From an uncultured Alphaproteobacteria bacterium (GTDB taxonomy: Bacteria > Pseudomonadota > Alphaproteobacteria > Rhodobacterales > Rhodobacteraceae): DNA of 64,000 nucleotides. The notes under the pieces are model-generated. The model was not told the origin of the DNA and ran no database searches. It saw only the letters and a list, made by a program, of their open reading frames with translations. Made by a program: the position numbers and the translations under genes. The DNA is taken from assembly GCA_913031285.1 (NCBI GenBank), contig CAJWEI010000004.1:1-64000 (forward strand), given 5' to 3'. Of this stretch, positions 1-64,000 are shown piece by piece; position 1 is the first letter of the stretch, and every line of letters begins with the position of its first letter.

Positions 1-395
1 AAGCGTCCAAAGTGATGGGTCGTGAGCCCGTCCATATTCATCCTGTTGATGCCGCTCAAAGGAATTTGATTGATGGAAGCATCATACGCGTTTTTAATGC
101 TCGTGGAGCTTGCTTGGGTGGCGTAGTTATCGATACTGCCTTGCGTCCTGGCGTGATCCAGATGAGTACTGGAGCATGGTATGACCCGCTTGACCCAGCC
201 GAACAAAATAGTCTTTGCAAGCATGGAAATGCAAATGTTCTGACGCGGGACAAAGGGACCTCGAAATTGGGGCAAGGACCTTCTGCGCACTCTTGTCTTG
301 TAGAGATTGAGCTTTACACAGCAGATCTGCCGCCAGTTACGGCGCATGAACCACCACACATCGAACGCAAAGATTTATCGCAAGATGTTATATAA
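1..395 (+). CDS. Molybdopterin oxidoreductase C-terminus (TMAO/DMSO/biotin-sulfoxide reductase type), 5' partial
   Basis: The gene enters from the left edge; the open frame runs from base 3 to a TAA at 393-395, so only about the last 130 residues are visible. They match the molybdopterin-dinucleotide-binding domain that closes TorA/DorA/BisC-type enzymes: the run around 'GREPVHIHPVDAAQR', then 'GVIQMSTGAWYDP' and 'HGNANVLTRDKGTSKLGQGP'. Family members reduce S- or N-oxides with a bis-MGD cofactor, usually in the periplasm. The substrate cannot be told from this fragment. It lies 17 bp upstream of a DmdA/GcvT-like gene in the same direction, so the two are probably co-transcribed. Confidence 0.85.
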   Translation, partial: ASKVMGREPVHIHPVDAAQRNLIDGSIIRVFNARGACLGGVVIDTALRPGVIQMSTGAWYDPLDPAEQNSLCKHGNANVLTRDKGTSKLGQGPSAHSCLVEIELYTADLPPVTAHEPPHIERKDLSQDVI

Positions 396-412
396 TTTAG
401 AAGGAAGACTAT

Positions 413-1591
413 ATGAAGAACTTGCAAGAAGACTCTGATTTGACAAATACTGTGGCAGTGAGTGCCCGACGCTTTGAAGAGTCTCCTTATATTACGCGTA
501 CCAACAGTCCGGATATGGTCAGAGGTGTTTATGCGGGTCGTTATCTAGCTATTTACATGGGTGAAGATCCTGTGGAAAAATATTGGACCCTACGCCAAAA
601 GGCAGCGATTTTTGATGTTCCAGAGAAACCAGTTGAAATTTCCGGACCTGATGCTGTCCCGTTTCTAGAAAAAGTTTTGACGCGCAAAGTGTCTACCATG
701 CAGGAAGGCCGTGGTTACTATGCCATTGTCTGTACACCCCAGGGCGGTATTTTCATGGATGGTGTAGTTTTTAAGCTTGCTGAAAACCGGTTCTGGTACG
801 TCCAGGCGGATGGGCCGTTTGAAACTTGGTTACTGGCGCTCAGTGGTGGTTTTGAAATTACAATTTCTGATCCTGGCTCGCGTGTATTGCAAATCCAGGG
901 GCCCGCCTCGATTGATATTTTGAAAGCAGCCTCAGGAGGTGTAATTGATGAAACCATGGCCTATTTCCGTTCTGGGTATTTCGATCTTGGAGGTCAGAGT
1001 CTTTATGTGTCTCGTACCGGTTTTACCAATGAACTTGGATTTGAGATCTACTCGGATCGTGCCACTACGGATCATATTGCCCTATGGGATCATTTGATGG
1101 CTTGTGGTGCGCCCCATGGGTTAGAGTTTTCCTCCACCCGTTCCCTGACTATTCGAAGAATTGAGGGGGGTATTTTAGGAAATACAACGGATATGGATAT
1201 TACTATGACGCCTTATGAGGCCGGTTTGGCACCCTTTATAAATATGGACAAAGGTGATTTTATCGGGCGTGATGCTTTGATCGATTGTGATAGGCGACCT
1301 GTGCTTTATGGTTTGACGTGTGAAACTCATACACCCGCGGCTGGAAGTGTGGTTTTAAATGACGGGCAAGAGGTGGGTTATATCACGACAGGTGTGCCCT
1401 CTCCGACACTTGGGCTGGGCATTGGCTATGTGCGATTTAAGACGCCAGGTGAATGGAGTGGTCGGAAAGTAATTCTGCGTCTTCTAGATGGAGGTGAGCA
1501 TGAAAGTCACATCGTAGATTTGCCATTTTTTGATCGTGAAAAGAAAATTGTGCGCGGAATTGATCGTAGTATTCCGGAGAGAACATCATAA
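413..1591 (+). CDS. GcvT/DmdA-family aminomethyltransferase-like protein
   Basis: 392 aa, the usual length for tetrahydrofolate-dependent demethylases of the glycine-cleavage T-protein family (GcvT_N fold plus GcvT C-terminal barrel). The protein has 'AAIFDVPEKPVEISGPDA' near residue 65, 'RTGFTNELGFEIY' near 205 (the T-protein tetrahydrofolate region) and 'MDITMTPYEAGLAPFINMDKGDFIGRDAL' near 260. It resembles DMSP demethylase DmdA more than glycine-cleavage GcvT, but its N-terminus differs from the DmdA proteins I remember, so DMSP is only one candidate methyl donor. No gcvH or gcvP is nearby. It sits between a molybdo-reductase and two alcohol/aldehyde dehydrogenases, suggesting a catabolic module for a methylated compound. 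Start ATG is preceded by a GAAGGA-like ribosome site. Confidence 0.8.
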   Translation: MKNLQEDSDLTNTVAVSARRFEESPYITRTNSPDMVRGVYAGRYLAIYMGEDPVEKYWTLRQKAAIFDVPEKPVEISGPDAVPFLEKVLTRKVSTMQEGRGYYAIVCTPQGGIFMDGVVFKLAENRFWYVQADGPFETWLLALSGGFEITISDPGSRVLQIQGPASIDILKAASGGVIDETMAYFRSGYFDLGGQSLYVSRTGFTNELGFEIYSDRATTDHIALWDHLMACGAPHGLEFSSTRSLTIRRIEGGILGNTTDMDITMTPYEAGLAPFINMDKGDFIGRDALIDCDRRPVLYGLTCETHTPAAGSVVLNDGQEVGYITTGVPSPTLGLGIGYVRFKTPGEWSGRKVILRLLDGGEHESHIVDLPFFDREKKIVRGIDRSIPERTS

Positions 1592-1644
1592 TTTATTGCC
1601 TTCTTTGGATTCTAACCACCCTGCGATAAAAAGAAAGATACCTG

Positions 1645-2838
1645 ATGAGCAAAATGTTTGAGCTTACTGATGCTGAAATTCTAGAGGCCCAAGATTGGTC
1701 TTTTCCAGTTCCAATTTCTTATGGGCCGGGCAGATTGGCGGAGATTGGTCAGCGATGCTTGGCAATTGGAGTTGCCAAGCCTCTAATAGTAACAGACCGC
1801 GGGAGCGCGGGGTTGTCTTTTATAGCAAGACTTCAGGACTACTTAATTCAAGCAGGCCTATCTTCGGAGTTGTTTTTTGATGTCTCACCAAACCCGCGAG
1901 ATGATGAGATTGGGGCTGGCTGTAAAATGTTTCGTAATGGAGCCCACGATGCGATCATCGCCATTGGCGGGGGAAGTGCCATGGACGGTGGGAAGTCTAT
2001 TTGCTTGACTGCAAACAACGATATTGATCTCTGGGCGTTTGAATACCGCGAGGCTGCTCCTGAAATTAGTGCCGAGCAAGCCTTTCCCATTCTGATTACA
2101 ATTCCCACGACCGCTGGAACTGGAGCTGAGACCGAAAGTACAGCAATGGTGACTCATGTCGAAAAGGGTATGAAATTCTGTGTTTGGCATCAAGATCTTA
2201 AGCCGTCTCTGGCCCTTCTTGATCCTGAACTTACCATTGGGCTTCCATCCACTCTAACTGCATGGACTGGTGCTGATGCAATGACCCATGCCATTGAAGC
2301 CTACCTCGTTCCTGGCTTTCATCCTCTTTGTGATGGAGCTGGTTTGGAGGGTCTTGCCTTAGTGGCCAAATGGCTGCCGATAGCAGTGAAAGAGCCGGAC
2401 AATATGATGGCGCGTGGTGGTATGTTGGTTGGGTCGTGTCTCGCTGGTATTGCATTTTTAAAGGGCCTTGGCCTTGTACACGCAATCTCGCATATGATTG
2501 GAGCAGAATATGATACGCAGCACGGACTCACAAATGCGATTGTGCTACCTGTAGTTTTGCGGTTCAATCTGCCTGGCCTTGAGCTTAAAGTGAAACGAAT
2601 GGCACAAATGATGGACTTATCTGATCATTCAACAGATGCCTTCATTAACGAAGTTGAGCGTATTCTAGATGAAATCGACATTCCTACTTCACTTCGGAGT
2701 ATTGGCGTTCCTGCGGATTGTTCGCACAGAATTGCAGAAAAGGCCATTTTAGACAGTGCGGCTGACACAAATCCCCGCACGTCCAGTGTGGGAGAAATCC
2801 GCGTCTTAATTGAAACGTCTATAAAGCAGGCGCGATAA
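1645..2838 (+). CDS. Iron-containing alcohol dehydrogenase
   Basis: 397 aa, normal for group III Fe-ADH (FucO/YqhD-like). The N-terminal nucleotide-binding half carries 'AIIAIGGGSAMDGGKS' and 'IPTTAGTGAET'. The metal-binding half has the Asp and His of 'TGADAMTHAIEAYL', and the two further His in 'VHAISHMIGAEYDTQHGL', giving the D/H/H/H set that holds Fe2+ or Zn2+. It would interconvert an alcohol and an aldehyde with NAD(P)H in the cytoplasm. It lies 53 bp after the DmdA-like gene and 18 bp before an aldehyde dehydrogenase, so the pair can take an alcohol to its acid. The substrate is not identifiable. Confidence 0.93.
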   Translation: MSKMFELTDAEILEAQDWSFPVPISYGPGRLAEIGQRCLAIGVAKPLIVTDRGSAGLSFIARLQDYLIQAGLSSELFFDVSPNPRDDEIGAGCKMFRNGAHDAIIAIGGGSAMDGGKSICLTANNDIDLWAFEYREAAPEISAEQAFPILITIPTTAGTGAETESTAMVTHVEKGMKFCVWHQDLKPSLALLDPELTIGLPSTLTAWTGADAMTHAIEAYLVPGFHPLCDGAGLEGLALVAKWLPIAVKEPDNMMARGGMLVGSCLAGIAFLKGLGLVHAISHMIGAEYDTQHGLTNAIVLPVVLRFNLPGLELKVKRMAQMMDLSDHSTDAFINEVERILDEIDIPTSLRSIGVPADCSHRIAEKAILDSAADTNPRTSSVGEIRVLIETSIKQAR

Positions 2839-2856
2839 TTTAGAGAGTAATTCAAG

Positions 2857-4284
2857 ATGGAAAATTTGCAGAAATTTTATATTAATGGGCAATGGGCTGC
2901 CCCTATATCGACAGCGACTTTACCGGTTCTAAATCCTGCGATGAATGAACAGATTGGAACGGTCTCTATGGGCAATAGCCATGATGTAGACAAAGCAGTC
3001 GCTTCCGCAAAAGCTGCATTTGCAAGCTATTCACAAACCAGTAAAGCTGACCGTCTTGTTCTACTTAAGCAGCTAAAAGAAGAAAGCGAAAAACGTTTTG
3101 AGGATATGGCTCAAGCGATGCGTATGGAAATGGGAGCCCCTATTACGATGGCCCGTGATGCCCAAGCCGATGCGGCTTTGGGTCACCTTCAAGGCTTTAT
3201 AGAGTCTTTGGAAGAACTTCATGAACGGATAGACCTACCAAATGGAGACGTAATGTTGCGCGAAGCGATTGGTGTTTGTGGGCTTATTACGCCATGGAAT
3301 TGGCCGATAAATCAAATCGCACTCAAAGTCATCCCTGCGTTGGCAACTGGCTGTACATGTGTTTTGAAACCGTCTGAACATACGCCCGTTTCCGCCATGA
3401 TCTACGCTGAGATTATTCATTCTGCAGGGTATCCTGCAGGTGTCTTTAACCTTGTTAATGGGGATGGGTCGACTGTTGGGTCCTGCCTGGCACGTCATCA
3501 GGATATTCAGATGATGTCGTTTACTGGATCGACGCGCGCGGGCAAAGCTGTGACCCATGACGCGGCTGAAACGGTTAAACGTGTCACGCTTGAACTTGGT
3601 GGTAAATCTCCCAACATCATTTTTGCAGATTGTGATTTAGAGGCAAAGGTTACGGCGTCAGTACAAGAATGTATGTTCAACACTGGACAATCATGCGATG
3701 CGCCAACCCGCCTTTTAATTGAACGGTCTTGTTATGATGAAGCGTTGAAGATCGTAAAAGCAGCTGGAGAAGCAGTTGAAGTTGGTGATCCTGAAAAAGA
3801 GGGAGGACATCTTGGACCTTTATTCGATGAAATTCAATTTGATAGGGTGCAAAATATGATTTCTGTGGGCATTGATGAAGGGGCTAACCTGCTTGTTGGT
3901 GGTTTGGGTAAACCTGAAGGCCACGAAAAAGGGTGGTTTGTAAAACCGACAATTTTTGCGGATGTCTCAAATAACCAGCGTATCGCTCAGGAAGAGATTT
4001 TTGGGCCTGTTCTTGTCGTCATTCCATTCGAAGATGAGGCAGACGCTATACGCATTGCCAACGACACGCCTTATGGGCTTGCTGCTTATCTGCAGACTGG
4101 AAATTCTGACCGGGCTGACCGAGTTGCAAAACAGCTGCGCGCTGGAGCAGTACACATTAATGGTGGTGCCATAAATTACGGAACGCCATTCGGTGGCTAT
4201 CTGCAATCTGGCAATGGTCGTGAAGGCGGGATGATGGGCCTTGAGGATTACCTCGAGACCAAAACTCTGCATGGTCTTTTTTAA
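2857..4284 (+). CDS. NAD(P)-dependent aldehyde dehydrogenase
   Basis: 475 aa, a standard ALDH-superfamily length. It shows 'LITPWNWPINQIALKVIPAL' around residue 145, the catalytic Glu context 'LELGGKSPNI' near 247, and the nucleophile Cys in 'FNTGQSCDAPTRLL' near 281, followed by 'EEIFGPVLVVIPF'. It oxidises an aldehyde to the acid in the cytoplasm. Directly downstream of an Fe-alcohol dehydrogenase, it is probably the next step of the same route and the last gene of the transcript that enters from the left. No clear terminator follows; the neighbouring sequence is the end of a dead glycosidase gene on the other strand. Confidence 0.95.
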   Translation: MENLQKFYINGQWAAPISTATLPVLNPAMNEQIGTVSMGNSHDVDKAVASAKAAFASYSQTSKADRLVLLKQLKEESEKRFEDMAQAMRMEMGAPITMARDAQADAALGHLQGFIESLEELHERIDLPNGDVMLREAIGVCGLITPWNWPINQIALKVIPALATGCTCVLKPSEHTPVSAMIYAEIIHSAGYPAGVFNLVNGDGSTVGSCLARHQDIQMMSFTGSTRAGKAVTHDAAETVKRVTLELGGKSPNIIFADCDLEAKVTASVQECMFNTGQSCDAPTRLLIERSCYDEALKIVKAAGEAVEVGDPEKEGGHLGPLFDEIQFDRVQNMISVGIDEGANLLVGGLGKPEGHEKGWFVKPTIFADVSNNQRIAQEEIFGPVLVVIPFEDEADAIRIANDTPYGLAAYLQTGNSDRADRVAKQLRAGAVHINGGAINYGTPFGGYLQSGNGREGGMMGLEDYLETKTLHGLF

Positions 4285-4334
4285 GAATGTTTTTTGGAAA
4301 TTTGTGTTTATTTTTCGCTTTAACAGGTAAATTC

Positions 4335-5178
4335 CTTTGCACAAAGGTGGATCAGCACAAACTGTTACAACACGGTTTATACGGCATGCAGTGGTAATGA
4401 GGCGCGAAGGACCTTTCTTTCGTGCGCTGTTTTCAAGGTGGCGCATAGATGACAGGCGCTCATCAGTATCTTCGTTTTCATTGACGTCGCCCTATCGAAT
4501 GACGCTAGCGCGATTAGTATCGCGTCTGATCATTTCCAAGAGTTGGTTCTTGGCATTTTTATAAGTCGATTTCTGATCAAACTGCATCGCCTAATAAACA
4601 GGGATCTCCTCCCATACAAAATACCCGTCTCATCTGCGATCTCAGCGACACGTTCGTGGCGGGGGTAGTGCGAAGCACGTGTGAGAATACTATGCCGCTC
4701 TCTCAAACCTATGCCATTCGGCGCGCTGGGTTTTCCAGCAGCTTGGCACAGGCGCTGTCTGCAACGCGTCGCCATCATAATCACTTGGAATAATCCAATT
4801 CTCCCTTGGTTGAGACTCATTTTCAAACCGTCGTTACCGCAATCCTTCGCGCATTGGGCCAATAGCAAACCGCCAGTTTCCATTAAGCGACTTGACCTCG
4901 CGGCCACCCGTGAAGATAGCGTTTTTTGAAGTCAATAAAGGTTTTATGATAGCGGCTTCAACTTCTTCTTCATGCAGATAGCAATAAGGATCTAAACCAT
5001 CATTGAATTGAGACTTTTTTTCATTTAATTTACACTCGCCTGCCAAATCAAAATTATTTGTGAGAAAATTTGGGTTTGAATATGCTAATTTGGAGAATAA
5101 GTTAGCCCTTTTTTCGTAGTATCCACTATTAAAGACATTTTTATCAATGCTACTAGAGTGTGTAGCAATATGATGCAT
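4335..5178 (-). pseudogene. Glycoside hydrolase family 2 (beta-glucuronidase/galactosidase type), multiply inactivated
   Basis: Reading the minus strand in shifting frames gives clear GH2 landmarks in order: 'SLNGNWRFAIGP' at the start of the sugar-binding domain, then past an in-frame TAA 'VPSCWKTQRAEWHRFE', then 'AA*YSH' where a conserved Trp codon has become TAG. After a deletion of most of the sandwich and early barrel come 'ASHYPRHERVAEIADETGIL', a frameshift, 'VWEEIPVY*AMQFD', 'NQLLEMIRRDTNRASVI' and 'GDVNENEDTDERLSSM' with the acid/base Asn-Glu pair, then 'PSRLITTACRINR'. About 840 bp remain of an expected 1.8 kb. The C-terminal part is missing. The ATG abuts the flavin-reductase stop, so this was the last gene of the monooxygenase operon. 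Confidence 0.88.
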
Positions 5179-5694
5179 TTATAAAACACTTAACTCCTGA
5201 AACTGTCCGGCAAAAAATGTCAACGCATTGCCATCTCGGATCTCGACATTTTCAACCTCTCCAACCACAATGATGTGGTCTCCACCTGGATAGATTACGC
5301 TTTTTTTACATTCAAAGCGCGCCAAACAATTCTCAATAAGTGGAACGCCATGAATATTTTGGAGGGCCATATGATCTTCAAAAGCGAAGGGCGATTTTAC
5401 AAATTTATTACAGATTTTTTCTTGATTTGCTGCAAGAATATGAATTGCAAAATACTCGGGTTGTTCAAAAAATGAAAAACGCTTGGACTTAATGGCCAGC
5501 GACCAAAGAACCAGAGGCGGATTTAGTGATAGTGATGAAAAGCTATTTGCAGTGATCCCTACTGGACCTTGATCCGACGCGGCGGTGACGATTGTGATAC
5601 CTGAAGTGAAGCGGCTAAAGGCATCCCGCAGTTTAGGAGTGTTGTATCCATTTGGTTTGAACTGAATTGCTGTTTCGTGACCGCCGTCCTCCAT
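5179..5694 (-). CDS. Flavin reductase (HpaC/FMN reductase-like domain)
   Basis: 171 aa, typical for the flavin-reductase-like domain family. Seen are 'FRDAFSRFTSGITIVTA'-type opening (here 'LRDAFSRFTSGITIVTA'), 'PVGITANSFSSLSLNPPLVLWSL' forming the FMN pocket, and 'YPGGDHIIVVGEVENVE' with the conserved Gly-Asp-His. Such enzymes reduce FMN with NAD(P)H and hand it to a monooxygenase. Its ATG directly follows the stop of the aldo/keto reductase, and the LLM monooxygenase is first in the same operon, so that protein is the obvious recipient. In the sulfo-SMO pathway this role is called SmoA; the name is not assigned because substrate is unproven. Confidence 0.9.
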   Translation of the reverse strand: MEDGGHETAIQFKPNGYNTPKLRDAFSRFTSGITIVTAASDQGPVGITANSFSSLSLNPPLVLWSLAIKSKRFSFFEQPEYFAIHILAANQEKICNKFVKSPFAFEDHMALQNIHGVPLIENCLARFECKKSVIYPGGDHIIVVGEVENVEIRDGNALTFFAGQFQELSVL

Positions 5695-6585
5695 CTAGGC
5701 CACCTCTTGACCAAGAGCAGCCTGATACAGTTGAAACCAGCTTTGTCTATCTAATTTGATTTTCAGAGCGTCAGAGATGCGCGCGATCCGGTCAAGGTTA
5801 TTAGTGCCTAATACTGGGAGAATTTTTGCAGGGTGTGCCAACAAAAATGCGATGGCCACTGCGGCGCGATCAACGCTGTACTGCACTGCAATATCATCCA
5901 TGACTATCCCTAAGTTCGATATATCACTAATCAAACTTCCACCCCCCAACGGCGACCATGCCATTATAGGATGGCCTTCTCTCTGGTGGAATGCTAGATC
6001 ACCGTTTGTAAATGGGGATATTTCAGCAAGGCTAATCTCGATCTGATTGGTAACCAGCTGGTTTTTCATAGCTGACTGAAGTAGGTCCCAATCCCATGGT
6101 TTAAAATTTGAAACACCTATTGCACTAACTTTTCCAGATGCTACCAATTCATCTAGTGCTGCACCAGTGACATGATGATCCATCAGCGGATCGGGTCGAT
6201 GAATGAGCAATAAATCAATATTTTCAATGGCCATTTCTAAAAGTGACGCATCAACACTTGCGTGTATATGATCTCGCGAAGTGTCATAGTGCTTTACACG
6301 TGCGCCAGCGTGGCGGCCTGCATCTACAACAATGTCACATTTGCTAACAATTTCCATTTTTGAACGAAGCGCGGGATTTGCTTTCAGTGCTCCGCCAAAA
6401 ACCGTTTCGGCCGTGTATCCGCCGTAAATGTCGGCTTGGTCGAAAGTTGTAATTCCATGATCCAACGAAGTTTGAATTTTAGCCTCAACATGATTTGGTG
6501 AGGTATTGGAATCATCGGCCAGGCGCCACATACCATAAATTAGCTGACTGAATTCAAGTGTGTTTGTAATTGAAATACGGTTCAT
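5695..6585 (-). CDS. Aldo/keto reductase
   Basis: 296 aa, (beta/alpha)8 NADPH-dependent reductase of the YdhF-like branch. It has 'ITTFDQADIYGGYTAE' with the catalytic Asp and Tyr near residue 50, the Lys in 'MEIVSKCDI', the His of 'IDLLLIHRPDP', and 'IGVSNFKPWDWDLLQ'. The ATG overlaps the monooxygenase stop by one base (TAATG), and the flavin reductase follows without a gap, so the three are translated as a unit. In the known sulfo-SMO set the equivalent enzyme (SmoB/SquF) reduces 6-oxo-glucose to glucose; that fits here but is inferred from context only. Confidence 0.93.
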   Translation of the reverse strand: MNRISITNTLEFSQLIYGMWRLADDSNTSPNHVEAKIQTSLDHGITTFDQADIYGGYTAETVFGGALKANPALRSKMEIVSKCDIVVDAGRHAGARVKHYDTSRDHIHASVDASLLEMAIENIDLLLIHRPDPLMDHHVTGAALDELVASGKVSAIGVSNFKPWDWDLLQSAMKNQLVTNQIEISLAEISPFTNGDLAFHQREGHPIMAWSPLGGGSLISDISNLGIVMDDIAVQYSVDRAAVAIAFLLAHPAKILPVLGTNNLDRIARISDALKIKLDRQSWFQLYQAALGQEVA

Positions 6586-7739
6586 TATTTACGCTTTCCT
6601 GCGCCAAGCGGCGTCATCGGTGTTTCGTTAGGGATACGTCCGTAGGCATGAGGAAGAGAGCACGTCTCAAGCTCAGGTAAGACGCGATGGCCAAAATGCA
6701 TTGCTTCTTCAATATGTGGATAACCAGAAAATATAAAGGAGCGTATACCGATTTTTTTGTAATTCTCTATCTTCGAAAGTACTTGATCTGTCGAGCCAAC
6801 GAGGGCTGCACCACAGCCTGAGCGCGCGCGTCCAACCCCTGTCCATAAGCTTGGTTCAATATAGCCAAATTTATCTGCATGATCACGGTTCTTGGATTGA
6901 TGGGACACGCCCAAAGATGTCGAGTCTAGAGCGCGCTCTCGTATCATCTTGCCATATTCATCATCAAGTTTTGCGACAATATGGTCTGCATACTCTTTTG
7001 CTTCAATCTCTGTATCGCGCACAATCATATGGACGCGCAGACCGTAATCTAATGTGCGTTCATACTTGTTTGCGACCTGATTTACAGCTTTCATGCGGCC
7101 TACAAGATCCAGAATCTTTTCAGGCCACATAAGATATACGTCACAGTGCTGGCCACATAATTCAAGCGCATCGGGAGAGTAACCGCCAAAGTACAATAAC
7201 GGTCCACCCGTTTGATACGGTTTAGCGGGATCAGTGGTGAGGTTTATGAAATTATAGATTTCGCCCTCATAATCAATTTTGTCTTTTGTCCATGCCTGTT
7301 TAAGAATTTCTACGACTTCCCGTGAACGGCGGTACCGAAATGAGCTGTTTTCTTTTTGTCCGGGAAAATCCGAGCTGATGATATTAACGGTCAACCGTCC
7401 TTCAAGCATATGATCCAAAGTTGCTAGAGTGCGTGCCAACATGATGGGTTGCATCTCGCCGCAACGCACAGCAGCGAGCATATTAATCTTGCTAGTAATC
7501 GGTGCGCAACCGGCGACAAACGACAGCGTATCTTGCCCAACTTGATATGAAGACGGGCACAAAATATTACGAAAGCCTAAGTCTTCCGAAGTCTTTACGA
7601 TTTGTGAACAATGCTCCCAGCTTGATCTTAAGTCGCCGTCTGGGATACCAAGAAATTGATAGTCATCCGAGCACAGAGCAGAGAACCAAGAAACTTCGAC
7701 TTCATTGAGGTTTTTAGAGGTTATCGGCACAACAGTCAT
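6585..7739 (-). CDS. LLM-class flavin-dependent monooxygenase (SsuD/SmoC-like)
   Basis: 384 aa from the ATG at 7739, which has a GGAG ribosome site seven bases upstream; a longer frame to 7781 lacks one. The protein follows SsuD alkanesulfonate monooxygenase: 'GFRNILCPSSYQVGQDT', 'MLARTLATLDHMLEGRLTVNIIS', 'YFGGYSPDALELCGQHCDVYLMW', 'VGRARSGCGAALVGSTDQV' and 'FSGYPHIEEAMHFGHRVLPEL'. These enzymes use FMNH2 and O2 to cleave a C-S bond, releasing sulfite and an aldehyde. With its own flavin reductase and an aldo/keto reductase it forms the enzyme set of oxidative sulfoquinovose desulfonation. Taurine-like or alkanesulfonate substrates remain possible. It is divergent from a GntR regulator, a likely local control. 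Confidence 0.92.
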   Translation of the reverse strand: MTVVPITSKNLNEVEVSWFSALCSDDYQFLGIPDGDLRSSWEHCSQIVKTSEDLGFRNILCPSSYQVGQDTLSFVAGCAPITSKINMLAAVRCGEMQPIMLARTLATLDHMLEGRLTVNIISSDFPGQKENSSFRYRRSREVVEILKQAWTKDKIDYEGEIYNFINLTTDPAKPYQTGGPLLYFGGYSPDALELCGQHCDVYLMWPEKILDLVGRMKAVNQVANKYERTLDYGLRVHMIVRDTEIEAKEYADHIVAKLDDEYGKMIRERALDSTSLGVSHQSKNRDHADKFGYIEPSLWTGVGRARSGCGAALVGSTDQVLSKIENYKKIGIRSFIFSGYPHIEEAMHFGHRVLPELETCSLPHAYGRIPNETPMTPLGAGKRK

Positions 7740-7799
7740 AAGTTTCTCCGAAAGAATAAGTAGTTCCTTCTTGCCTAGCATTGTAAATAGTGTAGATCA

Positions 7800-8561
7800 A
7801 TGGTGTATCAATTTTTTCCTTTTCAACTATTGGAAGACAATTCTTTGTCAACTGACTTTAAGCACAGCAGCTCGAGCGCGCTGCCTCGATTTATCCAGAT
7901 TAGCGAATTCTTGGTCCGTGAGATTGCGGCTGGTCGTTTGGTCGATGGAGAGCGTCTTGCGCCAGAAAGACACATGGCTAAAAGCCTAAATGTTTCTGTT
8001 GGCACCCTAAGGAAATCGCTCAAAGAGTTAGAAAAAATAGGGCTTCTTGAGAGTATTCAGGGCTCTGGGAATTACGTCCGTCAGAACCAGATCGATGGGA
8101 GCGTATATGCGATGTTTCGTCTTGAATTACTCGAGGGAGGTGGTCTTCCAAAGGCTGATATTTTAGATGTTGCCTTGTATGAAAAACCGTCAGACCTACC
8201 AGAATTTGGGACATCAAAAAGAGCATCTCGGGTAAGGCGACTTCGGTATTTGAATAATACAATTATAGCTATTGAGGAAATCTGGCTAGATCAAAGTGCA
8301 GGCGTGATAAACTCGATTGGAATTTCTGATTCGCTTTATCAGTACTATCGCACGCATTTAGGACTCTGGATTTCTCGGGCTGAGGATTATGTCGGTATTT
8401 GCAAAGTGCCCTTTTGGGCGCCAGCAGCTTTTATGCTCTCACCGGGCACTTTAACTGGCTTCATTGAAAGGTTTAGCTGGGGTTCTGAGGTGGCTCCGGT
8501 TGAATATTCGCGGACTTGGTTTGATACAAATCAGGCATACTATGTACAGAGGCTCAAATAG
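7800..8561 (+). CDS. GntR-family regulator with UTRA domain
   Basis: 253 aa. A winged helix of GntR type covers roughly residues 35-105 ('RFIQISEFLVREIAAGRL', 'GERLAPERHMAKSLNVS', 'LKELEKIGLLESIQGSGNYVR'), followed by a UTRA effector domain to the end ('LRYLNNTIIAIEEIWLD', 'VEYSRTWFDTNQAYYVQR'). UTRA proteins usually sense a sugar or sugar-phosphate-like metabolite. It is transcribed away from the monooxygenase operon with about 60 bp between starts and lies 8 bp before a Gfo/Idh/MocA gene, so it probably controls both directions. No strong ribosome site precedes the ATG, so translation could begin slightly further in. Confidence 0.93.
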   Translation: MVYQFFPFQLLEDNSLSTDFKHSSSSALPRFIQISEFLVREIAAGRLVDGERLAPERHMAKSLNVSVGTLRKSLKELEKIGLLESIQGSGNYVRQNQIDGSVYAMFRLELLEGGGLPKADILDVALYEKPSDLPEFGTSKRASRVRRLRYLNNTIIAIEEIWLDQSAGVINSIGISDSLYQYYRTHLGLWISRAEDYVGICKVPFWAPAAFMLSPGTLTGFIERFSWGSEVAPVEYSRTWFDTNQAYYVQRLK

Positions 8562-8569
8562 GAAGGCCA

Positions 8570-9664
8570 ATGAGTATGATAAACTATGGAATGATCGGTT
8601 GTGGGATGATGGGGCATGAGCATTTGCAGAATATAGCATTGCTTGAAGGTACCAATATATCAGTCATTTTTGAACCCGATTCAGGTATGGCAAAATCGGC
8701 TGTTTTGCTTGCACCTAACACTATGTTAGTTCGTAGCTTGGATGAATTGTTAGACTTTCCTAATCTGGATTGCTTGGTCATTTCTAGCCCAAACTACTGT
8801 CACTTTAAACAGCTGCAGCGAATTGCACAAAAATCCCCTCTCCCTATACTGGTTGAGAAGCCTCTTTTTACATCAGCTGATGATCAAATCGCAATTTTGG
8901 AATTTTCAAAGTCCTATCCTGCATCGGTCTGGGTTGCTATGGAATATCGTTACATGCCACCAATCGCTGTCTTTGTGGAAAAAGTTGATAGTATTACAGG
9001 CGGGGTCAAAATGCTCACAATTCGTGAGCACCGGTTTCCATTTCTCAAGAAAATTGGGAATTGGAACCGTTTTAACAATAAAACTGGTGGTACATTTGTT
9101 GAGAAATGCTGTCATTTCTTCGATCTTATGCGTTTGATTATAAAATCTGAGCCGGTGCGAATCATGGCAAGTGCAGGACAAGACGTTAATCACCTTGAGG
9201 AAAGATACGAGGGTCAGGTTCCAGATATCTTGGATAATGGCTATGTGATTGTTGATTTTGCAAATGGTGCAAGATCAATGTTAGAGCTTTGCATGTTTGG
9301 GGAAGGTTCCCAGTATCAGGAAGAAATCTCTGCTGTTGGCTCAAAGGGAAAACTGGAAGCAAAAGTGCCTGGCCCTGGCCGGTTCTGGCCCAAAGAATTG
9401 GGTGAGCCTCCGGTTCCATTACTTATAGAAAGTCCGCGCTTTCCAAAAAGGCCACTGACAAGTGAGGTGGTTGTTGATCCGAATATTTTGAATGCCGGTG
9501 ATCATAACGGCGCAACTTTCTACCAACACAAGCTATTCTTGGATATGGTTAAAGGGCAAAAAAGTACTCCGGACGTCAGTTTAGGAGATGGATATAAGGC
9601 TGTTATTATGGGAATGGCTGCTCAGGAAAGTGCTGCTAAGGGTAGGGCTGTAGAGTTTGATTAG
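8570..9664 (+). CDS. Gfo/Idh/MocA-family NAD(P)-dependent protein
   Basis: 364 aa with an N-terminal Rossmann fold ('YGMIGCGMMGHEHLQNI'), the family's Glu-Lys-Pro signature in 'LPILVEKPLF' near residue 100, and the catalytic region 'GGTFVEKCCHFFDLMRL' near 175-190, then the C-terminal alpha/beta domain. Members oxidise sugars or inositols, and one recently described branch (GH188) acts as NAD-dependent sulfoquinovosidase within sulfo-SMO clusters. That branch would fit the neighbouring monooxygenase, flavin reductase and aldo/keto reductase, but I cannot test membership by eye. An AGGAAGG ribosome site precedes the ATG. The gene follows the GntR regulator closely and is probably co-transcribed with it. 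Confidence 0.93.
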   Translation: MSMINYGMIGCGMMGHEHLQNIALLEGTNISVIFEPDSGMAKSAVLLAPNTMLVRSLDELLDFPNLDCLVISSPNYCHFKQLQRIAQKSPLPILVEKPLFTSADDQIAILEFSKSYPASVWVAMEYRYMPPIAVFVEKVDSITGGVKMLTIREHRFPFLKKIGNWNRFNNKTGGTFVEKCCHFFDLMRLIIKSEPVRIMASAGQDVNHLEERYEGQVPDILDNGYVIVDFANGARSMLELCMFGEGSQYQEEISAVGSKGKLEAKVPGPGRFWPKELGEPPVPLLIESPRFPKRPLTSEVVVDPNILNAGDHNGATFYQHKLFLDMVKGQKSTPDVSLGDGYKAVIMGMAAQESAAKGRAVEFD

Positions 9665-9755
9665 TTATGGTCAATGTTGAAATATAAATTGCCACTTTTT
9701 CATGTGGCGACTTGGAGCTATCATTATCTTTATAAAAGAATATGGACACCTCATA

Positions 9756-10709
9756 ATGATTGATCTTAGTAAAACCGAAATTGTTGCGAATTTTGACTTT
9801 GGCACTGCTGTCGATGCGATAAAGGACAGTTATATTGCTGCCTCGAACAAGGCTGTGACTTTGCCACCAGTGGGTCACATTGAGTTTCCCCAATCGAACG
9901 GTGATTGTCATATTAAAGCTGGGCATATTCATGGCCAGCGGGCGTTTGTCATTAAAATCGCAACTGGATTTTACAATAATCCAAAGCAGGGCCTTCCCTC
10001 TTCAAACGGAATGATGGTCGCTTTTAGTGCAATGACTGGAGAACCTCTTGCTGTTTTGAAAGATGAAGGCTGGTTGACCGATATGCGGACTGGAATTGGA
10101 GGAGCGTTGGCAACACGCGCGCTTTCACGGCCAGACGCCCAGCGTGTCTTAATTCTTGGAGCAGGGCTGCAATGCTTATTTCAAGCGGAGTGTCTTGAAA
10201 ATCTCTCACCGGAACCTTTGGACTATGTTATCTGGGGCCGGTCCATGCAGAAGGCTGAAGTTGCCGCAAAACAATTAGTAGGCCTTGGCCTAAAGGCACG
10301 AAGTGTTGAAAATCTTCAAGATGCAGTTGCCAACGCTGAGATCATAATAACGACGACACCCTCAACCAAACCACTTATAGCAGCAGATTGGGTGCGCCCG
10401 GGAACGCATATTACGGCCATCGGGGCAGATTGCATAGGAAAGCAAGAGCTTGAGACTGGCCTTGTTTTAAAAGCTGATCTTGCAGTGTGCGATTTAATTG
10501 GGCAAAGTTTGGATCATGGAGAATTCCAACATGCCCAATCAAGTGGTAAGTTATCTAACTTAGTTGAACTTGGTCAGATCCTAAGCGAGACACACCCTGG
10601 TCGGCCAGCTAAAAACGCTATTACAATCTCAGATCTGACAGGAATTGCGCCTCAGGATATTGCGATAACGGGCGCAGTGCTTAATGAGTTCACGGCAAAG
10701 GCAGAATAG
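9756..10709 (+). CDS. Ornithine cyclodeaminase/mu-crystallin family protein
   Basis: 317 aa from ATG 9756 ('MIDLSKTEIVANFDF'), where homology plausibly begins; a frame from 9702 adds 18 unlikely residues. Family marks are 'GDCHIKAGHIHG', 'FVIKIATGFYNNP', 'DEGWLTDMRTGIGGALATR' and the NAD-binding 'VLILGAGLQCLFQAECL' near residue 130. Members act as ornithine cyclodeaminases, ketimine reductases or amino-acid dehydrogenases; the exact reaction cannot be read here. It sits downstream of the Gfo/Idh/MocA gene on the same strand with a 91-bp gap, so it may be in the same transcript or separate. Confidence 0.88.
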   Translation: MIDLSKTEIVANFDFGTAVDAIKDSYIAASNKAVTLPPVGHIEFPQSNGDCHIKAGHIHGQRAFVIKIATGFYNNPKQGLPSSNGMMVAFSAMTGEPLAVLKDEGWLTDMRTGIGGALATRALSRPDAQRVLILGAGLQCLFQAECLENLSPEPLDYVIWGRSMQKAEVAAKQLVGLGLKARSVENLQDAVANAEIIITTTPSTKPLIAADWVRPGTHITAIGADCIGKQELETGLVLKADLAVCDLIGQSLDHGEFQHAQSSGKLSNLVELGQILSETHPGRPAKNAITISDLTGIAPQDIAITGAVLNEFTAKAE

Positions 10710-10729
10710 TAAGATAAATATCTTGAGGT

Positions 10730-11578
10730 TTAGTCCTGCAGCATCGATTTCAATCCGGCTTTATAATTGGGATATAAAAGTGCGACTCCTAATTCTGATT
10801 TAATTCGGGTATTGTCCACTTTCTTATTTTCAGCATAAAAACTCCTGGCCATTGGGCTAAGATCGGTGTCATCAAAGTTTACAATTGGCGGAAGTGGTAG
10901 CCCAAGTAGCTCTGCGGCGTAACTGATAACATCTTGGGGTGGTGCAGGGTCATTGTCACAGACGTTATAAACTCGTCCTGGATTAGGTGAATTCAGCGAG
11001 GCCAACAAAACTTGCGCAATATCATCCACATGGGTGCGGCTGAAAACCTGTCCCCTTTTGATAATTCGTTTTGCCGTACCATTTCTTACCTTTCGAAAGG
11101 GTCCACGGCCAGGTCCATAAATGCCGGCCAGCCGAAAAATATGCAGTGGAAGACCTGATATAGATTGCCAGCCTTGTTCTGCAGTTAGTCGGAGTTGACC
11201 GCGTTTTGTCTGTGGGTTTAGCGGTGTTTTTTCATCAACCCATTGTCCGTTAAAATCTCCGTAAACCCCTGTAGTGGACAAATACCCAACCCAGTCAAGT
11301 TTAGCGGCATATTTTTTAAACAACTTGTTATATCGCAGAAAAACAGGATCGCCTTCTTCATTTGGACCAGCTGATATCAAAACTGCGGTTGCCTTAGAGA
11401 ATGCCTCCTCGATCCCGCTATCGCCCCAGAGATAGGGTTGAATACCCGTTTCGCGTAATTTGAGTAATTTTTTTTTATCGCGGGTCGTACCAATAATCTT
11501 CCAACCTAGTGGCAGTAGATTGCAAGCCAGAGCCTGTGCCGAATAGCCGTGACCAAAAGAAAGTAAGTACTTATGCAT
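10730..11578 (-). CDS. NAD(P)-binding SDR/epimerase-like protein (YeeZ type)
   Basis: 282 aa. The N-terminus 'YLLSFGHGYSAQALACNLL' is a variant Rossmann glycine loop; 'VGYLSTTGVYGDFNGQWVDE' carries the SDR active-site Tyr region, and 'LHIFRLAGIYGPGRGPF' plus 'RTHVDDIAQVL' are typical of the extended-SDR YeeZ group of unknown substrate. It is a soluble cytoplasmic protein transcribed alone, divergent from a methyltransferase 89 bp away. This gene is common in alphaproteobacteria; its physiological role is not established. Confidence 0.87.
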   Translation of the reverse strand: MHKYLLSFGHGYSAQALACNLLPLGWKIIGTTRDKKKLLKLRETGIQPYLWGDSGIEEAFSKATAVLISAGPNEEGDPVFLRYNKLFKKYAAKLDWVGYLSTTGVYGDFNGQWVDEKTPLNPQTKRGQLRLTAEQGWQSISGLPLHIFRLAGIYGPGRGPFRKVRNGTAKRIIKRGQVFSRTHVDDIAQVLLASLNSPNPGRVYNVCDNDPAPPQDVISYAAELLGLPLPPIVNFDDTDLSPMARSFYAENKKVDNTRIKSELGVALLYPNYKAGLKSMLQD

Positions 11579-11667
11579 TGAGCTAATTGGCCATGTAATT
11601 GGAAGAGTTTCAACCCAGAGTTAAGATTTCTCTTGAACTTTAATTAAAATATTGTTCGGCTTTAGCT

Positions 11668-12297
11668 ATGAGTAAAAAAAAACCAAGCCTAGAGTCAGCC
11701 TATTCTCTTAAAACGGTACAAGACAACCGCGAGCTTTATGCGGCTTGGGCAGAGAATTATGATCAAGACTTCGCATCTGAAATGGATTATATTCTGCCTG
11801 ACCGAGTGGCTCAGATCCTTCTGGATGTGGGTGGCAAAGGGCCTATCCTGGATGTGGGAGCTGGTACAGGGTTAGTGGGTCATGCCCTTGCGAAATTAGG
11901 CGTAAAACCAATTGATGCGATGGATCTGTCGAGCGCTATGCTGGATATGGCGAAAAAAAAAGGGATCTACCGAAATTTTTTTGCCGCTGATATTACCCAG
12001 CCGATAGAGGCGGTTGGTAAAAACTACCAAGGGATTATCTCGTGCGGAACGTTTACGCATGGGCATGTTGGGCCGGGAGGTATTGACCACTTGCTGCCAC
12101 TTGCCCGAACTGGAGCTTATTTTGTTTTGGCAATTAATAAAACCCATTGGGCTGAAAAGGGGTTTTCTGAAAAATTTGAGGCCCTAGCAGGGAGTATTTC
12201 CAGACCTGTGATGCGCGATATTGAGATATATGGCAAAAACTCGAAAGGGAACCACAGCAAAGATCTAGGAATATCAGTGATTTTTCAAAAACTATGA
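11668..12297 (+). CDS. Class I SAM-dependent methyltransferase
   Basis: 209 aa with a Methyltransf-11/25-like core: motif I 'GPILDVGAGTGLVGHALAK' near residue 55, 'DAMDLSSAMLDMAKKKG' (acidic end of strand 2) near 88, and 'YQGIISCGTFTHGHVGP' as post-motif. The N-terminal 'DNRELYAAWAENYDQDF' is the usual opening helix. The substrate cannot be deduced. It stands alone between a divergent SDR gene and the 3' end of the antiporter operon. The intergenic stretch 12298-12524 after it is AT-rich and shows no gene or clear terminator. Confidence 0.88.
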   Translation: MSKKKPSLESAYSLKTVQDNRELYAAWAENYDQDFASEMDYILPDRVAQILLDVGGKGPILDVGAGTGLVGHALAKLGVKPIDAMDLSSAMLDMAKKKGIYRNFFAADITQPIEAVGKNYQGIISCGTFTHGHVGPGGIDHLLPLARTGAYFVLAINKTHWAEKGFSEKFEALAGSISRPVMRDIEIYGKNSKGNHSKDLGISVIFQKL

Positions 12298-12524
12298 TCC
12301 TCTTTAACGTATCTTTGAGACTAAATTATATTAGTGGTTGGCGTCTTGATAATTTTTATAGAAAATAATCAAACTTTCAGTTTAGGATTGGAGACTCAGG
12401 GATTAGATCATTTGTTCTTTTCTGGAACGGTAGCCTTTTTGTTTGATTAAACTCAATGCGATATTTGCGCGTAAATCAGGGGCTCTATATCCTAATCACA
12501 TCGTTAAAGAATACTGCAGACTTT

Positions 12525-14225
12525 CTAATTATAACTAATGATAAGCGAAAAGGCTAATAAAACAGCAATCCAAAGCGCCATAGCGCCCGTTGGTCTGACA
12601 CTAGATACTCCTGCTTCAGGACCGTGTATTTTATGCAGTAAATTCAAAATTTGTCTAAGACCTGTTTTGACAATGTTTGCTGCATTCTCCCATAGAGAAG
12701 TAAAGCCCTTGTAAAGTATAGCAATAGTATTTGGCAGAAATTTGCGATATATCCAATCTGTATCCAGATTTATGGCTCGCACTTCAGGTGGATGAATGCC
12801 TGTTTTCATTAAGAATGCAAAGGCTAAGAGGGCAAAGCACAGCAGTTGAAGCTGTCCCACGACATGGCCTGTGGTATATGGATGAAATTCGACCTCATAG
12901 GGCAAAAGCGCATAGAGCGGTTCTGGATATACTCCAATAAAAATACATAAGAATGCAGTAAAACCCATTGCCAATTGCATATTAATTGGGGCTTCTTTCG
13001 GACGCAATCCGCTATCATGGCCGAAAAAGGTAAAATATGGTATTTTAATGCCTGAATGGGACAGAACGCCCGCAGAGGCAAAAACGAGAATTGCCCAAAT
13101 AATTGTATAATGTTTTTCTGCTGAGGCATCGATAATCAGAGATTTGGTGACAAAACCCGAAAAGAGCGGAAAAGCAGAAATTGATGCAGCCCCAATCAAG
13201 CAGAGGATGGCAGTCCTGGGCATGGTCCGACATAAGCCCCCCAGTTCAGATGCTTTACTGGTCCCCGTTCGGAAAAGAACTGCACCAACACTCATAAATA
13301 ACAGAGCTTTGTAAAGGATATGGGCAAAGGCATGAGAGGCGGTTCCGTTTAATGCCATCTCAGTTCCAATCCCGATGCCGACAACCATAAACCCTAATTG
13401 ATTATTAAGGCTATAAGCCAAAACCCGTCTTAAGTCGTTTTCTATTTCCGCAAAGAAAATCGGGAAAAGTGTCATTATGGCGCCAATATAAATGAGCATC
13501 TCTGTACCAGCAAAGCCACGCGCCAATGCATAGACTGCCAATTTGGTTGTAAAAGCAGAAAGTATCACTGTGCCTGTGACTGTCGCCGCTGGGTAACTGT
13601 CTTGGAGCCAGTTGTGAAGGAAGGGAAACGCACATTTCATGCCGAAAGACAAGAAAATTAGCCAAGTCCCAATAGAGCGAAGCGTCATTTGTTCAAATGC
13701 AATTGATCCCGTTTCGCGCCATATTAAAGCTGTCCCTGCCAGCAAAATGACGCCTGAGGTGATTTGGATTATTAGATAGCGCAGGCCTGTTTGATAAGCG
13801 GCCTCTGTGCCTCGCGCCCAAATGAGAAAAACCGATGCAATAGCCGTTCCTTCCCAGTAGAAAAATAGTGTGACAAGGTCGCCGGCAAAAACGGCTCCAA
13901 GCGCCGAACCGGCATAGAATAGTGCAGCAAGTTGCTGAACTGTGTCTCGAACATGCCAAGCATAAAGGTTACCCAAAAACGCTGCGAGGCAAAAGATTAA
14001 TGCAAAAACGCGAGACAGCTTATCGACCCGCATCATATCCAGCGTTTGACCAAAAAGTTCAATCTGGGCAAATTCTCCGGCAGGTAAATTATAGACCTGC
14101 CATCCAGCGAGGATTGGAATGAGAAGAGATATTGCGGACCGAATGCGTCCACTTGGCAAAAAAGCTACGATAATGGCGCCTGCGAAAAAGATAAAGGCTG
14201 TTGGAAGAATATCAAACATCGCCAT
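12525..14225 (-). CDS. Cation/proton antiporter MrpD/NuoM-like membrane subunit (third copy)
   Basis: 566 aa from ATG 14225, chosen because a GGAG lies upstream and hydrophobic homology starts there; a longer frame to 14267 runs into the preceding gene. It is very hydrophobic with about 14 predicted helices and the proton-translocating antiporter signature: 'FFYWEGTAIASVFLIWA', 'SFGMKCAFPFLHNWLQDSYP' with the conserved Lys-His, 'VTGTVILSAFTTKLAVYAL' and 'AHILYKALLFMSVGAVL' with a conserved Lys. Known relatives move H+ in Mrp antiporters and complex I. It is the last gene of the operon and overlaps the small two-helix gene by 14 bp. The C-terminal ~80 residues carry a separate helix. Confidence 0.9.
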   Translation of the reverse strand: MAMFDILPTAFIFFAGAIIVAFLPSGRIRSAISLLIPILAGWQVYNLPAGEFAQIELFGQTLDMMRVDKLSRVFALIFCLAAFLGNLYAWHVRDTVQQLAALFYAGSALGAVFAGDLVTLFFYWEGTAIASVFLIWARGTEAAYQTGLRYLIIQITSGVILLAGTALIWRETGSIAFEQMTLRSIGTWLIFLSFGMKCAFPFLHNWLQDSYPAATVTGTVILSAFTTKLAVYALARGFAGTEMLIYIGAIMTLFPIFFAEIENDLRRVLAYSLNNQLGFMVVGIGIGTEMALNGTASHAFAHILYKALLFMSVGAVLFRTGTSKASELGGLCRTMPRTAILCLIGAASISAFPLFSGFVTKSLIIDASAEKHYTIIWAILVFASAGVLSHSGIKIPYFTFFGHDSGLRPKEAPINMQLAMGFTAFLCIFIGVYPEPLYALLPYEVEFHPYTTGHVVGQLQLLCFALLAFAFLMKTGIHPPEVRAINLDTDWIYRKFLPNTIAILYKGFTSLWENAANIVKTGLRQILNLLHKIHGPEAGVSSVRPTGAMALWIAVLLAFSLIISYN

Positions 14226-14562
14226 GTTCCGCTTTCTCCAGCTGCTCTGGCGGATATTCCTCATCATCTATCGTGCTATCGCCATAATAGTCCTCGGGAC
14301 GCTGGATAAAAAATCTTAACAATTTTGCGGTCAATATAAGCGCAGTAAACATCACGAACCCGTAAAACCCATAAAAGCCTTTGTAATCTTCTATGGCGAA
14401 GTGCCCGTGTTTATGGTAGGTAAAATCCGCCAGGAACAAGAGAACGCAGATCGCGATAAGGACTCCCACAATTGTCTTAGAATTCTTGGGATTTACAAAC
14501 CATACCAACGGCCGACCAAGAGCTGGGTTATCTTCTGATTTATCTGAGGGGACATTACCCAT
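14212..14562 (-). CDS. Small two-helix membrane protein of the antiporter operon
   Basis: 116 aa from ATG 14562, which has GAGGAG five bases upstream; the frame extends one TTG codon further. Two hydrophobic helices are visible, about residues 28-50 ('TIVGVLIAICVLLFLADF') and 64-86 ('YGFYGFVMFTALILTAKLL'), with charged ends including an acidic C-terminal tail rich in Glu and Asp. I recognise no named family. Its position between two MrpD-like subunits, overlapping the downstream one, suggests an accessory or assembly subunit of the complex. Confidence 0.8.
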   Translation of the reverse strand: MGNVPSDKSEDNPALGRPLVWFVNPKNSKTIVGVLIAICVLLFLADFTYHKHGHFAIEDYKGFYGFYGFVMFTALILTAKLLRFFIQRPEDYYGDSTIDDEEYPPEQLEKAEHGDV

Positions 14563-14572
14563 CAACTTCTCC

Positions 14573-16039
14573 TCACGGTACGCTTATAATTGGCATTAAG
14601 AATTCCTGAATATAGCCCGCGTAGAAAAATAAAATGATACAGCCAAGTGCAGTCAGGGCGGGGGGCATCCAAACCAGCACTGGTCCTTCTGCAAATTCTG
14701 ATTTAGCTGGCTCTTGATTCGTCGACAAGAAGAAACCTCGACCAACAAGTGGCATCAGATAGGCTACGTTCAGAAGTGAACTTACTAATAAAACGCCAAT
14801 CATGATAAGCTCATTGGAGTCGGCCGCCCCTACGATCAAAAGCCACTTGCTCCAAGACCCGCCCAAGGGGGGCAGACCGATGATTGATAAGGCCCCAATA
14901 AAAAACGCAATAAAGGTTATTGGCATTCGTCGGCCCAAACCGGTCATTTGGCTTATATTGGTTTTATGTGTTGCAACATATATTGAACCCGCACACATAA
15001 AGAGGGTGATTTTGCCCATGGCATGCGTCACGACATGCATGGCTCCGCCCAAAGCACCCATAGAGCTTGCCAATGCAATTCCCAAAGTGATGTATGACAA
15101 TTGGCTAATCGTCGAATAGGCAAGTCGCGCTTTTAAATTATCTTTCGTCATTGCAACAACTGAGGCGGCAACAATCGAGAAGGCTGCGAACCACATGAGC
15201 CAGACAGAAGCGCTGCTGCTGGCCAGGAAATCAATGCCAAAAATATAGATACCCACTTTGAGCATCGTAAAAACGCCAGCTTTAACAACTGCAACAGCAT
15301 GTAAAAGCGCACTAACTGGGGTTGGCGCGACCATTGCTGCCGGCAGCCACCGATGAAACGGCATCAAGGCTGCCTTACCTATACCAAAGGCATAAAGTGC
15401 AAGTAGGACCGCAGCCATAGCATTTGAGACATGACCCTCTAGAATGCCGCCTCTGGTGAAATCGAGCGTACCGGTAAGTGTGTAAGTCCAGATAACTGCA
15501 ACCATTTGAAGGCAGATAGACGTGCCCATCAATATGCCAAGATAGGTCCGCGCGCCTTTGATTGCGTCAGTTGTGCCTTTATGAGCTACAAGTGGATAGG
15601 TTGAGATTGTCAGCGCTTCGTAAAATAAAAATAGTGTGAACATATTTGCCGCAAACGCAATTCCCATTACTGAGAATATAGCAAAGCAGAAACACGCAAA
15701 AAATCTTGCGTGATCTTTCTCTTTATTGCCACGCATATAGCCAATGCCGTAAATATGCGTCACCATCCAGAGCCCCGAGCCCAGTATCGCAAATAGCAGA
15801 CCAAGAGGTTCTACATTAAAGGCAATCGTCAATCCAGATAGAACCTCGATCATGACAAATGTTTCGCTTACACCATTGCCTTCATTGGACAAAATGCAAA
15901 GGACTGTCAGAAATGTTCCCAAAGCGGCAGCAAAAGTCAGGCTATCGCGCAAGTCTGGTTGGTTGCGCAAAACCATATTTATAAGAACACCCATAGCCGG
16001 GAGCAGCATGCTCAGGTAAATGGCTGTCGAAGTTTCCAT
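14573..16039 (-). CDS. Cation/proton antiporter MrpD/NuoM-like membrane subunit (second copy)
   Basis: 488 aa from ATG 16039, preceded by GGTGA; ATG 16051 is an alternative. It has about 14 transmembrane helices, the conserved Glu in 'FLFYEALTISTYPLVAHKG', the Lys in 'GIGKAALMPFHRWLPAAM', and the His-Lys helix 'VSALLHAVAVVKAGVFTML', resembling NuoM/NuoN and the N-terminal domain of MrpA as much as MrpD. It may therefore supply the NuoL/MrpA-type channel absent elsewhere in the operon. It follows the first MrpD by 13 bp and precedes a small two-helix gene. Confidence 0.9.
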   Translation of the reverse strand: METSTAIYLSMLLPAMGVLINMVLRNQPDLRDSLTFAAALGTFLTVLCILSNEGNGVSETFVMIEVLSGLTIAFNVEPLGLLFAILGSGLWMVTHIYGIGYMRGNKEKDHARFFACFCFAIFSVMGIAFAANMFTLFLFYEALTISTYPLVAHKGTTDAIKGARTYLGILMGTSICLQMVAVIWTYTLTGTLDFTRGGILEGHVSNAMAAVLLALYAFGIGKAALMPFHRWLPAAMVAPTPVSALLHAVAVVKAGVFTMLKVGIYIFGIDFLASSSASVWLMWFAAFSIVAASVVAMTKDNLKARLAYSTISQLSYITLGIALASSMGALGGAMHVVTHAMGKITLFMCAGSIYVATHKTNISQMTGLGRRMPITFIAFFIGALSIIGLPPLGGSWSKWLLIVGAADSNELIMIGVLLVSSLLNVAYLMPLVGRGFFLSTNQEPAKSEFAEGPVLVWMPPALTALGCIILFFYAGYIQEFLMPIISVP

Positions 16040-16052
16040 TAAATCACCCATC

Positions 16053-17591
16053 TCAACGTAATCCACTTGAGCCCGACAGCAGGCCCGTGGCAGCTGCTTT
16101 TGAGGCTTCCAGAGTGATATCCGTCGCAAACCCAAAATAGATTGTCGAAAACGCCATTAAATACAGAGGAATGAGCATCGAAAGAGGAGCCTCTTTGGCC
16201 GTCATACCCTGAATTGGCGCAGATAAATAGAGCGTTTCGATCATGCGCCACACATAGGCAACAGCAATGATTGATGATAGGACGATCAAGAATGCAAAAC
16301 TCCACCAGCCGTTTTCAAATGCGGCCTGTACAAGGATCCATTTGCTCACAAAGCCGGCCGTTCCGGGAATGCCGATGAGAGACATGCCACCAATTACCAT
16401 TGCTGCACTGGTCCAAGGCATGGATTTGCCAAGGCCTTTGAGTTTGTCGTACGAGGTTGCTCCAATGGCAAAGACAAAGCAACCTGCTCCCATGAAAAGA
16501 GCAGCCTTGCTAATGCCATGATTGAACAAATGAATAATTGTTGCGGTCAATCCGGTGTGTGAAAAGGATCCGATCCCCAACAACATATATCCTAGCTGAG
16601 CGACACTGGAATGCGCCAACATCCGTTTGATGTCGCGTTGATAAAAAGCTGAAATAGATGCTGCAAACATTGCAATTAATGCAAACGGAATGATTACGGC
16701 TTCAAGTATTTTGATTTCTACCAAAAATTCTGGCTGAAACACGGTGAACATAAATCTTAGCAGCACATAGATCGCCATCTTCGTTGCAGTACCGGCAAGA
16801 AAGGCAGATACTGGCGAGGGGGCGTAAACGTATGCATTTGGGAGCCATAGATGCAAAGGATAAATTGCCGCTTTCAGTCCAATCCCCACCACGATGAAGG
16901 CAAATGCTGCTCGAATTGTCCTACTGTCGCGTTGTTCAGAAATTCGCTCGGCAAGATCAGCCATATTTAAAGTGCCCGTCGCCATGTAAAGAAAGCCAAT
17001 GCCGATCACAAAAAAAGTTGCGCCGATTGTCCCCATGATAAGGTAGTTATAAGAAGCCGTGAGGGCACGTTTATCTCGATATGAACCCTGCGCGACAAGA
17101 ACGTATGTCGACAATGAAGAGATTTCAAGAAATACGAAAACATTAAATGCATCGCCAGTGATCACAACGCCCAATAGCCCTGTGAGGCACAAAAGATATA
17201 GAGCGTAAAAGAGGGTGTGGCTTTTCTCGGGCACTTCTGCCTTCAGGCTGCCACGCGCATAAGCAAGAACGACGCTGCTTATAGCTGATATTAAAAATAG
17301 GACAAATGCATTGGCTGTGTCCACTCTGTATTCAATGCCAAGGGGGGGAGCCCACCCGCCCATATGATATGAAATCTCGCTCCCGTCGATGACACTCTGC
17401 AGCAACAAAACCGAAACGGCCAGTGATCCCAGGCTTGCTAGGAATGCAATTGGCCACGCCAGTGAACGCACACCAAAGAATACCACCAAAGGAGCTGCAA
17501 CAAACGGAATTAGAACTTGCAATGCTGGAAGCTGATCAGAGAGTGTCAAAGCGATATGATGAACCGGTTCAGAGCTGATTGCAGAAGCCAT
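16053..17591 (-). CDS. mrpD: Na+/H+ antiporter subunit D (MrpD/MnhD)
   Basis: 512 aa, normal for MrpD. Visible marks are the helix with conserved Glu 'NVFVFLEISSLSTYVLVA', 'GIGLKAAIYPLHLWLPNAYVYAPSPVSAFL' region around residue 235 (Lys and His), 'IKRMLAHSSVAQLGYMLLGIG' and 'HGISKAALFMGAGCFV'. It is an integral inner-membrane subunit carrying a proton path. The ATG overlaps the MrpC stop by one base (TAATG). Of the three MrpD-like proteins in this operon it is the one whose place right after MrpC fits the canonical order. Confidence 0.93.
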   Translation of the reverse strand: MASAISSEPVHHIALTLSDQLPALQVLIPFVAAPLVVFFGVRSLAWPIAFLASLGSLAVSVLLLQSVIDGSEISYHMGGWAPPLGIEYRVDTANAFVLFLISAISSVVLAYARGSLKAEVPEKSHTLFYALYLLCLTGLLGVVITGDAFNVFVFLEISSLSTYVLVAQGSYRDKRALTASYNYLIMGTIGATFFVIGIGFLYMATGTLNMADLAERISEQRDSRTIRAAFAFIVVGIGLKAAIYPLHLWLPNAYVYAPSPVSAFLAGTATKMAIYVLLRFMFTVFQPEFLVEIKILEAVIIPFALIAMFAASISAFYQRDIKRMLAHSSVAQLGYMLLGIGSFSHTGLTATIIHLFNHGISKAALFMGAGCFVFAIGATSYDKLKGLGKSMPWTSAAMVIGGMSLIGIPGTAGFVSKWILVQAAFENGWWSFAFLIVLSSIIAVAYVWRMIETLYLSAPIQGMTAKEAPLSMLIPLYLMAFSTIYFGFATDITLEASKAAATGLLSGSSGLR

Positions 17592-18028
17592 TAACTGTTG
17601 TCTCCCGAGGTCAGTTGATTACCATTCAATTCATAAAAAGAAACCTTAGTTTCTTGCTCTGCAATCTCGTGCTCTTCGATGGTATGATACTCTTCACGGA
17701 TCCTAATGATTAAGGCTAATCCAAGCGAAGTTGTTGCAATGCCGACAACAATTGCTGTCAGGATCAGAACATGCGGTAGCGGGTTTGAGTAAAGCATCTC
17801 GGGATCAATTTTCATATCCATAGGGAAAATAGGCGCAGTACCGCCCTCAACCTTGCCGATTGAGATATATAACATAAAAACAGATGTCTGAAATATGTTC
17901 AGTCCAACTATTTTCTTCACCAGATTTCCCTTTGCGATAACTACATAGAGCCCCGTCATCATCAAAATAATGAAAAACCAGTAATTCAAATGTCCTAAAA
18001 TAAAATCAACTGTCATTTCTTCAAACAT
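17591..18028 (-). CDS. mrpC: Na+/H+ antiporter subunit C (MrpC/MnhC, NuoK-like)
   Basis: 145 aa from ATG 18028, which overlaps the MrpB stop (TGATG) and has GAGG upstream; a TTG two codons earlier is possible. Three helices of the NuoK type are visible: 'NYWFFIILMMTGLYVVIAK', 'KIVGLNIFQTSVFMLYISIG' and 'LPHVLILTAIVVGIATTSLGLALIIRI', the last with the family's 'LTAIVVG' run. A charged 30-residue tail follows. The protein is a small membrane subunit of the antiporter complex. Confidence 0.93.
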   Translation of the reverse strand: MFEEMTVDFILGHLNYWFFIILMMTGLYVVIAKGNLVKKIVGLNIFQTSVFMLYISIGKVEGGTAPIFPMDMKIDPEMLYSNPLPHVLILTAIVVGIATTSLGLALIIRIREEYHTIEEHEIAEQETKVSFYELNGNQLTSGDNS

Positions 18029-18468
18029 CACCAATCCTCGTCACCCAGACTTGGAGCGCGTGCTGCAAATGCATAATAAACGGCAACCATTACGCCGGTC
18101 ACTGTTACCCCGACGCCAAGCTCGACGATTAGTATTCCAAGATGTTGGCCGTGGACAGGATGATGCGGATCAATGACTGCATAATCAAGGTAGCCATATC
18201 CATAAAACAAGCTATAGATACCTGTCCCAGCATAAATCAAAACTCCCAGTGCAACCACTTTATGGACTAACCAAGGAGGGAACACTGCTTTTACTTTTTC
18301 AAGAGTAAAGACTATACCATAAATTATAAACCCAGCTGCCATTATAACACCGGCCTGAAAACCGCCGCCTGGAGAATAGTCGCCATGAAATTGCACATAA
18401 AGAGCAAACAAAAATATTGTTCCAACCAGAAGCTTAGTGATCACTCGCAGGATAAGGTGGTGTCTCAT
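18028..18468 (-). CDS. mrpB: Na+/H+ antiporter subunit B (MrpB/MnhB)
   Basis: 146 aa with four helices and the MnhB signature 'ALYVQFHGDYSPGGGFQAGVIMAAGFI' around residues 21-47, then 'LGILIVELGVGVTVTGVMVAVYYAF' near the C-terminus. The ATG overlaps the stop of the DUF4040 subunit (ATGA). It belongs to the membrane module of Mrp antiporters. Confidence 0.94.
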   Translation of the reverse strand: MRHHLILRVITKLLVGTIFLFALYVQFHGDYSPGGGFQAGVIMAAGFIIYGIVFTLEKVKAVFPPWLVHKVVALGVLIYAGTGIYSLFYGYGYLDYAVIDPHHPVHGQHLGILIVELGVGVTVTGVMVAVYYAFAARAPSLGDEDW

Positions 18469-19004
18469 GCGGAACCCCCCTCTTGATCCGGATCGTCTTC
18501 GTCTTCCTTACGACGTCGACCGAGACCGCTCATGAGCATCAGCACCCCAATCCCAGCGGTAAATACAACGGCCGTTTCACCTAAAGTATCATAGCCCCGG
18601 TAGCTGGCCAAAATAGCGGTAACGGCATTTGGCACATCAATTTCTTTTGGAATACGCTCAAAATACTCTGGACCTACATGAGTTTGCGCCGGTGCATCTG
18701 GCGAGCCGAAATTCGGCATGTCCAAAGTTCCATAGACCATTGCAGCACCTGTCACGAGCACAACTAATAGCGGAACTATCGGTGTTTTTTTCTCACTGCG
18801 TTCAGATCGCGAGGTTAAGGCCAGAGTTCCTAGCATTAAAACTGTTGATATCCCTGCGCCAACAGCCGCTTCGGTAAATGCCACATCGACGGCGTCAAGA
18901 GTAATAAAAAGCAAAGCCGAAAGGAGGCTGAAAACACCTGAAAGTGTCACAACGGCAAATAAGCTTCTAGTGCGAACAACGGCAAGGGCTGTGATCACAA
19001 GCAT
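18465..19004 (-). CDS. MrpA C-terminal-like subunit: DUF4040 (MbhD) plus MbhE fused
   Basis: 179 aa from the first ATG. Residues 1-65 are the DUF4040/MbhD domain with the conserved 'LDAVDVAFTEAAVGAGIS'; residues about 120-165 ('AILASYRGYDTLGETAVVFTAGIGVLML') match MbhE, so two domains found at the end of long MrpA proteins are here a separate gene. The tail is strongly acidic. In-frame codons upstream of the ATG still read like the family N-terminus ('PEIANLIEISLFA') but no ATG, GTG or TTG lies between them and an upstream TGA, so the true start is uncertain. Gene order E-F-G-this-B-C-D is that of archaeal Mbh/Mrp modules. Confidence 0.87.
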   Translation of the reverse strand: MLVITALAVVRTRSLFAVVTLSGVFSLLSALLFITLDAVDVAFTEAAVGAGISTVLMLGTLALTSRSERSEKKTPIVPLLVVLVTGAAMVYGTLDMPNFGSPDAPAQTHVGPEYFERIPKEIDVPNAVTAILASYRGYDTLGETAVVFTAGIGVLMLMSGLGRRRKEDEDDPDQEGGSA

Positions 19005-19068
19005 GGCAAACAGACTTATTTCAATTAAATTGGCGATTTCAGGCCTGCCTTTTTGAAGTCATTGTGCA

Positions 19069-19422
19069 TCATCTTTTATCGTCTTCAAGTCCATTGGAGT
19101 TCGGATGTGTTGACAATGACTTAGGTCTAAGCCCAGATACCAAAGCTGCATTTGCCACTGCGTGTGTTGATGTTGGCCCAGTAATAAATAAAAACAGTCC
19201 AATTATCATCAGTTTCACGGTGATTAATGTAAAACCTGCCTGAATGCACATACCAGCAAGCAATAATATGACGCCACCCGACTCTGTCACTGAGGCAGCG
19301 TGTAAACGCGCCCAAAAGTCTGGAAATCGTAGCATACCTATGGCTCCAACTACGACAAAGAACGAGCCAGATATGATCAAAGACCAACTAAGGATTTGCA
19401 AAACAGCGTCCAAGTTACTCAC
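19069..19422 (-). CDS. mrpG: Na+/H+ antiporter subunit G (MrpG/MnhG)
   Basis: 117 aa starting with GTG at 19422, which overlaps the MrpF stop (GTGA). Three helices are visible, with the family core 'VGAIGMLRFPDFWARLHAASVTESGGVILLLAGM' spanning residues 24-57 and 'FLFITGPTSTHAVANAAL' near 85. It is a small membrane subunit of the Mrp complex. Confidence 0.93.
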   Translation of the reverse strand: MSNLDAVLQILSWSLIISGSFFVVVGAIGMLRFPDFWARLHAASVTESGGVILLLAGMCIQAGFTLITVKLMIIGLFLFITGPTSTHAVANAALVSGLRPKSLSTHPNSNGLEDDKR

Positions 19423-19715
19423 CTTCCTTCATCCTGTTGGGGCGGAGTCCACATTACGTCTCCAATGGCGCGATAGCGAAAAAATTTCAAGATTGCTATT
19501 GTTCCTACAAAGTTAATGAGAGCATATAGCAATGCTATATCAAGGAAATCTGGGCGCCCATTCCAAAACCCGACTACACCTATTAGTAATACAGTGTGCG
19601 TTCCAAAAGAGTTAACGGCAAGAACCCTATCGTATAATGTGGGCCCTTTGATCAGCCTCACTAAAACAAGGGCCATAGCAATCAGTATGGCCAAAATTGC
19701 GAAGGCATAGATCAT
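19419..19715 (-). CDS. mrpF: Na+/H+ antiporter subunit F (MrpF/MnhF)
   Basis: 98 aa with three helices and the typical sequence 'LVRLIKGPTLYDRVLAVNSFGTHTVLLIGVVGF' at residues 18-50, including the conserved Pro-Tyr-Asp-Arg context, then 'DIALLYALINFVGTIAILKFFR'. The ATG overlaps the MrpE stop (ATGA) and the gene ends into MrpG. MrpF subunits have been implicated in cation handling in Mrp complexes of other bacteria. Confidence 0.94.
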   Translation of the reverse strand: MIYAFAILAILIAMALVLVRLIKGPTLYDRVLAVNSFGTHTVLLIGVVGFWNGRPDFLDIALLYALINFVGTIAILKFFRYRAIGDVMWTPPQQDEGR

Positions 19716-20194
19716 GACGACCCTGCCAACTCGGTTGCGCTTACTCGAGCGTCCATATTAGCCAACGCATCCATATCAGCTGCCGAATAGGAAACTGCAT
19801 GAACTAAAAAATGGCCTGTTTCTGTCTCAACGGACACAGTACCTGGTGTTAGAGTTATTGAATTAGCAAATATCACCTGCCCTAGGTCCGTGCGTTGAGT
19901 ATAGGGCACTTCGAATAAATTCTGGCGGATGGGCATAGTTGGAGATAGTATGGTTTTTGTAACTGCAATGTTAGACTTTGCAATCTCAACGAGAAGCCAA
20001 ATAAGGTAACCTAAGAATTTAATAGGACTTAGTTCGATGGGCACTTTGTCCTCATCAACTGTATTCATACGATGCGTTATAAGAAGTACAAGGCCAATAG
20101 ACGCTGCACCAAAGCTAATGATAATTGGTTTATAGATGCCTGACCACAGTAGCCAGAGAGCACCTAAAAGTAAGGCATAAACAATAAGCCTCAA
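19712..20194 (-). CDS. mrpE: Na+/H+ antiporter subunit E (MrpE/MnhE)
   Basis: 160 aa, family length, but the only start that retains the first helix is TTG at 20194 ('RLIVYALLLGALWLLWSG'). Two helices at the N-terminus are followed by the conserved soluble part: 'LIWLLVEIAKSNIAVTKTIL', 'VIFANSITLTPGTVSVE' and 'FLVHAVSYSAADM'. It is the first gene of the antiporter operon, with about 240 bp of AT-rich DNA upstream where the promoter should lie. Confidence 0.9.
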   Translation of the reverse strand: MRLIVYALLLGALWLLWSGIYKPIIISFGAASIGLVLLITHRMNTVDEDKVPIELSPIKFLGYLIWLLVEIAKSNIAVTKTILSPTMPIRQNLFEVPYTQRTDLGQVIFANSITLTPGTVSVETETGHFLVHAVSYSAADMDALANMDARVSATELAGSS

Positions 20195-20435
20195 TTTTGC
20201 CAGCTGTTCATATATTAATGCTTCCTAAATCGAGGCTTTGAAAACTCATTTAAATTCAGTAGTCTTATAAGAACATTTAACTAATCTGTACATATAGATT
20301 TTCAAACCTTATTAAAAATTATTATCGTCATTCACCTTCATTTTGAACAAATGAATTGAAAAGGGGCTATTTGACATTTTTGAGTTATTATTTGATTGAG
20401 CTTTCTCATTAATCAAAGACAATCTTGAAATTAAA

Positions 20436-20873
20436 TTACAACTCAAGTTGCTGGCGCAAGTCGCGTAAAGCCGGCAAGATAGTTTTTACCTTTTGAGTGC
20501 TAAGGTCTTCAATTAAAGCAGAAATAACTGGTGAAACAGATGCCAGAGCTTCGTTGCGTGCCTCTTGCCCAGCCGAGCTAAGAGCCACTAATTTACGTCG
20601 GGCGTCTTCCCAATCTGGACGAATATGTATGTAACCAGCTAATTCCAGTTTTGCCAGTGTATTTGTCATAGCCCCCCTAGTGACATGAAAGCTTTTAGCA
20701 AGTTGGGCAGGTGTTCTTTCCACATTTATATTAGCGAGTTGATTAAGAACGGCAAAATGCGATAATTCCATTCCCTTTGGCAAAATTTTTGCCATCCTGT
20801 TCCGGAACAATTGATCTACAGTCAAAATTTCGCTGAATAGTGAAATTGCTAAGTCACTGTTGTTTTCAGTCAT
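20436..20873 (-). CDS. MarR-family transcriptional regulator
   Basis: 145 aa winged-helix protein: 'MELSHFAVLNQLANI', recognition region 'TPAQLAKSFHVTRGAMTNTLAKLELAGYIHIRP' near residues 55-87 and wing 'WEDARRKLVALSSAGQEA'. It is transcribed toward the antiporter operon with 241 bp between, but seems to have its own unit. In relatives I remember it lies close to grxC and comF, as here. The ligand and targets are unknown. Confidence 0.92.
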   Translation of the reverse strand: MTENNSDLAISLFSEILTVDQLFRNRMAKILPKGMELSHFAVLNQLANINVERTPAQLAKSFHVTRGAMTNTLAKLELAGYIHIRPDWEDARRKLVALSSAGQEARNEALASVSPVISALIEDLSTQKVKTILPALRDLRQQLEL

Positions 20874-21001
20874 GCACTATCCGCCGTTTCTATGTTATTT
20901 AAAACGGATCGCACAGGCGTGTGGCTTGTGTCAACTTGTCAAAAAAGTAGTTTTAACGGCTAAGATGGCTAAACAATTCTCTTCATCCCAAGCCTGTAAA
21001 A

Positions 21002-21262
21002 TTATGTTTTGCTCAACAAGCCATCCAAATTACCGCCATGCTCAAGATTGTAAAGCTCATCGCAGCCGCCAATATGGAAACTATCGATAAAGATTTGTGG
21101 CACAGTCCGCTTCCCATTTGCGCGTGATAACATTTCGCCACGTTTTTCGGGATTTACGTTAATGTCAAACTCAGTGAATTTAGCACCTTTAGATTTTAAA
21201 AGGCGTTTAGCTGCGAAGCAAAAACCGCATGTCTGAGTACTGTAAATCTCTATTTTGGACAT
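21002..21262 (-). CDS. grxC: Glutaredoxin 3
   Basis: 86 aa from ATG 21262; an ATG 15 bases further up also exists. A monomeric dithiol glutaredoxin: 'KIEIYSTQTCGFCFAAKRLL' with the redox pair Cys12 and Cys15, then 'RTVPQIFIDSFHIGGCDELYNLE' with the cis-Pro and glutathione-binding Gly-Gly. The active site is Cys-Gly-Phe-Cys rather than the usual Cys-Pro-Tyr/Phe-Cys. It would reduce disulfides with glutathione in the cytoplasm. It follows a dead comF gene on the same strand, reproducing the comF-grxC neighbourhood of Rhodobacterales. Confidence 0.93.
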   Translation of the reverse strand: MSKIEIYSTQTCGFCFAAKRLLKSKGAKFTEFDINVNPEKRGEMLSRANGKRTVPQIFIDSFHIGGCDELYNLEHGGNLDGLLSKT

Positions 21263-21302
21263 AAGTTGCCTGTACATTTTAAAAATTATTTCTCTAATGT
21301 TC

Positions 21303-21610
21303 TTATGTAGATCGAACTAATACATTTACATTTAAAGCCTTGCAACCTGCATTGATCAAAGCTTCTGTTGCGGCGCAAAGCATCCCGTGAAAAAAATTCA
21401 TTAAAACAGCTGCTTGACTGTAAATTGCTATTAAATGGGGCTGACTATGAAATGACCACGGGTTTGTCTTTCTTGCTGATCCAGTTTCCATGCAGAAAGG
21501 CAAGTAAAATTCCGTATGCTATTTTTCACAATAAAGTATTAAGCATCATTTTGCTGTAGCAAGGCCAGCAGATGCCAAAGTCACCTTCAACAACATCACC
21601 CTACAAAAGA
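21303..21610 (-). pseudogene. comF: comF remnant (phosphoribosyltransferase-like competence protein)
   Basis: Two readable ends of ComF survive on the minus strand in different frames. Near 21544-21600 the sequence gives 'GDVVEGDFGICWPCYSKM', the second half of the N-terminal zinc ribbon, preceded by a Cys codon in another frame. Near 21303-21400 it gives 'FFHGMLCAATEALINAGCKALNVNVLV', which matches the PRPP-loop end and final helix/strand of ComF. About 300 bp remain of a normal 700-750 bp, with at least two frame changes and stops between. It lies between grxC and the divergent methyltransferase, exactly where comF is found in relatives. Intact ComF supports DNA uptake or single-strand DNA handling; this copy cannot. 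Confidence 0.8.
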
Positions 21611-21676
21611 TATTATTAGGGATAGATTATCCTCAAAGCGTTTTGAAATATCTTCATTTTCATCTATCTTTTGCTT

Positions 21677-22492
21677 ATGTCTGGTTCAAACGAAATTATT
21701 GATCGCTTCGCTGTGCTGCGAAACCGCTCCCGCTTTAACTTTGAGCGTGGTAGATTTCTGCATGATGAAGCAATTGTTGAAGCCACAGATCGCCTCGAAA
21801 TGGTTAATAAAAGCTTCTCAAACGTCGCCCTCATTACGGGTCACCCGCAACTTTGGCGCAAGGCCTTTCCTCAAGCGATATTAATTGACGATACTGAAAC
21901 CCTTGATTTACTTCCCAACACATTCGATTTGGTAATACATGCGATGGCTTTGCATTGGTCCAATGATCCGCTTGGTCAGATGATTCAATGCAACCGCGCG
22001 CTCTGTTCAGACGGACTTTTCCTTGGTGTTATGATGGGTGGGAAGACACTGATTGAATTGCGCAGTGCTTTTGCTCAGGCTGAAGCGAAAATGACAGGTG
22101 GCTTGTCACCTCGCGTTTTACCTATGGCAGATATTCGTGATATCGGAGGCCTCTTACAGCGTGCCGGCTTCGCAATGCCAGTTGTGGACAGTGTTCTTCT
22201 GCCTGTTAGTTATCAAACACCGTTAAGTTTGATGCGCGAACTTCGTGAAATGGGGGAGGCCAACGCTCAAATAGTGCGGCGAAAAAGCTTTACGGCGCGA
22301 TCCTTAATTGAACAAACTACAAAAGAATATTTCCAACATTATTCTAACGATGAAGGTCGGGTCGGGGCGACTTTTGAGCAGCTCTGGCTGGCAGGTTGGT
22401 CTCCAAGTGACTCTCAGCCCAAGCCTCTGAGACCCGGTTCGGCAAAAATGCATCTTTCCAACGCGCTGAAATTCACGAAGCAGCCAACCTAA
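21677..22492 (+). CDS. SAM-dependent methyltransferase-fold protein (NDUFAF5/BioC-like)
   Basis: 271 aa from ATG 21677 (an in-frame TTG lies two codons earlier). It opens with 'FAVLRNRSRFNFERGRFLHDEA' and has 'NTFDLVIHAMALHWSNDPLGQMIQCNRAL', typical of the alphaproteobacterial relatives of NDUFAF5, the mitochondrial complex I assembly hydroxylase/methyltransferase-like factor; 'LWLAGWSPSDSQPKPLRPGSAKMHLSNAL' closes it. A clear Gly-rich motif I is weak ('NVALITGHPQLWRKAF'), as in that group. It is divergent from the comF wreck and followed closely by hemH. Confidence 0.85.
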   Translation: MSGSNEIIDRFAVLRNRSRFNFERGRFLHDEAIVEATDRLEMVNKSFSNVALITGHPQLWRKAFPQAILIDDTETLDLLPNTFDLVIHAMALHWSNDPLGQMIQCNRALCSDGLFLGVMMGGKTLIELRSAFAQAEAKMTGGLSPRVLPMADIRDIGGLLQRAGFAMPVVDSVLLPVSYQTPLSLMRELREMGEANAQIVRRKSFTARSLIEQTTKEYFQHYSNDEGRVGATFEQLWLAGWSPSDSQPKPLRPGSAKMHLSNALKFTKQPT

Positions 22493-22551
22493 TATTGACG
22501 AATTCGCAAATAGTCTTACATAATGACCAATCATTGTTTATGACGGACTTT

Positions 22552-23619
22552 ATGATGTTAGACGCCACGAGCCTCGCCAGTAGGCCTACGCATGCAGCTA
22601 CTGACCATCCAAATGTGCCTGGGGCCAAAGTCGGCATTCTAATTGCAAATCTTGGTACACCTGACAATTATGACTATTGGTCGATGCGGCGCTACCTTGG
22701 AGAGTTTCTTTCGGATCGACGCGTCATTGATTATTCGCCCTGGCTATGGCAACCACTCTTGCAGCTGGTGATCTTGACCTCGCGGCCATTTCGCTCTGGT
22801 GCGGCGTATAAGTCCATCTGGAATAATGAAGTTGGTGAAAGTCCTCTAATGACGTTTACAAAACATCAACATGTTGAAATAAAAAAGAAAATGCAGGTTC
22901 GTTATGGCAATCAAGTGATGGTTGATTATTGCATGCGCTATGGGAACCCGTCCACAAAATCAAAAGTTCAAGCAATGATCGAAGCTGGATGTAGAAAGAT
23001 TTTATTCTTTCCCCTTTATCCTCAGTATTCTGGAGCAACAACTGCGACGGCCAATGACGAGTTTTTTCGCTCACTTATGCACGCTAAATGGCAACCATCT
23101 TCTCGCACAGTGCCTGCTTACTTTGACCAAAAAATTTACATAGATGCTCTGGCACAGTCTGTTGAACGGGTCTACGCTGAGTCAGAAAAAAAACCTGACA
23201 TTTTGGTCTGCTCGTATCATGGTGTGCCGCAACGATATCTAATGGAGGGTGACCCCTATCATTGCCAATGTCAGAAAACTACGCGTCTTTTAAAGGAGCG
23301 GTTGGGGTGGCACGACTCAGAGATTATCACAACGTTCCAATCAAAATTCGGACCTGAAGAATGGCTAAAGCCTTATACTGTAGAAGAAGTTGCAAGGCTT
23401 GCAGAGGAAGATGGCAAAAAACATATCGCTGTCATTGCACCCGCTTTTTCATCTGATTGTATAGAAACACTTGAGGAGATTAATGAAGAAATCAAAGAGA
23501 GCTTTGAAGAGGGTGGTGGCGAAATATTCACCTACATTCCATGTCTGAATGCTGATAAAGCGCATATCAATGCTTTGAGCACTATAATTGAAGACAACTT
23601 AAAGGGTTGGCTTGATTAA
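22552..23619 (+). CDS. hemH: Ferrochelatase
   Basis: 355 aa from ATG 22552; ATG codons at 22540 and 22555 are equally open. It inserts Fe2+ into protoporphyrin IX as the last step of heme synthesis. Marks are 'ILIANLGTPDNYDYWSMRRYLGEFLSD' at the start, 'LYPQYSGATTATANDEFFR' near residue 155, the catalytic His in 'LVCSYHGVPQRYLMEGDPY' near 220 with a nearby Cys-x-Cys, and the Glu-rich end 'CIETLEEINEEIKESFEEGGG'. It follows the methyltransferase by about 60 bp and converges with a diheme cytochrome c gene, so heme synthesis and use lie together. Confidence 0.96.
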   Translation: MMLDATSLASRPTHAATDHPNVPGAKVGILIANLGTPDNYDYWSMRRYLGEFLSDRRVIDYSPWLWQPLLQLVILTSRPFRSGAAYKSIWNNEVGESPLMTFTKHQHVEIKKKMQVRYGNQVMVDYCMRYGNPSTKSKVQAMIEAGCRKILFFPLYPQYSGATTATANDEFFRSLMHAKWQPSSRTVPAYFDQKIYIDALAQSVERVYAESEKKPDILVCSYHGVPQRYLMEGDPYHCQCQKTTRLLKERLGWHDSEIITTFQSKFGPEEWLKPYTVEEVARLAEEDGKKHIAVIAPAFSSDCIETLEEINEEIKESFEEGGGEIFTYIPCLNADKAHINALSTIIEDNLKGWLD

Positions 23620-23622
23620 GAT

Positions 23623-24483
23623 CTAGTTATTTAAATTAATGAGGTAATTAGCGATCAATATCCGATCTTCTTGGGTAAGTTTGGATGTATTTTCTACGAC
23701 TGCAGCCATATGGCCCCCGGCAACATCAAAGCTAGGCGTGAAGCCACTGGATAAATATTCAGTAATTTCTTCTGAGGACCAATTAAGTTGATTTGGTGAT
23801 ATTGCTGGAATACGACCTTTGCCATTGGGATTTTTGCCACCCTGCATCCATTTAGTGGTATACATAGCCCCCAAAGAATTTCGCGGCGTGTGGCATTCGG
23901 CGCAATGTCCAAGAGCTTCCACAAGGTAAGTTCCCCTAGTTCCATCATCTGCAACCCAGTTTTGATCTTGGAATAGGACTTTCCATATCCCAATATTGCG
24001 CCGGATGGAAAAAGGCCACATTATTTGGTGAGCTAAGCTTTCATTTTCGGATTCTGGTAAGGTTTGCCAAAAAGACCAAAGATCAACCACATCCTGATTT
24101 GTCATTTTCGCATAAGAATTGTATGGAAAGGCTGGAAAATAATGTTTCCCCTCAGGACTAAGTCCAGAACGCACCGCAGTGACAAACTGTGCCCGAGTCC
24201 AAGCACCAATACCATTTTCTATGCTCATGGAAACATTGGGTGCATAAAATGTTCCAAACGGAGATATAAAAGCCTGTCCACCAGCCAAAATAAACTTTTT
24301 TTGTGAACCTTTTTCGATGTGACAACTTGCACATCCCGACGCGGTGAATACGTACTCCCCGTTTGTTGGGTCTGCTTTTATATCATCTAAGGCTATATCA
24401 AATTTTGGACTTTGGTGAGATAAAGCTAAATAGGCCGCTACACCCAAAGCTGCGCCAAAAATGATATATTTGCTAGAAATCAT
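23623..24483 (-). CDS. Diheme c-type cytochrome
   Basis: 286 aa with an uncleaved or cleaved N-terminal hydrophobic helix (residues 6-22) and two heme-binding sites, 'CASCH' at 51-55 and 'CAECH' near 195, each in a cytochrome c domain. The layout resembles the cytochrome subunit of membrane alcohol/aldehyde or gluconate dehydrogenases, which normally has three hemes; no dehydrogenase subunit is adjacent. It is periplasmic, membrane-anchored electron transfer. It is convergent with hemH (3 bp apart) and downstream of a class II cytochrome gene on the same strand, so the two probably form an operon. Confidence 0.9.
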   Translation of the reverse strand: MISSKYIIFGAALGVAAYLALSHQSPKFDIALDDIKADPTNGEYVFTASGCASCHIEKGSQKKFILAGGQAFISPFGTFYAPNVSMSIENGIGAWTRAQFVTAVRSGLSPEGKHYFPAFPYNSYAKMTNQDVVDLWSFWQTLPESENESLAHQIMWPFSIRRNIGIWKVLFQDQNWVADDGTRGTYLVEALGHCAECHTPRNSLGAMYTTKWMQGGKNPNGKGRIPAISPNQLNWSSEEITEYLSSGFTPSFDVAGGHMAAVVENTSKLTQEDRILIANYLINLNN

Positions 24484-24545
24484 GAGTGGGAATTTCCGTA
24501 TGAAGCAAAATTTTTTACAGCGCTCTAGTTATTTTGGGGCTGTTG

Positions 24546-24983
24546 CTAGTTTCTGTATAGGCTGTGGCATGCTTTGCATGTTGCTCCAATAGACATCATA
24601 GCATTGCGCAAGCCATCTTCGCCCATTAATGAACTCTCGACATTGAGCGCAACATTTTCAAGATTAAGCGCTTTTTCAACAAAATCGTCAAAATTAGTCC
24701 AAATCTCGGGTTTGGCCTCTGTGTGTGGATCTGTAGCTTCAATTTTGAACAATTTTGGGGTTTGTGCTCCAAGGATTGCAATATTTCCGATCGCTGATTT
24801 TGCTGTATTCAGGTCAAAATCTTCTATGCCTTTCATCATCTTGCCCAGGACACGCATATTATCCGAGATGTCACTCATAGCTTTCATCCGCGCTTTGACT
24901 GTATCATTCTCCACGTTTGAATGAGAATGGACTGCACTCGCAAAAAGAATACCAAGACCCATCACTAAATATCTAGCTGACAT
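24546..24983 (-). CDS. Class II c-type cytochrome (cytochrome c'/c556-like)
   Basis: 145 aa from ATG 24983, which has GGAG eight bases upstream; the open frame extends to 25172 but that part is not protein-like. An N-terminal signal peptide ('YLVMGLGILFASAVHS') is followed by a predicted four-helix bundle beginning 'VKARMKAMSDISDNMRVLGKMM' and a single heme site 'CKACHSLYR' at the very C-terminus, the hallmark of cytochrome c'/c556. The function is periplasmic electron transfer or NO/O2 binding. It lies 62 bp upstream of the diheme cytochrome. Confidence 0.92.
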   Translation of the reverse strand: MSARYLVMGLGILFASAVHSHSNVENDTVKARMKAMSDISDNMRVLGKMMKGIEDFDLNTAKSAIGNIAILGAQTPKLFKIEATDPHTEAKPEIWTNFDDFVEKALNLENVALNVESSLMGEDGLRNAMMSIGATCKACHSLYRN

Positions 24984-25334
24984 TATTTTACTCCAATAAT
25001 ATTTTGCTTTGGTTGCAAGATCTGACTTAAGCCTTACTTTTCTGAAAATAGTTTTACGCTTCAATGAGGCAAGTATTTTATGGTTGAAGACCTTTACAAT
25101 GGCCGCGTCCCCATACCTGTTTAAGGCCGGTTTCTTATACTTTAAATGGGTAAAGAATATCGCAATTGGCATCTATTAAGTGGAAATGTTGTTTTTGCGT
25201 GCTATTATACAATTCTAAAACAATAAGCATTAAGGTATCCCTAACTGCTAGGATTGTACTTGAATCTGTTAATAATTAATTGTGCAACGATGGTGTTATG
25301 TGAATCTTTCTTTCGCGTCTGAGACAGGTTTTAA

Positions 25335-26861
25335 ATGAATTCGCTGCGTATCATCCTTGGAGATCAGCTCTCCTGGTCAATCTCGTCTCTTGATGAATGT
25401 GATAAATCCACAGATGTAATTTTGATGTGCGAAGTTTGGAATGAGGCGACCTATGTACGTCATCACAAAAAAAAGATTGTGTTCTTATTTTCTGCCATGC
25501 GTCACTTCAGCAAGGAGCTCTTGAAGGCAGGGTATCAAGTGCGATATTCAGAATTGGATGACGATGATAATGCGGGATCTTTCGCTGGAGAAGTCGGCAG
25601 GTGTTTGGCGGAACAAAAATTTGATAAAGTAGTAATCACTCAGCCTGGGGAATTCCGTGTTCTTGAAGATGTTCAAAGCTGGAGCGAGCGTTTTAAGATC
25701 TCGGTAGACATACTGCCCGATACTAGGTTCCTTTGTGCTCCAGAAGAGTTTGCATCTTGGGCTGAGAGCAGGAAACAACTTCGGATGGAGTATTTTTATC
25801 GTGAAATGCGGCAGCGATACAATATCTTGATGAATGGTCGTGATCCTGTTGGTGGTCAATGGAATTACGACGCGGATAATCGTAAACCGCCAAAGAATGG
25901 GTTAGATATTCCAACAACGTATAAATCTGAATTTGACATTATAACCAAAACAGTCAGTGAACTGGTAGCAAAGAAATTTGCCGACCATTTTGGAGATATT
26001 CACCCGTTTCACTTTGCGGTGACACGTGAGCAGGCCCTGATTGCCCTTCATCAGTTTATTGAACAGCGGCTTCTTCATTTTGGTGATTATCAGGATGCCA
26101 TGCTGATGGGGGAACCGTGGATGTATCACGCCCACATCGGATTTTATTTAAACTGTGGGCTATTATTGCCACTTGAATGTGTGCAGGCGGCGGAACAGGC
26201 CTATCACGATGGTCGCGCGCCCTTGAACGCAGTTGAAGGATTTATTCGTCAGATCATTGGATGGCGCGAGTATATTCGGGGTATCTATTGGCTAAAAATG
26301 CCAGATTATGCGCAACAGAACTTTTTTGAAGCAGACCGCGCTTTGCCCTCTTTTTACTGGACAGGCGAAACTGAAATGAATTGCCTCAAAAACTGCGTTA
26401 CTGAAACTCGACAGAATGCATATGCACACCATATTCAGCGTTTGATGGTTCTGGGGAACTTTGCGCTTATTGCGGGGCTTTCACCCAAAGAGGTTAATGA
26501 GTGGTTCTTAATTGTTTATGCAGACGCATATGAGTGGGCGGAACTACCCAATGTGTCGGGCATGGTATTGTTTGCTGATGGTGGATATTTGGCCAGTAAG
26601 CCTTATGCGGCGGGTGGTAGTTATATAAATAAAATGTCAAACTACTGTAAATCCTGTGCGTATAATGTCACTAAGAAAAATGGCTCTGAAGCATGTCCAT
26701 TCAATTATCTATACTGGGATTTCTTGGCCCGAAATCGTGAAAAGCTTGCTTCGAATCATCGCATTGGAATGATGTACCGAACTTATGATCGTATGGACGA
26801 GGAAAAAAAACAGGCTATTACAGCGGATAGTCACCGTTTTCTTGCGACCTTAGCTTTATGA
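25335..26861 (+). CDS. Iron-sulfur bacterial cryptochrome/(6-4) photolyase (DPRP family)
   Basis: 508 aa, standard for FeS-BCP/PhrB proteins. The N-terminus 'LRIILGDQLSWSISSLDECD' is the photolyase-related alpha/beta domain; the helical FAD domain carries 'VEGFIRQIIGWREYIRGIYW' near residue 300 and 'AHHIQRLMVLGNFALIAG' near 370. Four Cys, one in 'LKNCVTETRQNAYAHH' and three in 'YCKSCAYNV' and 'EACPFNYLYWDF', match the 4Fe-4S ligands. These enzymes repair (6-4) photoproducts or act as blue-light receptors. It overlaps a DUF2256 gene (ATGA), a frequent partner of photolyases. Confidence 0.94.
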   Translation: MNSLRIILGDQLSWSISSLDECDKSTDVILMCEVWNEATYVRHHKKKIVFLFSAMRHFSKELLKAGYQVRYSELDDDDNAGSFAGEVGRCLAEQKFDKVVITQPGEFRVLEDVQSWSERFKISVDILPDTRFLCAPEEFASWAESRKQLRMEYFYREMRQRYNILMNGRDPVGGQWNYDADNRKPPKNGLDIPTTYKSEFDIITKTVSELVAKKFADHFGDIHPFHFAVTREQALIALHQFIEQRLLHFGDYQDAMLMGEPWMYHAHIGFYLNCGLLLPLECVQAAEQAYHDGRAPLNAVEGFIRQIIGWREYIRGIYWLKMPDYAQQNFFEADRALPSFYWTGETEMNCLKNCVTETRQNAYAHHIQRLMVLGNFALIAGLSPKEVNEWFLIVYADAYEWAELPNVSGMVLFADGGYLASKPYAAGGSYINKMSNYCKSCAYNVTKKNGSEACPFNYLYWDFLARNREKLASNHRIGMMYRTYDRMDEEKKQAITADSHRFLATLAL

Positions 26862-27001
26862 AAAAACAGCACCTCCCAACTAAAACTTGCGCAACTTGCA
26901 ACCGCCCTTTTGCATGGCGCAAGAAGTGGGAAAAAACTTGGCCGCAGGTGAAATACTGCTCTAAACGCTGTGCAGGGGCGCGTCGGATAGACCAAAATTA
27001 A
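26858..27001 (+). CDS. DUF2256 small zinc-ribbon-like protein
   Basis: 47 aa, too short for most gene callers. It reads 'LPTKTCATCNRPFAWRKKW' then 'VKYCSKRCAGARR', giving a Cys-x2-Cys and Cys-x3-Cys arrangement with conserved Trp residues, the pattern of DUF2256. The ATG overlaps the photolyase stop by four bases, so the two are translationally coupled. DUF2256 genes commonly sit beside cryptochrome/photolyase genes; the molecular role is unknown. A hairpin terminator follows two bases after its stop. Confidence 0.9.
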   Translation: MKKQHLPTKTCATCNRPFAWRKKWEKTWPQVKYCSKRCAGARRIDQN

Positions 27002-27002
27002 A

Positions 27003-27030
27003 CAAGACTGCTTGTCTTGAAGAGTTTTTA
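27003..27030 (+). terminator. Intrinsic terminator after photolyase-DUF2256
   Basis: A perfect six-base stem CAAGAC/GTCTTG with a five-base loop (27003-27019) is followed by a short purine stretch and TTTTT. It starts directly after the DUF2256 stop and precedes the ahcY promoter region, so it should end the photolyase transcript. Confidence 0.65.
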
Positions 27031-27147
27031 TTTGTGCAGACCTAAACTTTACGTTGTGTTGTCTCTCGTGATTCTATGACTTATTGGATTGTGTGGTTTA
27101 AGTGCATATGTTAGGGGCGGCATAGGCGTTTAGGAGAGCATACCGTT

Positions 27148-28536
27148 ATGACGGATTATATCGTAAAAGACATTAGTTTAGCTGAATTTGGTCGCCGCGA
27201 ATTGGATATCGCAGAAACCGAGATGCCGGGTCTGATGGCTTTGCGCGCTGAATATGGCGACAGAAAGCCGCTAAAAGGCGCTCGAATCGTTGGCTCGCTT
27301 CACATGACCATTCAAACGGCGGTTCTAATCGAAACTCTCGTAGATTTGGGTGCAGATGTGCGCTGGGCGTCGTGCAATATTTTTTCAACCCAAGATCATG
27401 CTGCTGCAGCAATCGCTGCCGGTGGCACGCCTGTATTTGCAATCAAAGGTCAGACGCTGAAAGAACATTGGGATTACTTGGACAGTTCTTTCATGTTTCC
27501 TGAAGGCGCAAACATGATCCTTGATGATGGTGGCGACGCTACCCTTTATGTTCTTCTGGGGGCTCGTGTTGAGGCCGGTGAGACTGACTTGATAGCTATG
27601 CCAACGTCAGAAGAGGAAGAAGCCGTTTTTGCACAAATTAAAAAACGTATGGCAGAATCGCCGGGTTGGTTCACCCAAACACGCGCGACGATCCAAGGTG
27701 TGTCGGAAGAAACGACCACCGGTGTGCATCGATTGTATGAACTAGTCAAGCAAGGACATCTTCCCTTTCCTGCGATCAATGTGAATGACTCTGTCACCAA
27801 ATCCAAATTTGACAATAAATACGGCTGTAAAGAGTCACTTGTGGACGGAATTCGTCGCGCTACAGACACGATGATGGCGGGTAAAGTCGCAGTTGTTTGT
27901 GGGTATGGCGATGTTGGAAAAGGATCAGCGGCTTCTCTACGGGGCGCTGGTGCGCGGGTTAAAGTTACCGAAGTTGACCCAATTTGCGCCCTGCAAGCTG
28001 CTATGGACGGCTTCGAAGTTGTTGTGTTGGAAGATGTAGTTGATGCGGCAGATATTTTTATCACGACCACAGGTAATAAAGACGTAATTCGTATCGAGCA
28101 TATGCGCGAAATGAAAGATATGGCGATTGTTGGTAATATCGGTCACTTTGATAACGAAATCCAAGTTGCTAATTTGAAAAATCACAAATGGACAAACATC
28201 AAGGAACAGGTTGATATGATCGAGATGCCGTCTGGCAGTCGCTTGATTCTATTATCTGAGGGGCGATTGCTGAACCTTGGGAACGCGACTGGCCATCCGT
28301 CTTTTGTGATGTCAGCCTCGTTTACAAACCAGGTACTTGCCCAAATTGAGCTTTGGACTAAAGCCGACGATTATAAAAACGAAGTATACATTCTTCCCAA
28401 ACATTTGGACGAAAAGGTCGCCCGCCTGCATCTAGACCGCATTGGGGTGAAGCTTACTAAGCTCGATAAGCAGCAAGCAGATTATATCGGTGTGACAACT
28501 GAAGGCCCGTTTAAACCAGAGCACTATAGGTACTAG
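27148..28536 (+). CDS. ahcY: Adenosylhomocysteinase
   Basis: 462 aa. Reversibly hydrolyses S-adenosylhomocysteine to adenosine and homocysteine, closing the methylation cycle; active as an NAD-containing tetramer in the cytoplasm. Visible are '[33 protein letters not shown]' near residues 52-84, '[25 protein letters not shown]' near 210 with the catalytic Lys and Asp, the NAD motif '[18 protein letters not shown]' near 250, and the C-terminal '[11 protein letters not shown]'. AGGAG precedes the ATG. I looked for an SAH-riboswitch-like structure in the 117-bp leader and saw none. Monocistronic by appearance. Confidence 0.98.
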
Positions 28537-29110
28537 ACTGCATTCTTAATTTTTATCATGTGCTTACCTCAAAGTGGGGCAAGATACAGAATTTTTCACT
28601 TTTTCTGTAAAACAACAAAGTGAATTCTGATCATAAATTTCCCGCGCTCCATGAAAATACCCCGTATTAATAGTCAAATATGCGGTTAAATTGCAAAATA
28701 AACGCAATTTGACGCCGGATATTGATTTGTTAAAAAAGTAACGAGTGAATGTGATACAGCCATTTAAAACGCTGATGTGTCAATAGTCGCTGCTAGTCAG
28801 ACCTTATAACTGGGGACTATATAATCTAAGCCTCTGATGAATAGGCTTAGATTATATGTTGGTCCCGATCTCATGGCCTCTAATAATTAAGTTAACCAAA
28901 CCTATAGGCGGTCTGGCCTCAACAAATATGGAGCTGCTATCTATTACATGTTGATCAAGAAATTCGGCAAAGAAGCAGTCGGCGTCTTATGCTTCTGATC
29001 CCTAGCCCGTTTTACTATCTTAGGAACGTGTATGGGAGCGTTTTGGTGTGGGAGAAGGGTTCCAGATATTCCGGTATCCTTTACATTTTGTGAAAAAGGA
29101 CTCCGCTGGT
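28537..29110. other. Intergenic stretch without recognisable gene; contains a long hairpin
   Basis: These 574 bp between ahcY and the EVE-domain wreck have frequent stops in every frame. The longest clean runs are about 30-40 codons with no start or recognisable similarity. The only strong structure is the perfect 15-bp stem at 28819-28857, listed separately. Given the decay of the neighbouring EVE and yciI genes, it may hold unrecognisable gene remains. Confidence 0.6.
28813..28866. repeat. Long perfect inverted repeat (hairpin/cruciform)
   Basis: Fifteen bases at 28819-28833 are exactly complementary to 28843-28857 around a nine-base loop. A second five-base pairing, GGGAC at 28813-28817 with GTCCC at 28862-28866, extends the stem beyond a small asymmetric bulge. 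There is no T-run, so it is not an ordinary terminator. It could be a structured RNA, a protein-binding palindrome or the trace of a small mobile element. Confidence 0.8.
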
Positions 29111-29364
29111 TTATAACAATTTATTGGCTTGTTGAATTTTCCTCAGAGCCATTTTACAAACTGTTTTCCACTGTGCCTTCGTAATTGGTTTAACGGATAA
29201 ACGAGAACTATTAACCAGCACTATATCCTCAATGTCCATTGTGCGTATGAAATTTTGTGCTTTAAAAAACTGACGCTGTCCCACTCCTCCCCAATACCTC
29301 CCTAGGCGATTTGGTCCTGCCAACTGTAGGTATTGGACTTGGATTTAAATAACCAATAATGCAT
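29111..29364 (-). pseudogene. EVE-domain protein remnant
   Basis: From an ATG at 29364 the minus strand reads 'MHYWLFKSKSNTYSWQDQIA', then TAG, then 'GGIGEEWDSV', the opening of EVE-domain proteins (normally '..YWLFKSEP..WSW'). After a deletion of roughly 60-70 residues and a frame change it continues 'IEDIVLVNSSRLSVKPITKAQWKTVCKMAL', the EVE C-terminal end. About 250 bp remain of some 420 bp. EVE domains are PUA-like folds thought to bind modified bases. The gene lay downstream of gpsA and yciI in the same operon, as in other Rhodobacterales; here both yciI and EVE are dead. Confidence 0.87.
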
Positions 29365-29375
29365 CTTATATCACT

Positions 29376-29465
29376 TTATTTACGATATTCGACATGAACT
29401 GGCCGGTTCGTTGTGCGGACTTTTAAATGGTCATGTTTATCTTTGGGAATTAAAGAAACGAGCAT
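29376..29465 (-). pseudogene. yciI-like (YCII domain) N-terminal remnant
   Basis: The base after the gpsA stop begins an ATG giving 29 residues, 'MLVSLIPKDKHDHLKVRTTN' followed by 'RPVHVEYRK' and TAA. This is the first strand-helix of a YciI-like protein (normally about 90-100 aa, opening with hydrophobic residues, then 'KDKP.HL..R...R..H..YL'). The rest, including the central and C-terminal strands, is gone, and the EVE remnant starts 11 bases later. The order gpsA-yciI-EVE is preserved despite the loss. Confidence 0.78.
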
Positions 29466-30431
29466 TTATTCTTCCTTATGTGGACGGTTCATCAGTGTTT
29501 GCATTGCGTTGAACGCGTCCGTGGCGCCGTTTGAAATCTCATGCACAATTTTGGTAATTGGCATGTCGATTTTGGAAAACCGGGGATGTTCCAAGGCGGC
29601 ACGGGCGGTTGAAACACCTTCGACTGTGACGCTTGGGTCAAACGCATGGTTTTGGCCCAATGCCATCCCAAAGCGAAAATTCCGTGAATTTTTGGACATA
29701 CAAGTTAGGCTTAAATCTCCAAGGCCGGAAAGGCCCGAAAGGGTTTCGGCTTTGGCTCCCATAGCTAAAGCTAAGCGCAGTATTTCTGCATACCCTCGGG
29801 TCATAAGGGCCGCTCTTGCACTGACACCAAACCCGGCCCCAATGCAGATCCCACATGCGATAGCCATAACATTCTTGAAGGCACCACCAAGCTCTGCTCC
29901 AATAACATCAGCGGTTGTGTAAATACGCAAAACTGGGGTGGCCAAAACGGACTGGAGGTTTTTACCTGTATCTATTTCTTTACAGGCAAGGGTCAATGCT
30001 GTCGGCATGTTCGCTGCAAGATCGTTTGCAAAGCTTGGCCCAGTTAGAATCGCGACATCACATCTGGGCGCATATTTCGACAAAACAGAAGTTGGTCCCT
30101 GACCTGTGCTAAGGTCAATTCCTTTACAGCAGGCAACGAGTAATTTCCCATTGAGGGTTTGTCCCACACCCTCAAGCAAGCTGGACAGGTTTTGTGTCGG
30201 GATGGCGAATAGAATTATGTCAGAATCAAGAGCGCTCTCAAGGTCTTGGCTGACGCTCATCGACTTTGGGAATGATGCATTGGGAAGATATTTCTTATTA
30301 GACTGCTCGGCTGCGAGCTTTTGCATGAATTCCGCATCGCGCCCCCAGAGGTGGACCTTAGATCCCGTTCGGGCAAAGGTAACGGCTAACGCTGTGCCAA
30401 AAGCGCCTGCGCCCAATATACTGATACTCAT
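29466..30431 (-). CDS. gpsA: Glycerol-3-phosphate dehydrogenase [NAD(P)+]
   Basis: 321 aa. Reduces dihydroxyacetone phosphate to sn-glycerol-3-phosphate for phospholipid synthesis. The N-terminal Rossmann motif '[18 protein letters not shown]', '[20 protein letters not shown]', the catalytic Lys in '[21 protein letters not shown]' near residue 185 and '[17 protein letters not shown]' near 245 are all present. The ATG overlaps the tsaD stop (ATGA). Downstream, the two following operon genes are degraded. Confidence 0.97.
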
Positions 30432-31546
30432 GCCTTTGCCCCTTTTTTGCCACCACCAAGCAAAGCCGGTTGTGAATTATCCAAGGGCCAGCGAGGCCTG
30501 CCTGATAAGGTTAGATCGTGGCAAACGCCCTCTTGGTGTAGCTCAGAGGCTGCATAAGCAATCATTGCTGCATTATCTGTGCAAAGCGATAGAGGTGGCG
30601 CTATAAATGTTGCACCTGCGGCTTGCGCGATTTCCTTGAGCCTGCCGCGAATAGTTTGATTTGCCGCGACACCTCCAGCAACGGCATAGACTGGTTCTTC
30701 GGGATCAAGTGCCATATAGAGGCTCAGAGCGCGACGCGATTTTTCGCCTAAGACATCACAAATAGCCGCTTGAAAGCTGGCGCAGAAATCTGAACGATCG
30801 GCCTCATAAAGCCCACCCTGCAGCTTTAAAATTAAATCGCGCGCCCGAAGCAAAGCAGTCTTTAATCCTGAAAAGGACAAGTCACATCCTCCACGGTCCA
30901 AAAGTGGCCTTGGAAATTTATATTGATTTTCGTCACCATTAAGGGCGGCTTTCTCAACTGCCGGTCCGCCGGGTTGGTCAAGACCAAGCAACCTTGCAGT
31001 TTTGTCAAATGCCTCGCCTGGTGCGTCATCTATCGTGCCACCAAGCCTTTGGAAATTTTGAGGGCCCTTCACAAGCAAAAACTGACAATGACCTCCTGAT
31101 ATCAAGAGCATTAGATAAGGAAAAGCCACTGAATCTGTCAGACGAGGCGTGAGTGCATGCGCGGCCAGATGGTTAACACCGATAAGTGGTTTGCCTGATC
31201 CAAGTGATAGGCCTTTGGCGCACATTACACCTGACAGAACCCCTCCGATTAAACCTGGTCCAGCTGTCACGCCAATGCCAGTTACAGCACTTAGATCCAA
31301 ACTGGCCTCTTTGAGTGCTCTGGCAACACAAATATCCATCCGTTCGGCATGTGCTCTAGCTGCAATTTCTGGGACAACCCCACCAAAATTTTCGTGTAGA
31401 TCGGACTGATCATATATCACAGAAGATATAATACGCGGACTTTCGCCAGAGCCTACTGCTACAATTGCTGCGGCCGTTTCATCGCAACTGCTTTCTAGCC
31501 CAAGATATAAATTTTGCTGAGCGATTTTATTTTCATCCGTTGTCAC
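30428..31546 (-). CDS. tsaD: tRNA N6-adenosine threonylcarbamoyltransferase
   Basis: 372 aa if translation begins at GTG 31546; no ATG exists nearer the conserved '[15 protein letters not shown]', and the frame to 31669 would run into hemD. TsaD transfers the threonylcarbamoyl group to A37 of ANN-decoding tRNAs together with TsaB and TsaE. Metal-binding His lie in '[14 protein letters not shown]' near residue 110; '[35 protein letters not shown]' near 135-170 and '[16 protein letters not shown]' near 285 are family landmarks. It heads the minus-strand operon with gpsA and is divergent from hemD with only 27 bp between starts. Confidence 0.95.
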
Positions 31547-31573
31547 CTGATTATCTTGGGGGTAGCATTGTCT

Positions 31574-32326
31574 ATGATGACAGACAATCCTCACGATCAA
31601 GCGGCTATGATATTGTTGACCAGACCACAGCGCGGGTCTGAGCGCTTTTGCGCCATATTGCGCAAGCATATTCCAAAAGCTAAAATTCTAATTAGTCCTC
31701 TGATTGATATAGAATATATCTGCTCTCCGCCTGATTTATCTGACTACGGAGGGGTTATTTTTACGTCAGTTCATGGCGTTGAGTTATTTAAAAATCATGA
31801 TGTCCCCAAAAACATGCCATGTTTCTCAGTTGGGCCAAGAACGGCCCAAACGGCATCAGATGCTGGCTTTTTCGTGAGGACATCCGATAGTGACGCAGTA
31901 GCTATGGTGAAAATGATTTTGTCATATCCCAATTTTGGGAAATTGCTTCATATCAGAGGAGAGCATTCTCGGGGTGATGTGGCCCAATACTTATCAAAAA
32001 ATGGTTGTCCATGTGAGGGCTTGGTTGTTTATACGCAAACAGCTAAATCCCTTAGTACGCATGTTATGGAGGCTGTTCTGGGCGGGGTACCATTCATACT
32101 TCCCCTGTTTTCGCCCCGCACAGCGACTTTATTACTTGAGCAGATCACGCCAGCGCCTGGCAGTCATATCGTCGCAATGAGCAAATCTGTTGCTGAGCCA
32201 TTTTACAAATTTGATCAGTTTGGGATGACCGTAGTAGATTTTCCGAGATCAGACGAGATGCTAACAGCTGTTTGTAATGCATACAAAGCCACACAGAGGC
32301 TTGAGACGAGGGCAGATGATGATTAG
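31574..32326 (+). CDS. hemD: Uroporphyrinogen-III synthase
   Basis: 250 aa from ATG 31574 (31577 also possible); the frame open to 31514 would overlap tsaD. HemD cyclises hydroxymethylbilane with ring D inversion. Sequence similarity in this family is low, but '[18 protein letters not shown]', '[15 protein letters not shown]', '[17 protein letters not shown]', 'VYTQTAKSL' and '[15 protein letters not shown]' match its two-lobed pattern, and the order hemD-mitofilin-hemY is characteristic of Rhodobacterales. It is divergent from tsaD and probably cotranscribed with the next two genes. Confidence 0.9.
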
Positions 32327-32367
32327 ATTAGTATCATTAGATCCACATGTGTCAGTAAGAGTTTATA

Positions 32368-33702
32368 ATGGCCAATAACGCGGAAAAAGAAGAGGAAGAA
32401 AGCAAAAAAGAGGCTGATGTAAAGCCTGATCAGCATCAAAAATCCTTAGATACACAGCAAGGTACTGATGAGCCAGAAGAAGAAATTGAACACTTAGAAG
32501 TGTTTTCTGATGTCAACGAAGAAACCTTTCTGGGTGATGAGATCGACAAAATTGAAGTACTAGATATTGTAGCGGCAGATCTAAAAGAGGACAAAGCTTC
32601 TGTGCTGTCCAAGCAAAGCTTGAAAGATGGTGAAATTCCTATCGCGGCTTTACATCAAGTTTCAAAACCGACGCCTCGCTTAGGTCCTTTGTCGCTAATC
32701 CTTTTTGGCATACTGTCTGGCGCTGTTGGTTTTATAGCGGCATATTTAATATTTTTTCTGGGTATATTTTCACTTGGCTCTAGGCCTGAGGATATAAGGG
32801 TCAGTTTAAATAAAGTCATTGCAAGCAATACGGAGTATGTTGAAAGTCTCGACACAGCTGTACAGCGTCAAGAAGTGGATATCGAGCAATTAGTTAAGAA
32901 AATTGAGATACTGGGTGTGCAGGTTTCTTCCAATCTTCAGACTGCAGAGGCGCAAGCGCCTTTGAGAAGGCGGATCCAGAAATTGGAAAATCAGTTAAAT
33001 AGTATTGGGCTAAATGCCCATAACATGACGAAGCGCATCGTGGCTCTCGAGAATAGGCCATTCGGTGAAATAGTTTCAGAGAGTTTTATTGGCGAATACA
33101 AAGATGAGGTAAAAGCGCTTCAATTTAGTATTCAAGCGCAAAGAGACCAAGTTGAAAGGCTGATTGCAGAAGCAAGCGCGAAGGAAATGGAAGCTTTAGA
33201 GATTTCGCAAAATACGATGGCGCGAATCGCACTGGTGGAAGTTCAGTCTTTGCTTAAAAAAGGCATGCCATTTGTAACTGAGTTAAATAAGTTTACCAAT
33301 TTAACGGGTGAGAGCGTTCCGCGTGAATTGAATGAACTGGCAAATACTGGAATATTAACAATTTTTGAATTGAGCGCCCAGTTCCCACTTTTTGCGCGTA
33401 AAGCATTGATGGCAGAAAGAGCCGGTACATCTGAAACTGGCCCAATTGCAGGATGGGTAGATTTCCTGAAATTCCAATTTCAAGCGCGTTCTGTTGTACC
33501 AAAAGAAGGGAGTGATGCAGATGCTATTTTATCGCGGGCCGAAGACGCAGTACGACAAGGCAATCTAGCCAAAGCTTTGGAGGAATTAAGTAGGCTAACG
33601 TCACCGGCCGGAGATGAAATGGTAAAATGGAGCAATCAGGCTAGAGCGCTTGTTACGGCAACTGATGCGGTGAAATTGCTTTTATCATCGATGCAGGAAT
33701 AG
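32368..33702 (+). CDS. Mitofilin-like inner-membrane protein (COG4223)
   Basis: 444 aa. The first 110 residues are charged and acidic, a single transmembrane helix follows at about 112-135 ('LSLILFGILSGAVGFIAAYLIFFLGIF'), then a coiled coil at about 150-300 and a C-terminal helical domain ('ARIALVEVQSLLKKGMPF', 'GWVDFLKFQFQARSVVP', 'ALEELSRLTSPAGDEM') like that of mitofilin/Mic60. Alphaproteobacterial Mic60 relatives shape the inner or intracytoplasmic membrane and contact the outer membrane. Its fixed place between hemD and hemY supports the call. Confidence 0.9.
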   Translation: MANNAEKEEEESKKEADVKPDQHQKSLDTQQGTDEPEEEIEHLEVFSDVNEETFLGDEIDKIEVLDIVAADLKEDKASVLSKQSLKDGEIPIAALHQVSKPTPRLGPLSLILFGILSGAVGFIAAYLIFFLGIFSLGSRPEDIRVSLNKVIASNTEYVESLDTAVQRQEVDIEQLVKKIEILGVQVSSNLQTAEAQAPLRRRIQKLENQLNSIGLNAHNMTKRIVALENRPFGEIVSESFIGEYKDEVKALQFSIQAQRDQVERLIAEASAKEMEALEISQNTMARIALVEVQSLLKKGMPFVTELNKFTNLTGESVPRELNELANTGILTIFELSAQFPLFARKALMAERAGTSETGPIAGWVDFLKFQFQARSVVPKEGSDADAILSRAEDAVRQGNLAKALEELSRLTSPAGDEMVKWSNQARALVTATDAVKLLLSSMQE

Positions 33703-33711
33703 GATCATAAA

Positions 33712-35241
33712 ATGCTATTTTCATTGATCAAGATTCTTTTGTTTCTCCTAATTGTCATGCTCATTGCTGTAGGTCTAGCTTATCTACTCGATTCCAATGA
33801 TATTTTCCTTAGCAATTTACAAACAACAATTTCTGGAACTGAATATACTTTAACGCCGATCCAGATCGTTTTATTTTTAGCTGTCCTGTCATTCGTAATT
33901 TGGCTAATCTTAAAAATTCTTTCTTTTTTAATGTCTGTTATAAATTTCATAAATGGGGATGATACTGCAATATCACGCTATTTTCATCGTAACCGAGAAA
34001 GAAAGGGCTTCCAAGCGCTATCAGATGGCATGCTTGCCCTCGCTTCGGGCGAAGGCCAGCTTGCAATGGATAAGGCTAGCAGAGCTGCAAAATTTCTAAA
34101 CCAACCGTCTTTGACAAATGTTCTGGCAGCTCAAGCTGCTGAATTATCGGGAAACCGACAAAAAGCAACAGAGATATATAAAACCCTTGTCCAATTGCCA
34201 GAAACCCGGTTCGTCGGTGTTAGGGGTTTACTCAAGCAAAAGCTTGAAGACGGAAATATTGATGTTGCTCTCAAGCTAGCGGAAACGGCGTTTTCTATTA
34301 AACCCAAGCATGAAGAAATGCAGGATACTCTGCTTCAATTACAAGCGAAAACCCAAAATTGGGAGGGTGCGCGTAAAACTCTAAAGGCCAAGCTTAAACA
34401 TGGAAGTTTGCCCCGCGACGTACATAAAAGACGAGACGCAGTTCTTGCGCTATCTCAAGCCAAAGGCGTGCTTGAGGAAGGTCAAACAGTTGAGGCGCGT
34501 GAAAGCGCAATTGAAGCAAATCGTCTGTCACCTGATCTCGTACCTGCCGCGGCAATGGCAGCCCGTAGCTACATCGCTAATGCCAAACCAAAATATGCAA
34601 TCCGTGTTATCCAGAAAGCTTGGCAAGCCCAGCCACATCCAGATTTGGCATCTGTATTTTCGGAAATTGCGCCAGATGAAAATGCGGTCCAACGGCTTGC
34701 GAGATTTGAAACCTTGCGAAAACTGGCCCCTGATCACCGGGAAACTAAACTGGCTATGGCAGAGCTTTATTTGAGCGCTGAGGAGTTTAAGAATGCGCGT
34801 CAAGAGGTGGAAAGCCTTTTAGAAAAGGACCCTGATGCCCGCGTCTTCACTATCATGGCTGCAATTGAACGAGGTGAGGGAGGCGCTGACAAGTTTGTTA
34901 GGGGTTGGCTTGCAAAAGCGCTTGGTGCGCGTCGTGGTCCACAGTGGACTTGTGAGAATTGTCAAACTGCTCATTCTACGTGGACACCTGTATGCGAAAG
35001 CTGTGAGGCCTTTGATACACTGGCATGGAAGTCACCTCTTTTGAGCGGCATTTCTTCGTCTACTGGACTCGAAATGTTGCCTCTCTTGATGGGTCAGGAA
35101 AATAAATCTGACGTAGATGACATTGTTTTGCCGCTCACTGACGTTAGTCCGCCTGTCAAGGACTCTTCTGATCAGGATTTTGAAATGTCAAACCTGGATG
35201 CAGGACCAAAAGCTGAGTCAGTTATGCCAATTGAAAAATAG
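33712..35241 (+). CDS. hemY: HemY-family TPR membrane protein
   Basis: 509 aa. Two N-terminal membrane helices (about residues 4-24 and 46-72) are followed by the HemY_N region ('YFHRNRERKGFQALSDGMLALASGEGQLAMDKASRAAKFL') and TPR-like repeats to about 400. A C-terminal zinc-ribbon-like segment has Cys pairs in 'WTCENCQTAHSTWTPVCESCEAF', and an acidic tail closes it. Bacterial TPR HemY is linked to tetrapyrrole synthesis but has no proven enzymatic activity; it is unrelated to protoporphyrinogen oxidase of the same name. It begins 9 bp after the mitofilin-like gene. Confidence 0.92.
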   Translation: MLFSLIKILLFLLIVMLIAVGLAYLLDSNDIFLSNLQTTISGTEYTLTPIQIVLFLAVLSFVIWLILKILSFLMSVINFINGDDTAISRYFHRNRERKGFQALSDGMLALASGEGQLAMDKASRAAKFLNQPSLTNVLAAQAAELSGNRQKATEIYKTLVQLPETRFVGVRGLLKQKLEDGNIDVALKLAETAFSIKPKHEEMQDTLLQLQAKTQNWEGARKTLKAKLKHGSLPRDVHKRRDAVLALSQAKGVLEEGQTVEARESAIEANRLSPDLVPAAAMAARSYIANAKPKYAIRVIQKAWQAQPHPDLASVFSEIAPDENAVQRLARFETLRKLAPDHRETKLAMAELYLSAEEFKNARQEVESLLEKDPDARVFTIMAAIERGEGGADKFVRGWLAKALGARRGPQWTCENCQTAHSTWTPVCESCEAFDTLAWKSPLLSGISSSTGLEMLPLLMGQENKSDVDDIVLPLTDVSPPVKDSSDQDFEMSNLDAGPKAESVMPIEK

Positions 35242-35260
35242 TTAATTTTAAAATTCAGAA

Positions 35261-35470
35261 TTATTTATAAAATTCTCTACGACTTGAAAATTGGACAACA
35301 CGCTTACGCCAGGCCCGATAGCTGCCTGATCTGAGGTTGCTTCGCATGATTTTTTTGACCTCAGCTTCTGATAGATCGTACTGGAGCCTGATGTCGGCGA
35401 AGGTTACATGATCACTTAGTGCCATCTGGATTACATCGCTTATTTCTTCGGGCTGTAAAATCTTCATCAT
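35261..35470 (-). CDS. TIGR03643/DUF2805-family small protein
   Basis: 69 aa from ATG 35470 (35467 also possible); an in-frame TTG at 35515 adds 15 unlikely residues. The body 'PEEISDVIQMALSDHVTFADIRLQYDLSEAEVKKIMR' followed by 'SYRAWRKRVV' matches the TIGR03643 family, a small helix-turn-helix-like protein of unknown role found across marine bacteria. It converges with hemY, 19 bp apart. Confidence 0.85.
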   Translation of the reverse strand: MMKILQPEEISDVIQMALSDHVTFADIRLQYDLSEAEVKKIMRSNLRSGSYRAWRKRVVQFSSRREFYK

Positions 35471-35764
35471 GGGTATGTAGTCTTGCACGCCTTCTTGTCG
35501 AATGGCTTTAGTCAAAATGTGCGAATTTATTGACCTCTAGGAGCGATCCATAGGTAATGAACACAAGACAATAAACTTTTTTATTGGGCCTTGATGCACC
35601 GTGATTTCAGGGGTTCCTTAATCAGAAGGCAACGTTTAGCGGCTTCAACTACTATAAATTCATTATAAAAAGTTATATCTATAGTTTTTTGGAACGATCC
35701 ATAATATTAACTAAGTTATTCTGTTTTTATATGCAGGTTTGCGCTCAAACTTAAAGGTTATGAA

Positions 35765-36385
35765 ATGATACGGCAATTTGACTCATCTACGGCTCTGCTG
35801 CTCATTGATGTGCAAAAAGGGGTAAACGATACTACCTATTATGGTGGGCCTTCAGGTCGACGTAACAATCTAAGTGCTGAGGATAATATGTGTTCTATTC
35901 TGATCGAGTGGCGCAAGGCTGGCCGTCAGGTTGCTTTTACCAAACATGACTCGCGTGAAGAAAATTCACCTCTTAAACTAAGCTTGGAGTCTGGCCAGCA
36001 ACTGGAGGGTTTTGAGACGACCGTCGATGATATTGTGATTGAAAAAGATGTTAACAGTGGCTTTATAGGAACCTCTCTGGAATTAGATCTACGTCGTGCT
36101 GGTATCCAGCGTCTTGTAGCCGTTGGTTTTTTTACAAATGTTTGTGTTGAAACAACGGTCCGTATGGCAGGAAATATGGGGTTTGATACATATCTTGTGC
36201 ATGATGCTTGCGCGACAATGAATAGCGTGGGTCATGATGGAACTGATTACGATCCCGATCTCGTCCACAATATGGCTATTGCAAGTTTGCATGGTGAATT
36301 TTGCACCGCCATTACAACACAAGATGCTTTGGGGCTTTGCACCGGTGATGCACATGATTTGGATCGCGTACAAGGTAATGAATAA
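35765..36385 (+). CDS. Isochorismatase-family cysteine hydrolase
   Basis: 206 aa. The catalytic triad is visible: Asp in 'TALLLIDVQKGVND' near residue 15, Lys in 'DIVIEKDVNSGFIGTSLELDLR' near 100, and Cys in 'AVGFFTNVCVETTVRMAGN' near 130. Members hydrolyse amides or vinyl ethers, for example carbamoylsarcosine, biuret or ureidoacrylate. The stop overlaps the start of a dimethylargininase-like gene (TAATG), which points to a nitrogen compound carrying an amide or guanidino group. The substrate is not determined. Confidence 0.9.
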   Translation: MIRQFDSSTALLLIDVQKGVNDTTYYGGPSGRRNNLSAEDNMCSILIEWRKAGRQVAFTKHDSREENSPLKLSLESGQQLEGFETTVDDIVIEKDVNSGFIGTSLELDLRRAGIQRLVAVGFFTNVCVETTVRMAGNMGFDTYLVHDACATMNSVGHDGTDYDPDLVHNMAIASLHGEFCTAITTQDALGLCTGDAHDLDRVQGNE

Positions 36386-37257
36386 TGTTTGGTGTATCAT
36401 CCATGACAACAGAGCTGCGCAAGGTTGCAGTCAAAAAGCCCGGACTATCATTAAAAGAAGCAGATGCTGCTCTCTGGCATTATGGGGATGGGTTTGATCC
36501 CTATAAAGTTGAGGCCGAACATGCAAATTTTGTTCTGGCTTTGGAAAATTCAGGAGCTGAGATTTATTGGATGGGTGAGGATGATCAGGGTAATGCTGAT
36601 GCAGTATTCACCTATGATGCATCCCTGATGACGCCTGCTGGTGCCATTTTGATGTCACCCGGAAAAACGCTTCGAGCGGGCGAACAGAACTTACACAGAA
36701 CATTTTATATGACACATGACATTCCAATCATTGGCGAGATCAAAAATGATGCGCGCGCTGAGGCAGGTGATACACTTTGGTTGGATGACAAGACCTTAGT
36801 TATTGGCCGCGGCTTTCGCACAAATCAAGCCGGTGTAGATCAAATCGTAAATATTCTAAGACCTCTTGGAATAGAGTGCCATACATTTGATCTACCTTAT
36901 CACCATGGCCAAGACGCCTGTCTACATTTGATGTCTCTTATTAGCTTTGTCGATACATTTAAAGCTTTGGTTTTTCTGCCACTTTTGCCAGTTGGTTTGT
37001 TCAAGTTACTTCTGAGCAAAGGTTTTTATCTTATAAATGCGCCCTCTGCAGAGTTTGAGGATAGCCATACGTTAAGCACTAACGTCCTAGCACTTGCACC
37101 GGGAAAATGTATTATGATTGACGGTTTGCCCAAAACTCGAGAGGTCTTGCAGGATGTTGGTATCGATATTCAGGTATTCGATGGTGTCGCTTTGTGTATT
37201 GGTTGTGAAGGTGGCCCAACTTGTTTGACCCGCCCATTGCTTCGCTCATCCCAATGA
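36385..37257 (+). CDS. Dimethylargininase/amidinotransferase-superfamily hydrolase
   Basis: 290 aa with the five-bladed pentein fold. Asp-containing 'DAVFTYDASLMTPAGAILMSPGK' near residue 72 forms the substrate-binding loop, 'EAGDTLWLDDKTLVIGRGFRTNQAG' follows, the catalytic His is probably in 'FDLPYHHGQDACLHLMS' near 175, and the nucleophile Cys in 'GCEGGPTCLTRPLL' at the end. Such enzymes hydrolyse guanidino compounds such as N-methylated arginines. Starting at the overlapping ATG is natural, though 'MTTELRKVAVKKPG' six codons later is also possible. It sits between an isochorismatase and a VOC gene. Confidence 0.88.
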   Translation: MFGVSSMTTELRKVAVKKPGLSLKEADAALWHYGDGFDPYKVEAEHANFVLALENSGAEIYWMGEDDQGNADAVFTYDASLMTPAGAILMSPGKTLRAGEQNLHRTFYMTHDIPIIGEIKNDARAEAGDTLWLDDKTLVIGRGFRTNQAGVDQIVNILRPLGIECHTFDLPYHHGQDACLHLMSLISFVDTFKALVFLPLLPVGLFKLLLSKGFYLINAPSAEFEDSHTLSTNVLALAPGKCIMIDGLPKTREVLQDVGIDIQVFDGVALCIGCEGGPTCLTRPLLRSSQ

Positions 37258-37287
37258 GACGACAGTCGATTAATAGAAAGGTATGAA

Positions 37288-37704
37288 ATGAAGTTAGAAT
37301 TCCATCATATAAATTTCGTTTCAAAAGATGTGGATAAGTTGCATGATTTTTACACTGGTATTCTTCAATTGGATAATATTCCGATGGAAAATTTTCCGCG
37401 CAGCGATGAGACGGATAATTCCGGGTTTAGCGGCAAAATCAGATTTGCTACTGAGGGCAGTATGGAAATGCATCTAGCTGAACAAGATTTCAATGTTGCG
37501 TTTAAAAATAGCCAAACGATCAACCCTGTGGAAAGGGGCCATATTGCCTTTCGAACCGATGATATGAACGCGTTTCTTAAGATTCTAGAGGAAAAGGGCA
37601 TACCCTATTCCGATTACGGGACGGCCTTCGCCAAAGAATGGCATCAAGTCTTCTTTCAGGATCCAGAAGGAAATATTATAGAAGTGCACCAAAAACTGAT
37701 CTGA
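37288..37704 (+). CDS. VOC-family (glyoxalase/dioxygenase fold) protein
   Basis: 138 aa, one full pair of beta-alpha-beta-beta-beta modules. It begins 'LEFHHINFVSKDVDKLHDFY' with the first metal-ligand His, and carries 'RGHIAFRTDDMNAFLKILEEKG' with the second His and 'WHQVFFQDPEGNIIEVHQ' with a C-terminal Glu ligand. The fold covers lyases, isomerases and dioxygenases; the reaction is unknown. It is the third gene of the short operon and converges with the FAD oxidoreductase, 16 bp apart. Confidence 0.9.
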   Translation: MKLEFHHINFVSKDVDKLHDFYTGILQLDNIPMENFPRSDETDNSGFSGKIRFATEGSMEMHLAEQDFNVAFKNSQTINPVERGHIAFRTDDMNAFLKILEEKGIPYSDYGTAFAKEWHQVFFQDPEGNIIEVHQKLI

Positions 37705-37720
37705 TATTGTATTGCCATTT

Positions 37721-39010
37721 TCAGGTAACTATTTCTTTTATTTTATCTTTTATTTGGCTCGTCCGATAATATACTTCGGCGGCGACTTTACCGAGTGCCC
37801 CAAAGGTTTCTCGGCGTGGAATAGACCTAAAGGCTTCTAAGCGGTTTGTGTCCCCCAATAGAGCCTCCGCAATGACTTTTCCGGCAATAGGGGCCGTATT
37901 CATTCCATGTCCGCCAAAACCAGCCACGCAAAATCTATTTTTGGCAATTTGGCCAACGTAGGGCATAAAATGACGAGCATAACCCATAGTGCCAGACCAA
38001 GCATATGCTAGCTTTATATTTGCAGACTGCATATCCTTGGCTAGCTCTGGCAAATGTGCCGCAATATCTTTGGTCGCCATAGTTTTGATTTTCTTATGGC
38101 TTGGCGCCGACAGTGCAGATATACCCATGCCCCATAACAACCGTCCATCTGACAATTTACGGAAATAGTTACCCGCCCGACGTGTATCAGCAATGGCCAA
38201 GTCTGTTGGAATGTGATGGGCCAGAATTTCAGGCATTGGGTCACTCACGGCTATAAAAGTCTGTATTGGCAAAACAAGCCTCGTTAGTTGTGAAAACTGT
38301 GCCCCACCTGTCCCACCAGTTGTAATTACAATTTGCGAAGCAGTCACAATTATTTTCCCATCATCTCCAAGGCTCAAGTCCGTATTACCATCACCTACGG
38401 ATCGCACTTTTGTGACTTCGCTATTTTCCTGAATATTAACCCCTGAGGCAAGACAGTCTAATGTTAGGCATCGCATGAAGTTCAGCGGATGAAAGTGAAA
38501 AGCTGTCGAGTCCAAAGTTCCGCTTTTATAGCGCGGACCACGGATTAATTTTGTGAGGCCCGGCTTGGAAATATCAAGTTTGTCGTCGGCAAACAGTGAT
38601 AGCGTCAAGCAACCGTTGACCGGTTGACAGGACTCATAGTCTTTGGAAAAGGCACGCTCTCGCATCCATCCAAGGCCTTCTTCTGCCAAGTCGTCAAGCG
38701 CCTGAGCTTGAGCTGGACCAACCATCTTTGAGATATCCTGTGAACTACAGGCCCAACCGGATGTACAGAACCCGCCATTTCGCCCCGATGCTGCCTGACC
38801 TATTGCGAATTTTTCAATCAGCACAACTTTTGAGCCAGCTTTTGCAAGATGAAGTGCTGCGCACAACCCTGCAAGGCCTGCGCCAATTATAGCGACATCG
38901 TAAGTGTCGCTTAATGAGGCGGCATCATGACAAACAGGGGCTCGGATCGCAGTCTTTTCATACCAAGTTGGTGCGAACTCAGATGTTTTTAAAAAATTTC
39001 TATGGCTCAT
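37721..39010 (-). CDS. FAD-dependent oxidoreductase (DAO family)
   Basis: 429 aa. The FAD motif 'YDVAIIGAGLAGLCAALHLAKAGSKVVLIE' lies at residues 38-67, then 'IGQAASGRNGGFCTSGWACS' and the C-terminal 'RFCVAGFGGHGMNTAPIAGKVIAEAL'. Relatives oxidise the C-N bond of amino acids or amines such as glycine betaine derivatives, putrescine or gamma-glutamylputrescine. Its ATG overlaps the end of an amino-acid-type permease gene by 11 bp, so it probably acts on what that transporter brings in. Cytoplasmic, possibly membrane-associated. Confidence 0.92.
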   Translation of the reverse strand: MSHRNFLKTSEFAPTWYEKTAIRAPVCHDAASLSDTYDVAIIGAGLAGLCAALHLAKAGSKVVLIEKFAIGQAASGRNGGFCTSGWACSSQDISKMVGPAQAQALDDLAEEGLGWMRERAFSKDYESCQPVNGCLTLSLFADDKLDISKPGLTKLIRGPRYKSGTLDSTAFHFHPLNFMRCLTLDCLASGVNIQENSEVTKVRSVGDGNTDLSLGDDGKIIVTASQIVITTGGTGGAQFSQLTRLVLPIQTFIAVSDPMPEILAHHIPTDLAIADTRRAGNYFRKLSDGRLLWGMGISALSAPSHKKIKTMATKDIAAHLPELAKDMQSANIKLAYAWSGTMGYARHFMPYVGQIAKNRFCVAGFGGHGMNTAPIAGKVIAEALLGDTNRLEAFRSIPRRETFGALGKVAAEVYYRTSQIKDKIKEIVT

Positions 39011-40694
39011 GGTCCCGCGATTTATTAATAATATTATCTAAAGCTTTAATTCCTGACGCCGCAATGATGGTGAGAAACACATAGATCAGAGCGGCTGAGT
39101 TAAACGGCTCAAAAGCCAGAAAGCTCTGAGCCTGAAACTCACGCATGCGCTGGGTTAGATCTCGAACTGACAGAATTGAAACAAGGGACGTATCTTTAAG
39201 CATTGCGATAAATTCATTGCCAAGTGCAGGTAAAACAATGGCGATAGCTTGTGGAATCACGATCAAACGCGCTATCTGCCAATCTCTCAGGCCAAGGGTT
39301 CGTGCCGCTTCGATTTGGCCTTTTGGGACTGCCTCGATCCCAGCTCGAAAAATTTCCGCCATATAGGCTGAGTAGCCGATTGCAATTGCTAATATGCCAC
39401 GTGTCATCATGGCCATATCAAGATAACCGCTAGAAGCAGATTTGACTGCTCCTGCTAATGGCAGACCAACGTAAAGGATGATGACTAGCATTGGAATACC
39501 ACGAATCGTATCAACGAAAAAATCTGAGAAAACTGCTAAAGGGTGTGCGACAGTCATCTTTCCAACTAATACCAGCAAGAGACTTAGAACGCCAATTACA
39601 ATGCTTGATGTTGCGATGTTTCGATCGGCTGGTGGTAGGTAAGAAGTTTGCCAGAGCACAGGCAGTCCGTTGATTTGATCTATCGGTAGGACAGCCGCTT
39701 TAATCATACCTTGCTCAAGCATTTCTATGGCTCGGTCTAGCGACTTCAGGGAACGAATTTTGAAGGGTCTTTCTGGAGCAGTTTCCAGAAAATCACCGTA
39801 CCGAATAGTGTCGGTAATACCCTGAGGTGTACCGGTAATTATCCCAATGCGACTGGATAGGTCACCCACTAAGGCAACTTGAGAAACTGGTTTGAGAGCA
39901 AAGTAAAGTCCTATTAGAACCGCTGCTAATCCTATTGCAGTCATCACCTTGCTTGCCATGACTGACGGCTTTAAACGACCCCAGAAGGCCCAGACTAGGC
40001 CTAGCAATGCAGCTCCGAGATAAGCAAAGAATGCAGCACGTAAAGTGACCATAAGGCCGACTGAAAATCCAGCATGTGCCATCATTAAAAAATAAAAAAT
40101 GAATGAGAAGTTGATGAGTAAGATGGTCAAACAAAAACTCAGCCCCAAAGGGCTTTTAAGATAATGGTTTGGGATCGTATTAAATAAAGCGCAAGCTCCT
40201 GAAAAAATTGACGCTAACCCAATATAAAAAAATGAGTTACTGATGAGCTTATTTTCAAAGCTTGGCTCGAGTGTAAAGATATTGTTGATTACGACGATCC
40301 ATTCAACCGACCGTGGATCGCCAGAATTTACGGCTATAGATATAATATACGGGCTTAGCCATATTGCTTTTGACATAATTGCAAAGATTATAGCCTGTAC
40401 AACAAACCCTATCGTTGCCTTTCGTCTTTCTTTTCTTGTTACCTCGTTTGTTTGATCTGGTCTCGTGGAACGAAGCAATGCCAAGCTTGACCAAAAGCCG
40501 CATGCTCCAGCGATAATGAATATTAAGAAGCTCGTTAACAATAACCATGGGTTTTCTTCGATACCTAAAACTGCTTTGATTGCAGGTCCATAGTTTCGGG
40601 AAGTAACAATCAAGTAAATTATGACTGGCGCTGCAAATAAAAACATTAAATTGCTTGCGCGCATATTCCGCAGCCAGGTCAAAGCATATAGCAT
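39000..40694 (-). CDS. Polar amino-acid ABC transporter permease with large N-terminal extension
   Basis: 564 aa, more than twice the length of an ordinary His/Glu-type permease. Residues about 360-555 form the HisM-like permease domain, with the EAA loop 'EAARTLGLRDWQIARLIVIPQA'. The N-terminal half contributes about eight more hydrophobic helices and a soluble block around 280-340 ('RIGIITGTPQGITDTI', 'LKSLDRAIEMLEQGMIKAAVLP') that resembles part of a solute-binding domain. No ATPase gene lies in the window. It is downstream of a solute-binding protein and upstream of an FAD oxidoreductase on the same strand. Confidence 0.88.
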   Translation of the reverse strand: MLYALTWLRNMRASNLMFLFAAPVIIYLIVTSRNYGPAIKAVLGIEENPWLLLTSFLIFIIAGACGFWSSLALLRSTRPDQTNEVTRKERRKATIGFVVQAIIFAIMSKAIWLSPYIISIAVNSGDPRSVEWIVVINNIFTLEPSFENKLISNSFFYIGLASIFSGACALFNTIPNHYLKSPLGLSFCLTILLINFSFIFYFLMMAHAGFSVGLMVTLRAAFFAYLGAALLGLVWAFWGRLKPSVMASKVMTAIGLAAVLIGLYFALKPVSQVALVGDLSSRIGIITGTPQGITDTIRYGDFLETAPERPFKIRSLKSLDRAIEMLEQGMIKAAVLPIDQINGLPVLWQTSYLPPADRNIATSSIVIGVLSLLLVLVGKMTVAHPLAVFSDFFVDTIRGIPMLVIILYVGLPLAGAVKSASSGYLDMAMMTRGILAIAIGYSAYMAEIFRAGIEAVPKGQIEAARTLGLRDWQIARLIVIPQAIAIVLPALGNEFIAMLKDTSLVSILSVRDLTQRMREFQAQSFLAFEPFNSAALIYVFLTIIAASGIKALDNIINKSRDHEP

Positions 40695-40759
40695 GGAAGG
40701 ACTTTCGGGGAATTAAAAAAGTCCAAAGGGCTATGAGCCCTTCAGACTAAATTTATATA

Positions 40760-41497
40760 TTATTTTGGCCACCACTTAATTACAAGTTTGTCTAAGGTTC
40801 CATCCGCTTTTATGGCTGCTAGTCCAACGTTAAAAGCGTCTTGAAGTTCATCACCTTCCTGAAAAACTAGACCAAGAGGATCAGAAGAGAGACCTGTGAT
40901 ACCAACACTGAGCTCTCCAGCAAATTCTTGTTCGTATGCTGCAGCGGAGGTGGAGTCGATAATAACGCCATCTACGTCTCCATTGAGAACGGCAACTACT
41001 GCGTTTGAGAAAGAATCAAATAGCTTTAAATTATCGCGACCAACCAGTTCCTCGCCAAGTGCAGCATTAGTAGTGCCATTTTGCGACGCCAGGCTCATCT
41101 GACCACTTTTGAAGTCATCAATAGTGGCACCATTATCCGCAACGCGCATTAGCACGCCTTGTTGAACAATAATGTAGGGATCAGAAAAATCGACAATTTT
41201 ATCACGCTCCTCTGTTATAGTGACACCAGAAACCACCATATCAAATTGCCCATCTGCCAAGGCTGCAAAGATACCATCCCAGGCTGTTGTAACCCAGTTT
41301 GGTGTACAATTAACACGCTCGCAAATAGCTGCAACAACATCAACGTCAAAGCCTTTGACAACGCCGTCTTCGATGAATTCATGCGGAGGGTATGTTGTGT
41401 CAGAGCCAACAGCTAATACGCGGCCACCAAGATCGGCAGCAAACGCAGGCATTGCAGTTATGGCTACTACCATTGCACCCAATATAATTCTTTTCAT
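40760..41497 (-). CDS. Periplasmic amino-acid/opine-type solute-binding protein (SBP_bac_3)
   Basis: 245 aa. A signal peptide ('RIILGAMVVAITAMPAFAA') is followed by the family-3 binding fold: 'VGSDTTYPPHEFIEDGVVKGFDVDVVAAIC' near residue 30, 'WDGIFAALADGQFDMVVSGVTITEER' near 70 with the conserved Arg, and 'NGDVDGVIIDS' near 175. It delivers a polar, probably cationic amino-acid-like ligand to the permease encoded next. An AGGAGAAC ribosome site precedes the ATG. Together with the dimethylargininase-like gene nearby, a guanidino ligand is plausible. Confidence 0.94.
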   Translation of the reverse strand: MKRIILGAMVVAITAMPAFAADLGGRVLAVGSDTTYPPHEFIEDGVVKGFDVDVVAAICERVNCTPNWVTTAWDGIFAALADGQFDMVVSGVTITEERDKIVDFSDPYIIVQQGVLMRVADNGATIDDFKSGQMSLASQNGTTNAALGEELVGRDNLKLFDSFSNAVVAVLNGDVDGVIIDSTSAAAYEQEFAGELSVGITGLSSDPLGLVFQEGDELQDAFNVGLAAIKADGTLDKLVIKWWPK

Positions 41498-41727
41498 TTT
41501 GTTCTCCTATTGACGAAAAAATTCAAAATTTAGATTAGTGTAAAGTTCTCTGATCAGGTCAAATGTCCTGATTGAGGCACAAAGACATTTCTAAGGATAC
41601 AAGAAAGATGCATAAAGTCGTTATTGTCAATGCTCTCTCCTAAAAAGTAGTGCCTAATTATCTATCCTTTAAACACTGTGAGAGTATGAGTCATAATAGG
41701 ATCAGTTTTTAGACTTGGTCAGTATTT

Positions 41728-41853
41728 TTATTGCTCTGCAAATATAAAATTATTACATGAGTTTGGTGTCTTTTTAGGTTTATTCGCTTTGCCATCAGAT
41801 TTACGTGGCACTTTAATTTGGCTAGAACCACGGTTTGCAGCATTGATAGCCAT
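41728..41853 (-). CDS. Small lysine-rich ORF (41 aa) with a strong ribosome site
   Basis: An ORF too short for ordinary calling starts at ATG 41853 behind AAAGGAGGAT, the best ribosome-binding sequence in the neighbourhood. It encodes 41 residues beginning 'MAINAANRGSSQIKVPRKSD' and rich in Lys and Asn, with no membrane helix or motif I recognise. It lies alone in the gap between the solute-binding protein and the ABC exporter, in the orientation of the former. It could be a genuine small basic protein or a leader peptide. Confidence 0.5.
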   Translation of the reverse strand: MAINAANRGSSQIKVPRKSDGKANKPKKTPNSCNNFIFAEQ

Positions 41854-42283
41854 AATCCTCCTTTAGCTTATTGCGAGCTCGCCAATTAGCAGATCATCAG
41901 GGATAAATGTGATTATAACATTCGTCAAAGCATGCGATGCTCCTAAAATCTTTGAATAGCCTCCTTTAAATATCCATTATGATCCAAATGGTAAATATTG
42001 CTGCGATATAAATTTAAGGAGAGCTGATTATGAGTTTGTAGTAAAAGGGAACTTTGTATTATGTTGTAGACTTTTTATGGGTTTAAGATTCAAAAAACAT
42101 TTATGAGCTTTCTCAAAAAAAAGGTCTTACAGCGGTTTAAGATGTTTAAATCTGTAATCGGAGTATAAAGCTTAAACCACTCAAAGGTGCTATATGCTCA
42201 GGCATAATTCTGCCAAGCCTATGATTGTAAAGCCAGTCATGAGAGATTAGAAACACTTTAAGCTGAGGGGCTAGGATTAAAAA
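41854..42283. other. Intergenic region upstream of the ABC exporter
   Basis: About 430 bp with no coding signal. It holds the presumed promoters of the exporter and of the small ORF. The only structure noted is an eight-base inverted repeat, GGTTTAAG at 42134-42141 with CTTAAACC at 42171-42178. Confidence 0.5.
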
Positions 42284-44041
42284 ATGGCAGCTAAGTTCTA
42301 TTCTGACAAGGATCGGAGCAACATCCGCTGGTTTTGGACCCACTATATGAAAGATAAGCTGCCTTGGCTTATTTTTGTTATGATGTTGATCATCGTTCAG
42401 GGTTTTGTTTATCAGCAGTTCTTAGCATTCACTGAAAAAGGCCTTCGTGTAATCTTTGAGGATGGTGCGTTCTGGGATTTGCTCAAGATTTGCGGCTTTG
42501 TCATCTTGGCGTTCAGTATGAGAGCTGCCATATCTTACATCACGCCTGTTCTTTCGGTCCGGTTGGCAAGTGATGCTGTTTTTAAGCTAAGGACGCATTT
42601 AATAAGCAAAGTTGTCCATTTACGTCAAAGCTTCTTTGACTCTACCAATTCGGGTGAGCTTATTTTGCGCTTGGTAAATCAAGTGGACGGATTGAGCGCA
42701 TTTGTTGGCCAAACCACTCTGAATGCGGTTAGAGACCTAGTTACAATAATCATTATTTCTGGGTATCTGATTTACAAGTCAGCCATTCTATTTGTTGCTG
42801 CCGTTGTAATTCTTCCAGCAATCTTCTTTATCCTGAAATCCGTATCAGATAAGATTAAAAAAATTCAAGCAGCATCGGAAAAAGTCTTTGGCGCTTATAT
42901 AACAAGCATAAATGAAATGTCCGGTGGCATTCGAACGATCAAAATGTCCAATCAGGAAGACACTGAAATATCGCGCATGGTGGAGGCATCAGAAGGTATT
43001 AAACACCTTTCAATCAAGCTTCAAAAAGCGCAGGCTCTTGTGCTGCCCGGTATTGATCTATCTTCAGCGTTTGTCTTTGTCCTCGTGATTGGTGGCGGCG
43101 GTTATATGGTGTTATCCGACGATTTCCAAATGGATGGAGCTTCTATTATTACGTTCATTCTTGGTATGGTTATTATTTTTGATCCTGCGCGAGGCTTGTC
43201 ACAGTTTTTTGCCAAGTTACAGGCGAGCCTGATTTTGCTTAATAGCGTTCGAGCTTTAATGGATACTGAAGGTGAAAAAAGTAAAGAAGATGGTAAAATG
43301 AACTTTGTTGCAGACACTGTAGATATCGCAATAGACAAGATCTCATTCTCCTACATAGACGGTACAGATGTGTTTGAAGATATGTCGCTCCAATTCAAAA
43401 GCGGTACAAAGACAGCTATCGTTGGTTCTACGGGATCTGGGAAAACCACGATACTAAGCCTGATAACGAGGCTTTATGAAATTTCAGATGGTCAAATAAT
43501 GTTTAATGGCAAAGACTTTCGGGAGTTCACATTGGGATCGATCAGAAACTGCTTTTCCGTCGTTGCCCAAGATATCGTTATATTCAACAAAAGTATCAGA
43601 GATAATATTCATTATGCAAACCCTTCTGCTTCGGTTGAAGATGTTAATCAAGCTGCGCGTTTGGCACGGATTGAAAAACTTATGCATGAACGTGGGGATA
43701 TCCCTGTCGGGCCGGAAGGTAGTCAATTGTCTGGTGGTCAAAAGCAACGTATCGCAATCGCCAGAGCATTCCTAAGCCCTGCTCCTGTTTTGATATTGGA
43801 CGAAGCCACGTCTGCCTTGGATGCATTGACTGAAAAACAGGTAAACGATTCATTTGAAGAACTGCAAAAAGGCAAGACGACGATCGTTGTGACGCACAAA
43901 TTCGCAAGTGTCATCGATGCAGATAAAATCTATGTAATTGAGTCAGGGAAACTTGTAGAAGAAGGAACACATTTGGAGTTTATGTCGCGCGATAGTCTTT
44001 ATAAATCTATTTTTAACGCACAGCTCCGGGATGCAAAGTAG
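42284..44041 (+). CDS. ABC exporter, fused permease and ATPase (MsbA-like)
   Basis: 585 aa half-transporter. Six helices span about residues 25-310, with the MsbA-type loop 'SFFDSTNSGELILRLVNQVDGL'. The ATPase domain carries Walker A 'VGSTGSGKTTILSL' near 385, the Q-loop 'CFSVVAQDIVIFNKSIRDNI', the signature 'SQLSGGQKQRIAIARAFLS' near 485 and Walker B 'VLILDEATSALDALTEKQV'. Homodimers of this type flip lipids, lipid A or peptides outward; the cargo is unknown. It is followed 23 bp later by an HD-hydrolase gene on the same strand. Confidence 0.94.
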   Translation: MAAKFYSDKDRSNIRWFWTHYMKDKLPWLIFVMMLIIVQGFVYQQFLAFTEKGLRVIFEDGAFWDLLKICGFVILAFSMRAAISYITPVLSVRLASDAVFKLRTHLISKVVHLRQSFFDSTNSGELILRLVNQVDGLSAFVGQTTLNAVRDLVTIIIISGYLIYKSAILFVAAVVILPAIFFILKSVSDKIKKIQAASEKVFGAYITSINEMSGGIRTIKMSNQEDTEISRMVEASEGIKHLSIKLQKAQALVLPGIDLSSAFVFVLVIGGGGYMVLSDDFQMDGASIITFILGMVIIFDPARGLSQFFAKLQASLILLNSVRALMDTEGEKSKEDGKMNFVADTVDIAIDKISFSYIDGTDVFEDMSLQFKSGTKTAIVGSTGSGKTTILSLITRLYEISDGQIMFNGKDFREFTLGSIRNCFSVVAQDIVIFNKSIRDNIHYANPSASVEDVNQAARLARIEKLMHERGDIPVGPEGSQLSGGQKQRIAIARAFLSPAPVLILDEATSALDALTEKQVNDSFEELQKGKTTIVVTHKFASVIDADKIYVIESGKLVEEGTHLEFMSRDSLYKSIFNAQLRDAK

Positions 44042-44064
44042 AAGGCAATCATGGACACGTCCAA

Positions 44065-44655
44065 ATGAAAAAAACTCGAGCATGGCAAAGGATGCTGTCT
44101 GGGCGCAGGCTTGATTTACTGGACCCTACTCCAGTTGATATTGAGATCGAAGATATTGCACATGGGTTGGCATTTGTCGCTCGATGGAATGGACAAACAC
44201 AAGGCGAATTCGCATATTCTGTTGCAGAGCATTCCCTACTCGTTGAGACAATTTTTACACGTCTTTGCCCAAATGCGCCTACCAAGTGGCTGCTTGCTGC
44301 ACTGCTACATGACGCACCAGAATATGTCATTGGCGATATGATTTCGCCGGTCAAAGCCGCGGTTGGGACAGGATATGAACTGTTAGATGACAGATTGAGT
44401 TGCGCTATTCACATTCGTTTTGGATTACCTGCCAAAATTCCCATTTCTACGAAAAAGCAGATCAAGAAAGCAGATAAAATCAGTGCTTGGATGGAAGCAA
44501 CGCAAATCGCAGGATTCAGTCCAACCGAGGCTGATAAATTCTTTGGAAAAATTGACAGTGCATTGACGGCAGATTTGAAAATCGAACTTCGCGCGCCACT
44601 CGCGGTTCGCAAAGCTTATGTTGAACGCCATTATGAACTCTTGGAACTCTTATGA
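44065..44655 (+). CDS. HD-domain hydrolase (YfbR-like)
   Basis: 196 aa. The metal-binding HD signature is visible as His in 'EFAYSVAEHSLLVE' near residue 50, His-Asp in 'WLLAALLHDAPEYVIGDMISPVK' near 82, and a C-terminal Asp in 'QIKKADKISAWMEATQI'. The closest known activity is YfbR, a 5'-deoxynucleotidase. The stop overlaps the ATG of a GNAT gene (ATGA), a tight pair often seen in alphaproteobacteria. Confidence 0.9.
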   Translation: MKKTRAWQRMLSGRRLDLLDPTPVDIEIEDIAHGLAFVARWNGQTQGEFAYSVAEHSLLVETIFTRLCPNAPTKWLLAALLHDAPEYVIGDMISPVKAAVGTGYELLDDRLSCAIHIRFGLPAKIPISTKKQIKKADKISAWMEATQIAGFSPTEADKFFGKIDSALTADLKIELRAPLAVRKAYVERHYELLELL

Positions 44656-45167
44656 CCGTTTGCTCTATTCGAGATGCAACTCTTGAGGATGCTGATGCGC
44701 TTACGGCCCTTATTAACAGTATTATCTTGATTGGCGGTACAACTACTCATTTGGTCCACTTTGATGCTGAGCAGATGCGGAATACTTATGTTAAGCCGAT
44801 ATTAGGGATTTCGTGTCTGATAGCCGAGATTAAAGGCCATATTACTGGTTTCCAGTCTCTTGAGTGGTCCGATCCTGAATGGCGTGGAGAGGATCGTATT
44901 GCTTTGGACTGGGCCTTTATCGCAATCTTTGTTGCCCCTGACAATCATGGTAAAGGCATTGGCAAACTTCTGTTCGAGCAAACTAAAAAAAGAGCACTTT
45001 ACTTCGGCGTAAATACGATTGACGCGACTATCAGAGCCGATAATCAAGCTGGACTTCGGTATTACACGAGATTGGGGTTTACAGACTATGATCGAATGAG
45101 TGCTAGGCCCCTTTCTGATGGAACTCTAGTTGATCAAATTCGAAAAAAGATGCACCTATTCTCTTAA
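44652..45167 (+). CDS. GNAT-family N-acetyltransferase
   Basis: 171 aa. The acetyl-CoA-binding motif A reads 'AIFVAPDNHGKGIGKLLFEQTKKRAL' near residues 93-118, and motif B 'IDATIRADNQAGLRYYTRLGFTDYDRM' near 124-150. It resembles the phosphinothricin-acetyltransferase branch, which acetylates amino groups of small molecules. The substrate is unknown. It is coupled to the upstream HD hydrolase. Confidence 0.92.
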   Translation: MTVCSIRDATLEDADALTALINSIILIGGTTTHLVHFDAEQMRNTYVKPILGISCLIAEIKGHITGFQSLEWSDPEWRGEDRIALDWAFIAIFVAPDNHGKGIGKLLFEQTKKRALYFGVNTIDATIRADNQAGLRYYTRLGFTDYDRMSARPLSDGTLVDQIRKKMHLFS

Positions 45168-45228
45168 AAATTACCAAAATATTTTAAAATCTATTTTCCA
45201 GAAATGGGTTTAAGCCCAAGGATAAATA

Positions 45229-46269
45229 CTAAGCAAATGCTCGGCCGGTGATGAGATAGCTCAATCCAAGCTTTGCCCCACAGACAATAGATATCAGTGC
45301 AATAGGGGCGTTGAAAGACAATAATGCCATCGCGGAGAGCCCTTGGCCTACTGAACAACCATAAGCCAGAATGGCACCGATCCCCATCAGCATGGCTCCG
45401 AAAATTTGTCTTTGTAGCTCCCGCGGATCCTCGCAGGCTTCAAGTCTGAAATGTCCCCTTGTTGAACTGCCGGCTAAAGCCCCTGCCCAAACGCCAAAGA
45501 CCGACCCTACGCCAAAACTTGGATTAGTTCCGGAAGCTGTCATCAAGAAGAGGATTGCAGAACCGATTGGTGCCGTAAAGCTATGAGATACAGGAGCCAA
45601 TCCCAAAAAACCCTCTCGTGCGATTAAATGTGTGCTGATCCATCCGCCCGAAATTGCTATGCCTACGGCAATTGCCCAAAATACTTGATTTTTGTTTTTC
45701 CAAAAGGGTTTACTCCAAAAAGAGATCGTCAAGAATGCTAAACCAAAGCAACCTCCTATTGCTGGAACAGGTAGGCCTGATAGAAAGGAAATATAGGAAG
45801 AAATGCTTTCGGTTTGTACTTGATATGCTGTTTCTCGCATAATCCATGAGACTGCGCCTGAAAAGGGGCCAGATGCGATTGCATATGCTGTAATGCCCAT
45901 AACTAAAAGGATCACAAACGAGCGTAGGTCACCTCCGCCAAGCCGAGCTAAAGCGCCAAAACCGCAAGTCCCAGCGAAAGCCATCCCGACACCAAATAAA
46001 AGCCCACCAATAAGAGTGAGCAGAGGATTAAACGGAAATTGGAGATATTGACTCTCGTCTAGGATGACCCAATCCAAAAAAATTGCAATATGGACAAATA
46101 TAATGGAAGTTCCTATCGCAACGCCCCACATTCTCGCTCTAGTGAAGTTCTGCCCATAGATAGCATCTTCAATCGTGCCCAACGAGCAGAACTGGCTGAG
46201 CCTTGCGGCTAGTCCAAGGACTAACCCCCCCAGCAGCCCCATAAGGGTTGCAAAGAGTGCTTCCGGCAT
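45229..46269 (-). CDS. YeeE/YedE (TsuA/SoxT-like) thiosulfate transporter
   Basis: 346 aa from ATG 46269; the frame open to a TTG at 46296 adds nine residues. About nine to ten helices with conserved Cys in 'RLSQFCSLGTIEDAIYG' (near 25), 'AGTCGFGALARLGGGD' (near 90) and 'YGCSVGQGLSAMALLSF' (near 305), the thiosulfate-relay cysteines of TsuA. It would import thiosulfate or a related sulfur species through the inner membrane. It is the last gene of the divergent soxS operon, immediately after soxR, and corresponds to the soxT genes of other Sox clusters. Confidence 0.9.
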   Translation of the reverse strand: MPEALFATLMGLLGGLVLGLAARLSQFCSLGTIEDAIYGQNFTRARMWGVAIGTSIIFVHIAIFLDWVILDESQYLQFPFNPLLTLIGGLLFGVGMAFAGTCGFGALARLGGGDLRSFVILLVMGITAYAIASGPFSGAVSWIMRETAYQVQTESISSYISFLSGLPVPAIGGCFGLAFLTISFWSKPFWKNKNQVFWAIAVGIAISGGWISTHLIAREGFLGLAPVSHSFTAPIGSAILFLMTASGTNPSFGVGSVFGVWAGALAGSSTRGHFRLEACEDPRELQRQIFGAMLMGIGAILAYGCSVGQGLSAMALLSFNAPIALISIVCGAKLGLSYLITGRAFA

Positions 46270-46311
46270 TAAATCGAGCAAAGTTTTATATACCAAAATG
46301 AGCTGGGTCTG

Positions 46312-46647
46312 TTAGCTGGCCTTGCAAAAAATATCATAAACCACGTCCAATATGCGCGTCGCGCGTTTGTCTGCTAAAGTGTAATAGATCACCTTGCCTT
46401 CGCGTCTGGCTTGAACCAGTCCTTCAAGTCTGAGACGCGATAATTGTTGTGAAACAGCAGCTTGCCTTGATGATAAGAGCCTTTCAAGGTCGGTAACTGA
46501 TTTTTCTCCCGAAGCTAAATAGCAGAGTATCATCAAGCGACCCTCATGACTAATCGCTTTCAAAAAGTTGGAAGCAGTCATAGCATTGTCCAACATGCCG
46601 TCGATTTCTTTCTGCGAGATATCTTCTGATATTACTGGTAGCGCCAA
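46312..46647 (-). CDS. soxR: SoxR, ArsR-family sulfur-responsive repressor
   Basis: 111 aa starting at TTG 46647, supported by GAGG seven bases upstream; the next ATG would remove the first helix. It is an ArsR winged helix with 'KSVTDLERLLSSRQAAVSQQLSRLRLEGLVQARREGKVIYYTL'. Two Cys, at residue 42 ('LMILCYLASG') and 108 ('DIFCKAS'), sit where SqrR/BigR/SoxR proteins form a persulfide-sensing tetrasulfide or disulfide bridge. It represses sox genes until reduced sulfur is present. Candidate operators lie between soxS and soxV and between soxW and soxX. Confidence 0.93.
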   Translation of the reverse strand: MALPVISEDISQKEIDGMLDNAMTASNFLKAISHEGRLMILCYLASGEKSVTDLERLLSSRQAAVSQQLSRLRLEGLVQARREGKVIYYTLADKRATRILDVVYDIFCKAS

Positions 46648-46656
46648 TTTGTGCCT

Positions 46657-47148
46657 CTAAAATGCTATTTCATCTTCGATCGCTTCAATTCCCGCAATTG
46701 CGCATGCTTCATCTTCTTCTGGGCTAGGAGCGCCAGAAATACCAATACCAGCGACCAAACTTCCATCACCGTCCATAACGGGCAAGCCCCCGCCAAGGAG
46801 AACTGATTTGGATAGATCTCTCAGACCGGACAGTGCCATTCCAGGTTGCGTCAAATCTGCTAATTCAGTGGTTGAAGTTCGAAATGTTACTGCCGTCCAA
46901 GCCTTTCGTTCGGTCATTTCAAATACATGCACACCGGCGTACCTATCACGGAGAAAAATTTGTGGAATGCCAAATCTGTCGGTAACCATTACTCCAACTT
47001 GAAAGCCAGCGTCTCTACAGTGAGTTAGGGCAGCTTGAGCCATAGTAAGATAGATTTCAGGTTTAAGCGCTCTAAACTCGACAAAAGCACTTTCTTCTGC
47101 CTTTAATGGCATTGCGAGAAGAAGTGACATTAAAAACAATTTTTTCAT
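46657..47148 (-). CDS. GlcG/HbpS-family periplasmic protein in the sox operon
   Basis: 163 aa. A signal peptide ('KLFLMSLLLAMPLKAEE') precedes a HbpS/GlcG domain: 'YLTMAQAALTHCRDAGFQVGVMVTDRFG', 'FEMTERKAWTAVTFRTST' and 'SVLLGGGLPVMDGDGSLVAGIGISGA'. Family members bind heme or small ligands. Its ATG overlaps the soxS stop and soxR follows 9 bp after it, so it belongs to the Sox regulon. Its role in sulfur oxidation is unproven; handling of heme for the many Sox cytochromes is one possibility. Confidence 0.88.
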   Translation of the reverse strand: MKKLFLMSLLLAMPLKAEESAFVEFRALKPEIYLTMAQAALTHCRDAGFQVGVMVTDRFGIPQIFLRDRYAGVHVFEMTERKAWTAVTFRTSTTELADLTQPGMALSGLRDLSKSVLLGGGLPVMDGDGSLVAGIGISGAPSPEEDEACAIAGIEAIEDEIAF

Positions 47149-47504
47149 TCTAAAGTTTCCTTATATGTTGTCTTTTTTACCAGTAGTTGATTCAAAAGAG
47201 CCCAAAAGAAATCCTCGCCCGGATATCCTTCTATCCGTCCAATTTCGTTGCCGCCACTCAATAGTAAGAAAGTTGGCGTATACACAATTTGAGGATTAAA
47301 TTTACCAATTTCACGTATTTCGTCAATCGCAACACGTTTTAAAGGCGCAAATTTCCCTTCTCGGGTCTTGGGATAAATATTACCAATTTCTTCTTCCCAT
47401 GTTTCACACCAAGTGCATCCATGTTCATGGACCATAAGAAGTTCGGAGCCATAAACATTGAGTGGAAAAAAAAACCCAATCACGAAGATGATAGTATTTT
47501 TCAT
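47145..47504 (-). CDS. soxS: SoxS periplasmic thioredoxin
   Basis: 119 aa from ATG 47504; a frame to 47534 adds ten residues without a signal sequence. After a signal peptide ('TIIFVIGFFFPLNVYG') comes the thioredoxin-like redox site 'HEHGCTWCETWEEEIG' with Cys30 and Cys33, then the cis-Pro strand 'PQIVYTPTFLLLSGG'. SoxS reduces the carrier SoxY to reactivate it in Paracoccus. It is the first gene of the leftward operon soxS-hbpS-soxR-soxT and is divergent from soxV. Confidence 0.92.
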   Translation of the reverse strand: MKNTIIFVIGFFFPLNVYGSELLMVHEHGCTWCETWEEEIGNIYPKTREGKFAPLKRVAIDEIREIGKFNPQIVYTPTFLLLSGGNEIGRIEGYPGEDFFWALLNQLLVKKTTYKETLE

Positions 47505-47528
47505 TAAAAACCCATTGACTGTACTGCG

Positions 47529-47552
47529 ACACATTACATATTATGAATGTGT
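47529..47552. promoter_or_regulatory. Candidate SoxR operator between soxS and soxV
   Basis: A perfect seven-base inverted repeat, ACACATT at 47529-47535 and AATGTGT at 47546-47552, lies in the 69-bp divergent region. Inside it, ATTACATATTATGAAT has the form ATTA-N8-GAAT, one base off the ATTC-N8-GAAT pattern I remember for the related repressor SqrR. Its place over both divergent promoters suits repression of both operons by SoxR. Confidence 0.6.
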
Positions 47553-47573
47553 TTAACAAGCTGGCGCACTTAC

Positions 47574-48314
47574 ATGTTTGAGGTAACGCTTCTTGGCGCA
47601 TCTCTTGCGGGACTTTTGTCCTTTGCTTCACCGTGTGTTTTGCCCATAGTACCGTTTTATTTAAGCTACCTTGCAGGTATGGCTTTAGCAGATATGGATA
47701 CTGGCGACGGTCTCAAAAGAAGCCTTAGATACAGGATATTCTTTTGCGCACTTCTTTTTTCGGTGGGAATGATCCTAGTTTTTGTGGGAATGGGTGCGTC
47801 GGCCACTGCATTTGGGGGCTTACTAAGGGAATGGTTCGGTGCTTTGCGCTGGATCGCTGCTGGGCTCATTCTTATTATGGCATTGCACTTTCTGGGAATT
47901 TTCAAACTGGGAGTTCTCAACAGGCAATTTACTTTGGAAATCGGCAATACAAAAAATGTTAATTATGCTATGGCTTTTCTATTAGGTTTTGCCTTTGCTT
48001 TTGGATGGACACCTTGTGTAGGACCAATCTTAGCAACAATTTTATTCACTGCAGCAGGCAGTGAAACAATTTACGAAGGCACTATGCTTCTCTTAGCATA
48101 TGGCATGGGTATGACCATTCCTTTCATCGTTGCCAGTATTTTCGTTGGACCATTTTTGAGTTGGGCGAAAGCGTTTAGAATGCATTTGGGAAAAGTAGAA
48201 AAATTTACAGGCATGGTTTTGTTGGTATTTAGTATTTTAATTGCAACAAATTACGTGAATGTTATTGCTGGCTGGATGTTGAGAGTCGCACCAGATCTTT
48301 GGAAGTTTGGATAG
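47574..48314 (+). CDS. soxV: SoxV, CcdA-type thiol-electron transporter
   Basis: 246 aa from ATG 47574 ('MFEVTLLGASLAGLLSFASP'); a frame nine codons longer crosses the operator. Six helices of the DsbD/CcdA fold with the redox Cys in 'FASPCVLPIVPFYLSYLAG' and 'FGWTPCVGPILATILF'. SoxV passes electrons from cytoplasmic thioredoxin across the membrane to periplasmic SoxW and SoxS. It is first in the rightward sox operon, 8 bp before soxW. Confidence 0.94.
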   Translation: MFEVTLLGASLAGLLSFASPCVLPIVPFYLSYLAGMALADMDTGDGLKRSLRYRIFFCALLFSVGMILVFVGMGASATAFGGLLREWFGALRWIAAGLILIMALHFLGIFKLGVLNRQFTLEIGNTKNVNYAMAFLLGFAFAFGWTPCVGPILATILFTAAGSETIYEGTMLLLAYGMGMTIPFIVASIFVGPFLSWAKAFRMHLGKVEKFTGMVLLVFSILIATNYVNVIAGWMLRVAPDLWKFG

Positions 48315-48322
48315 GGACAAAG

Positions 48323-48895
48323 ATGAAAAAAATTATTTTTGGAATATTGATTTTAAGTTTTGCCGCTACTTTGGAAGCTGCCGAACTTGGTGATGATGGC
48401 TTGCACAAAGCGGATTGGATGCGCGAAACATTTAAAGATATGCGAGAGGATCTCGAAGAAGCAAACGAAGAAGGCAAAAGACTTGCAATTATAATAGAAC
48501 AGCAAAACTGTGCTTACTGCAAAAAAATGCATGAAAAAGTATTTTCTGATAATGTCATTAGTGACTATATTTCCGACAATTTTTTTGTTGTTCAAATAAA
48601 TATGTTTGGCAATTTAGAAGTTACAGATTTTGACGGGGAAATTTTAGAAGAAAAGGATATGATTCTTAAATGGGGGGTATTATTTACGCCCACAATGATG
48701 TTCTTTCCTGAGAACGTGCCTGAAAAATCTTCTGCCTCTCAGGCAATCATTGCGTCTATGCCTGGAGCTTTCGCAAAGGGTACAACTCGCGACCTTTTAA
48801 CTTGGGTTAATGAAAAACATTATGAAAAGTCAGGTGCGAGCTTTCAAAAATATCATGCTGAAAAATTTAACAACCGCAGAAAAAACGACAAATAA
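48323..48895 (+). CDS. soxW: SoxW periplasmic thioredoxin
   Basis: 190 aa from ATG 48323 with AGGGA upstream. A signal peptide ('KKIIFGILILSFAATLEAAE') precedes a thioredoxin-like domain with the redox site 'EQQNCAYCKKMHEKVF' (Cys63, Cys66) and cis-Pro in 'GVLFTPTMMFFPENVP'. It receives electrons from SoxV. An inverted repeat begins directly after its stop, ahead of soxX. Confidence 0.93.
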   Translation: MKKIIFGILILSFAATLEAAELGDDGLHKADWMRETFKDMREDLEEANEEGKRLAIIIEQQNCAYCKKMHEKVFSDNVISDYISDNFFVVQINMFGNLEVTDFDGEILEEKDMILKWGVLFTPTMMFFPENVPEKSSASQAIIASMPGAFAKGTTRDLLTWVNEKHYEKSGASFQKYHAEKFNNRRKNDK

Positions 48896-48923
48896 GAATA
48901 ATTTCAATGCTTTGAATTTATTC
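48896..48923. promoter_or_regulatory. Inverted repeat between soxW and soxX, candidate SoxR operator
   Basis: Two 12-base arms, 48896-48907 and 48912-48923, match at 11 of 12 positions around TGCT. The core TTTC-AATGCTTT-GAAT again fits X-TTC-N8-GAAT within one base, like the site before soxV. In Paracoccus-type clusters SoxR also binds between soxW and soxX. A weak terminator of soxVW is an alternative, but no T-run follows. Confidence 0.55.
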
Positions 48924-48984
48924 TTGTGATTCCATAATTTCTTGCTAACGTATCGATCAAGGTAAATATAAATTCGGAGGGAAT

Positions 48985-49440
48985 ATGCAACGTATAGCAT
49001 TAGCGTTTTTTATTACGATAATGACTGCAGCTTCATCTTTTTCCGAGGTCGTAAAACCTAGTGAAGTTGTTTTCCAAGATGGTGCGGTCATGGAAAGCTT
49101 GACTGCGCAATTGGGCGATCCTGCAAGTGGAAGAAAAATATTCATGAACAGAAAGCAAGGTAATTGCCTTGCATGCCATATGAATTCTGAAATGCTTGAT
49201 CAGTCTTTTCACGGTGAAGTTGGCCCGGTCTTAGACGGTGTTGCTGATAGGTGGGAAAAGGCTGAATTAAGAGGAATGCTGGTAAACTCTAAAATGATGT
49301 TTGAAGGCACCATAATGCCGGCCTTTTATCGCGATAGCGGATACTCAAGGAACTTAAAAAAGTTTGTTGGTAAGACGATTTTGAGCGCTCAACAAGTGGA
49401 AGATGTTCTCTCCTACCTTTTGACACTTAAAGAAAACTAA
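48985..49440 (+). CDS. soxX: SoxX, cytochrome c subunit of SoxXA
   Basis: 151 aa with signal peptide ('QRIALAFFITIMTAASSFSE') and one heme site 'CLACH' at 61-65; 'HGEVGPVLDGVADRW' and 'MPAFYRDSGYSRNLKKFVGKTILSAQQVEDVLSYLLTL' provide the axial Met region and final helix of the SoxX family. SoxXA forms the sulfur-carrier adduct by oxidatively joining thiosulfate to SoxY. GGAGGGAAT precedes the ATG. It opens the structural block soxXYZA. Confidence 0.96.
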   Translation: MQRIALAFFITIMTAASSFSEVVKPSEVVFQDGAVMESLTAQLGDPASGRKIFMNRKQGNCLACHMNSEMLDQSFHGEVGPVLDGVADRWEKAELRGMLVNSKMMFEGTIMPAFYRDSGYSRNLKKFVGKTILSAQQVEDVLSYLLTLKEN

Positions 49441-49454
49441 AATGGGTGATTTAC

Positions 49455-49877
49455 ATGCACATTTCTCGTAGAAATTTAATTTTGACCGCAAGCTCTGCTT
49501 TAGCCATAGGATCGATATGTGGCTCGCAAGCTAATGCATCGCTTGTCGATGAACATACTAGTGCTTTTACAGGCGGTGCTGAACTGGGTACAGGTGTAAT
49601 TGAGCTTGACGCACCTGAAATTGCAGAAAATGGTAATACCGTTCCAATTTCTGTCTCTGCTCCTGGAGCGGTCAGCATTATGCTACTTGCGGCGGGTAAT
49701 CCGGTTCCAGCAGTCGCAACGTTTAACTTTGGTCCACTCAGTGCCGCAAGGTCTGGTTCGACTCGTATAAGATTAGCAAAGTCTCAAGATGTGATTGCTG
49801 TCGCAAAAATGGAAGACGGTACGTTTCAAACAGCGCAAGCCACTGTAAAGGTGACTATTGGTGGCTGTGGTGGTTAG
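49455..49877 (+). CDS. soxY: SoxY, sulfur carrier subunit
   Basis: 140 aa from ATG 49455; an in-frame GTG lies three codons earlier. A Tat-like signal with 'HISRRNLILTASSALAIG' is followed by the SoxY Ig-like domain ('ELDAPEIAENGNTVPISVSA') and the carrier end 'VTIGGCGG', whose Cys holds the sulfur intermediates. The twin arginine suits export as a folded SoxYZ pair. soxZ follows 15 bp later. Confidence 0.96.
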   Translation: MHISRRNLILTASSALAIGSICGSQANASLVDEHTSAFTGGAELGTGVIELDAPEIAENGNTVPISVSAPGAVSIMLLAAGNPVPAVATFNFGPLSAARSGSTRIRLAKSQDVIAVAKMEDGTFQTAQATVKVTIGGCGG

Positions 49878-49892
49878 AAGAGGAGATAAATA

Positions 49893-50222
49893 ATGGCAAA
49901 GGGAGTTAAACCTAGAGTCAAGGTCCCTAAAACGGCATCTGCCGGGGAAACAATTGTTATTAAAACACTGATCAGCCATAAAATGGAATCTGGCCAGCGT
50001 AAGGATTCAGATGGAAATAAAATACCACGGTCCATCATAAATCGGTTCACGTGCGACTTTAACGGGCAAAGCGTTATCGATGTTAATTTAGAGCCAGCAA
50101 TTTCAACAAACCCTTACTTCCAATTTGAGTCTGTTGTTCCAGAAACTGGAGAGTTTAAATTTACGTGGTATGACGATGACGGCTCGGTATACGAAAAAGT
50201 TAAATCAATTTCAGTGACATAA
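49893..50222 (+). CDS. soxZ: SoxZ, sulfur-carrier partner
   Basis: 109 aa without its own signal peptide, as usual because it rides out with SoxY. 'PRVKVPKTASAGETIVIKTLISHKMESGQRKD' and 'FTCDFNGQSVIDVNLEPAISTNPYFQF' are typical, ending 'EFKFTWYDDDGSVYEKVKSISV'. GAGGAGAT precedes the ATG. Confidence 0.96.
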   Translation: MAKGVKPRVKVPKTASAGETIVIKTLISHKMESGQRKDSDGNKIPRSIINRFTCDFNGQSVIDVNLEPAISTNPYFQFESVVPETGEFKFTWYDDDGSVYEKVKSISVT

Positions 50223-50247
50223 TTTGATTTAGCAGGAGGAGATAATT

Positions 50248-51081
50248 ATGAATTCGTGGAAACTCTTAATGGCATCCACCATAACCATTGCTGCTTCTAT
50301 TGCGGCAGCTAATGAAGATGCAAAGCTATCAATTGAGGGATTAGATATACCTGTACGAGTGTCTGTTCAATCTCACACACCTGAAATCGATGAAGTTCGT
50401 TCTGGATGGACATTTCGCAAAAGCGAAACGCAAGATCTTCAAAGGGACGACTTTGATAACCCCGCTTTTGTGTTTGTTGATCAAGGCATAGATCTTTTCG
50501 ACAAAATAGATGGAACAGCGGGGAAATCTTGTTCAAGCTGCCACTCCGATATGAACAGTTTTAAGGGCTTACGAGCTTCGATGCCGAGAATTGCGAATGG
50601 TCAGATTGAAACGATGGAAGATCTGGTGAACGGTTGTAGAACGGAGCGCATGGGTGCGGAGTCGTGGAAATGGTCTTCTAAAAACATGACTGCCGTGACT
50701 GCGCTGATTGGTTTAGAATCTCGTGGTATGCCCATAAAAGTTAAAATGGATGGTGATGCTGCTGAGTTTTGGCAAAAGGGTAAGGACGTGTACTACGCTA
50801 GAGTTGGACAACTTGATATGTCGTGCGCAAATTGTCATGAAGAAAACTATGGCAATATGATACGTGCGGACCATTTATCGCAGGGACAAATAAATGGCTT
50901 TCCAACCTATCGACTGAAAAATGCAAAATTGAATTCAATTCACGCGCGGTTTAAAGGTTGTATGAAAAATATTCGTGCTACGCCTTACAAGGAAGGTGGA
51001 CCTGAATTTAGAGCTTTAGAGCTTTATTTGGCATCTCGGGGCAACGGTCTATCAGTTGAAACACCATCTGTGAGAAACTAG
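50248..51081 (+). CDS. soxA: SoxA, diheme-type cytochrome subunit of SoxXA
   Basis: 277 aa with signal peptide. Two heme motifs are intact, 'CSSCH' at 95-99 and 'CANCH' at 193-197, so this is the two-heme form; the Cys near 238 in 'ARFKGCMKNIRATPY' is the persulfide active-site ligand. AGGAGGAGA gives a very strong ribosome site. A symmetrical terminator follows the stop, separating soxXYZA from soxB. Confidence 0.96.
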   Translation: MNSWKLLMASTITIAASIAAANEDAKLSIEGLDIPVRVSVQSHTPEIDEVRSGWTFRKSETQDLQRDDFDNPAFVFVDQGIDLFDKIDGTAGKSCSSCHSDMNSFKGLRASMPRIANGQIETMEDLVNGCRTERMGAESWKWSSKNMTAVTALIGLESRGMPIKVKMDGDAAEFWQKGKDVYYARVGQLDMSCANCHEENYGNMIRADHLSQGQINGFPTYRLKNAKLNSIHARFKGCMKNIRATPYKEGGPEFRALELYLASRGNGLSVETPSVRN

Positions 51082-51082
51082 T

Positions 51083-51111
51083 AAAAAAACCAGCTTATAG
51101 CTGGTTTTTTT
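51083..51111. terminator. Intrinsic terminator after soxA
   Basis: A-run plus ACCAGCT, loop TAT, AGCTGGT plus T-run: a near-perfect hairpin flanked by A and T runs so that it could work in both directions. It lies one base after the soxA stop and before soxB, suggesting partial uncoupling of soxBCDEF from soxXYZA, or trimming of message levels. Confidence 0.85.
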
Positions 51112-51151
51112 AAAGATTAAAACATTCAATAAATTGCATGTGAGTAAGCTG

Positions 51152-52855
51152 ATGATATCACGGAGAGATTTTTTACAATTAGCAATGTCGACCACCGCTA
51201 TCTACGGTGCCTCTTCTTTTGGAAATTGGGGTAAACTTTCGGCGCAGCAATTAATTACACAAGATAAGCTATTGGAGTTTGAGACTTTTGGTAATGTCTC
51301 GCTCATTCATATCACAGATATTCATGCTCAAATGAAGCCAATTTATTTTAGGGAGCCAGAAATAAACACAGGTGTAGGTGCCAATAGAGGAAAAGTTCCT
51401 CACATAACGGGCGCAGATTTCCGCAGGTTTTATGGTATTAAAGACAAAAGTCCATCTGCGTACGCTCTGACGTTCGATGATTTTTCTTCCCTTGCCAGCA
51501 CTTATGGAAGAGTTGGTGGTTTGGATCGGGTATCCACTATTATAAACTCAATTCGGAGTGATCGGCCTGACGCATTACTACTTGATGGCGGTGATACTTG
51601 GCATGGAAGCTACACATGTCATCAAACTCAAGGTCAGGACATGGTAAATGTCATGAATGCTTTGAAACCAGATGCCATGACATTTCATTGGGAATTTACT
51701 TTGGGGTCTGATCGGGTGAATGAAATTGTGGGAAAACTACCCTTTGCTGCGCTAGGTCAAAATATTTTTGATTCTGAATGGGATGAGCCTGCTGAGTTGT
51801 TCCCGCCATACAAATTTTTTGAGAGAGGTGGAGTTAAAATTGCGATCATTGGGCAGGCTTTCCCCTATATGCCAATTGCAAACCCTGGATGGATGTTCCC
51901 GGAGTATTCATTTGGCATTAGAGATGAAAATATGCAGTCAATGGTTGATGAAGTTCGCGCTGCGGGCGCGGAACTTGTTGTTTGTTTGAGCCATAATGGA
52001 TTTGATGTGGACAAGCAGATGGCTGGGCGCGTAGACGGCATAGATGTTATTCTATCTGGGCATACGCACGATGCTCTACCTGAACCTATCTTAATTGATA
52101 AAACGATTATTGTTGCCTCTGGTTCTAATGGGAAGTTTGTCTCTCGTGTTGACCTTGACGTAAAGAATGGGCAAATGATGGGATTTCGACATAAACTAAT
52201 TCCAGTTTTTGCAGATGTTATTGCTCCAGACCCTTATATTTCTAATTTGATAGAAAAGCAGCGTGCGCCCTATGCCTCTCAACTTTCTGAAGTAATAGGC
52301 AAAACTGCAGATGATCAAACGCTTTACAGGCGTGGAAATTTCAATGGTACTTGGGATGATTTAATTTGTGACGCATTGCTTAATGAACGTGAGGCAGATA
52401 TTGCACTATCCCCAGGTGTCAGATGGGGCCCGTCCATTTTACCTGGACAAGAAATTACTCGTGAGGATATTTGGAACGTGACATCCATGAGTTATCCGCA
52501 AGCCTATCGAACGCAAATGACGGGTGAATTTTTGCACATCGTTTTAGAAGATGTGGCGGATAACCTATTCAATCCTGATCCTTATTACCAGCAGGGTGGA
52601 GATATGGTTCGAGTTGGCGGGCTGGGTTATCGAATTGATATTTCCAAACCTCAAGGTCAACGCATAAGTGATATGACTTTGCTCAAAACTGGTGCGACGA
52701 TTGATCCCATAAAATCCTATTGGGTCGCCGGGTGGGCAAGTGTTAATGAAGGGACTGAGGGACCAGAGATTTGGGATGTGGTCGAAAATTATATCCGCAA
52801 ACAAAAGACGATTTCACTATCACCAAACAATAGTGTTGAAGTTATCGGTACATGA
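51152..52855 (+). CDS. soxB: SoxB, dimanganese sulfohydrolase
   Basis: 567 aa from ATG 51152; in-frame GTG 51140 is possible. A twin-arginine signal 'MISRRDFLQLAMSTT' directs Tat export. The 5'-nucleotidase-like metallophosphatase domain shows metal ligands in 'LIHITDIHAQMKPIYF', 'LLLDGGDTWHGS', 'LVVCLSHNGFD' and 'VILSGHTHDALPEPI', and a C-terminal domain follows. SoxB releases sulfate from the SoxY-bound S-sulfonate. It begins 40 bp after the soxA terminator and precedes soxCD. Confidence 0.96.
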   Translation: MISRRDFLQLAMSTTAIYGASSFGNWGKLSAQQLITQDKLLEFETFGNVSLIHITDIHAQMKPIYFREPEINTGVGANRGKVPHITGADFRRFYGIKDKSPSAYALTFDDFSSLASTYGRVGGLDRVSTIINSIRSDRPDALLLDGGDTWHGSYTCHQTQGQDMVNVMNALKPDAMTFHWEFTLGSDRVNEIVGKLPFAALGQNIFDSEWDEPAELFPPYKFFERGGVKIAIIGQAFPYMPIANPGWMFPEYSFGIRDENMQSMVDEVRAAGAELVVCLSHNGFDVDKQMAGRVDGIDVILSGHTHDALPEPILIDKTIIVASGSNGKFVSRVDLDVKNGQMMGFRHKLIPVFADVIAPDPYISNLIEKQRAPYASQLSEVIGKTADDQTLYRRGNFNGTWDDLICDALLNEREADIALSPGVRWGPSILPGQEITREDIWNVTSMSYPQAYRTQMTGEFLHIVLEDVADNLFNPDPYYQQGGDMVRVGGLGYRIDISKPQGQRISDMTLLKTGATIDPIKSYWVAGWASVNEGTEGPEIWDVVENYIRKQKTISLSPNNSVEVIGT

Positions 52856-52886
52856 AAGCATTAGGGAATAAGGAGGGAAAATTATT

Positions 52887-54173
52887 ATGTCGAAAGTGAA
52901 CAAAAGAAATACTCAAACACGCCGTTCTTTCCTCCGAGGCGCTGCTTTATCTAGTGCAGGAGCTGTTGTTGCAGTTTCCTCAACGGCCAAAGAACAAAGT
53001 GAAGCCTTGATTACAGAAGCCCAATCTTGGGCTCAAGAACTCGCTGATGGAGTGGATGTTACGCCGTACGGACTTCCAATTGAACACGAAGGTGATGTTA
53101 TCAGAAGAAATGTTCCTTGGCTAACCGCGGATGCAGTTAGTTCTGTCAACTTTACCCCGATTCATGCGCTCGATGGTACAATTACGCCTCAGGGCTGCGC
53201 GTTCGAGCGACATCACTCAGGTGCAATTGACCTGAAAAAGGAAGATTATAGGCTTATGATAAATGGCCTAGTCGATAAACCGATGATATTTACTTATTTT
53301 GATTTAGAAAGATTCCCAAGAGAAAACCACGTATATTTTTGTGAGTGTGCTGCAAATACAGGGATGGAATGGGCGGGTGCACAGTTAAACGGCGCCCAAT
53401 TTACGCATGGTATGATCCATAATATGGAATATACCGGCGTTCCACTGCGAACTATTTTAAATGAAGTTGGGTTGATTGCTGCCGGTGATCTGAAAGATAA
53501 GTGGGTTTTTGTTGAAGGTGCTGACGCATCTTCAAATGGCCGATCTATTCCAATGGAAAAGGCTCTAGACGATGTTTTCGTAGCATTCAAGGCAAATGGA
53601 GAGGCATTACGAAAAGAGCATGGATACCCTGTGCGATTAGTTGTTCCTGGATGGGAAGGCAATATGTGGGTCAAGTGGTTAAGGAGAATTGAAGTAACTG
53701 ATGGACCCGTCGAATCGCGGGAAGAAACTAGCAAATACACGGATACTCTTTCCGATGGTATAAGTAGAAAATGGACTTGGGCGATGGATGCCAAGTCTGT
53801 GGTGACAAACCCTAGCCCACAAATGCCAATTAAGCATGGATCCGGTAGCCTTTTAATTTCTGGACTTGCTTGGTCTGGTCATGGAGCAATCAAGCGCGTT
53901 GATGTTTCCCTAGATGGCGGAAAGAATTGGAGAATAGCTAGTCTATCGAAGCCGGGTGAAAAAATGGCTTTAAGCCGGTTTTACTTTCATACTGATTGGG
54001 ATGGCGAAGAAATGTTATTGCAGTCAAGGGCAATTGATGAGACGGGTTACGTTCAACCGACCAAAACACAGCTCCGTGCAGTTCGCGGTTTGAACTCAAT
54101 ATATCATAATAATTGTATTCAAACATGGCATGTTGGAAAAAATGGATCAGTAGAAAATGTTGAAGTTTCATAG
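52887..54173 (+). CDS. soxC: SoxC, molybdopterin subunit of sulfane dehydrogenase
   Basis: 428 aa with Tat signal 'TRRSFLRGAALSSAGAVV'. The sulfite-oxidase fold carries the Moco Cys in 'VYFCECAANTGMEWAGAQLNG' near residue 153, 'HGMIHNMEYTGVPLRTIL', and 'LVVPGWEGNMWVKWLRRIEV' near 252, with the Mo-co dimerisation domain at the end. With SoxD it oxidises SoxY-bound sulfane sulfur by six electrons, allowing full conversion of thiosulfate to sulfate without sulfur deposits. AAGGAGGG precedes the ATG. Confidence 0.96.
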   Translation: MSKVNKRNTQTRRSFLRGAALSSAGAVVAVSSTAKEQSEALITEAQSWAQELADGVDVTPYGLPIEHEGDVIRRNVPWLTADAVSSVNFTPIHALDGTITPQGCAFERHHSGAIDLKKEDYRLMINGLVDKPMIFTYFDLERFPRENHVYFCECAANTGMEWAGAQLNGAQFTHGMIHNMEYTGVPLRTILNEVGLIAAGDLKDKWVFVEGADASSNGRSIPMEKALDDVFVAFKANGEALRKEHGYPVRLVVPGWEGNMWVKWLRRIEVTDGPVESREETSKYTDTLSDGISRKWTWAMDAKSVVTNPSPQMPIKHGSGSLLISGLAWSGHGAIKRVDVSLDGGKNWRIASLSKPGEKMALSRFYFHTDWDGEEMLLQSRAIDETGYVQPTKTQLRAVRGLNSIYHNNCIQTWHVGKNGSVENVEVS

Positions 54174-55188
54174 AGCGGCTTTTTTATCGGCCGCACTTTT
54201 AATTGCGGCAGCCCCGATGTTGGCAGACAGTTACGGATTAGGTCGTCCCGCTACGATGAAAGAAATCGCAGCTTGGGACTGGAATATTATGCCTGATGGA
54301 GCGGGTATGCCAATTGGCTCTGGTGACGCGATAGATGGAGAAGAAGTCTTTGCGGAAAAATGTGCTTCGTGCCATGGCGATTTTGCAGAAGGGATGGGGC
54401 GTTGGCCGGAGCTTGCAGGTGGCATAGATACATTAGATGAGGATGATCCTTTAAAAACTGTAGGCTCTTATTGGCCCTACATGTCAACTGTTATCGACTA
54501 TGTAAAGAGATCAATGCCTTATGGTTATGCTGGGTCCTTAACTGATAATGAAACATATGCCATTGTTGCTTATATTCTTTATTCAAATGACCTAATTGAA
54601 GATGATTTTGTTCTTTCAAATCATAACGCGTTAGATGTTGAAATGCCAAATGCAAATGGATTTATAATTGATGACCGAGAAGAAACAGAATATGCAAATT
54701 GGAGAACTGATCCTTGCATGTCCAATTGCAAAGACACTGTGAAAGTTACCATGCGGGCAAGAGTTTTGGATGTTACACCTATAGAAGAAGCGTCGAGCGA
54801 CTCGCAACTGGTGCCTGAAGCAAGTCAATCCGGAGAAGTTTCAGTAATACAAATAAATGCTGTAAATCAAGAGTTAGCAGATTCTGGGAAAAAAGTTTTC
54901 AAAAAATGTAAATCATGCCACCAAATTGGCGAAAAAGCTAAAAACCGATCAGGTCCCATCTTAAATAACATGGTTGGTCATCCAGCTGCATCAGTAAACG
55001 GCTATAAATATTCAAAATCATTCAAATCTGCAAGAGAAGCAGGGTTAATTTGGACTGAGGAAGAACTAGCTAAGTTTCTTACAAAACCAAAAAAATATCT
55101 TAAAGGTACCAAGATGTCTTTTGCGGGTTTAAAAAAAGAAGATGATACCAAAGCAGTGATAGAATATCTTAAACTATACTCAGAATGA
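54157..55188 (+). CDS. soxD: SoxD, diheme cytochrome c subunit of sulfane dehydrogenase
   Basis: 343 aa with signal peptide; the ATG overlaps the soxC end by 17 bp. Heme sites are 'CASCH' at 69-73 and 'CKSCH' near 248, in two cytochrome c domains ('RSGPILNNMVGHPAASVNGYKYSKSF' in the second). It accepts electrons from SoxC. Its stop overlaps the soxE start (ATGA). Confidence 0.96.
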   Translation: MLKFHRAAFLSAALLIAAAPMLADSYGLGRPATMKEIAAWDWNIMPDGAGMPIGSGDAIDGEEVFAEKCASCHGDFAEGMGRWPELAGGIDTLDEDDPLKTVGSYWPYMSTVIDYVKRSMPYGYAGSLTDNETYAIVAYILYSNDLIEDDFVLSNHNALDVEMPNANGFIIDDREETEYANWRTDPCMSNCKDTVKVTMRARVLDVTPIEEASSDSQLVPEASQSGEVSVIQINAVNQELADSGKKVFKKCKSCHQIGEKAKNRSGPILNNMVGHPAASVNGYKYSKSFKSAREAGLIWTEEELAKFLTKPKKYLKGTKMSFAGLKKEDDTKAVIEYLKLYSE

Positions 55189-55544
55189 TGATGTTAAAAA
55201 GCTTGAAAATATTACTCATAAGTATTCTACTGGGGTTATGTAGTGAAGTTTATGCAGGTGACGAAAATACAGATGACTTTGCGGTTGATGAAGAATTACT
55301 TAAATTAAAAGGTGATCCTGAGTATGGAGAATATCTCTCTGGCGATTGTACAGCCTGTCATCAAATAGATGGCAGCTATAATGGAATTCCGTCAATCGTA
55401 GGGTGGGACGAAGAAAGTTTTATCTGGGTAATGCATGAATATAAAGAAAAATATAGGGAACACCCAGTAATGCAAATGATGGCGGGTAGATTAGCTAACG
55501 ATGAGATCGCTGCGCTTGCAGCTTATTTCGCAACTTTAGAATAA
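55185..55544 (+). CDS. soxE: SoxE-like small c-type cytochrome
   Basis: 119 aa with signal peptide ('SLKILLISILLGLCSEVYA') and one heme site 'CTACH' at 55-59, followed by 'MQMMAGRLANDEIAALAAYFATL'. Its size and position before a flavocytochrome-type flavoprotein make it the cytochrome partner of SoxF, as in Paracoccus, although Paracoccus SoxE has two hemes and this one shows only one. Confidence 0.85.
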   Translation: MMMLKSLKILLISILLGLCSEVYAGDENTDDFAVDEELLKLKGDPEYGEYLSGDCTACHQIDGSYNGIPSIVGWDEESFIWVMHEYKEKYREHPVMQMMAGRLANDEIAALAAYFATLE

Positions 55545-55570
55545 TGTCTTTCGATTTGGGAGGAAAATAA

Positions 55571-56830
55571 ATGACATTGGATAGACGAACATTTATGGGA
55601 ACTGCAGCAGCGGCCACTATTGCCGCACCGTCAGTTTTTGCTGGAGCACACGGTAAGCCTCGTGTTGTAGTAGTTGGAGGAGGAGCTGGCGGCGCCACGG
55701 CAGCTCGTTATGTTGCTAAAGATAGTAAAGGAGCGATTGACGTCACGCTCATTGAACCAACTCGTTCCTATTATACGTGCTTTTTTTCAAACCTGTATCT
55801 GGGTGGTTTTAAAGAAGTAGAAGATATTGGTCACTCATATGGTAAAATAGCTGCAGCCGGCGTTAACGTCGTGCACGATTGGGCAGTTGGCGTAGATCGT
55901 GATAATAAAACCGTATCGCTTGCTGGGGGATCATCTGTTCCATACGATAAACTAATTTTATCTCCGGGTATCGACTTTGTTGATGGCGCAGTAGACGGAT
56001 GGGATTTGTCGTCGCAAAATGCAATGCCACATTCATATAAAGCGGGCTCTCAGACGGAACTTCTTAAAGCGCAATTGGCGTCTATGCCTACTGGTGGTGT
56101 ATTTGCTATGGTTGCGCCACCCAATCCATATCGTTGTCCTCCAGGTCCATATGAGAGAGTTTCAATGATAGCACATCATTTTAAGATGAATAATCCAACA
56201 GCAAAAATAATTGTTGCGGATCCTAAACCAAAATTCTCTAAAATGGGTTTATTCCAAGAGGGTTGGGCTAACCACTACGACGGTATGATCGACTGGATAG
56301 GTAAAGACTTTGGTGGTGGTGAAGTTTCTGTAGACCCTGGCGCGATGACGGTTACTATCGATGGAGAAACAACTAAGGTTGACGTTTGCAATGTAATTCC
56401 CGCAATGAAAGCTGGTGGTATCGCACATCAGGCAGGTGTTACTGAAGGAAACTGGGCGCCAGTAAATGCTGCTGATATGAGCTCAAAGGTTGACCCGGAC
56501 ATACATGTGCTTGGAGATTCCTCACAACAAGGCGACATGCCAAAGTCTGGATTCTCTGCAAATAGTCAGGCAAAGGTATGTGCGAATGCTGTTCGAGGAG
56601 CTTTGACGGGCTCGAAAGTCTTTCCAGCTAAATTTTCAAACACATGTTGGTCTTTGGTTGCAACCAATGATGGCATTAAGGTTGGCGCGACGTATGAGGC
56701 AACAGAGGAAAAGATTGCTAAGATTGAAGGTTTTGTGTCTAAGACTGGTGAGAGTGCGGAACTGCGTAAAGCTACGTATGAAGAATCTGAGGGCTGGTAC
56801 TCGGGAATTACGGCCGACATGTTCGGATAA
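55571..56830 (+). CDS. soxF: SoxF, sulfide dehydrogenase flavoprotein
   Basis: 419 aa with Tat-like signal 'LDRRTFMGTAAAATIAAP'. FAD binding at 'PRVVVVGGGAGGATAARYVAK' near residue 30, redox Cys in 'YYTCFFSNLYLGG' near 70 and 'CPPGPYERVSMIA' near 195, and the FCSD C-terminal domain with 'FSNTCWSLVATNDGIKVGATY'. It oxidises sulfide or stimulates the Sox system in the periplasm, passing electrons to SoxE. GGGAGGAAA precedes the ATG and a terminator follows. Confidence 0.95.
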   Translation: MTLDRRTFMGTAAAATIAAPSVFAGAHGKPRVVVVGGGAGGATAARYVAKDSKGAIDVTLIEPTRSYYTCFFSNLYLGGFKEVEDIGHSYGKIAAAGVNVVHDWAVGVDRDNKTVSLAGGSSVPYDKLILSPGIDFVDGAVDGWDLSSQNAMPHSYKAGSQTELLKAQLASMPTGGVFAMVAPPNPYRCPPGPYERVSMIAHHFKMNNPTAKIIVADPKPKFSKMGLFQEGWANHYDGMIDWIGKDFGGGEVSVDPGAMTVTIDGETTKVDVCNVIPAMKAGGIAHQAGVTEGNWAPVNAADMSSKVDPDIHVLGDSSQQGDMPKSGFSANSQAKVCANAVRGALTGSKVFPAKFSNTCWSLVATNDGIKVGATYEATEEKIAKIEGFVSKTGESAELRKATYEESEGWYSGITADMFG

Positions 56831-56838
56831 AAAACCTT

Positions 56839-56870
56839 GCGAGGCTATTTCTGTGATAGCCTCGCTTATT
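56839..56870. terminator. Intrinsic terminator between soxF and the convergent MBL gene
   Basis: A perfect ten-base stem GCGAGGCTAT (56839-56848) and ATAGCCTCGC (56856-56865) with a seven-base loop, AT-rich on both sides (AAAAAACC before, TTATTC after). It lies eight bases past the soxF stop, and its right end touches the stop codon of the opposite gene, so it probably serves both. Confidence 0.85.
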
Positions 56871-57831
56871 CAAATTCCATTTGTTCATAAACCTGACCGG
56901 CATTCCGCGTTGCTAGCTGTTCAAAAGTGTCCATATGAGCATAGAGTGATTGATCCACGTAATAGGCATCTTTCAGATCTCCACCATTTTCCAAAAGAAT
57001 GCTTATTTGGTTTCGTAAATGTGCTAGGTAGTCACGCGTGTAGCGTCGCACTTGAGCCATATTTGTTGGATGACCATGACCTGGTATCACATAGGTAGCA
57101 TTAAGGGCTTCGAACTTGGTATCCCAAGTCTCTATCCATTCTGATACGATTGTCTCTGGAAAAATTGGAAGCATCCGCTCATGAAACGCCATATCACCTG
57201 CAATAACTAATTCCTGATCTGGCAACCAAACAGTAACATCTCCGGGACTGTGTGATGGGCCAAGGTACAAAACCTCTATCCGAAACGCACCAATTTCAAC
57301 ATTATAATGATCTTTAAAGGTTTGTGTCGGGCCCTGTATTCGACTACCTTTTGATTTTTCGCGATTATACCGCTTCATGTGTTCCAAAATCTGAAAACTA
57401 CGCTCTTCAAATTCATGTGCTGCATCTGCATGTGCAAGCACCGGAACCCCTTGGTCCACCCAGTAGCTGTTTCCAAGCATAGCGTGACCTTGGCCATTTT
57501 CATTGATTACGAGAACTACTGGTTCAGTTGTGATCTGCTTTATCTCTTCATGAAGGGCTTGGGCCAATATATTGGCCGCTCCCGCGTTGACTACAATAAC
57601 ACCAGCGCCAGTAACGATAAAGGTCAGGTTATTATTGTGGCCAGTATTTTCATAGGTTGGCGGTGCTGTTGCACCGATTGCAGAAAAAACACCTGGGATC
57701 ACTTCTACAGGCTTTTGATAAAGGGGAGATTGTGGGTATTGGTCGGGAATATCTTCACTTCCAGATGTTGGACCGGTTGCAGTCAAGCATGAGAGCCCAA
57801 GTGAGAAAAAAAAACGGGATATGCGATCCAT
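56866..57831 (-). CDS. SoxH-like metallo-beta-lactamase-fold protein lacking the HxHxDH motif
   Basis: 321 aa from ATG 57831; a TTG eight codons upstream is also open. A signal sequence with Cys ('FFFSLGLSCLTATG') suggests periplasmic location. Late fold motifs are kept: 'LGPSHSPGDVTVWLPDQ', 'LVIAGDMAFHERMLPIF' and 'TYVIPGHGHPTNM'. Where related SoxH/quinoprotein-relay hydrolases have 'N.H.H.DH..GN', this protein reads 'VINENGQGHAMLGNSYW' (residues 109-124), so three of four first-site ligands are replaced. It may be a non-zinc or altered-metal descendant. It converges with soxF and sits where soxH occurs in Paracoccus-type clusters. Confidence 0.85.
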   Translation of the reverse strand: MDRISRFFFSLGLSCLTATGPTSGSEDIPDQYPQSPLYQKPVEVIPGVFSAIGATAPPTYENTGHNNNLTFIVTGAGVIVVNAGAANILAQALHEEIKQITTEPVVLVINENGQGHAMLGNSYWVDQGVPVLAHADAAHEFEERSFQILEHMKRYNREKSKGSRIQGPTQTFKDHYNVEIGAFRIEVLYLGPSHSPGDVTVWLPDQELVIAGDMAFHERMLPIFPETIVSEWIETWDTKFEALNATYVIPGHGHPTNMAQVRRYTRDYLAHLRNQISILLENGGDLKDAYYVDQSLYAHMDTFEQLATRNAGQVYEQMEFE

Positions 57832-58025
57832 TGTACAAGGCGCCTTTGCCTGCAAGAAGTTGATATTCTGTCGTCTGATAGTATATTATGGATCCTAACG
57901 TAAAGCCAGTTTTGTTGAAATGTGAAGCATCTCAAAAGCCTTTGGCATGCCTTAAATTGTATTATGGTAACCATGTTAGTGAGTCCGTGCTTTTCCTTTG
58001 ATAAAAGTCGTGCAAATATAGAACT

Positions 58026-58958
58026 ATGCTTATAATAACAACACCTAACGGTCAAATGACCAGTCGATTCAGTTTTGGTACTATGCAGTGGGGATTGCAG
58101 GCGGATGCAGATGAAGCACGTGCCCTTTATGATGCTTGCCGCGCGGTAGGAATTAATCATTTTGACACTGCAAATATGTATTGTGGAGGAAAATCTGAAG
58201 AGCTTTTGGGCAAATTTGCAAGTCATGAACGTGAAGATCTACTCGTTGCGACAAAGGTTGGATATGACGGAGGCGCGGGACGTGAAAACCTACTTGTTCA
58301 ATTTGATAAAAGCCGCATGCGCCTTGCCATGGATATGGTCGATATTTTATATTTGCATCGATTTGACCCAGAAACGCCCATAGAAGAAACGCTTGAGACA
58401 TTTGCCATGCTGCATAATGACGGTAAAATCCGGTTTTTTGGACTGTCAAATTTTGCAGCTTGGCAGGTTGTACATGCAATCCACGAGGCCCGTCGCTTTG
58501 ATCTCATGATAAGTATGATGCAACCGATGTACAGCTTGGTCAAGCGTCAGGCCGAAGTAGAGATTTTGCCCATGTGCGCTGAGATGAATATTAAAGTGGC
58601 GTCCTATTCTCCACTTGGTGGCGGTTTGTTGACTGGAAAATATGCATTCGGAGGAACCGGAAGATTAAGTGAAAATCATCGTTATGCCACCCGATACGGA
58701 CAAGATTATATGCACGATGCAGCTAAAGGCTTAACACAGCTTGGGCAAGATATTGGCTTGCATCCAGCGACTTTGGCTGTGGCTTGGGCGGGAAGGCATT
58801 GGAGTAATCCGATCCCAATCATCTCTGCTCGTTCTGTTTCACAGCTAAACCCATCTCTGGCTGCGCTTGATTTGGATATGGATGACGAGCTTTACGCACG
58901 GTTATCTAAATTGACCCCGACGCCTCCACCCGCTACTGACCGGATAGAGGAAACATGA
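58026..58958 (+). CDS. Aldo/keto reductase
   Basis: 310 aa TIM-barrel oxidoreductase. 'GINHFDTANMYCGGKSEELLG' holds the catalytic Asp and Tyr, 'LLVATKVGYDGG' the Lys, 'MVDILYLHRFDPE' the His, and 'SYSPLGGGLLTGKY' plus 'AVAWAGRHWSNPIPIISAR' the NADPH region. The stop overlaps the ATG of an FAD oxidoreductase (ATGA), so the two probably act in one pathway. The substrate is unknown; divergent from the SoxH-like gene with about 190 bp between. Confidence 0.93.
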   Translation: MLIITTPNGQMTSRFSFGTMQWGLQADADEARALYDACRAVGINHFDTANMYCGGKSEELLGKFASHEREDLLVATKVGYDGGAGRENLLVQFDKSRMRLAMDMVDILYLHRFDPETPIEETLETFAMLHNDGKIRFFGLSNFAAWQVVHAIHEARRFDLMISMMQPMYSLVKRQAEVEILPMCAEMNIKVASYSPLGGGLLTGKYAFGGTGRLSENHRYATRYGQDYMHDAAKGLTQLGQDIGLHPATLAVAWAGRHWSNPIPIISARSVSQLNPSLAALDLDMDDELYARLSKLTPTPPPATDRIEET

Positions 58959-60037
58959 GTGATGTTGTTATCATAGGTGGGGGCATAGCTGGAATATCTG
59001 TTGCAGCGCGGCTAGCGCCTCATTCAAATGTGACCGTTTTAGAAGCAGAGGCTCAGTTGGCCTATCATGCATCTGGTCGCTCTGCTGCGGCATTTATTGC
59101 GGACTATGGAAATTCAGTTGTGCGCGCTTTGAATGTTGCGAGTTTGGAGTATCTCACGTCTGCTAACGGTGGAGTTCTTAGCCCTCGGGGTATGATGATG
59201 CTTGGGAAAGCGCGCGAGCGCAAAGACTTCCTCACGGAGGTTAAAGATTTTGGACTATCAGAGATTTCAGTTGGCGAAGCAAAAGAAAAAGTTCCGTTGA
59301 TTAATCAAAATATGGTGAAACACGCGGCTTACAGAGAAGATGTCAGTGATATAGATACAGATCTTCTTTTCCAAAATTTTCTACTTGGGGCGCGATCACA
59401 TGGCGCAACGGTTCAAACGGAAGCTCAAGTGACAAATATTACATTTGATAATGGACAATGGAAAGTTGTGACCGCTGACCAGATATATTCTGCAAAAATA
59501 CTGATCAATGCATCCGGTGCTTGGGTAGATCTAATCGCGCAGATGGCCGGGCTCGAGCCGCTCGGTTTTACGCCATATCGCAGGTCTATTGCCCGCATTA
59601 CGGTACCTGGAGACTATGATCCTTCAAGCTGGCCTTTACTCGATGGAGTAAAGGAGGGTTGGTATGCCAAGCCCGATGCTGGTCAATTGATTGTTTCGCC
59701 GGCTGATGAAGATCCGCTCTTGCCGCAGGACGCTTGGGCAGATGATATGATTCTTGCCGAGGGTCTTTCTCGGTTTGAAGAAATGATGTCAAAACCAGTT
59801 GAACGCATGACGTCAAATTGGGCAGGGTTAAGGACTTTTGCCCCAGATCGCACTCTTGTTATCGGACGATCCCCAGAAAACCCGCAGTTTTTCTGGATTG
59901 CAGGACAGGGGGGGTATGGTTTTCAAACAGCGGCAGCGGCAAGCCAACTCGCGTCTGATTTAATTCTAGGGCATACAACGGAGTTAAATGAAGATGTTTG
60001 TAAAGCGCTGTCGCCAGCGCGCTTTACAGCACATTGA
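58955..60037 (+). CDS. FAD-dependent oxidoreductase (DAO family, D-amino-acid dehydrogenase-like)
   Basis: 360 aa. FAD motif 'DVVIIGGGIAGISVAARLAPHSNVTVLEAE' is at the N-terminus, 'YHASGRSAAAFIADYGN' near residue 40 and 'FFWIAGQGGYGFQTAAAASQLAS' near the end, close to the D-arginine dehydrogenase group. It oxidises a C-N bond of an amino acid or amine. Its last codons contain a nine-base inverted repeat (60000-60008 with 60019-60027) but no T-run follows. Cotranscribed with the aldo/keto reductase. Confidence 0.92.
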   Translation: MSDVVIIGGGIAGISVAARLAPHSNVTVLEAEAQLAYHASGRSAAAFIADYGNSVVRALNVASLEYLTSANGGVLSPRGMMMLGKARERKDFLTEVKDFGLSEISVGEAKEKVPLINQNMVKHAAYREDVSDIDTDLLFQNFLLGARSHGATVQTEAQVTNITFDNGQWKVVTADQIYSAKILINASGAWVDLIAQMAGLEPLGFTPYRRSIARITVPGDYDPSSWPLLDGVKEGWYAKPDAGQLIVSPADEDPLLPQDAWADDMILAEGLSRFEEMMSKPVERMTSNWAGLRTFAPDRTLVIGRSPENPQFFWIAGQGGYGFQTAAAASQLASDLILGHTTELNEDVCKALSPARFTAH

Positions 60038-60480
60038 TTTTGGTCTTGACTGTCCCTTTACAGCTTAAAATCTAAGTAAACTGATCTTGGTCTAAACTTG
60101 TAATTGGGGTATTTATGCCGCTGTTTGGCGCCCAAGTTGCTGCGGTCGGCTTTTGCTTCAGTGCTCAGGTCGAAATTAGGCAGAGTAGTTCAAAGTAAAA
60201 ATTAATTTGCATATACGTTACAAAAATTAAACTGACCCAAGGTGCATTTACAATCAGAAATTCTTGTCGCAATAAAGGCACGTGCCATCAATAAGCGAGT
60301 CACTGGATTCCTTCATCAATAAAGCGCTCTGAATGTGACATGTACTCTAACGCGAGAGACTATAATATCGGCATAAACGCGTCTTTTTTGGGTTGTCAAT
60401 ATATCTTAAAACTAATTTTAATCCATGTTCACAGAAAAATCGGGACCAAAGTTGACGAGAAGTTCTAAAAATTGCCGGTT
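60038..60480. other. Intergenic region before the nus operon
   Basis: About 440 bp without a convincing gene. Short frames such as 27 codons from ATG 60116 on the plus strand and 20 codons with a Cys-x2-Cys on the minus strand near 60316 show no supporting ribosome site. A possible -35 TTGACG at 60452-60457 with a poor -10 around 60477-60482 may be the promoter of the leader that follows. Confidence 0.5.
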
Positions 60481-60489
60481 ATCATGAAT

Positions 60490-60597
60490 CATGGGTTGCA
60501 GTGTAGCAGTATCGGAAGTATATCTCTGCTCAAATGCGGTGTGGTTGGAAACAGCTGCTCCACCGGTAAGTTCAACGGGCCGCTGGCCCGTTTTTTT
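60490..60597 (+). promoter_or_regulatory. rimP operon leader with intrinsic terminator (putative attenuator)
   Basis: A strong terminator, AACGGGCC (60574-60581), loop GCT, GGCCCGTT (60585-60592) and a continuous T-run to 60597, ends 12 bases before the rimP ATG. Upstream, AGCAG at 60505-60509 can pair with either of two CTGCT copies, at 60526-60530 and 60555-60559, allowing alternative folds, and GGTG/CACC arms flank the second copy. Readthrough into rimP-nusA-infB would have to overcome this terminator. Naming it an attenuator is inference. Confidence 0.7.
60574..60597 (+). terminator. Intrinsic terminator in the rimP leader
   Basis: Eight-base GC-rich stem with three-base loop followed by seven T. 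It is the most canonical terminator in the window and stands directly before, not after, a gene of an essential operon. Confidence 0.9.
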
Positions 60598-60609
60598 ATG
60601 CTTGGAAAT

Positions 60610-61185
60610 ATGTCAAACGATCTGATCGCAAAAGCTGCTGTTGATAAAAGAGTGGTAGAGATAATTGACCCCGTGATTTCGGACATGGGGTTTGAGCTTG
60701 TGCGTGTGCGTTTGATGAGCGGTGAAGAAGCCACGTTGCAAATTATGGCTGACCGAGCGGCCGGTGGTATTGACGTTGATGACTTAGCAGATATTTCGAC
60801 ATCAGTCAGTACGATACTCGATGTGGAAGATCTGATTTTGGATGCTTATAATTTAGAAGTATCAAGCCCAGGCATTGATAGACCTTTAACGCGCTTGAAG
60901 GATTTTGAGTCATTTGAGGGCTACGAAGCTAAGCTTGAGACAGATCGGCTCATTGATGGTCGTCGGCGCTTTAAGGGCGTTCTGGCCGGAGTTGAAAAAG
61001 ATGAAGTGCTAATAAATGTCAGTGAGGGAACTATTGGTCTAAAATTTGACTGGCTTTCTGAAGCTAAGCTTATATTAACCAACGAACTGATAGCTGAAAT
61101 GCTACGCAAGCGTAAAAAGCTTGCGGCAATAAAAGAAGACAGTTTTGATGAAATCGAGACCTCAGGGTCCGAGGAGGACTTATAA
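60610..61185 (+). CDS. rimP: Ribosome maturation factor RimP
   Basis: 191 aa from ATG 60610, preceded by GGAAAT; the frame open from 60472 runs through the terminator and is not credible. '[30 protein letters not shown]' and '[31 protein letters not shown]' are the two conserved blocks; a C-terminal acidic tail follows. RimP assists 30S subunit assembly. Its stop overlaps the nusA ATG (TAATG). Confidence 0.95.
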
Positions 61186-62798
61186 TGGCAATCACCTCTG
61201 CAAACCAACTTGAACTTTTGCAAACAGCCGAGGCCGTTGCACGAGAAAAAATGATTGACCCGGGGCTGGTGATCGAAGCGATGGAGGAGAGCCTAGCGAG
61301 GGCTGCAAAATCTCGCTACGGGGCAGAAATGGATATCCGGGTTGAAATCGACCGGAAGACGGGACGCGCTGCATTTACACGCGTCCGTACAGTCGTTGAA
61401 GAAACAGAACTTGAAAACTATCAGGCTGAGATGACGGTAGATCAAGCCAAGCAGTATTTGGAAGACCCGTCTGTTGGTGATACGTTTATCGAAGAAATAC
61501 CTCCGGTTGATATGGGGCGGATCGCTGCTCAGTCAGCTAAACAAGTCATTCTGCAAAAAGTTCGGGAAGCCGAGCGCGAACGTCAGTACGAAGAATTCAA
61601 AGACCGCGCTGGTACTATTATCAATGGTCAGGTGAAACGCGAAGAATACGGAAATGTCATTGTCGATGTTGGTCGCGGTGAAGCAGTTCTACGCCGAAAT
61701 GAAAAAATTGCCCGAGAGGGCTATAGAAATAATGATCGAATTCGTTGTTATATCAAAGAAGTTCGTCGTGAAAACCGGGGCCCACAAATATTTCTGAGTC
61801 GGACAGACCCTCAGTTTATGGCGGAGCTTTTTAAGATGGAAGTGCCCGAAATATACGAAGGTATAATTGAGATTAAAGCTGTGGCCAGAGATCCAGGGTC
61901 ACGCGCCAAAATTGCTGTTTCGACTAACGATAATTCGATTGACCCTGTTGGCGCTTGCGTGGGTATGCGCGGGAGCCGTGTTCAGGCCGTGGTGAATGAA
62001 CTTCAGGGTGAAAAAATCGATATTATACCTTGGAATGAAGATCAGCCTACATTTCTCGTAAATGCCCTACAGCCAGCTGAAGTAACCAAAGTTGTGCTGG
62101 ATGAAGAAGCAGAACGCATCGAAGTTGTTGTGCCCGTTGACCAGCTAAGCTTAGCCATTGGTCGTCGCGGCCAGAACGTTCGGCTTGCAAGTCAACTAAC
62201 TGGTCTGGACATTGATATCATGACTGAGGCTGAAGAAAGCGCCAGACGTCAAAAGGAATTCGAGGAACAGACCAAACTCTTTATTGCGGCTCTAGATTTG
62301 GACGAATTCTTTGCCCAGCTTTTGGTATCAGAGGGCTTTACCAACCTGGAAGAAGTAGCATTTGTAGAAGCTGACGAGCTTTTGCAGATTGATGGTGTAG
62401 ATGAAAGCACTGCGGGCGAGCTTCAGGCGCGCGCGCGCGAGTATCTGGAAGCGGAGGCTAACAAAGCACTTGAAAAAGCGAGAGAAATGGGTGTCGAGGA
62501 TAATTTGGTGAATTTTGAGGGCCTTACGCCTCAGATGCTGCAGGCTTTGGCGGAAGAAGGCATCAAGACCTTGGAAGACTTTGCGACCTGCGCCGATTGG
62601 GAGCTTTCTGGTGGATGGACCACTGTCGACGGCGAGCGAGTTAAAGACGATGGTCTACTTGAGAGCTTTGAGGTTTCTCTCGCAGAGGCGCAAGACTTGG
62701 TTATGACTGCCCGAATTCTATTGGGTTGGGTTGATCCGGATGATCTTGTGAAAGACAAAGCCGGAGATAACGATGCAGAAACTGCGGAGGAGAGTTAG
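61185..62798 (+). CDS. nusA: Transcription termination/antitermination factor NusA
   Basis: 537 aa. N-terminal RNA-polymerase-binding domain to about residue 130 ('GLVIEAMEESLARAAKSRYGAEMDIRVEIDRKTG'), S1 domain ('GQVKREEYGNVIVDVGRGEAVLRRNE'), two KH domains ('GACVGMRGSRVQAVVNELQGEKIDIIPW' and 'LSLAIGRRGQNVRLASQLTGLDIDI'), and C-terminal helix-hairpin-helix repeats ('GFTNLEEVAFVEADELLQIDG', 'EEGIKTLEDFATCADWEL') with an acidic end. Core factor for pausing, termination and rRNA antitermination. Confidence 0.97.
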   Translation: MAITSANQLELLQTAEAVAREKMIDPGLVIEAMEESLARAAKSRYGAEMDIRVEIDRKTGRAAFTRVRTVVEETELENYQAEMTVDQAKQYLEDPSVGDTFIEEIPPVDMGRIAAQSAKQVILQKVREAERERQYEEFKDRAGTIINGQVKREEYGNVIVDVGRGEAVLRRNEKIAREGYRNNDRIRCYIKEVRRENRGPQIFLSRTDPQFMAELFKMEVPEIYEGIIEIKAVARDPGSRAKIAVSTNDNSIDPVGACVGMRGSRVQAVVNELQGEKIDIIPWNEDQPTFLVNALQPAEVTKVVLDEEAERIEVVVPVDQLSLAIGRRGQNVRLASQLTGLDIDIMTEAEESARRQKEFEEQTKLFIAALDLDEFFAQLLVSEGFTNLEEVAFVEADELLQIDGVDESTAGELQARAREYLEAEANKALEKAREMGVEDNLVNFEGLTPQMLQALAEEGIKTLEDFATCADWELSGGWTTVDGERVKDDGLLESFEVSLAEAQDLVMTARILLGWVDPDDLVKDKAGDNDAETAEES

Positions 62799-62832
62799 TT
62801 TCGACATCCTTTGATGTTGAAACTGTAATATT

Positions 62833-63468
62833 ATGGTAGCTATAGATGACATAGATACTGGATCTACTGGGACAGTTAGAAAATGCATAGTAAGCGGATC
62901 GACAAAAGAAAAAAACGCACTTGTTCGTTTTGTCGTTGGACCTGATGACTTTATTTTTGCTGACATATTGGAGAAACTTCCAGGTAAGGGTATGTGGGTA
63001 TCATGCGACCAAGACGCTTTAAGAGTGGCCGCCAAAAAAGGCCTATTTGCACGAGTAGCCCGCAAGGCGGTTAAAGTGCCTGATACGCTAGTCGATGATG
63101 TAGAGTGCATGATAGCAAGCCGGGTTGTAGGACTGCTAAGTCTTGCAAGGAAATCTGGCCATTCTGTTGCAGGTTATGAGAAAGTTAAAGATTGGCTCTC
63201 AAAAGATGTAGCAAAAGTTTTGGTTCAATCCAGTGATGGATCGGAGCGTGGTAAGTCAAAGCTAAGTACGCCAAGCAATGGAAGTTTTATCGGTTGGCTT
63301 AGTTCACAGGAGATTGGCGCGGCATTTGGGCGACAAACCGTAATTCACTGTGCTCTTGCATCTGGTGGAATTACGAAACGTGTAGTACATGAAGCACAGC
63401 GACTGAAAGGTCTACGTGTTGTTCTGGGCCAAAAGAGCGCCCTTAAAAAGGAAAAGACAGCTATATGA
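62833..63468 (+). CDS. YlxR-like RNA-binding protein (DUF448 plus L7Ae-like domain)
   Basis: 211 aa. Residues about 15-90 are the YlxR domain ('RKCIVSGSTKEKNALVRFVVGPDDFIFADILEKLPGKGMW'), and 95-200 an L7Ae/L30e-like fold ('VGLLSLARKSGHSVAGYEKVKDWLSKDVAKVLVQSSDGS', 'LSSQEIGAAFGRQTVIHCALASGGITKRVVHEAQRL'). This two-domain form is usual in alphaproteobacteria. Its stop overlaps the infB ATG (ATGA). Confidence 0.93.
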   Translation: MVAIDDIDTGSTGTVRKCIVSGSTKEKNALVRFVVGPDDFIFADILEKLPGKGMWVSCDQDALRVAAKKGLFARVARKAVKVPDTLVDDVECMIASRVVGLLSLARKSGHSVAGYEKVKDWLSKDVAKVLVQSSDGSERGKSKLSTPSNGSFIGWLSSQEIGAAFGRQTVIHCALASGGITKRVVHEAQRLKGLRVVLGQKSALKKEKTAI

Positions 63469-64000
63469 GCGATAGTGACGGCAAAAAAACCTTAGGCTTA
63501 CGTGGCGGACCGCGGTCGGCAAATGTCAAGCAAAGCTTTAGCCACGGCCGAACCAAAAGCGTTGTTGTTGAAACAAAACGCAAGCGAGTAATGGTTCCGA
63601 AACCAAGTAGTGCCAAGCCTGGACCTGGACCTGGACCTGTGTCGTCGCAATCCAGCAAGCGGCCGGCTGGTGTTTCAGACGTTGAAATGGAACGTCGATT
63701 AAAGGCAGTCCAAGCTGCCAGAGCGCGCGAAAGTGAAGAAGCTGCTGAGCGTGAAGCCCAAGAAAAGACGCGTGGCGAGGAAAGAGAAAAACGTCGCGCC
63801 GAGCAAGAGCAGAAAGAAAAAGAACAACGTGAAGCCGAAGAAATTGCGCTAAAGAGGACGCAAGCTGAAGAACGTGATCGCGAGGAAGCGGAGGAAAAAG
63901 CTAGGGTAGAAGCCCTACGCAAAGCGGCTGAATCTGCTCCTGCGCCTAAGAAAGAAAATGAAACATCTAAATCGGCTCCAAAATCGTCACCTGCACCTAA
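63465..64000 (+). CDS. infB: Translation initiation factor IF-2, 3' partial
   Basis: The first 178 residues are visible before the window ends. They form the alphaproteobacterial IF-2 N-terminal region: 'KKTLGLRGGPRSANVKQSFSHGRTKSVVVETKRKR' then a Gly-Pro tract, 'RPAGVSDVEMERRLKAVQAARARE' and a long charged helix rich in Glu, Arg, Lys and Ala. The GTPase domains lie outside. A six-base tandem repeat encodes the Gly-Pro tract at 63618-63638. Confidence 0.95.
   Translation, partial: MSDSDGKKTLGLRGGPRSANVKQSFSHGRTKSVVVETKRKRVMVPKPSSAKPGPGPGPVSSQSSKRPAGVSDVEMERRLKAVQAARARESEEAAEREAQEKTRGEEREKRRAEQEQKEKEQREAEEIALKRTQAEERDREEAEEKARVEALRKAAESAPAPKKENETSKSAPKSSPAP

Follow-up and report, generated by a model that had tools for sequence, protein, structure and literature searches.

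The soxH gene carried by the 64,000-nucleotide stretch of DNA analysed here (the window) was identified by sequence comparison as SoxH itself, a protein accessory to sulfur oxidation in bacteria, in an ordinary intact copy, and the stretch NENGQGHAMLGN, which occupies the HxHxDH site of MBL-fold hydrolases in its product, is on the same alignments a constant mark of SoxH proteins as a family and not damage. The initial annotation had spoken of a dismantled zinc motif, a description that has to be given up because the variant is the conserved signature of true SoxH, that of Paracoccus pantotrophus included. To our knowledge, SoxH has stood in the list of sox genes for two decades with no role assigned. 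It is annotated as an MBL metallo-hydrolase, and the function of soxH has been described as unknown (PMC11237559). Within the literature searched, no paper was found on soxFGH or on P. pantotrophus SoxH and zinc.

Identity of the window gene and its sox surroundings

The soxH coding sequence (56866–57831, minus strand) runs uninterrupted from its ATG to the stop codon and encodes a predicted periplasmic MBL-fold protein of 321 amino acids, an assignment that draws on the reading frame, the orthologues and an AlphaFold2 model. Its N-terminus was judged by eye to resemble a signal peptide (approximately residues 1–24; 57760–57831, minus strand; pLDDT about 50), in agreement with the intact frame and signal sequence of the initial annotation. 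The protein passed the MBL superfamily profile PF00753, scoring 31.7 bits against a gathering cut-off of 22.7. Structure prediction had also been suggested at the outset, and the model built from 54 orthologues (pLDDT 88, pTM 0.85) has the MBL fold. Its nearest solved structures are MBL-fold proteins, namely 8d2z (Z 32.1), 6uxu (Z 30.9), and CphA and Sfh-I (Z about 27).

The window soxH adjoins soxXYZABCDEF. The core cluster soxXYZABCDE (48985–55544, plus strand) was assigned by NCBIfam equivalogs, domains and gene order, with soxX at 48985, soxY at 49446, soxZ at 49893, soxA at 50248, soxB at 51134, soxC at 52887, soxD at 54157 and soxE at 55185, all on the plus strand. SoxX, Y, Z, A, B and C scored above the NCBIfam equivalog cut-off, while soxD and soxE were called from cytochrome domains and gene order. 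Including soxV and soxW, named from domains and order, the plus-strand cluster reads soxVW-XYZABCDEF. It ends with soxF (55571–56830, plus strand), coding for the flavoprotein of flavocytochrome c sulfide dehydrogenase (PF21706, PF09242). soxF and soxH are convergent, and the same order is repeated in the nearest relative.

The window SoxH shares 64–65% identity with Paracoccus SoxH over 93–96% of the protein, and one well supported clade unites the two. P. pantotrophus is reportedly the organism in which SoxH received its name. The SoxH proteins of P. pantotrophus, P. ferrooxidans and P. versutus carry the same NENGQGHAMLGN, HSPGD, GD and PGHG as the window protein; since Paracoccus SoxH itself has NGQGHA, true SoxH is a protein without HxHxDH. 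The SoxH identity given in the initial annotation was thus upheld by orthology to Paracoccus SoxH and by linkage to sox genes. In the annotated P. ferrooxidans record soxH is the last gene of soxVWXYZABCDEFGH, directly after soxG. In Paracoccus soxH therefore lies behind soxG on the same strand, whereas in the window it is convergent to soxF and soxG was not found.

Other MBL-fold proteins are found close to the name SoxH. SoxG, a sox neighbour of the same fold, has an intact TH[GA]HPDH (THGHPDH in P. ferrooxidans) and forms a family distinct from SoxH. The Paracoccus SoxG (17072–17983 of its locus) has a Tat-like N-terminus, SRRHFLAASAAA, and SoxH a Sec-like one, which would imply that the two differ in their routes of metal loading. 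The quinoprotein relay system zinc metallohydrolases 1 and 2 (TIGR04558 and TIGR04559, “SoxH-rel-PQQ”) share the fold and match the window SoxH over nearly its full length, but membership was rejected at 131.1 against a cut-off of 300 and 142.8 against 280, respectively. The HxHxDH relatives found (e.g. THMHPDH) fell in clades other than SoxH; the owners of this motif are SoxG, the PQQ-associated “SoxH-related” proteins and a further MBL clade whose sox loci lie outside the Alphaproteobacteria. SoxH was also detected in another class of the phylum, in a sox locus where it reads NENAQGHSMLGN and lies on the soxB side (17875–18843, plus strand of locus L181), and a separate HxHxDH protein of the MBL fold (ISHYHADHVYGLQ; 8553–9428, minus strand) stands beside soxC in that same locus. 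Five more non-alphaproteobacterial sox loci (L186, L187, L188, L189 and L191) contain soxB and an HxHxDH MBL protein. Sox clusters thus harbour no fewer than two different MBL families that go by the name SoxH or something close to it, and NGQGHA against HxHxDH offers a simple sequence test to tell true SoxH from other proteins called SoxH or SoxH-like.

Across related genomes, SoxH was present in 29 of 44 SoxB-positive but only 2 of 57 SoxB-negative relatives (Fisher p = 4e-12, kinship ignored). Read the other way, 29 of the 31 SoxH-bearing genomes contain SoxB, and both exceptions are incomplete assemblies (55% and 86%). Among the loci of the best 80 of at least 541 SoxH relatives, soxB lies within 10 kb of soxH in 52, and it is still present in 22 of the 25 genomes in which the 10 kb around soxH contain none of the core sox genes. 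SoxH was missing from 15 SoxB-positive relatives, which means that thiosulfate oxidation does not depend on it. An additional SoxB with 75% identity to the window copy was noted elsewhere in the window's genome (G000:C89:5525-7207); the genome perhaps has two sox clusters, or the contig is a contaminant.

Conservation of the variant motif

Residues 112–117 of the window SoxH read N-G-Q-G-H-A (57481–57498, minus strand) and are followed by MLGN, as the initial annotation had described in reporting HxHxDH exchanged for NxQxHA ahead of LGN. In a gapless alignment anchored on the solved B2 lactamases (INTNYHTDRAGGNAYW) and on HxHxDH relatives such as NSHSHADHWLGN, N112, Q114, H116 and A117 correspond to MBL positions 116, 118, 120 and 121. 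The later fold motifs are likewise present as first described, namely HSPGD with H194, GD with D213 and PGHG with H252.

The HxHxDH of canonical dinuclear MBL hydrolases is absent from the window SoxH, and every orthologue has the NGQGHA equivalent in its place. More specifically, Q114, G115 and H116 were kept in all 116 distinct SoxH sequences, P. pantotrophus among them, and ENGQGHA in 30 of 30 loci (57–100% identity) drawn from the genome of the window and from related genomes. A scan of GTDB genomes returned at least 541 SoxH relatives, the best 80 of which all contain GQGH and, in 78 cases, ENGQGHA. The signature E-N-G-Q-G-H-A-x-L-G-N, defined in the present work, is found in the window protein. 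Conservation of NxQxHA among relatives, a question raised by the initial annotation, was thus answered by a variant common to all SoxH orthologues aligned; with the motif invariant across the family, it is no peculiarity of the window's genome.

The initial annotation had also left room for an early pseudogene, a reading prompted by the missing HxHxDH and by nothing further. The dN/dS ratio between the window SoxH and its nearest orthologue (94% identity) was 0.107, or 0.084 for the mature part, and ranged from 0.02 to 0.10 for other pairs of the family; no internal stops were found in the SoxH orthologues of relatives. The low ratios and stop-free orthologues indicate that soxH is not decaying. 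Relatives with HxHxDH together with relaxed selection had been named as the outcome that would speak against the idea of a natural variant; what was found is NxQxHA in all relatives and a dN/dS of 0.11. Conservation and purifying selection together rule out decay of soxH or local loss of the motif, and we assign next to no probability to a pseudogene or a motif degraded in this genome. Another genome contains a second SoxH-like gene that is interrupted by an in-frame TAG and may be a genuine soxH pseudogene (G434:C4:404377-405060).

Origin of the motif and residues of the predicted metal site

A second clade, about 35% identical to SoxH, reads [ND]TG[GS]QDHRW[LMF]GN and shares the glutamine (QDHR clade; with SoxH, the Q-type sequences). 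In a tree computed without the motif columns, the SoxH and QDHR sequences fall on one side of a single branch (95/87) and each group forms its own clade (100/99 and 98/93, respectively), although these support values are approximate and the H-types include some long branches that join one another. The Q-type or H-type label required a single change across the 52 sequences. As SoxH and QDHR remain joined with the motif masked, the switch from HxHxDH to the Q-type probably happened once, anciently.

No sox genes were found near QDHR relatives in the four loci checked. Two QDHR loci (L068, 8326–12137, and L031, 3458–8116) share a cassette coding for ArsR, an ArsP-type permease, thioredoxin, OsmC and a CDF transporter, which in one case was carried by a conjugative Pseudosulfitobacter plasmid; the other QDHR loci examined had no shared neighbour gene. 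A Caballeronia MBL relative (6001–6834 of its locus) has THQAPEF at the motif, followed by GPASTPGD and PAFG, and its metal residues are truly lost.

Thirty-six positions were at least 98.5% conserved in 127 distinct Q-type sequences. Of the 13 histidines of the window SoxH only three are invariant in this set, H116, H194 (57250–57252, minus strand; in the H-x-P-G-D motif) and H252 (57076–57078, minus strand; in PGHG), together with D213 (57193–57195, minus strand), D198, Q114 and R219. When the motif region is aligned without gaps to the B2 lactamases, H116, H194, H252, D213 and Q114 take MBL positions 120, 196, 263, 221 and 118, with D213 and H252 as predicted metal ligands. The histidines at metal positions and D213 are unchanged down to about 30% identity. 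In the first site both motif ligands are replaced, and with N at position 116 and Q at 118 this site would be lost. In the second, D221 and H263 are kept and position 120 holds His instead of Asp. That precisely the metal positions are invariant is not expected of a dead site, and the residue pattern is, as far as sequence can tell, that of a rebuilt site and not of drift. The new metal site that the initial annotation had considered for this one protein is a plausible reading for the entire SoxH family, and the pattern suggests a mono-metal enzyme with one ion at the second site.

Precedents for such an enzyme exist within the fold. Chlorothalonil dehalogenase Chd (6uxu) matches SoxH along its full length and has a mononuclear catalytic zinc, one per monomer, with Asp116, His117, His257 and Asn216 as reported ligands (PMC12784990). 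The B2 lactamases are active with a single zinc, the second-site one (PMC7356002), which together with Chd makes a mono-metal enzyme in the MBL fold an established possibility. CphA and Sfh-I resemble SoxH in fold, in Asn at position 116 and in GNxYW after the motif, but B2 enzymes have H118, D120 and C221 where SoxH has Q, H and D. Membership in subclass B2 was rejected, as only N116 and H263 matched and the score was 55.3 bits against a cut-off of 240. The Burkholderia cenocepacia MBL protein 8d2z, also a full-length fold match, reads HYHAVR and shows the opposite loss (D120). No solved precedent was found for His at position 120 as a ligand. We tentatively suggest, with rather less than even confidence, that the Q-type (SoxH and QDHR) represents an undescribed MBL site of two His and one Asp, with His120 and Gln118, which would serve mono-zinc hydrolysis or Fe(II)-dependent sulfur oxidation in the periplasm.

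Proposed function and competing explanations

We lean, by a narrow measure, towards SoxH being an active periplasmic MBL-fold hydrolase with a rebuilt one-metal site that acts on an intermediate of the Sox pathway. Its dinuclear HxHxDH site would have been converted to [N/G]-x-Q-x-H-[A/R], probably in one ancient event. One metal ion would then occupy the second site, with H116, D213 and H252 as its ligands (2-His/1-carboxylate), and H194, Q114 and N112 may line the emptied pocket and orient a water or an oxyanion; the mono-zinc B2 enzymes are the comparison for such a site, with H194 nearby. The substrate could be a sulfur species or a SoxY-bound intermediate from the Sox pathway.

SoxH might instead be a conserved, metal-free pseudo-enzyme whose role would be to bind or scaffold a partner, for instance SoxG, as in the pairing of catalytic and non-catalytic MBL proteins known from CPSF73 and CPSF100. 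Two metal ligands are indeed lost, and soxG was found near soxH in 53 of the best 80 of at least 541 loci, mostly directly upstream and with its TH[GA]HPDH intact. A metal-free protein sits poorly, however, with three histidines and D213 kept invariant to about 30% identity. In addition, soxG was not found near soxH in the remaining 27 of these 80 loci, some on truncated contigs, nor was SoxG found in the window's genome, by a search run without a positive-control genome. An obligate SoxG-SoxH pair was rejected as unlikely on these cases, and SoxH probably acts without SoxG in the window's genome; we consider the pseudo-enzyme unlikely overall. Somewhat less probable still is a redox-active metal, for example Fe(II), bound by H116, H252 and D213, with SoxH oxidising or oxygenating a sulfur compound and no hydrolysis taking place. 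These three ligands correspond to a facial triad, and the gene context is one of sulfur oxidation. The MBL-fold persulfide dioxygenases (ETHE1/PDO) bind iron in the other of the two metal sites, through two His and one Asp, but SoxH does not have both of the ETHE1 ligands at 116 and 196, so that an iron site here would differ from that of ETHE1.

The least probable of these functions, to which we give little credence, is that of a SoxB substitute hydrolysing sulfate off SoxY, as proposed for SoxH of Sulfurimonas and Sulfurovum from Campylobacterota expression data (PMC9122950, PMC10045233). SoxB is present in the window and in nearly all SoxH-bearing genomes, so a substitute would be unneeded, and the HxHxDH MBL protein found beside soxB outside the Alphaproteobacteria belongs to a clade different from SoxH. 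Given a window that has its own SoxB and a name, SoxH, that spans more than one family, the Campylobacterota proposal should not simply be carried over to this protein. For the hydrolase that we favour, in which true SoxH would have a family-wide rebuilt active site, Q114, H116, H194, D213 and H252 are the residues named as targets for mutation.
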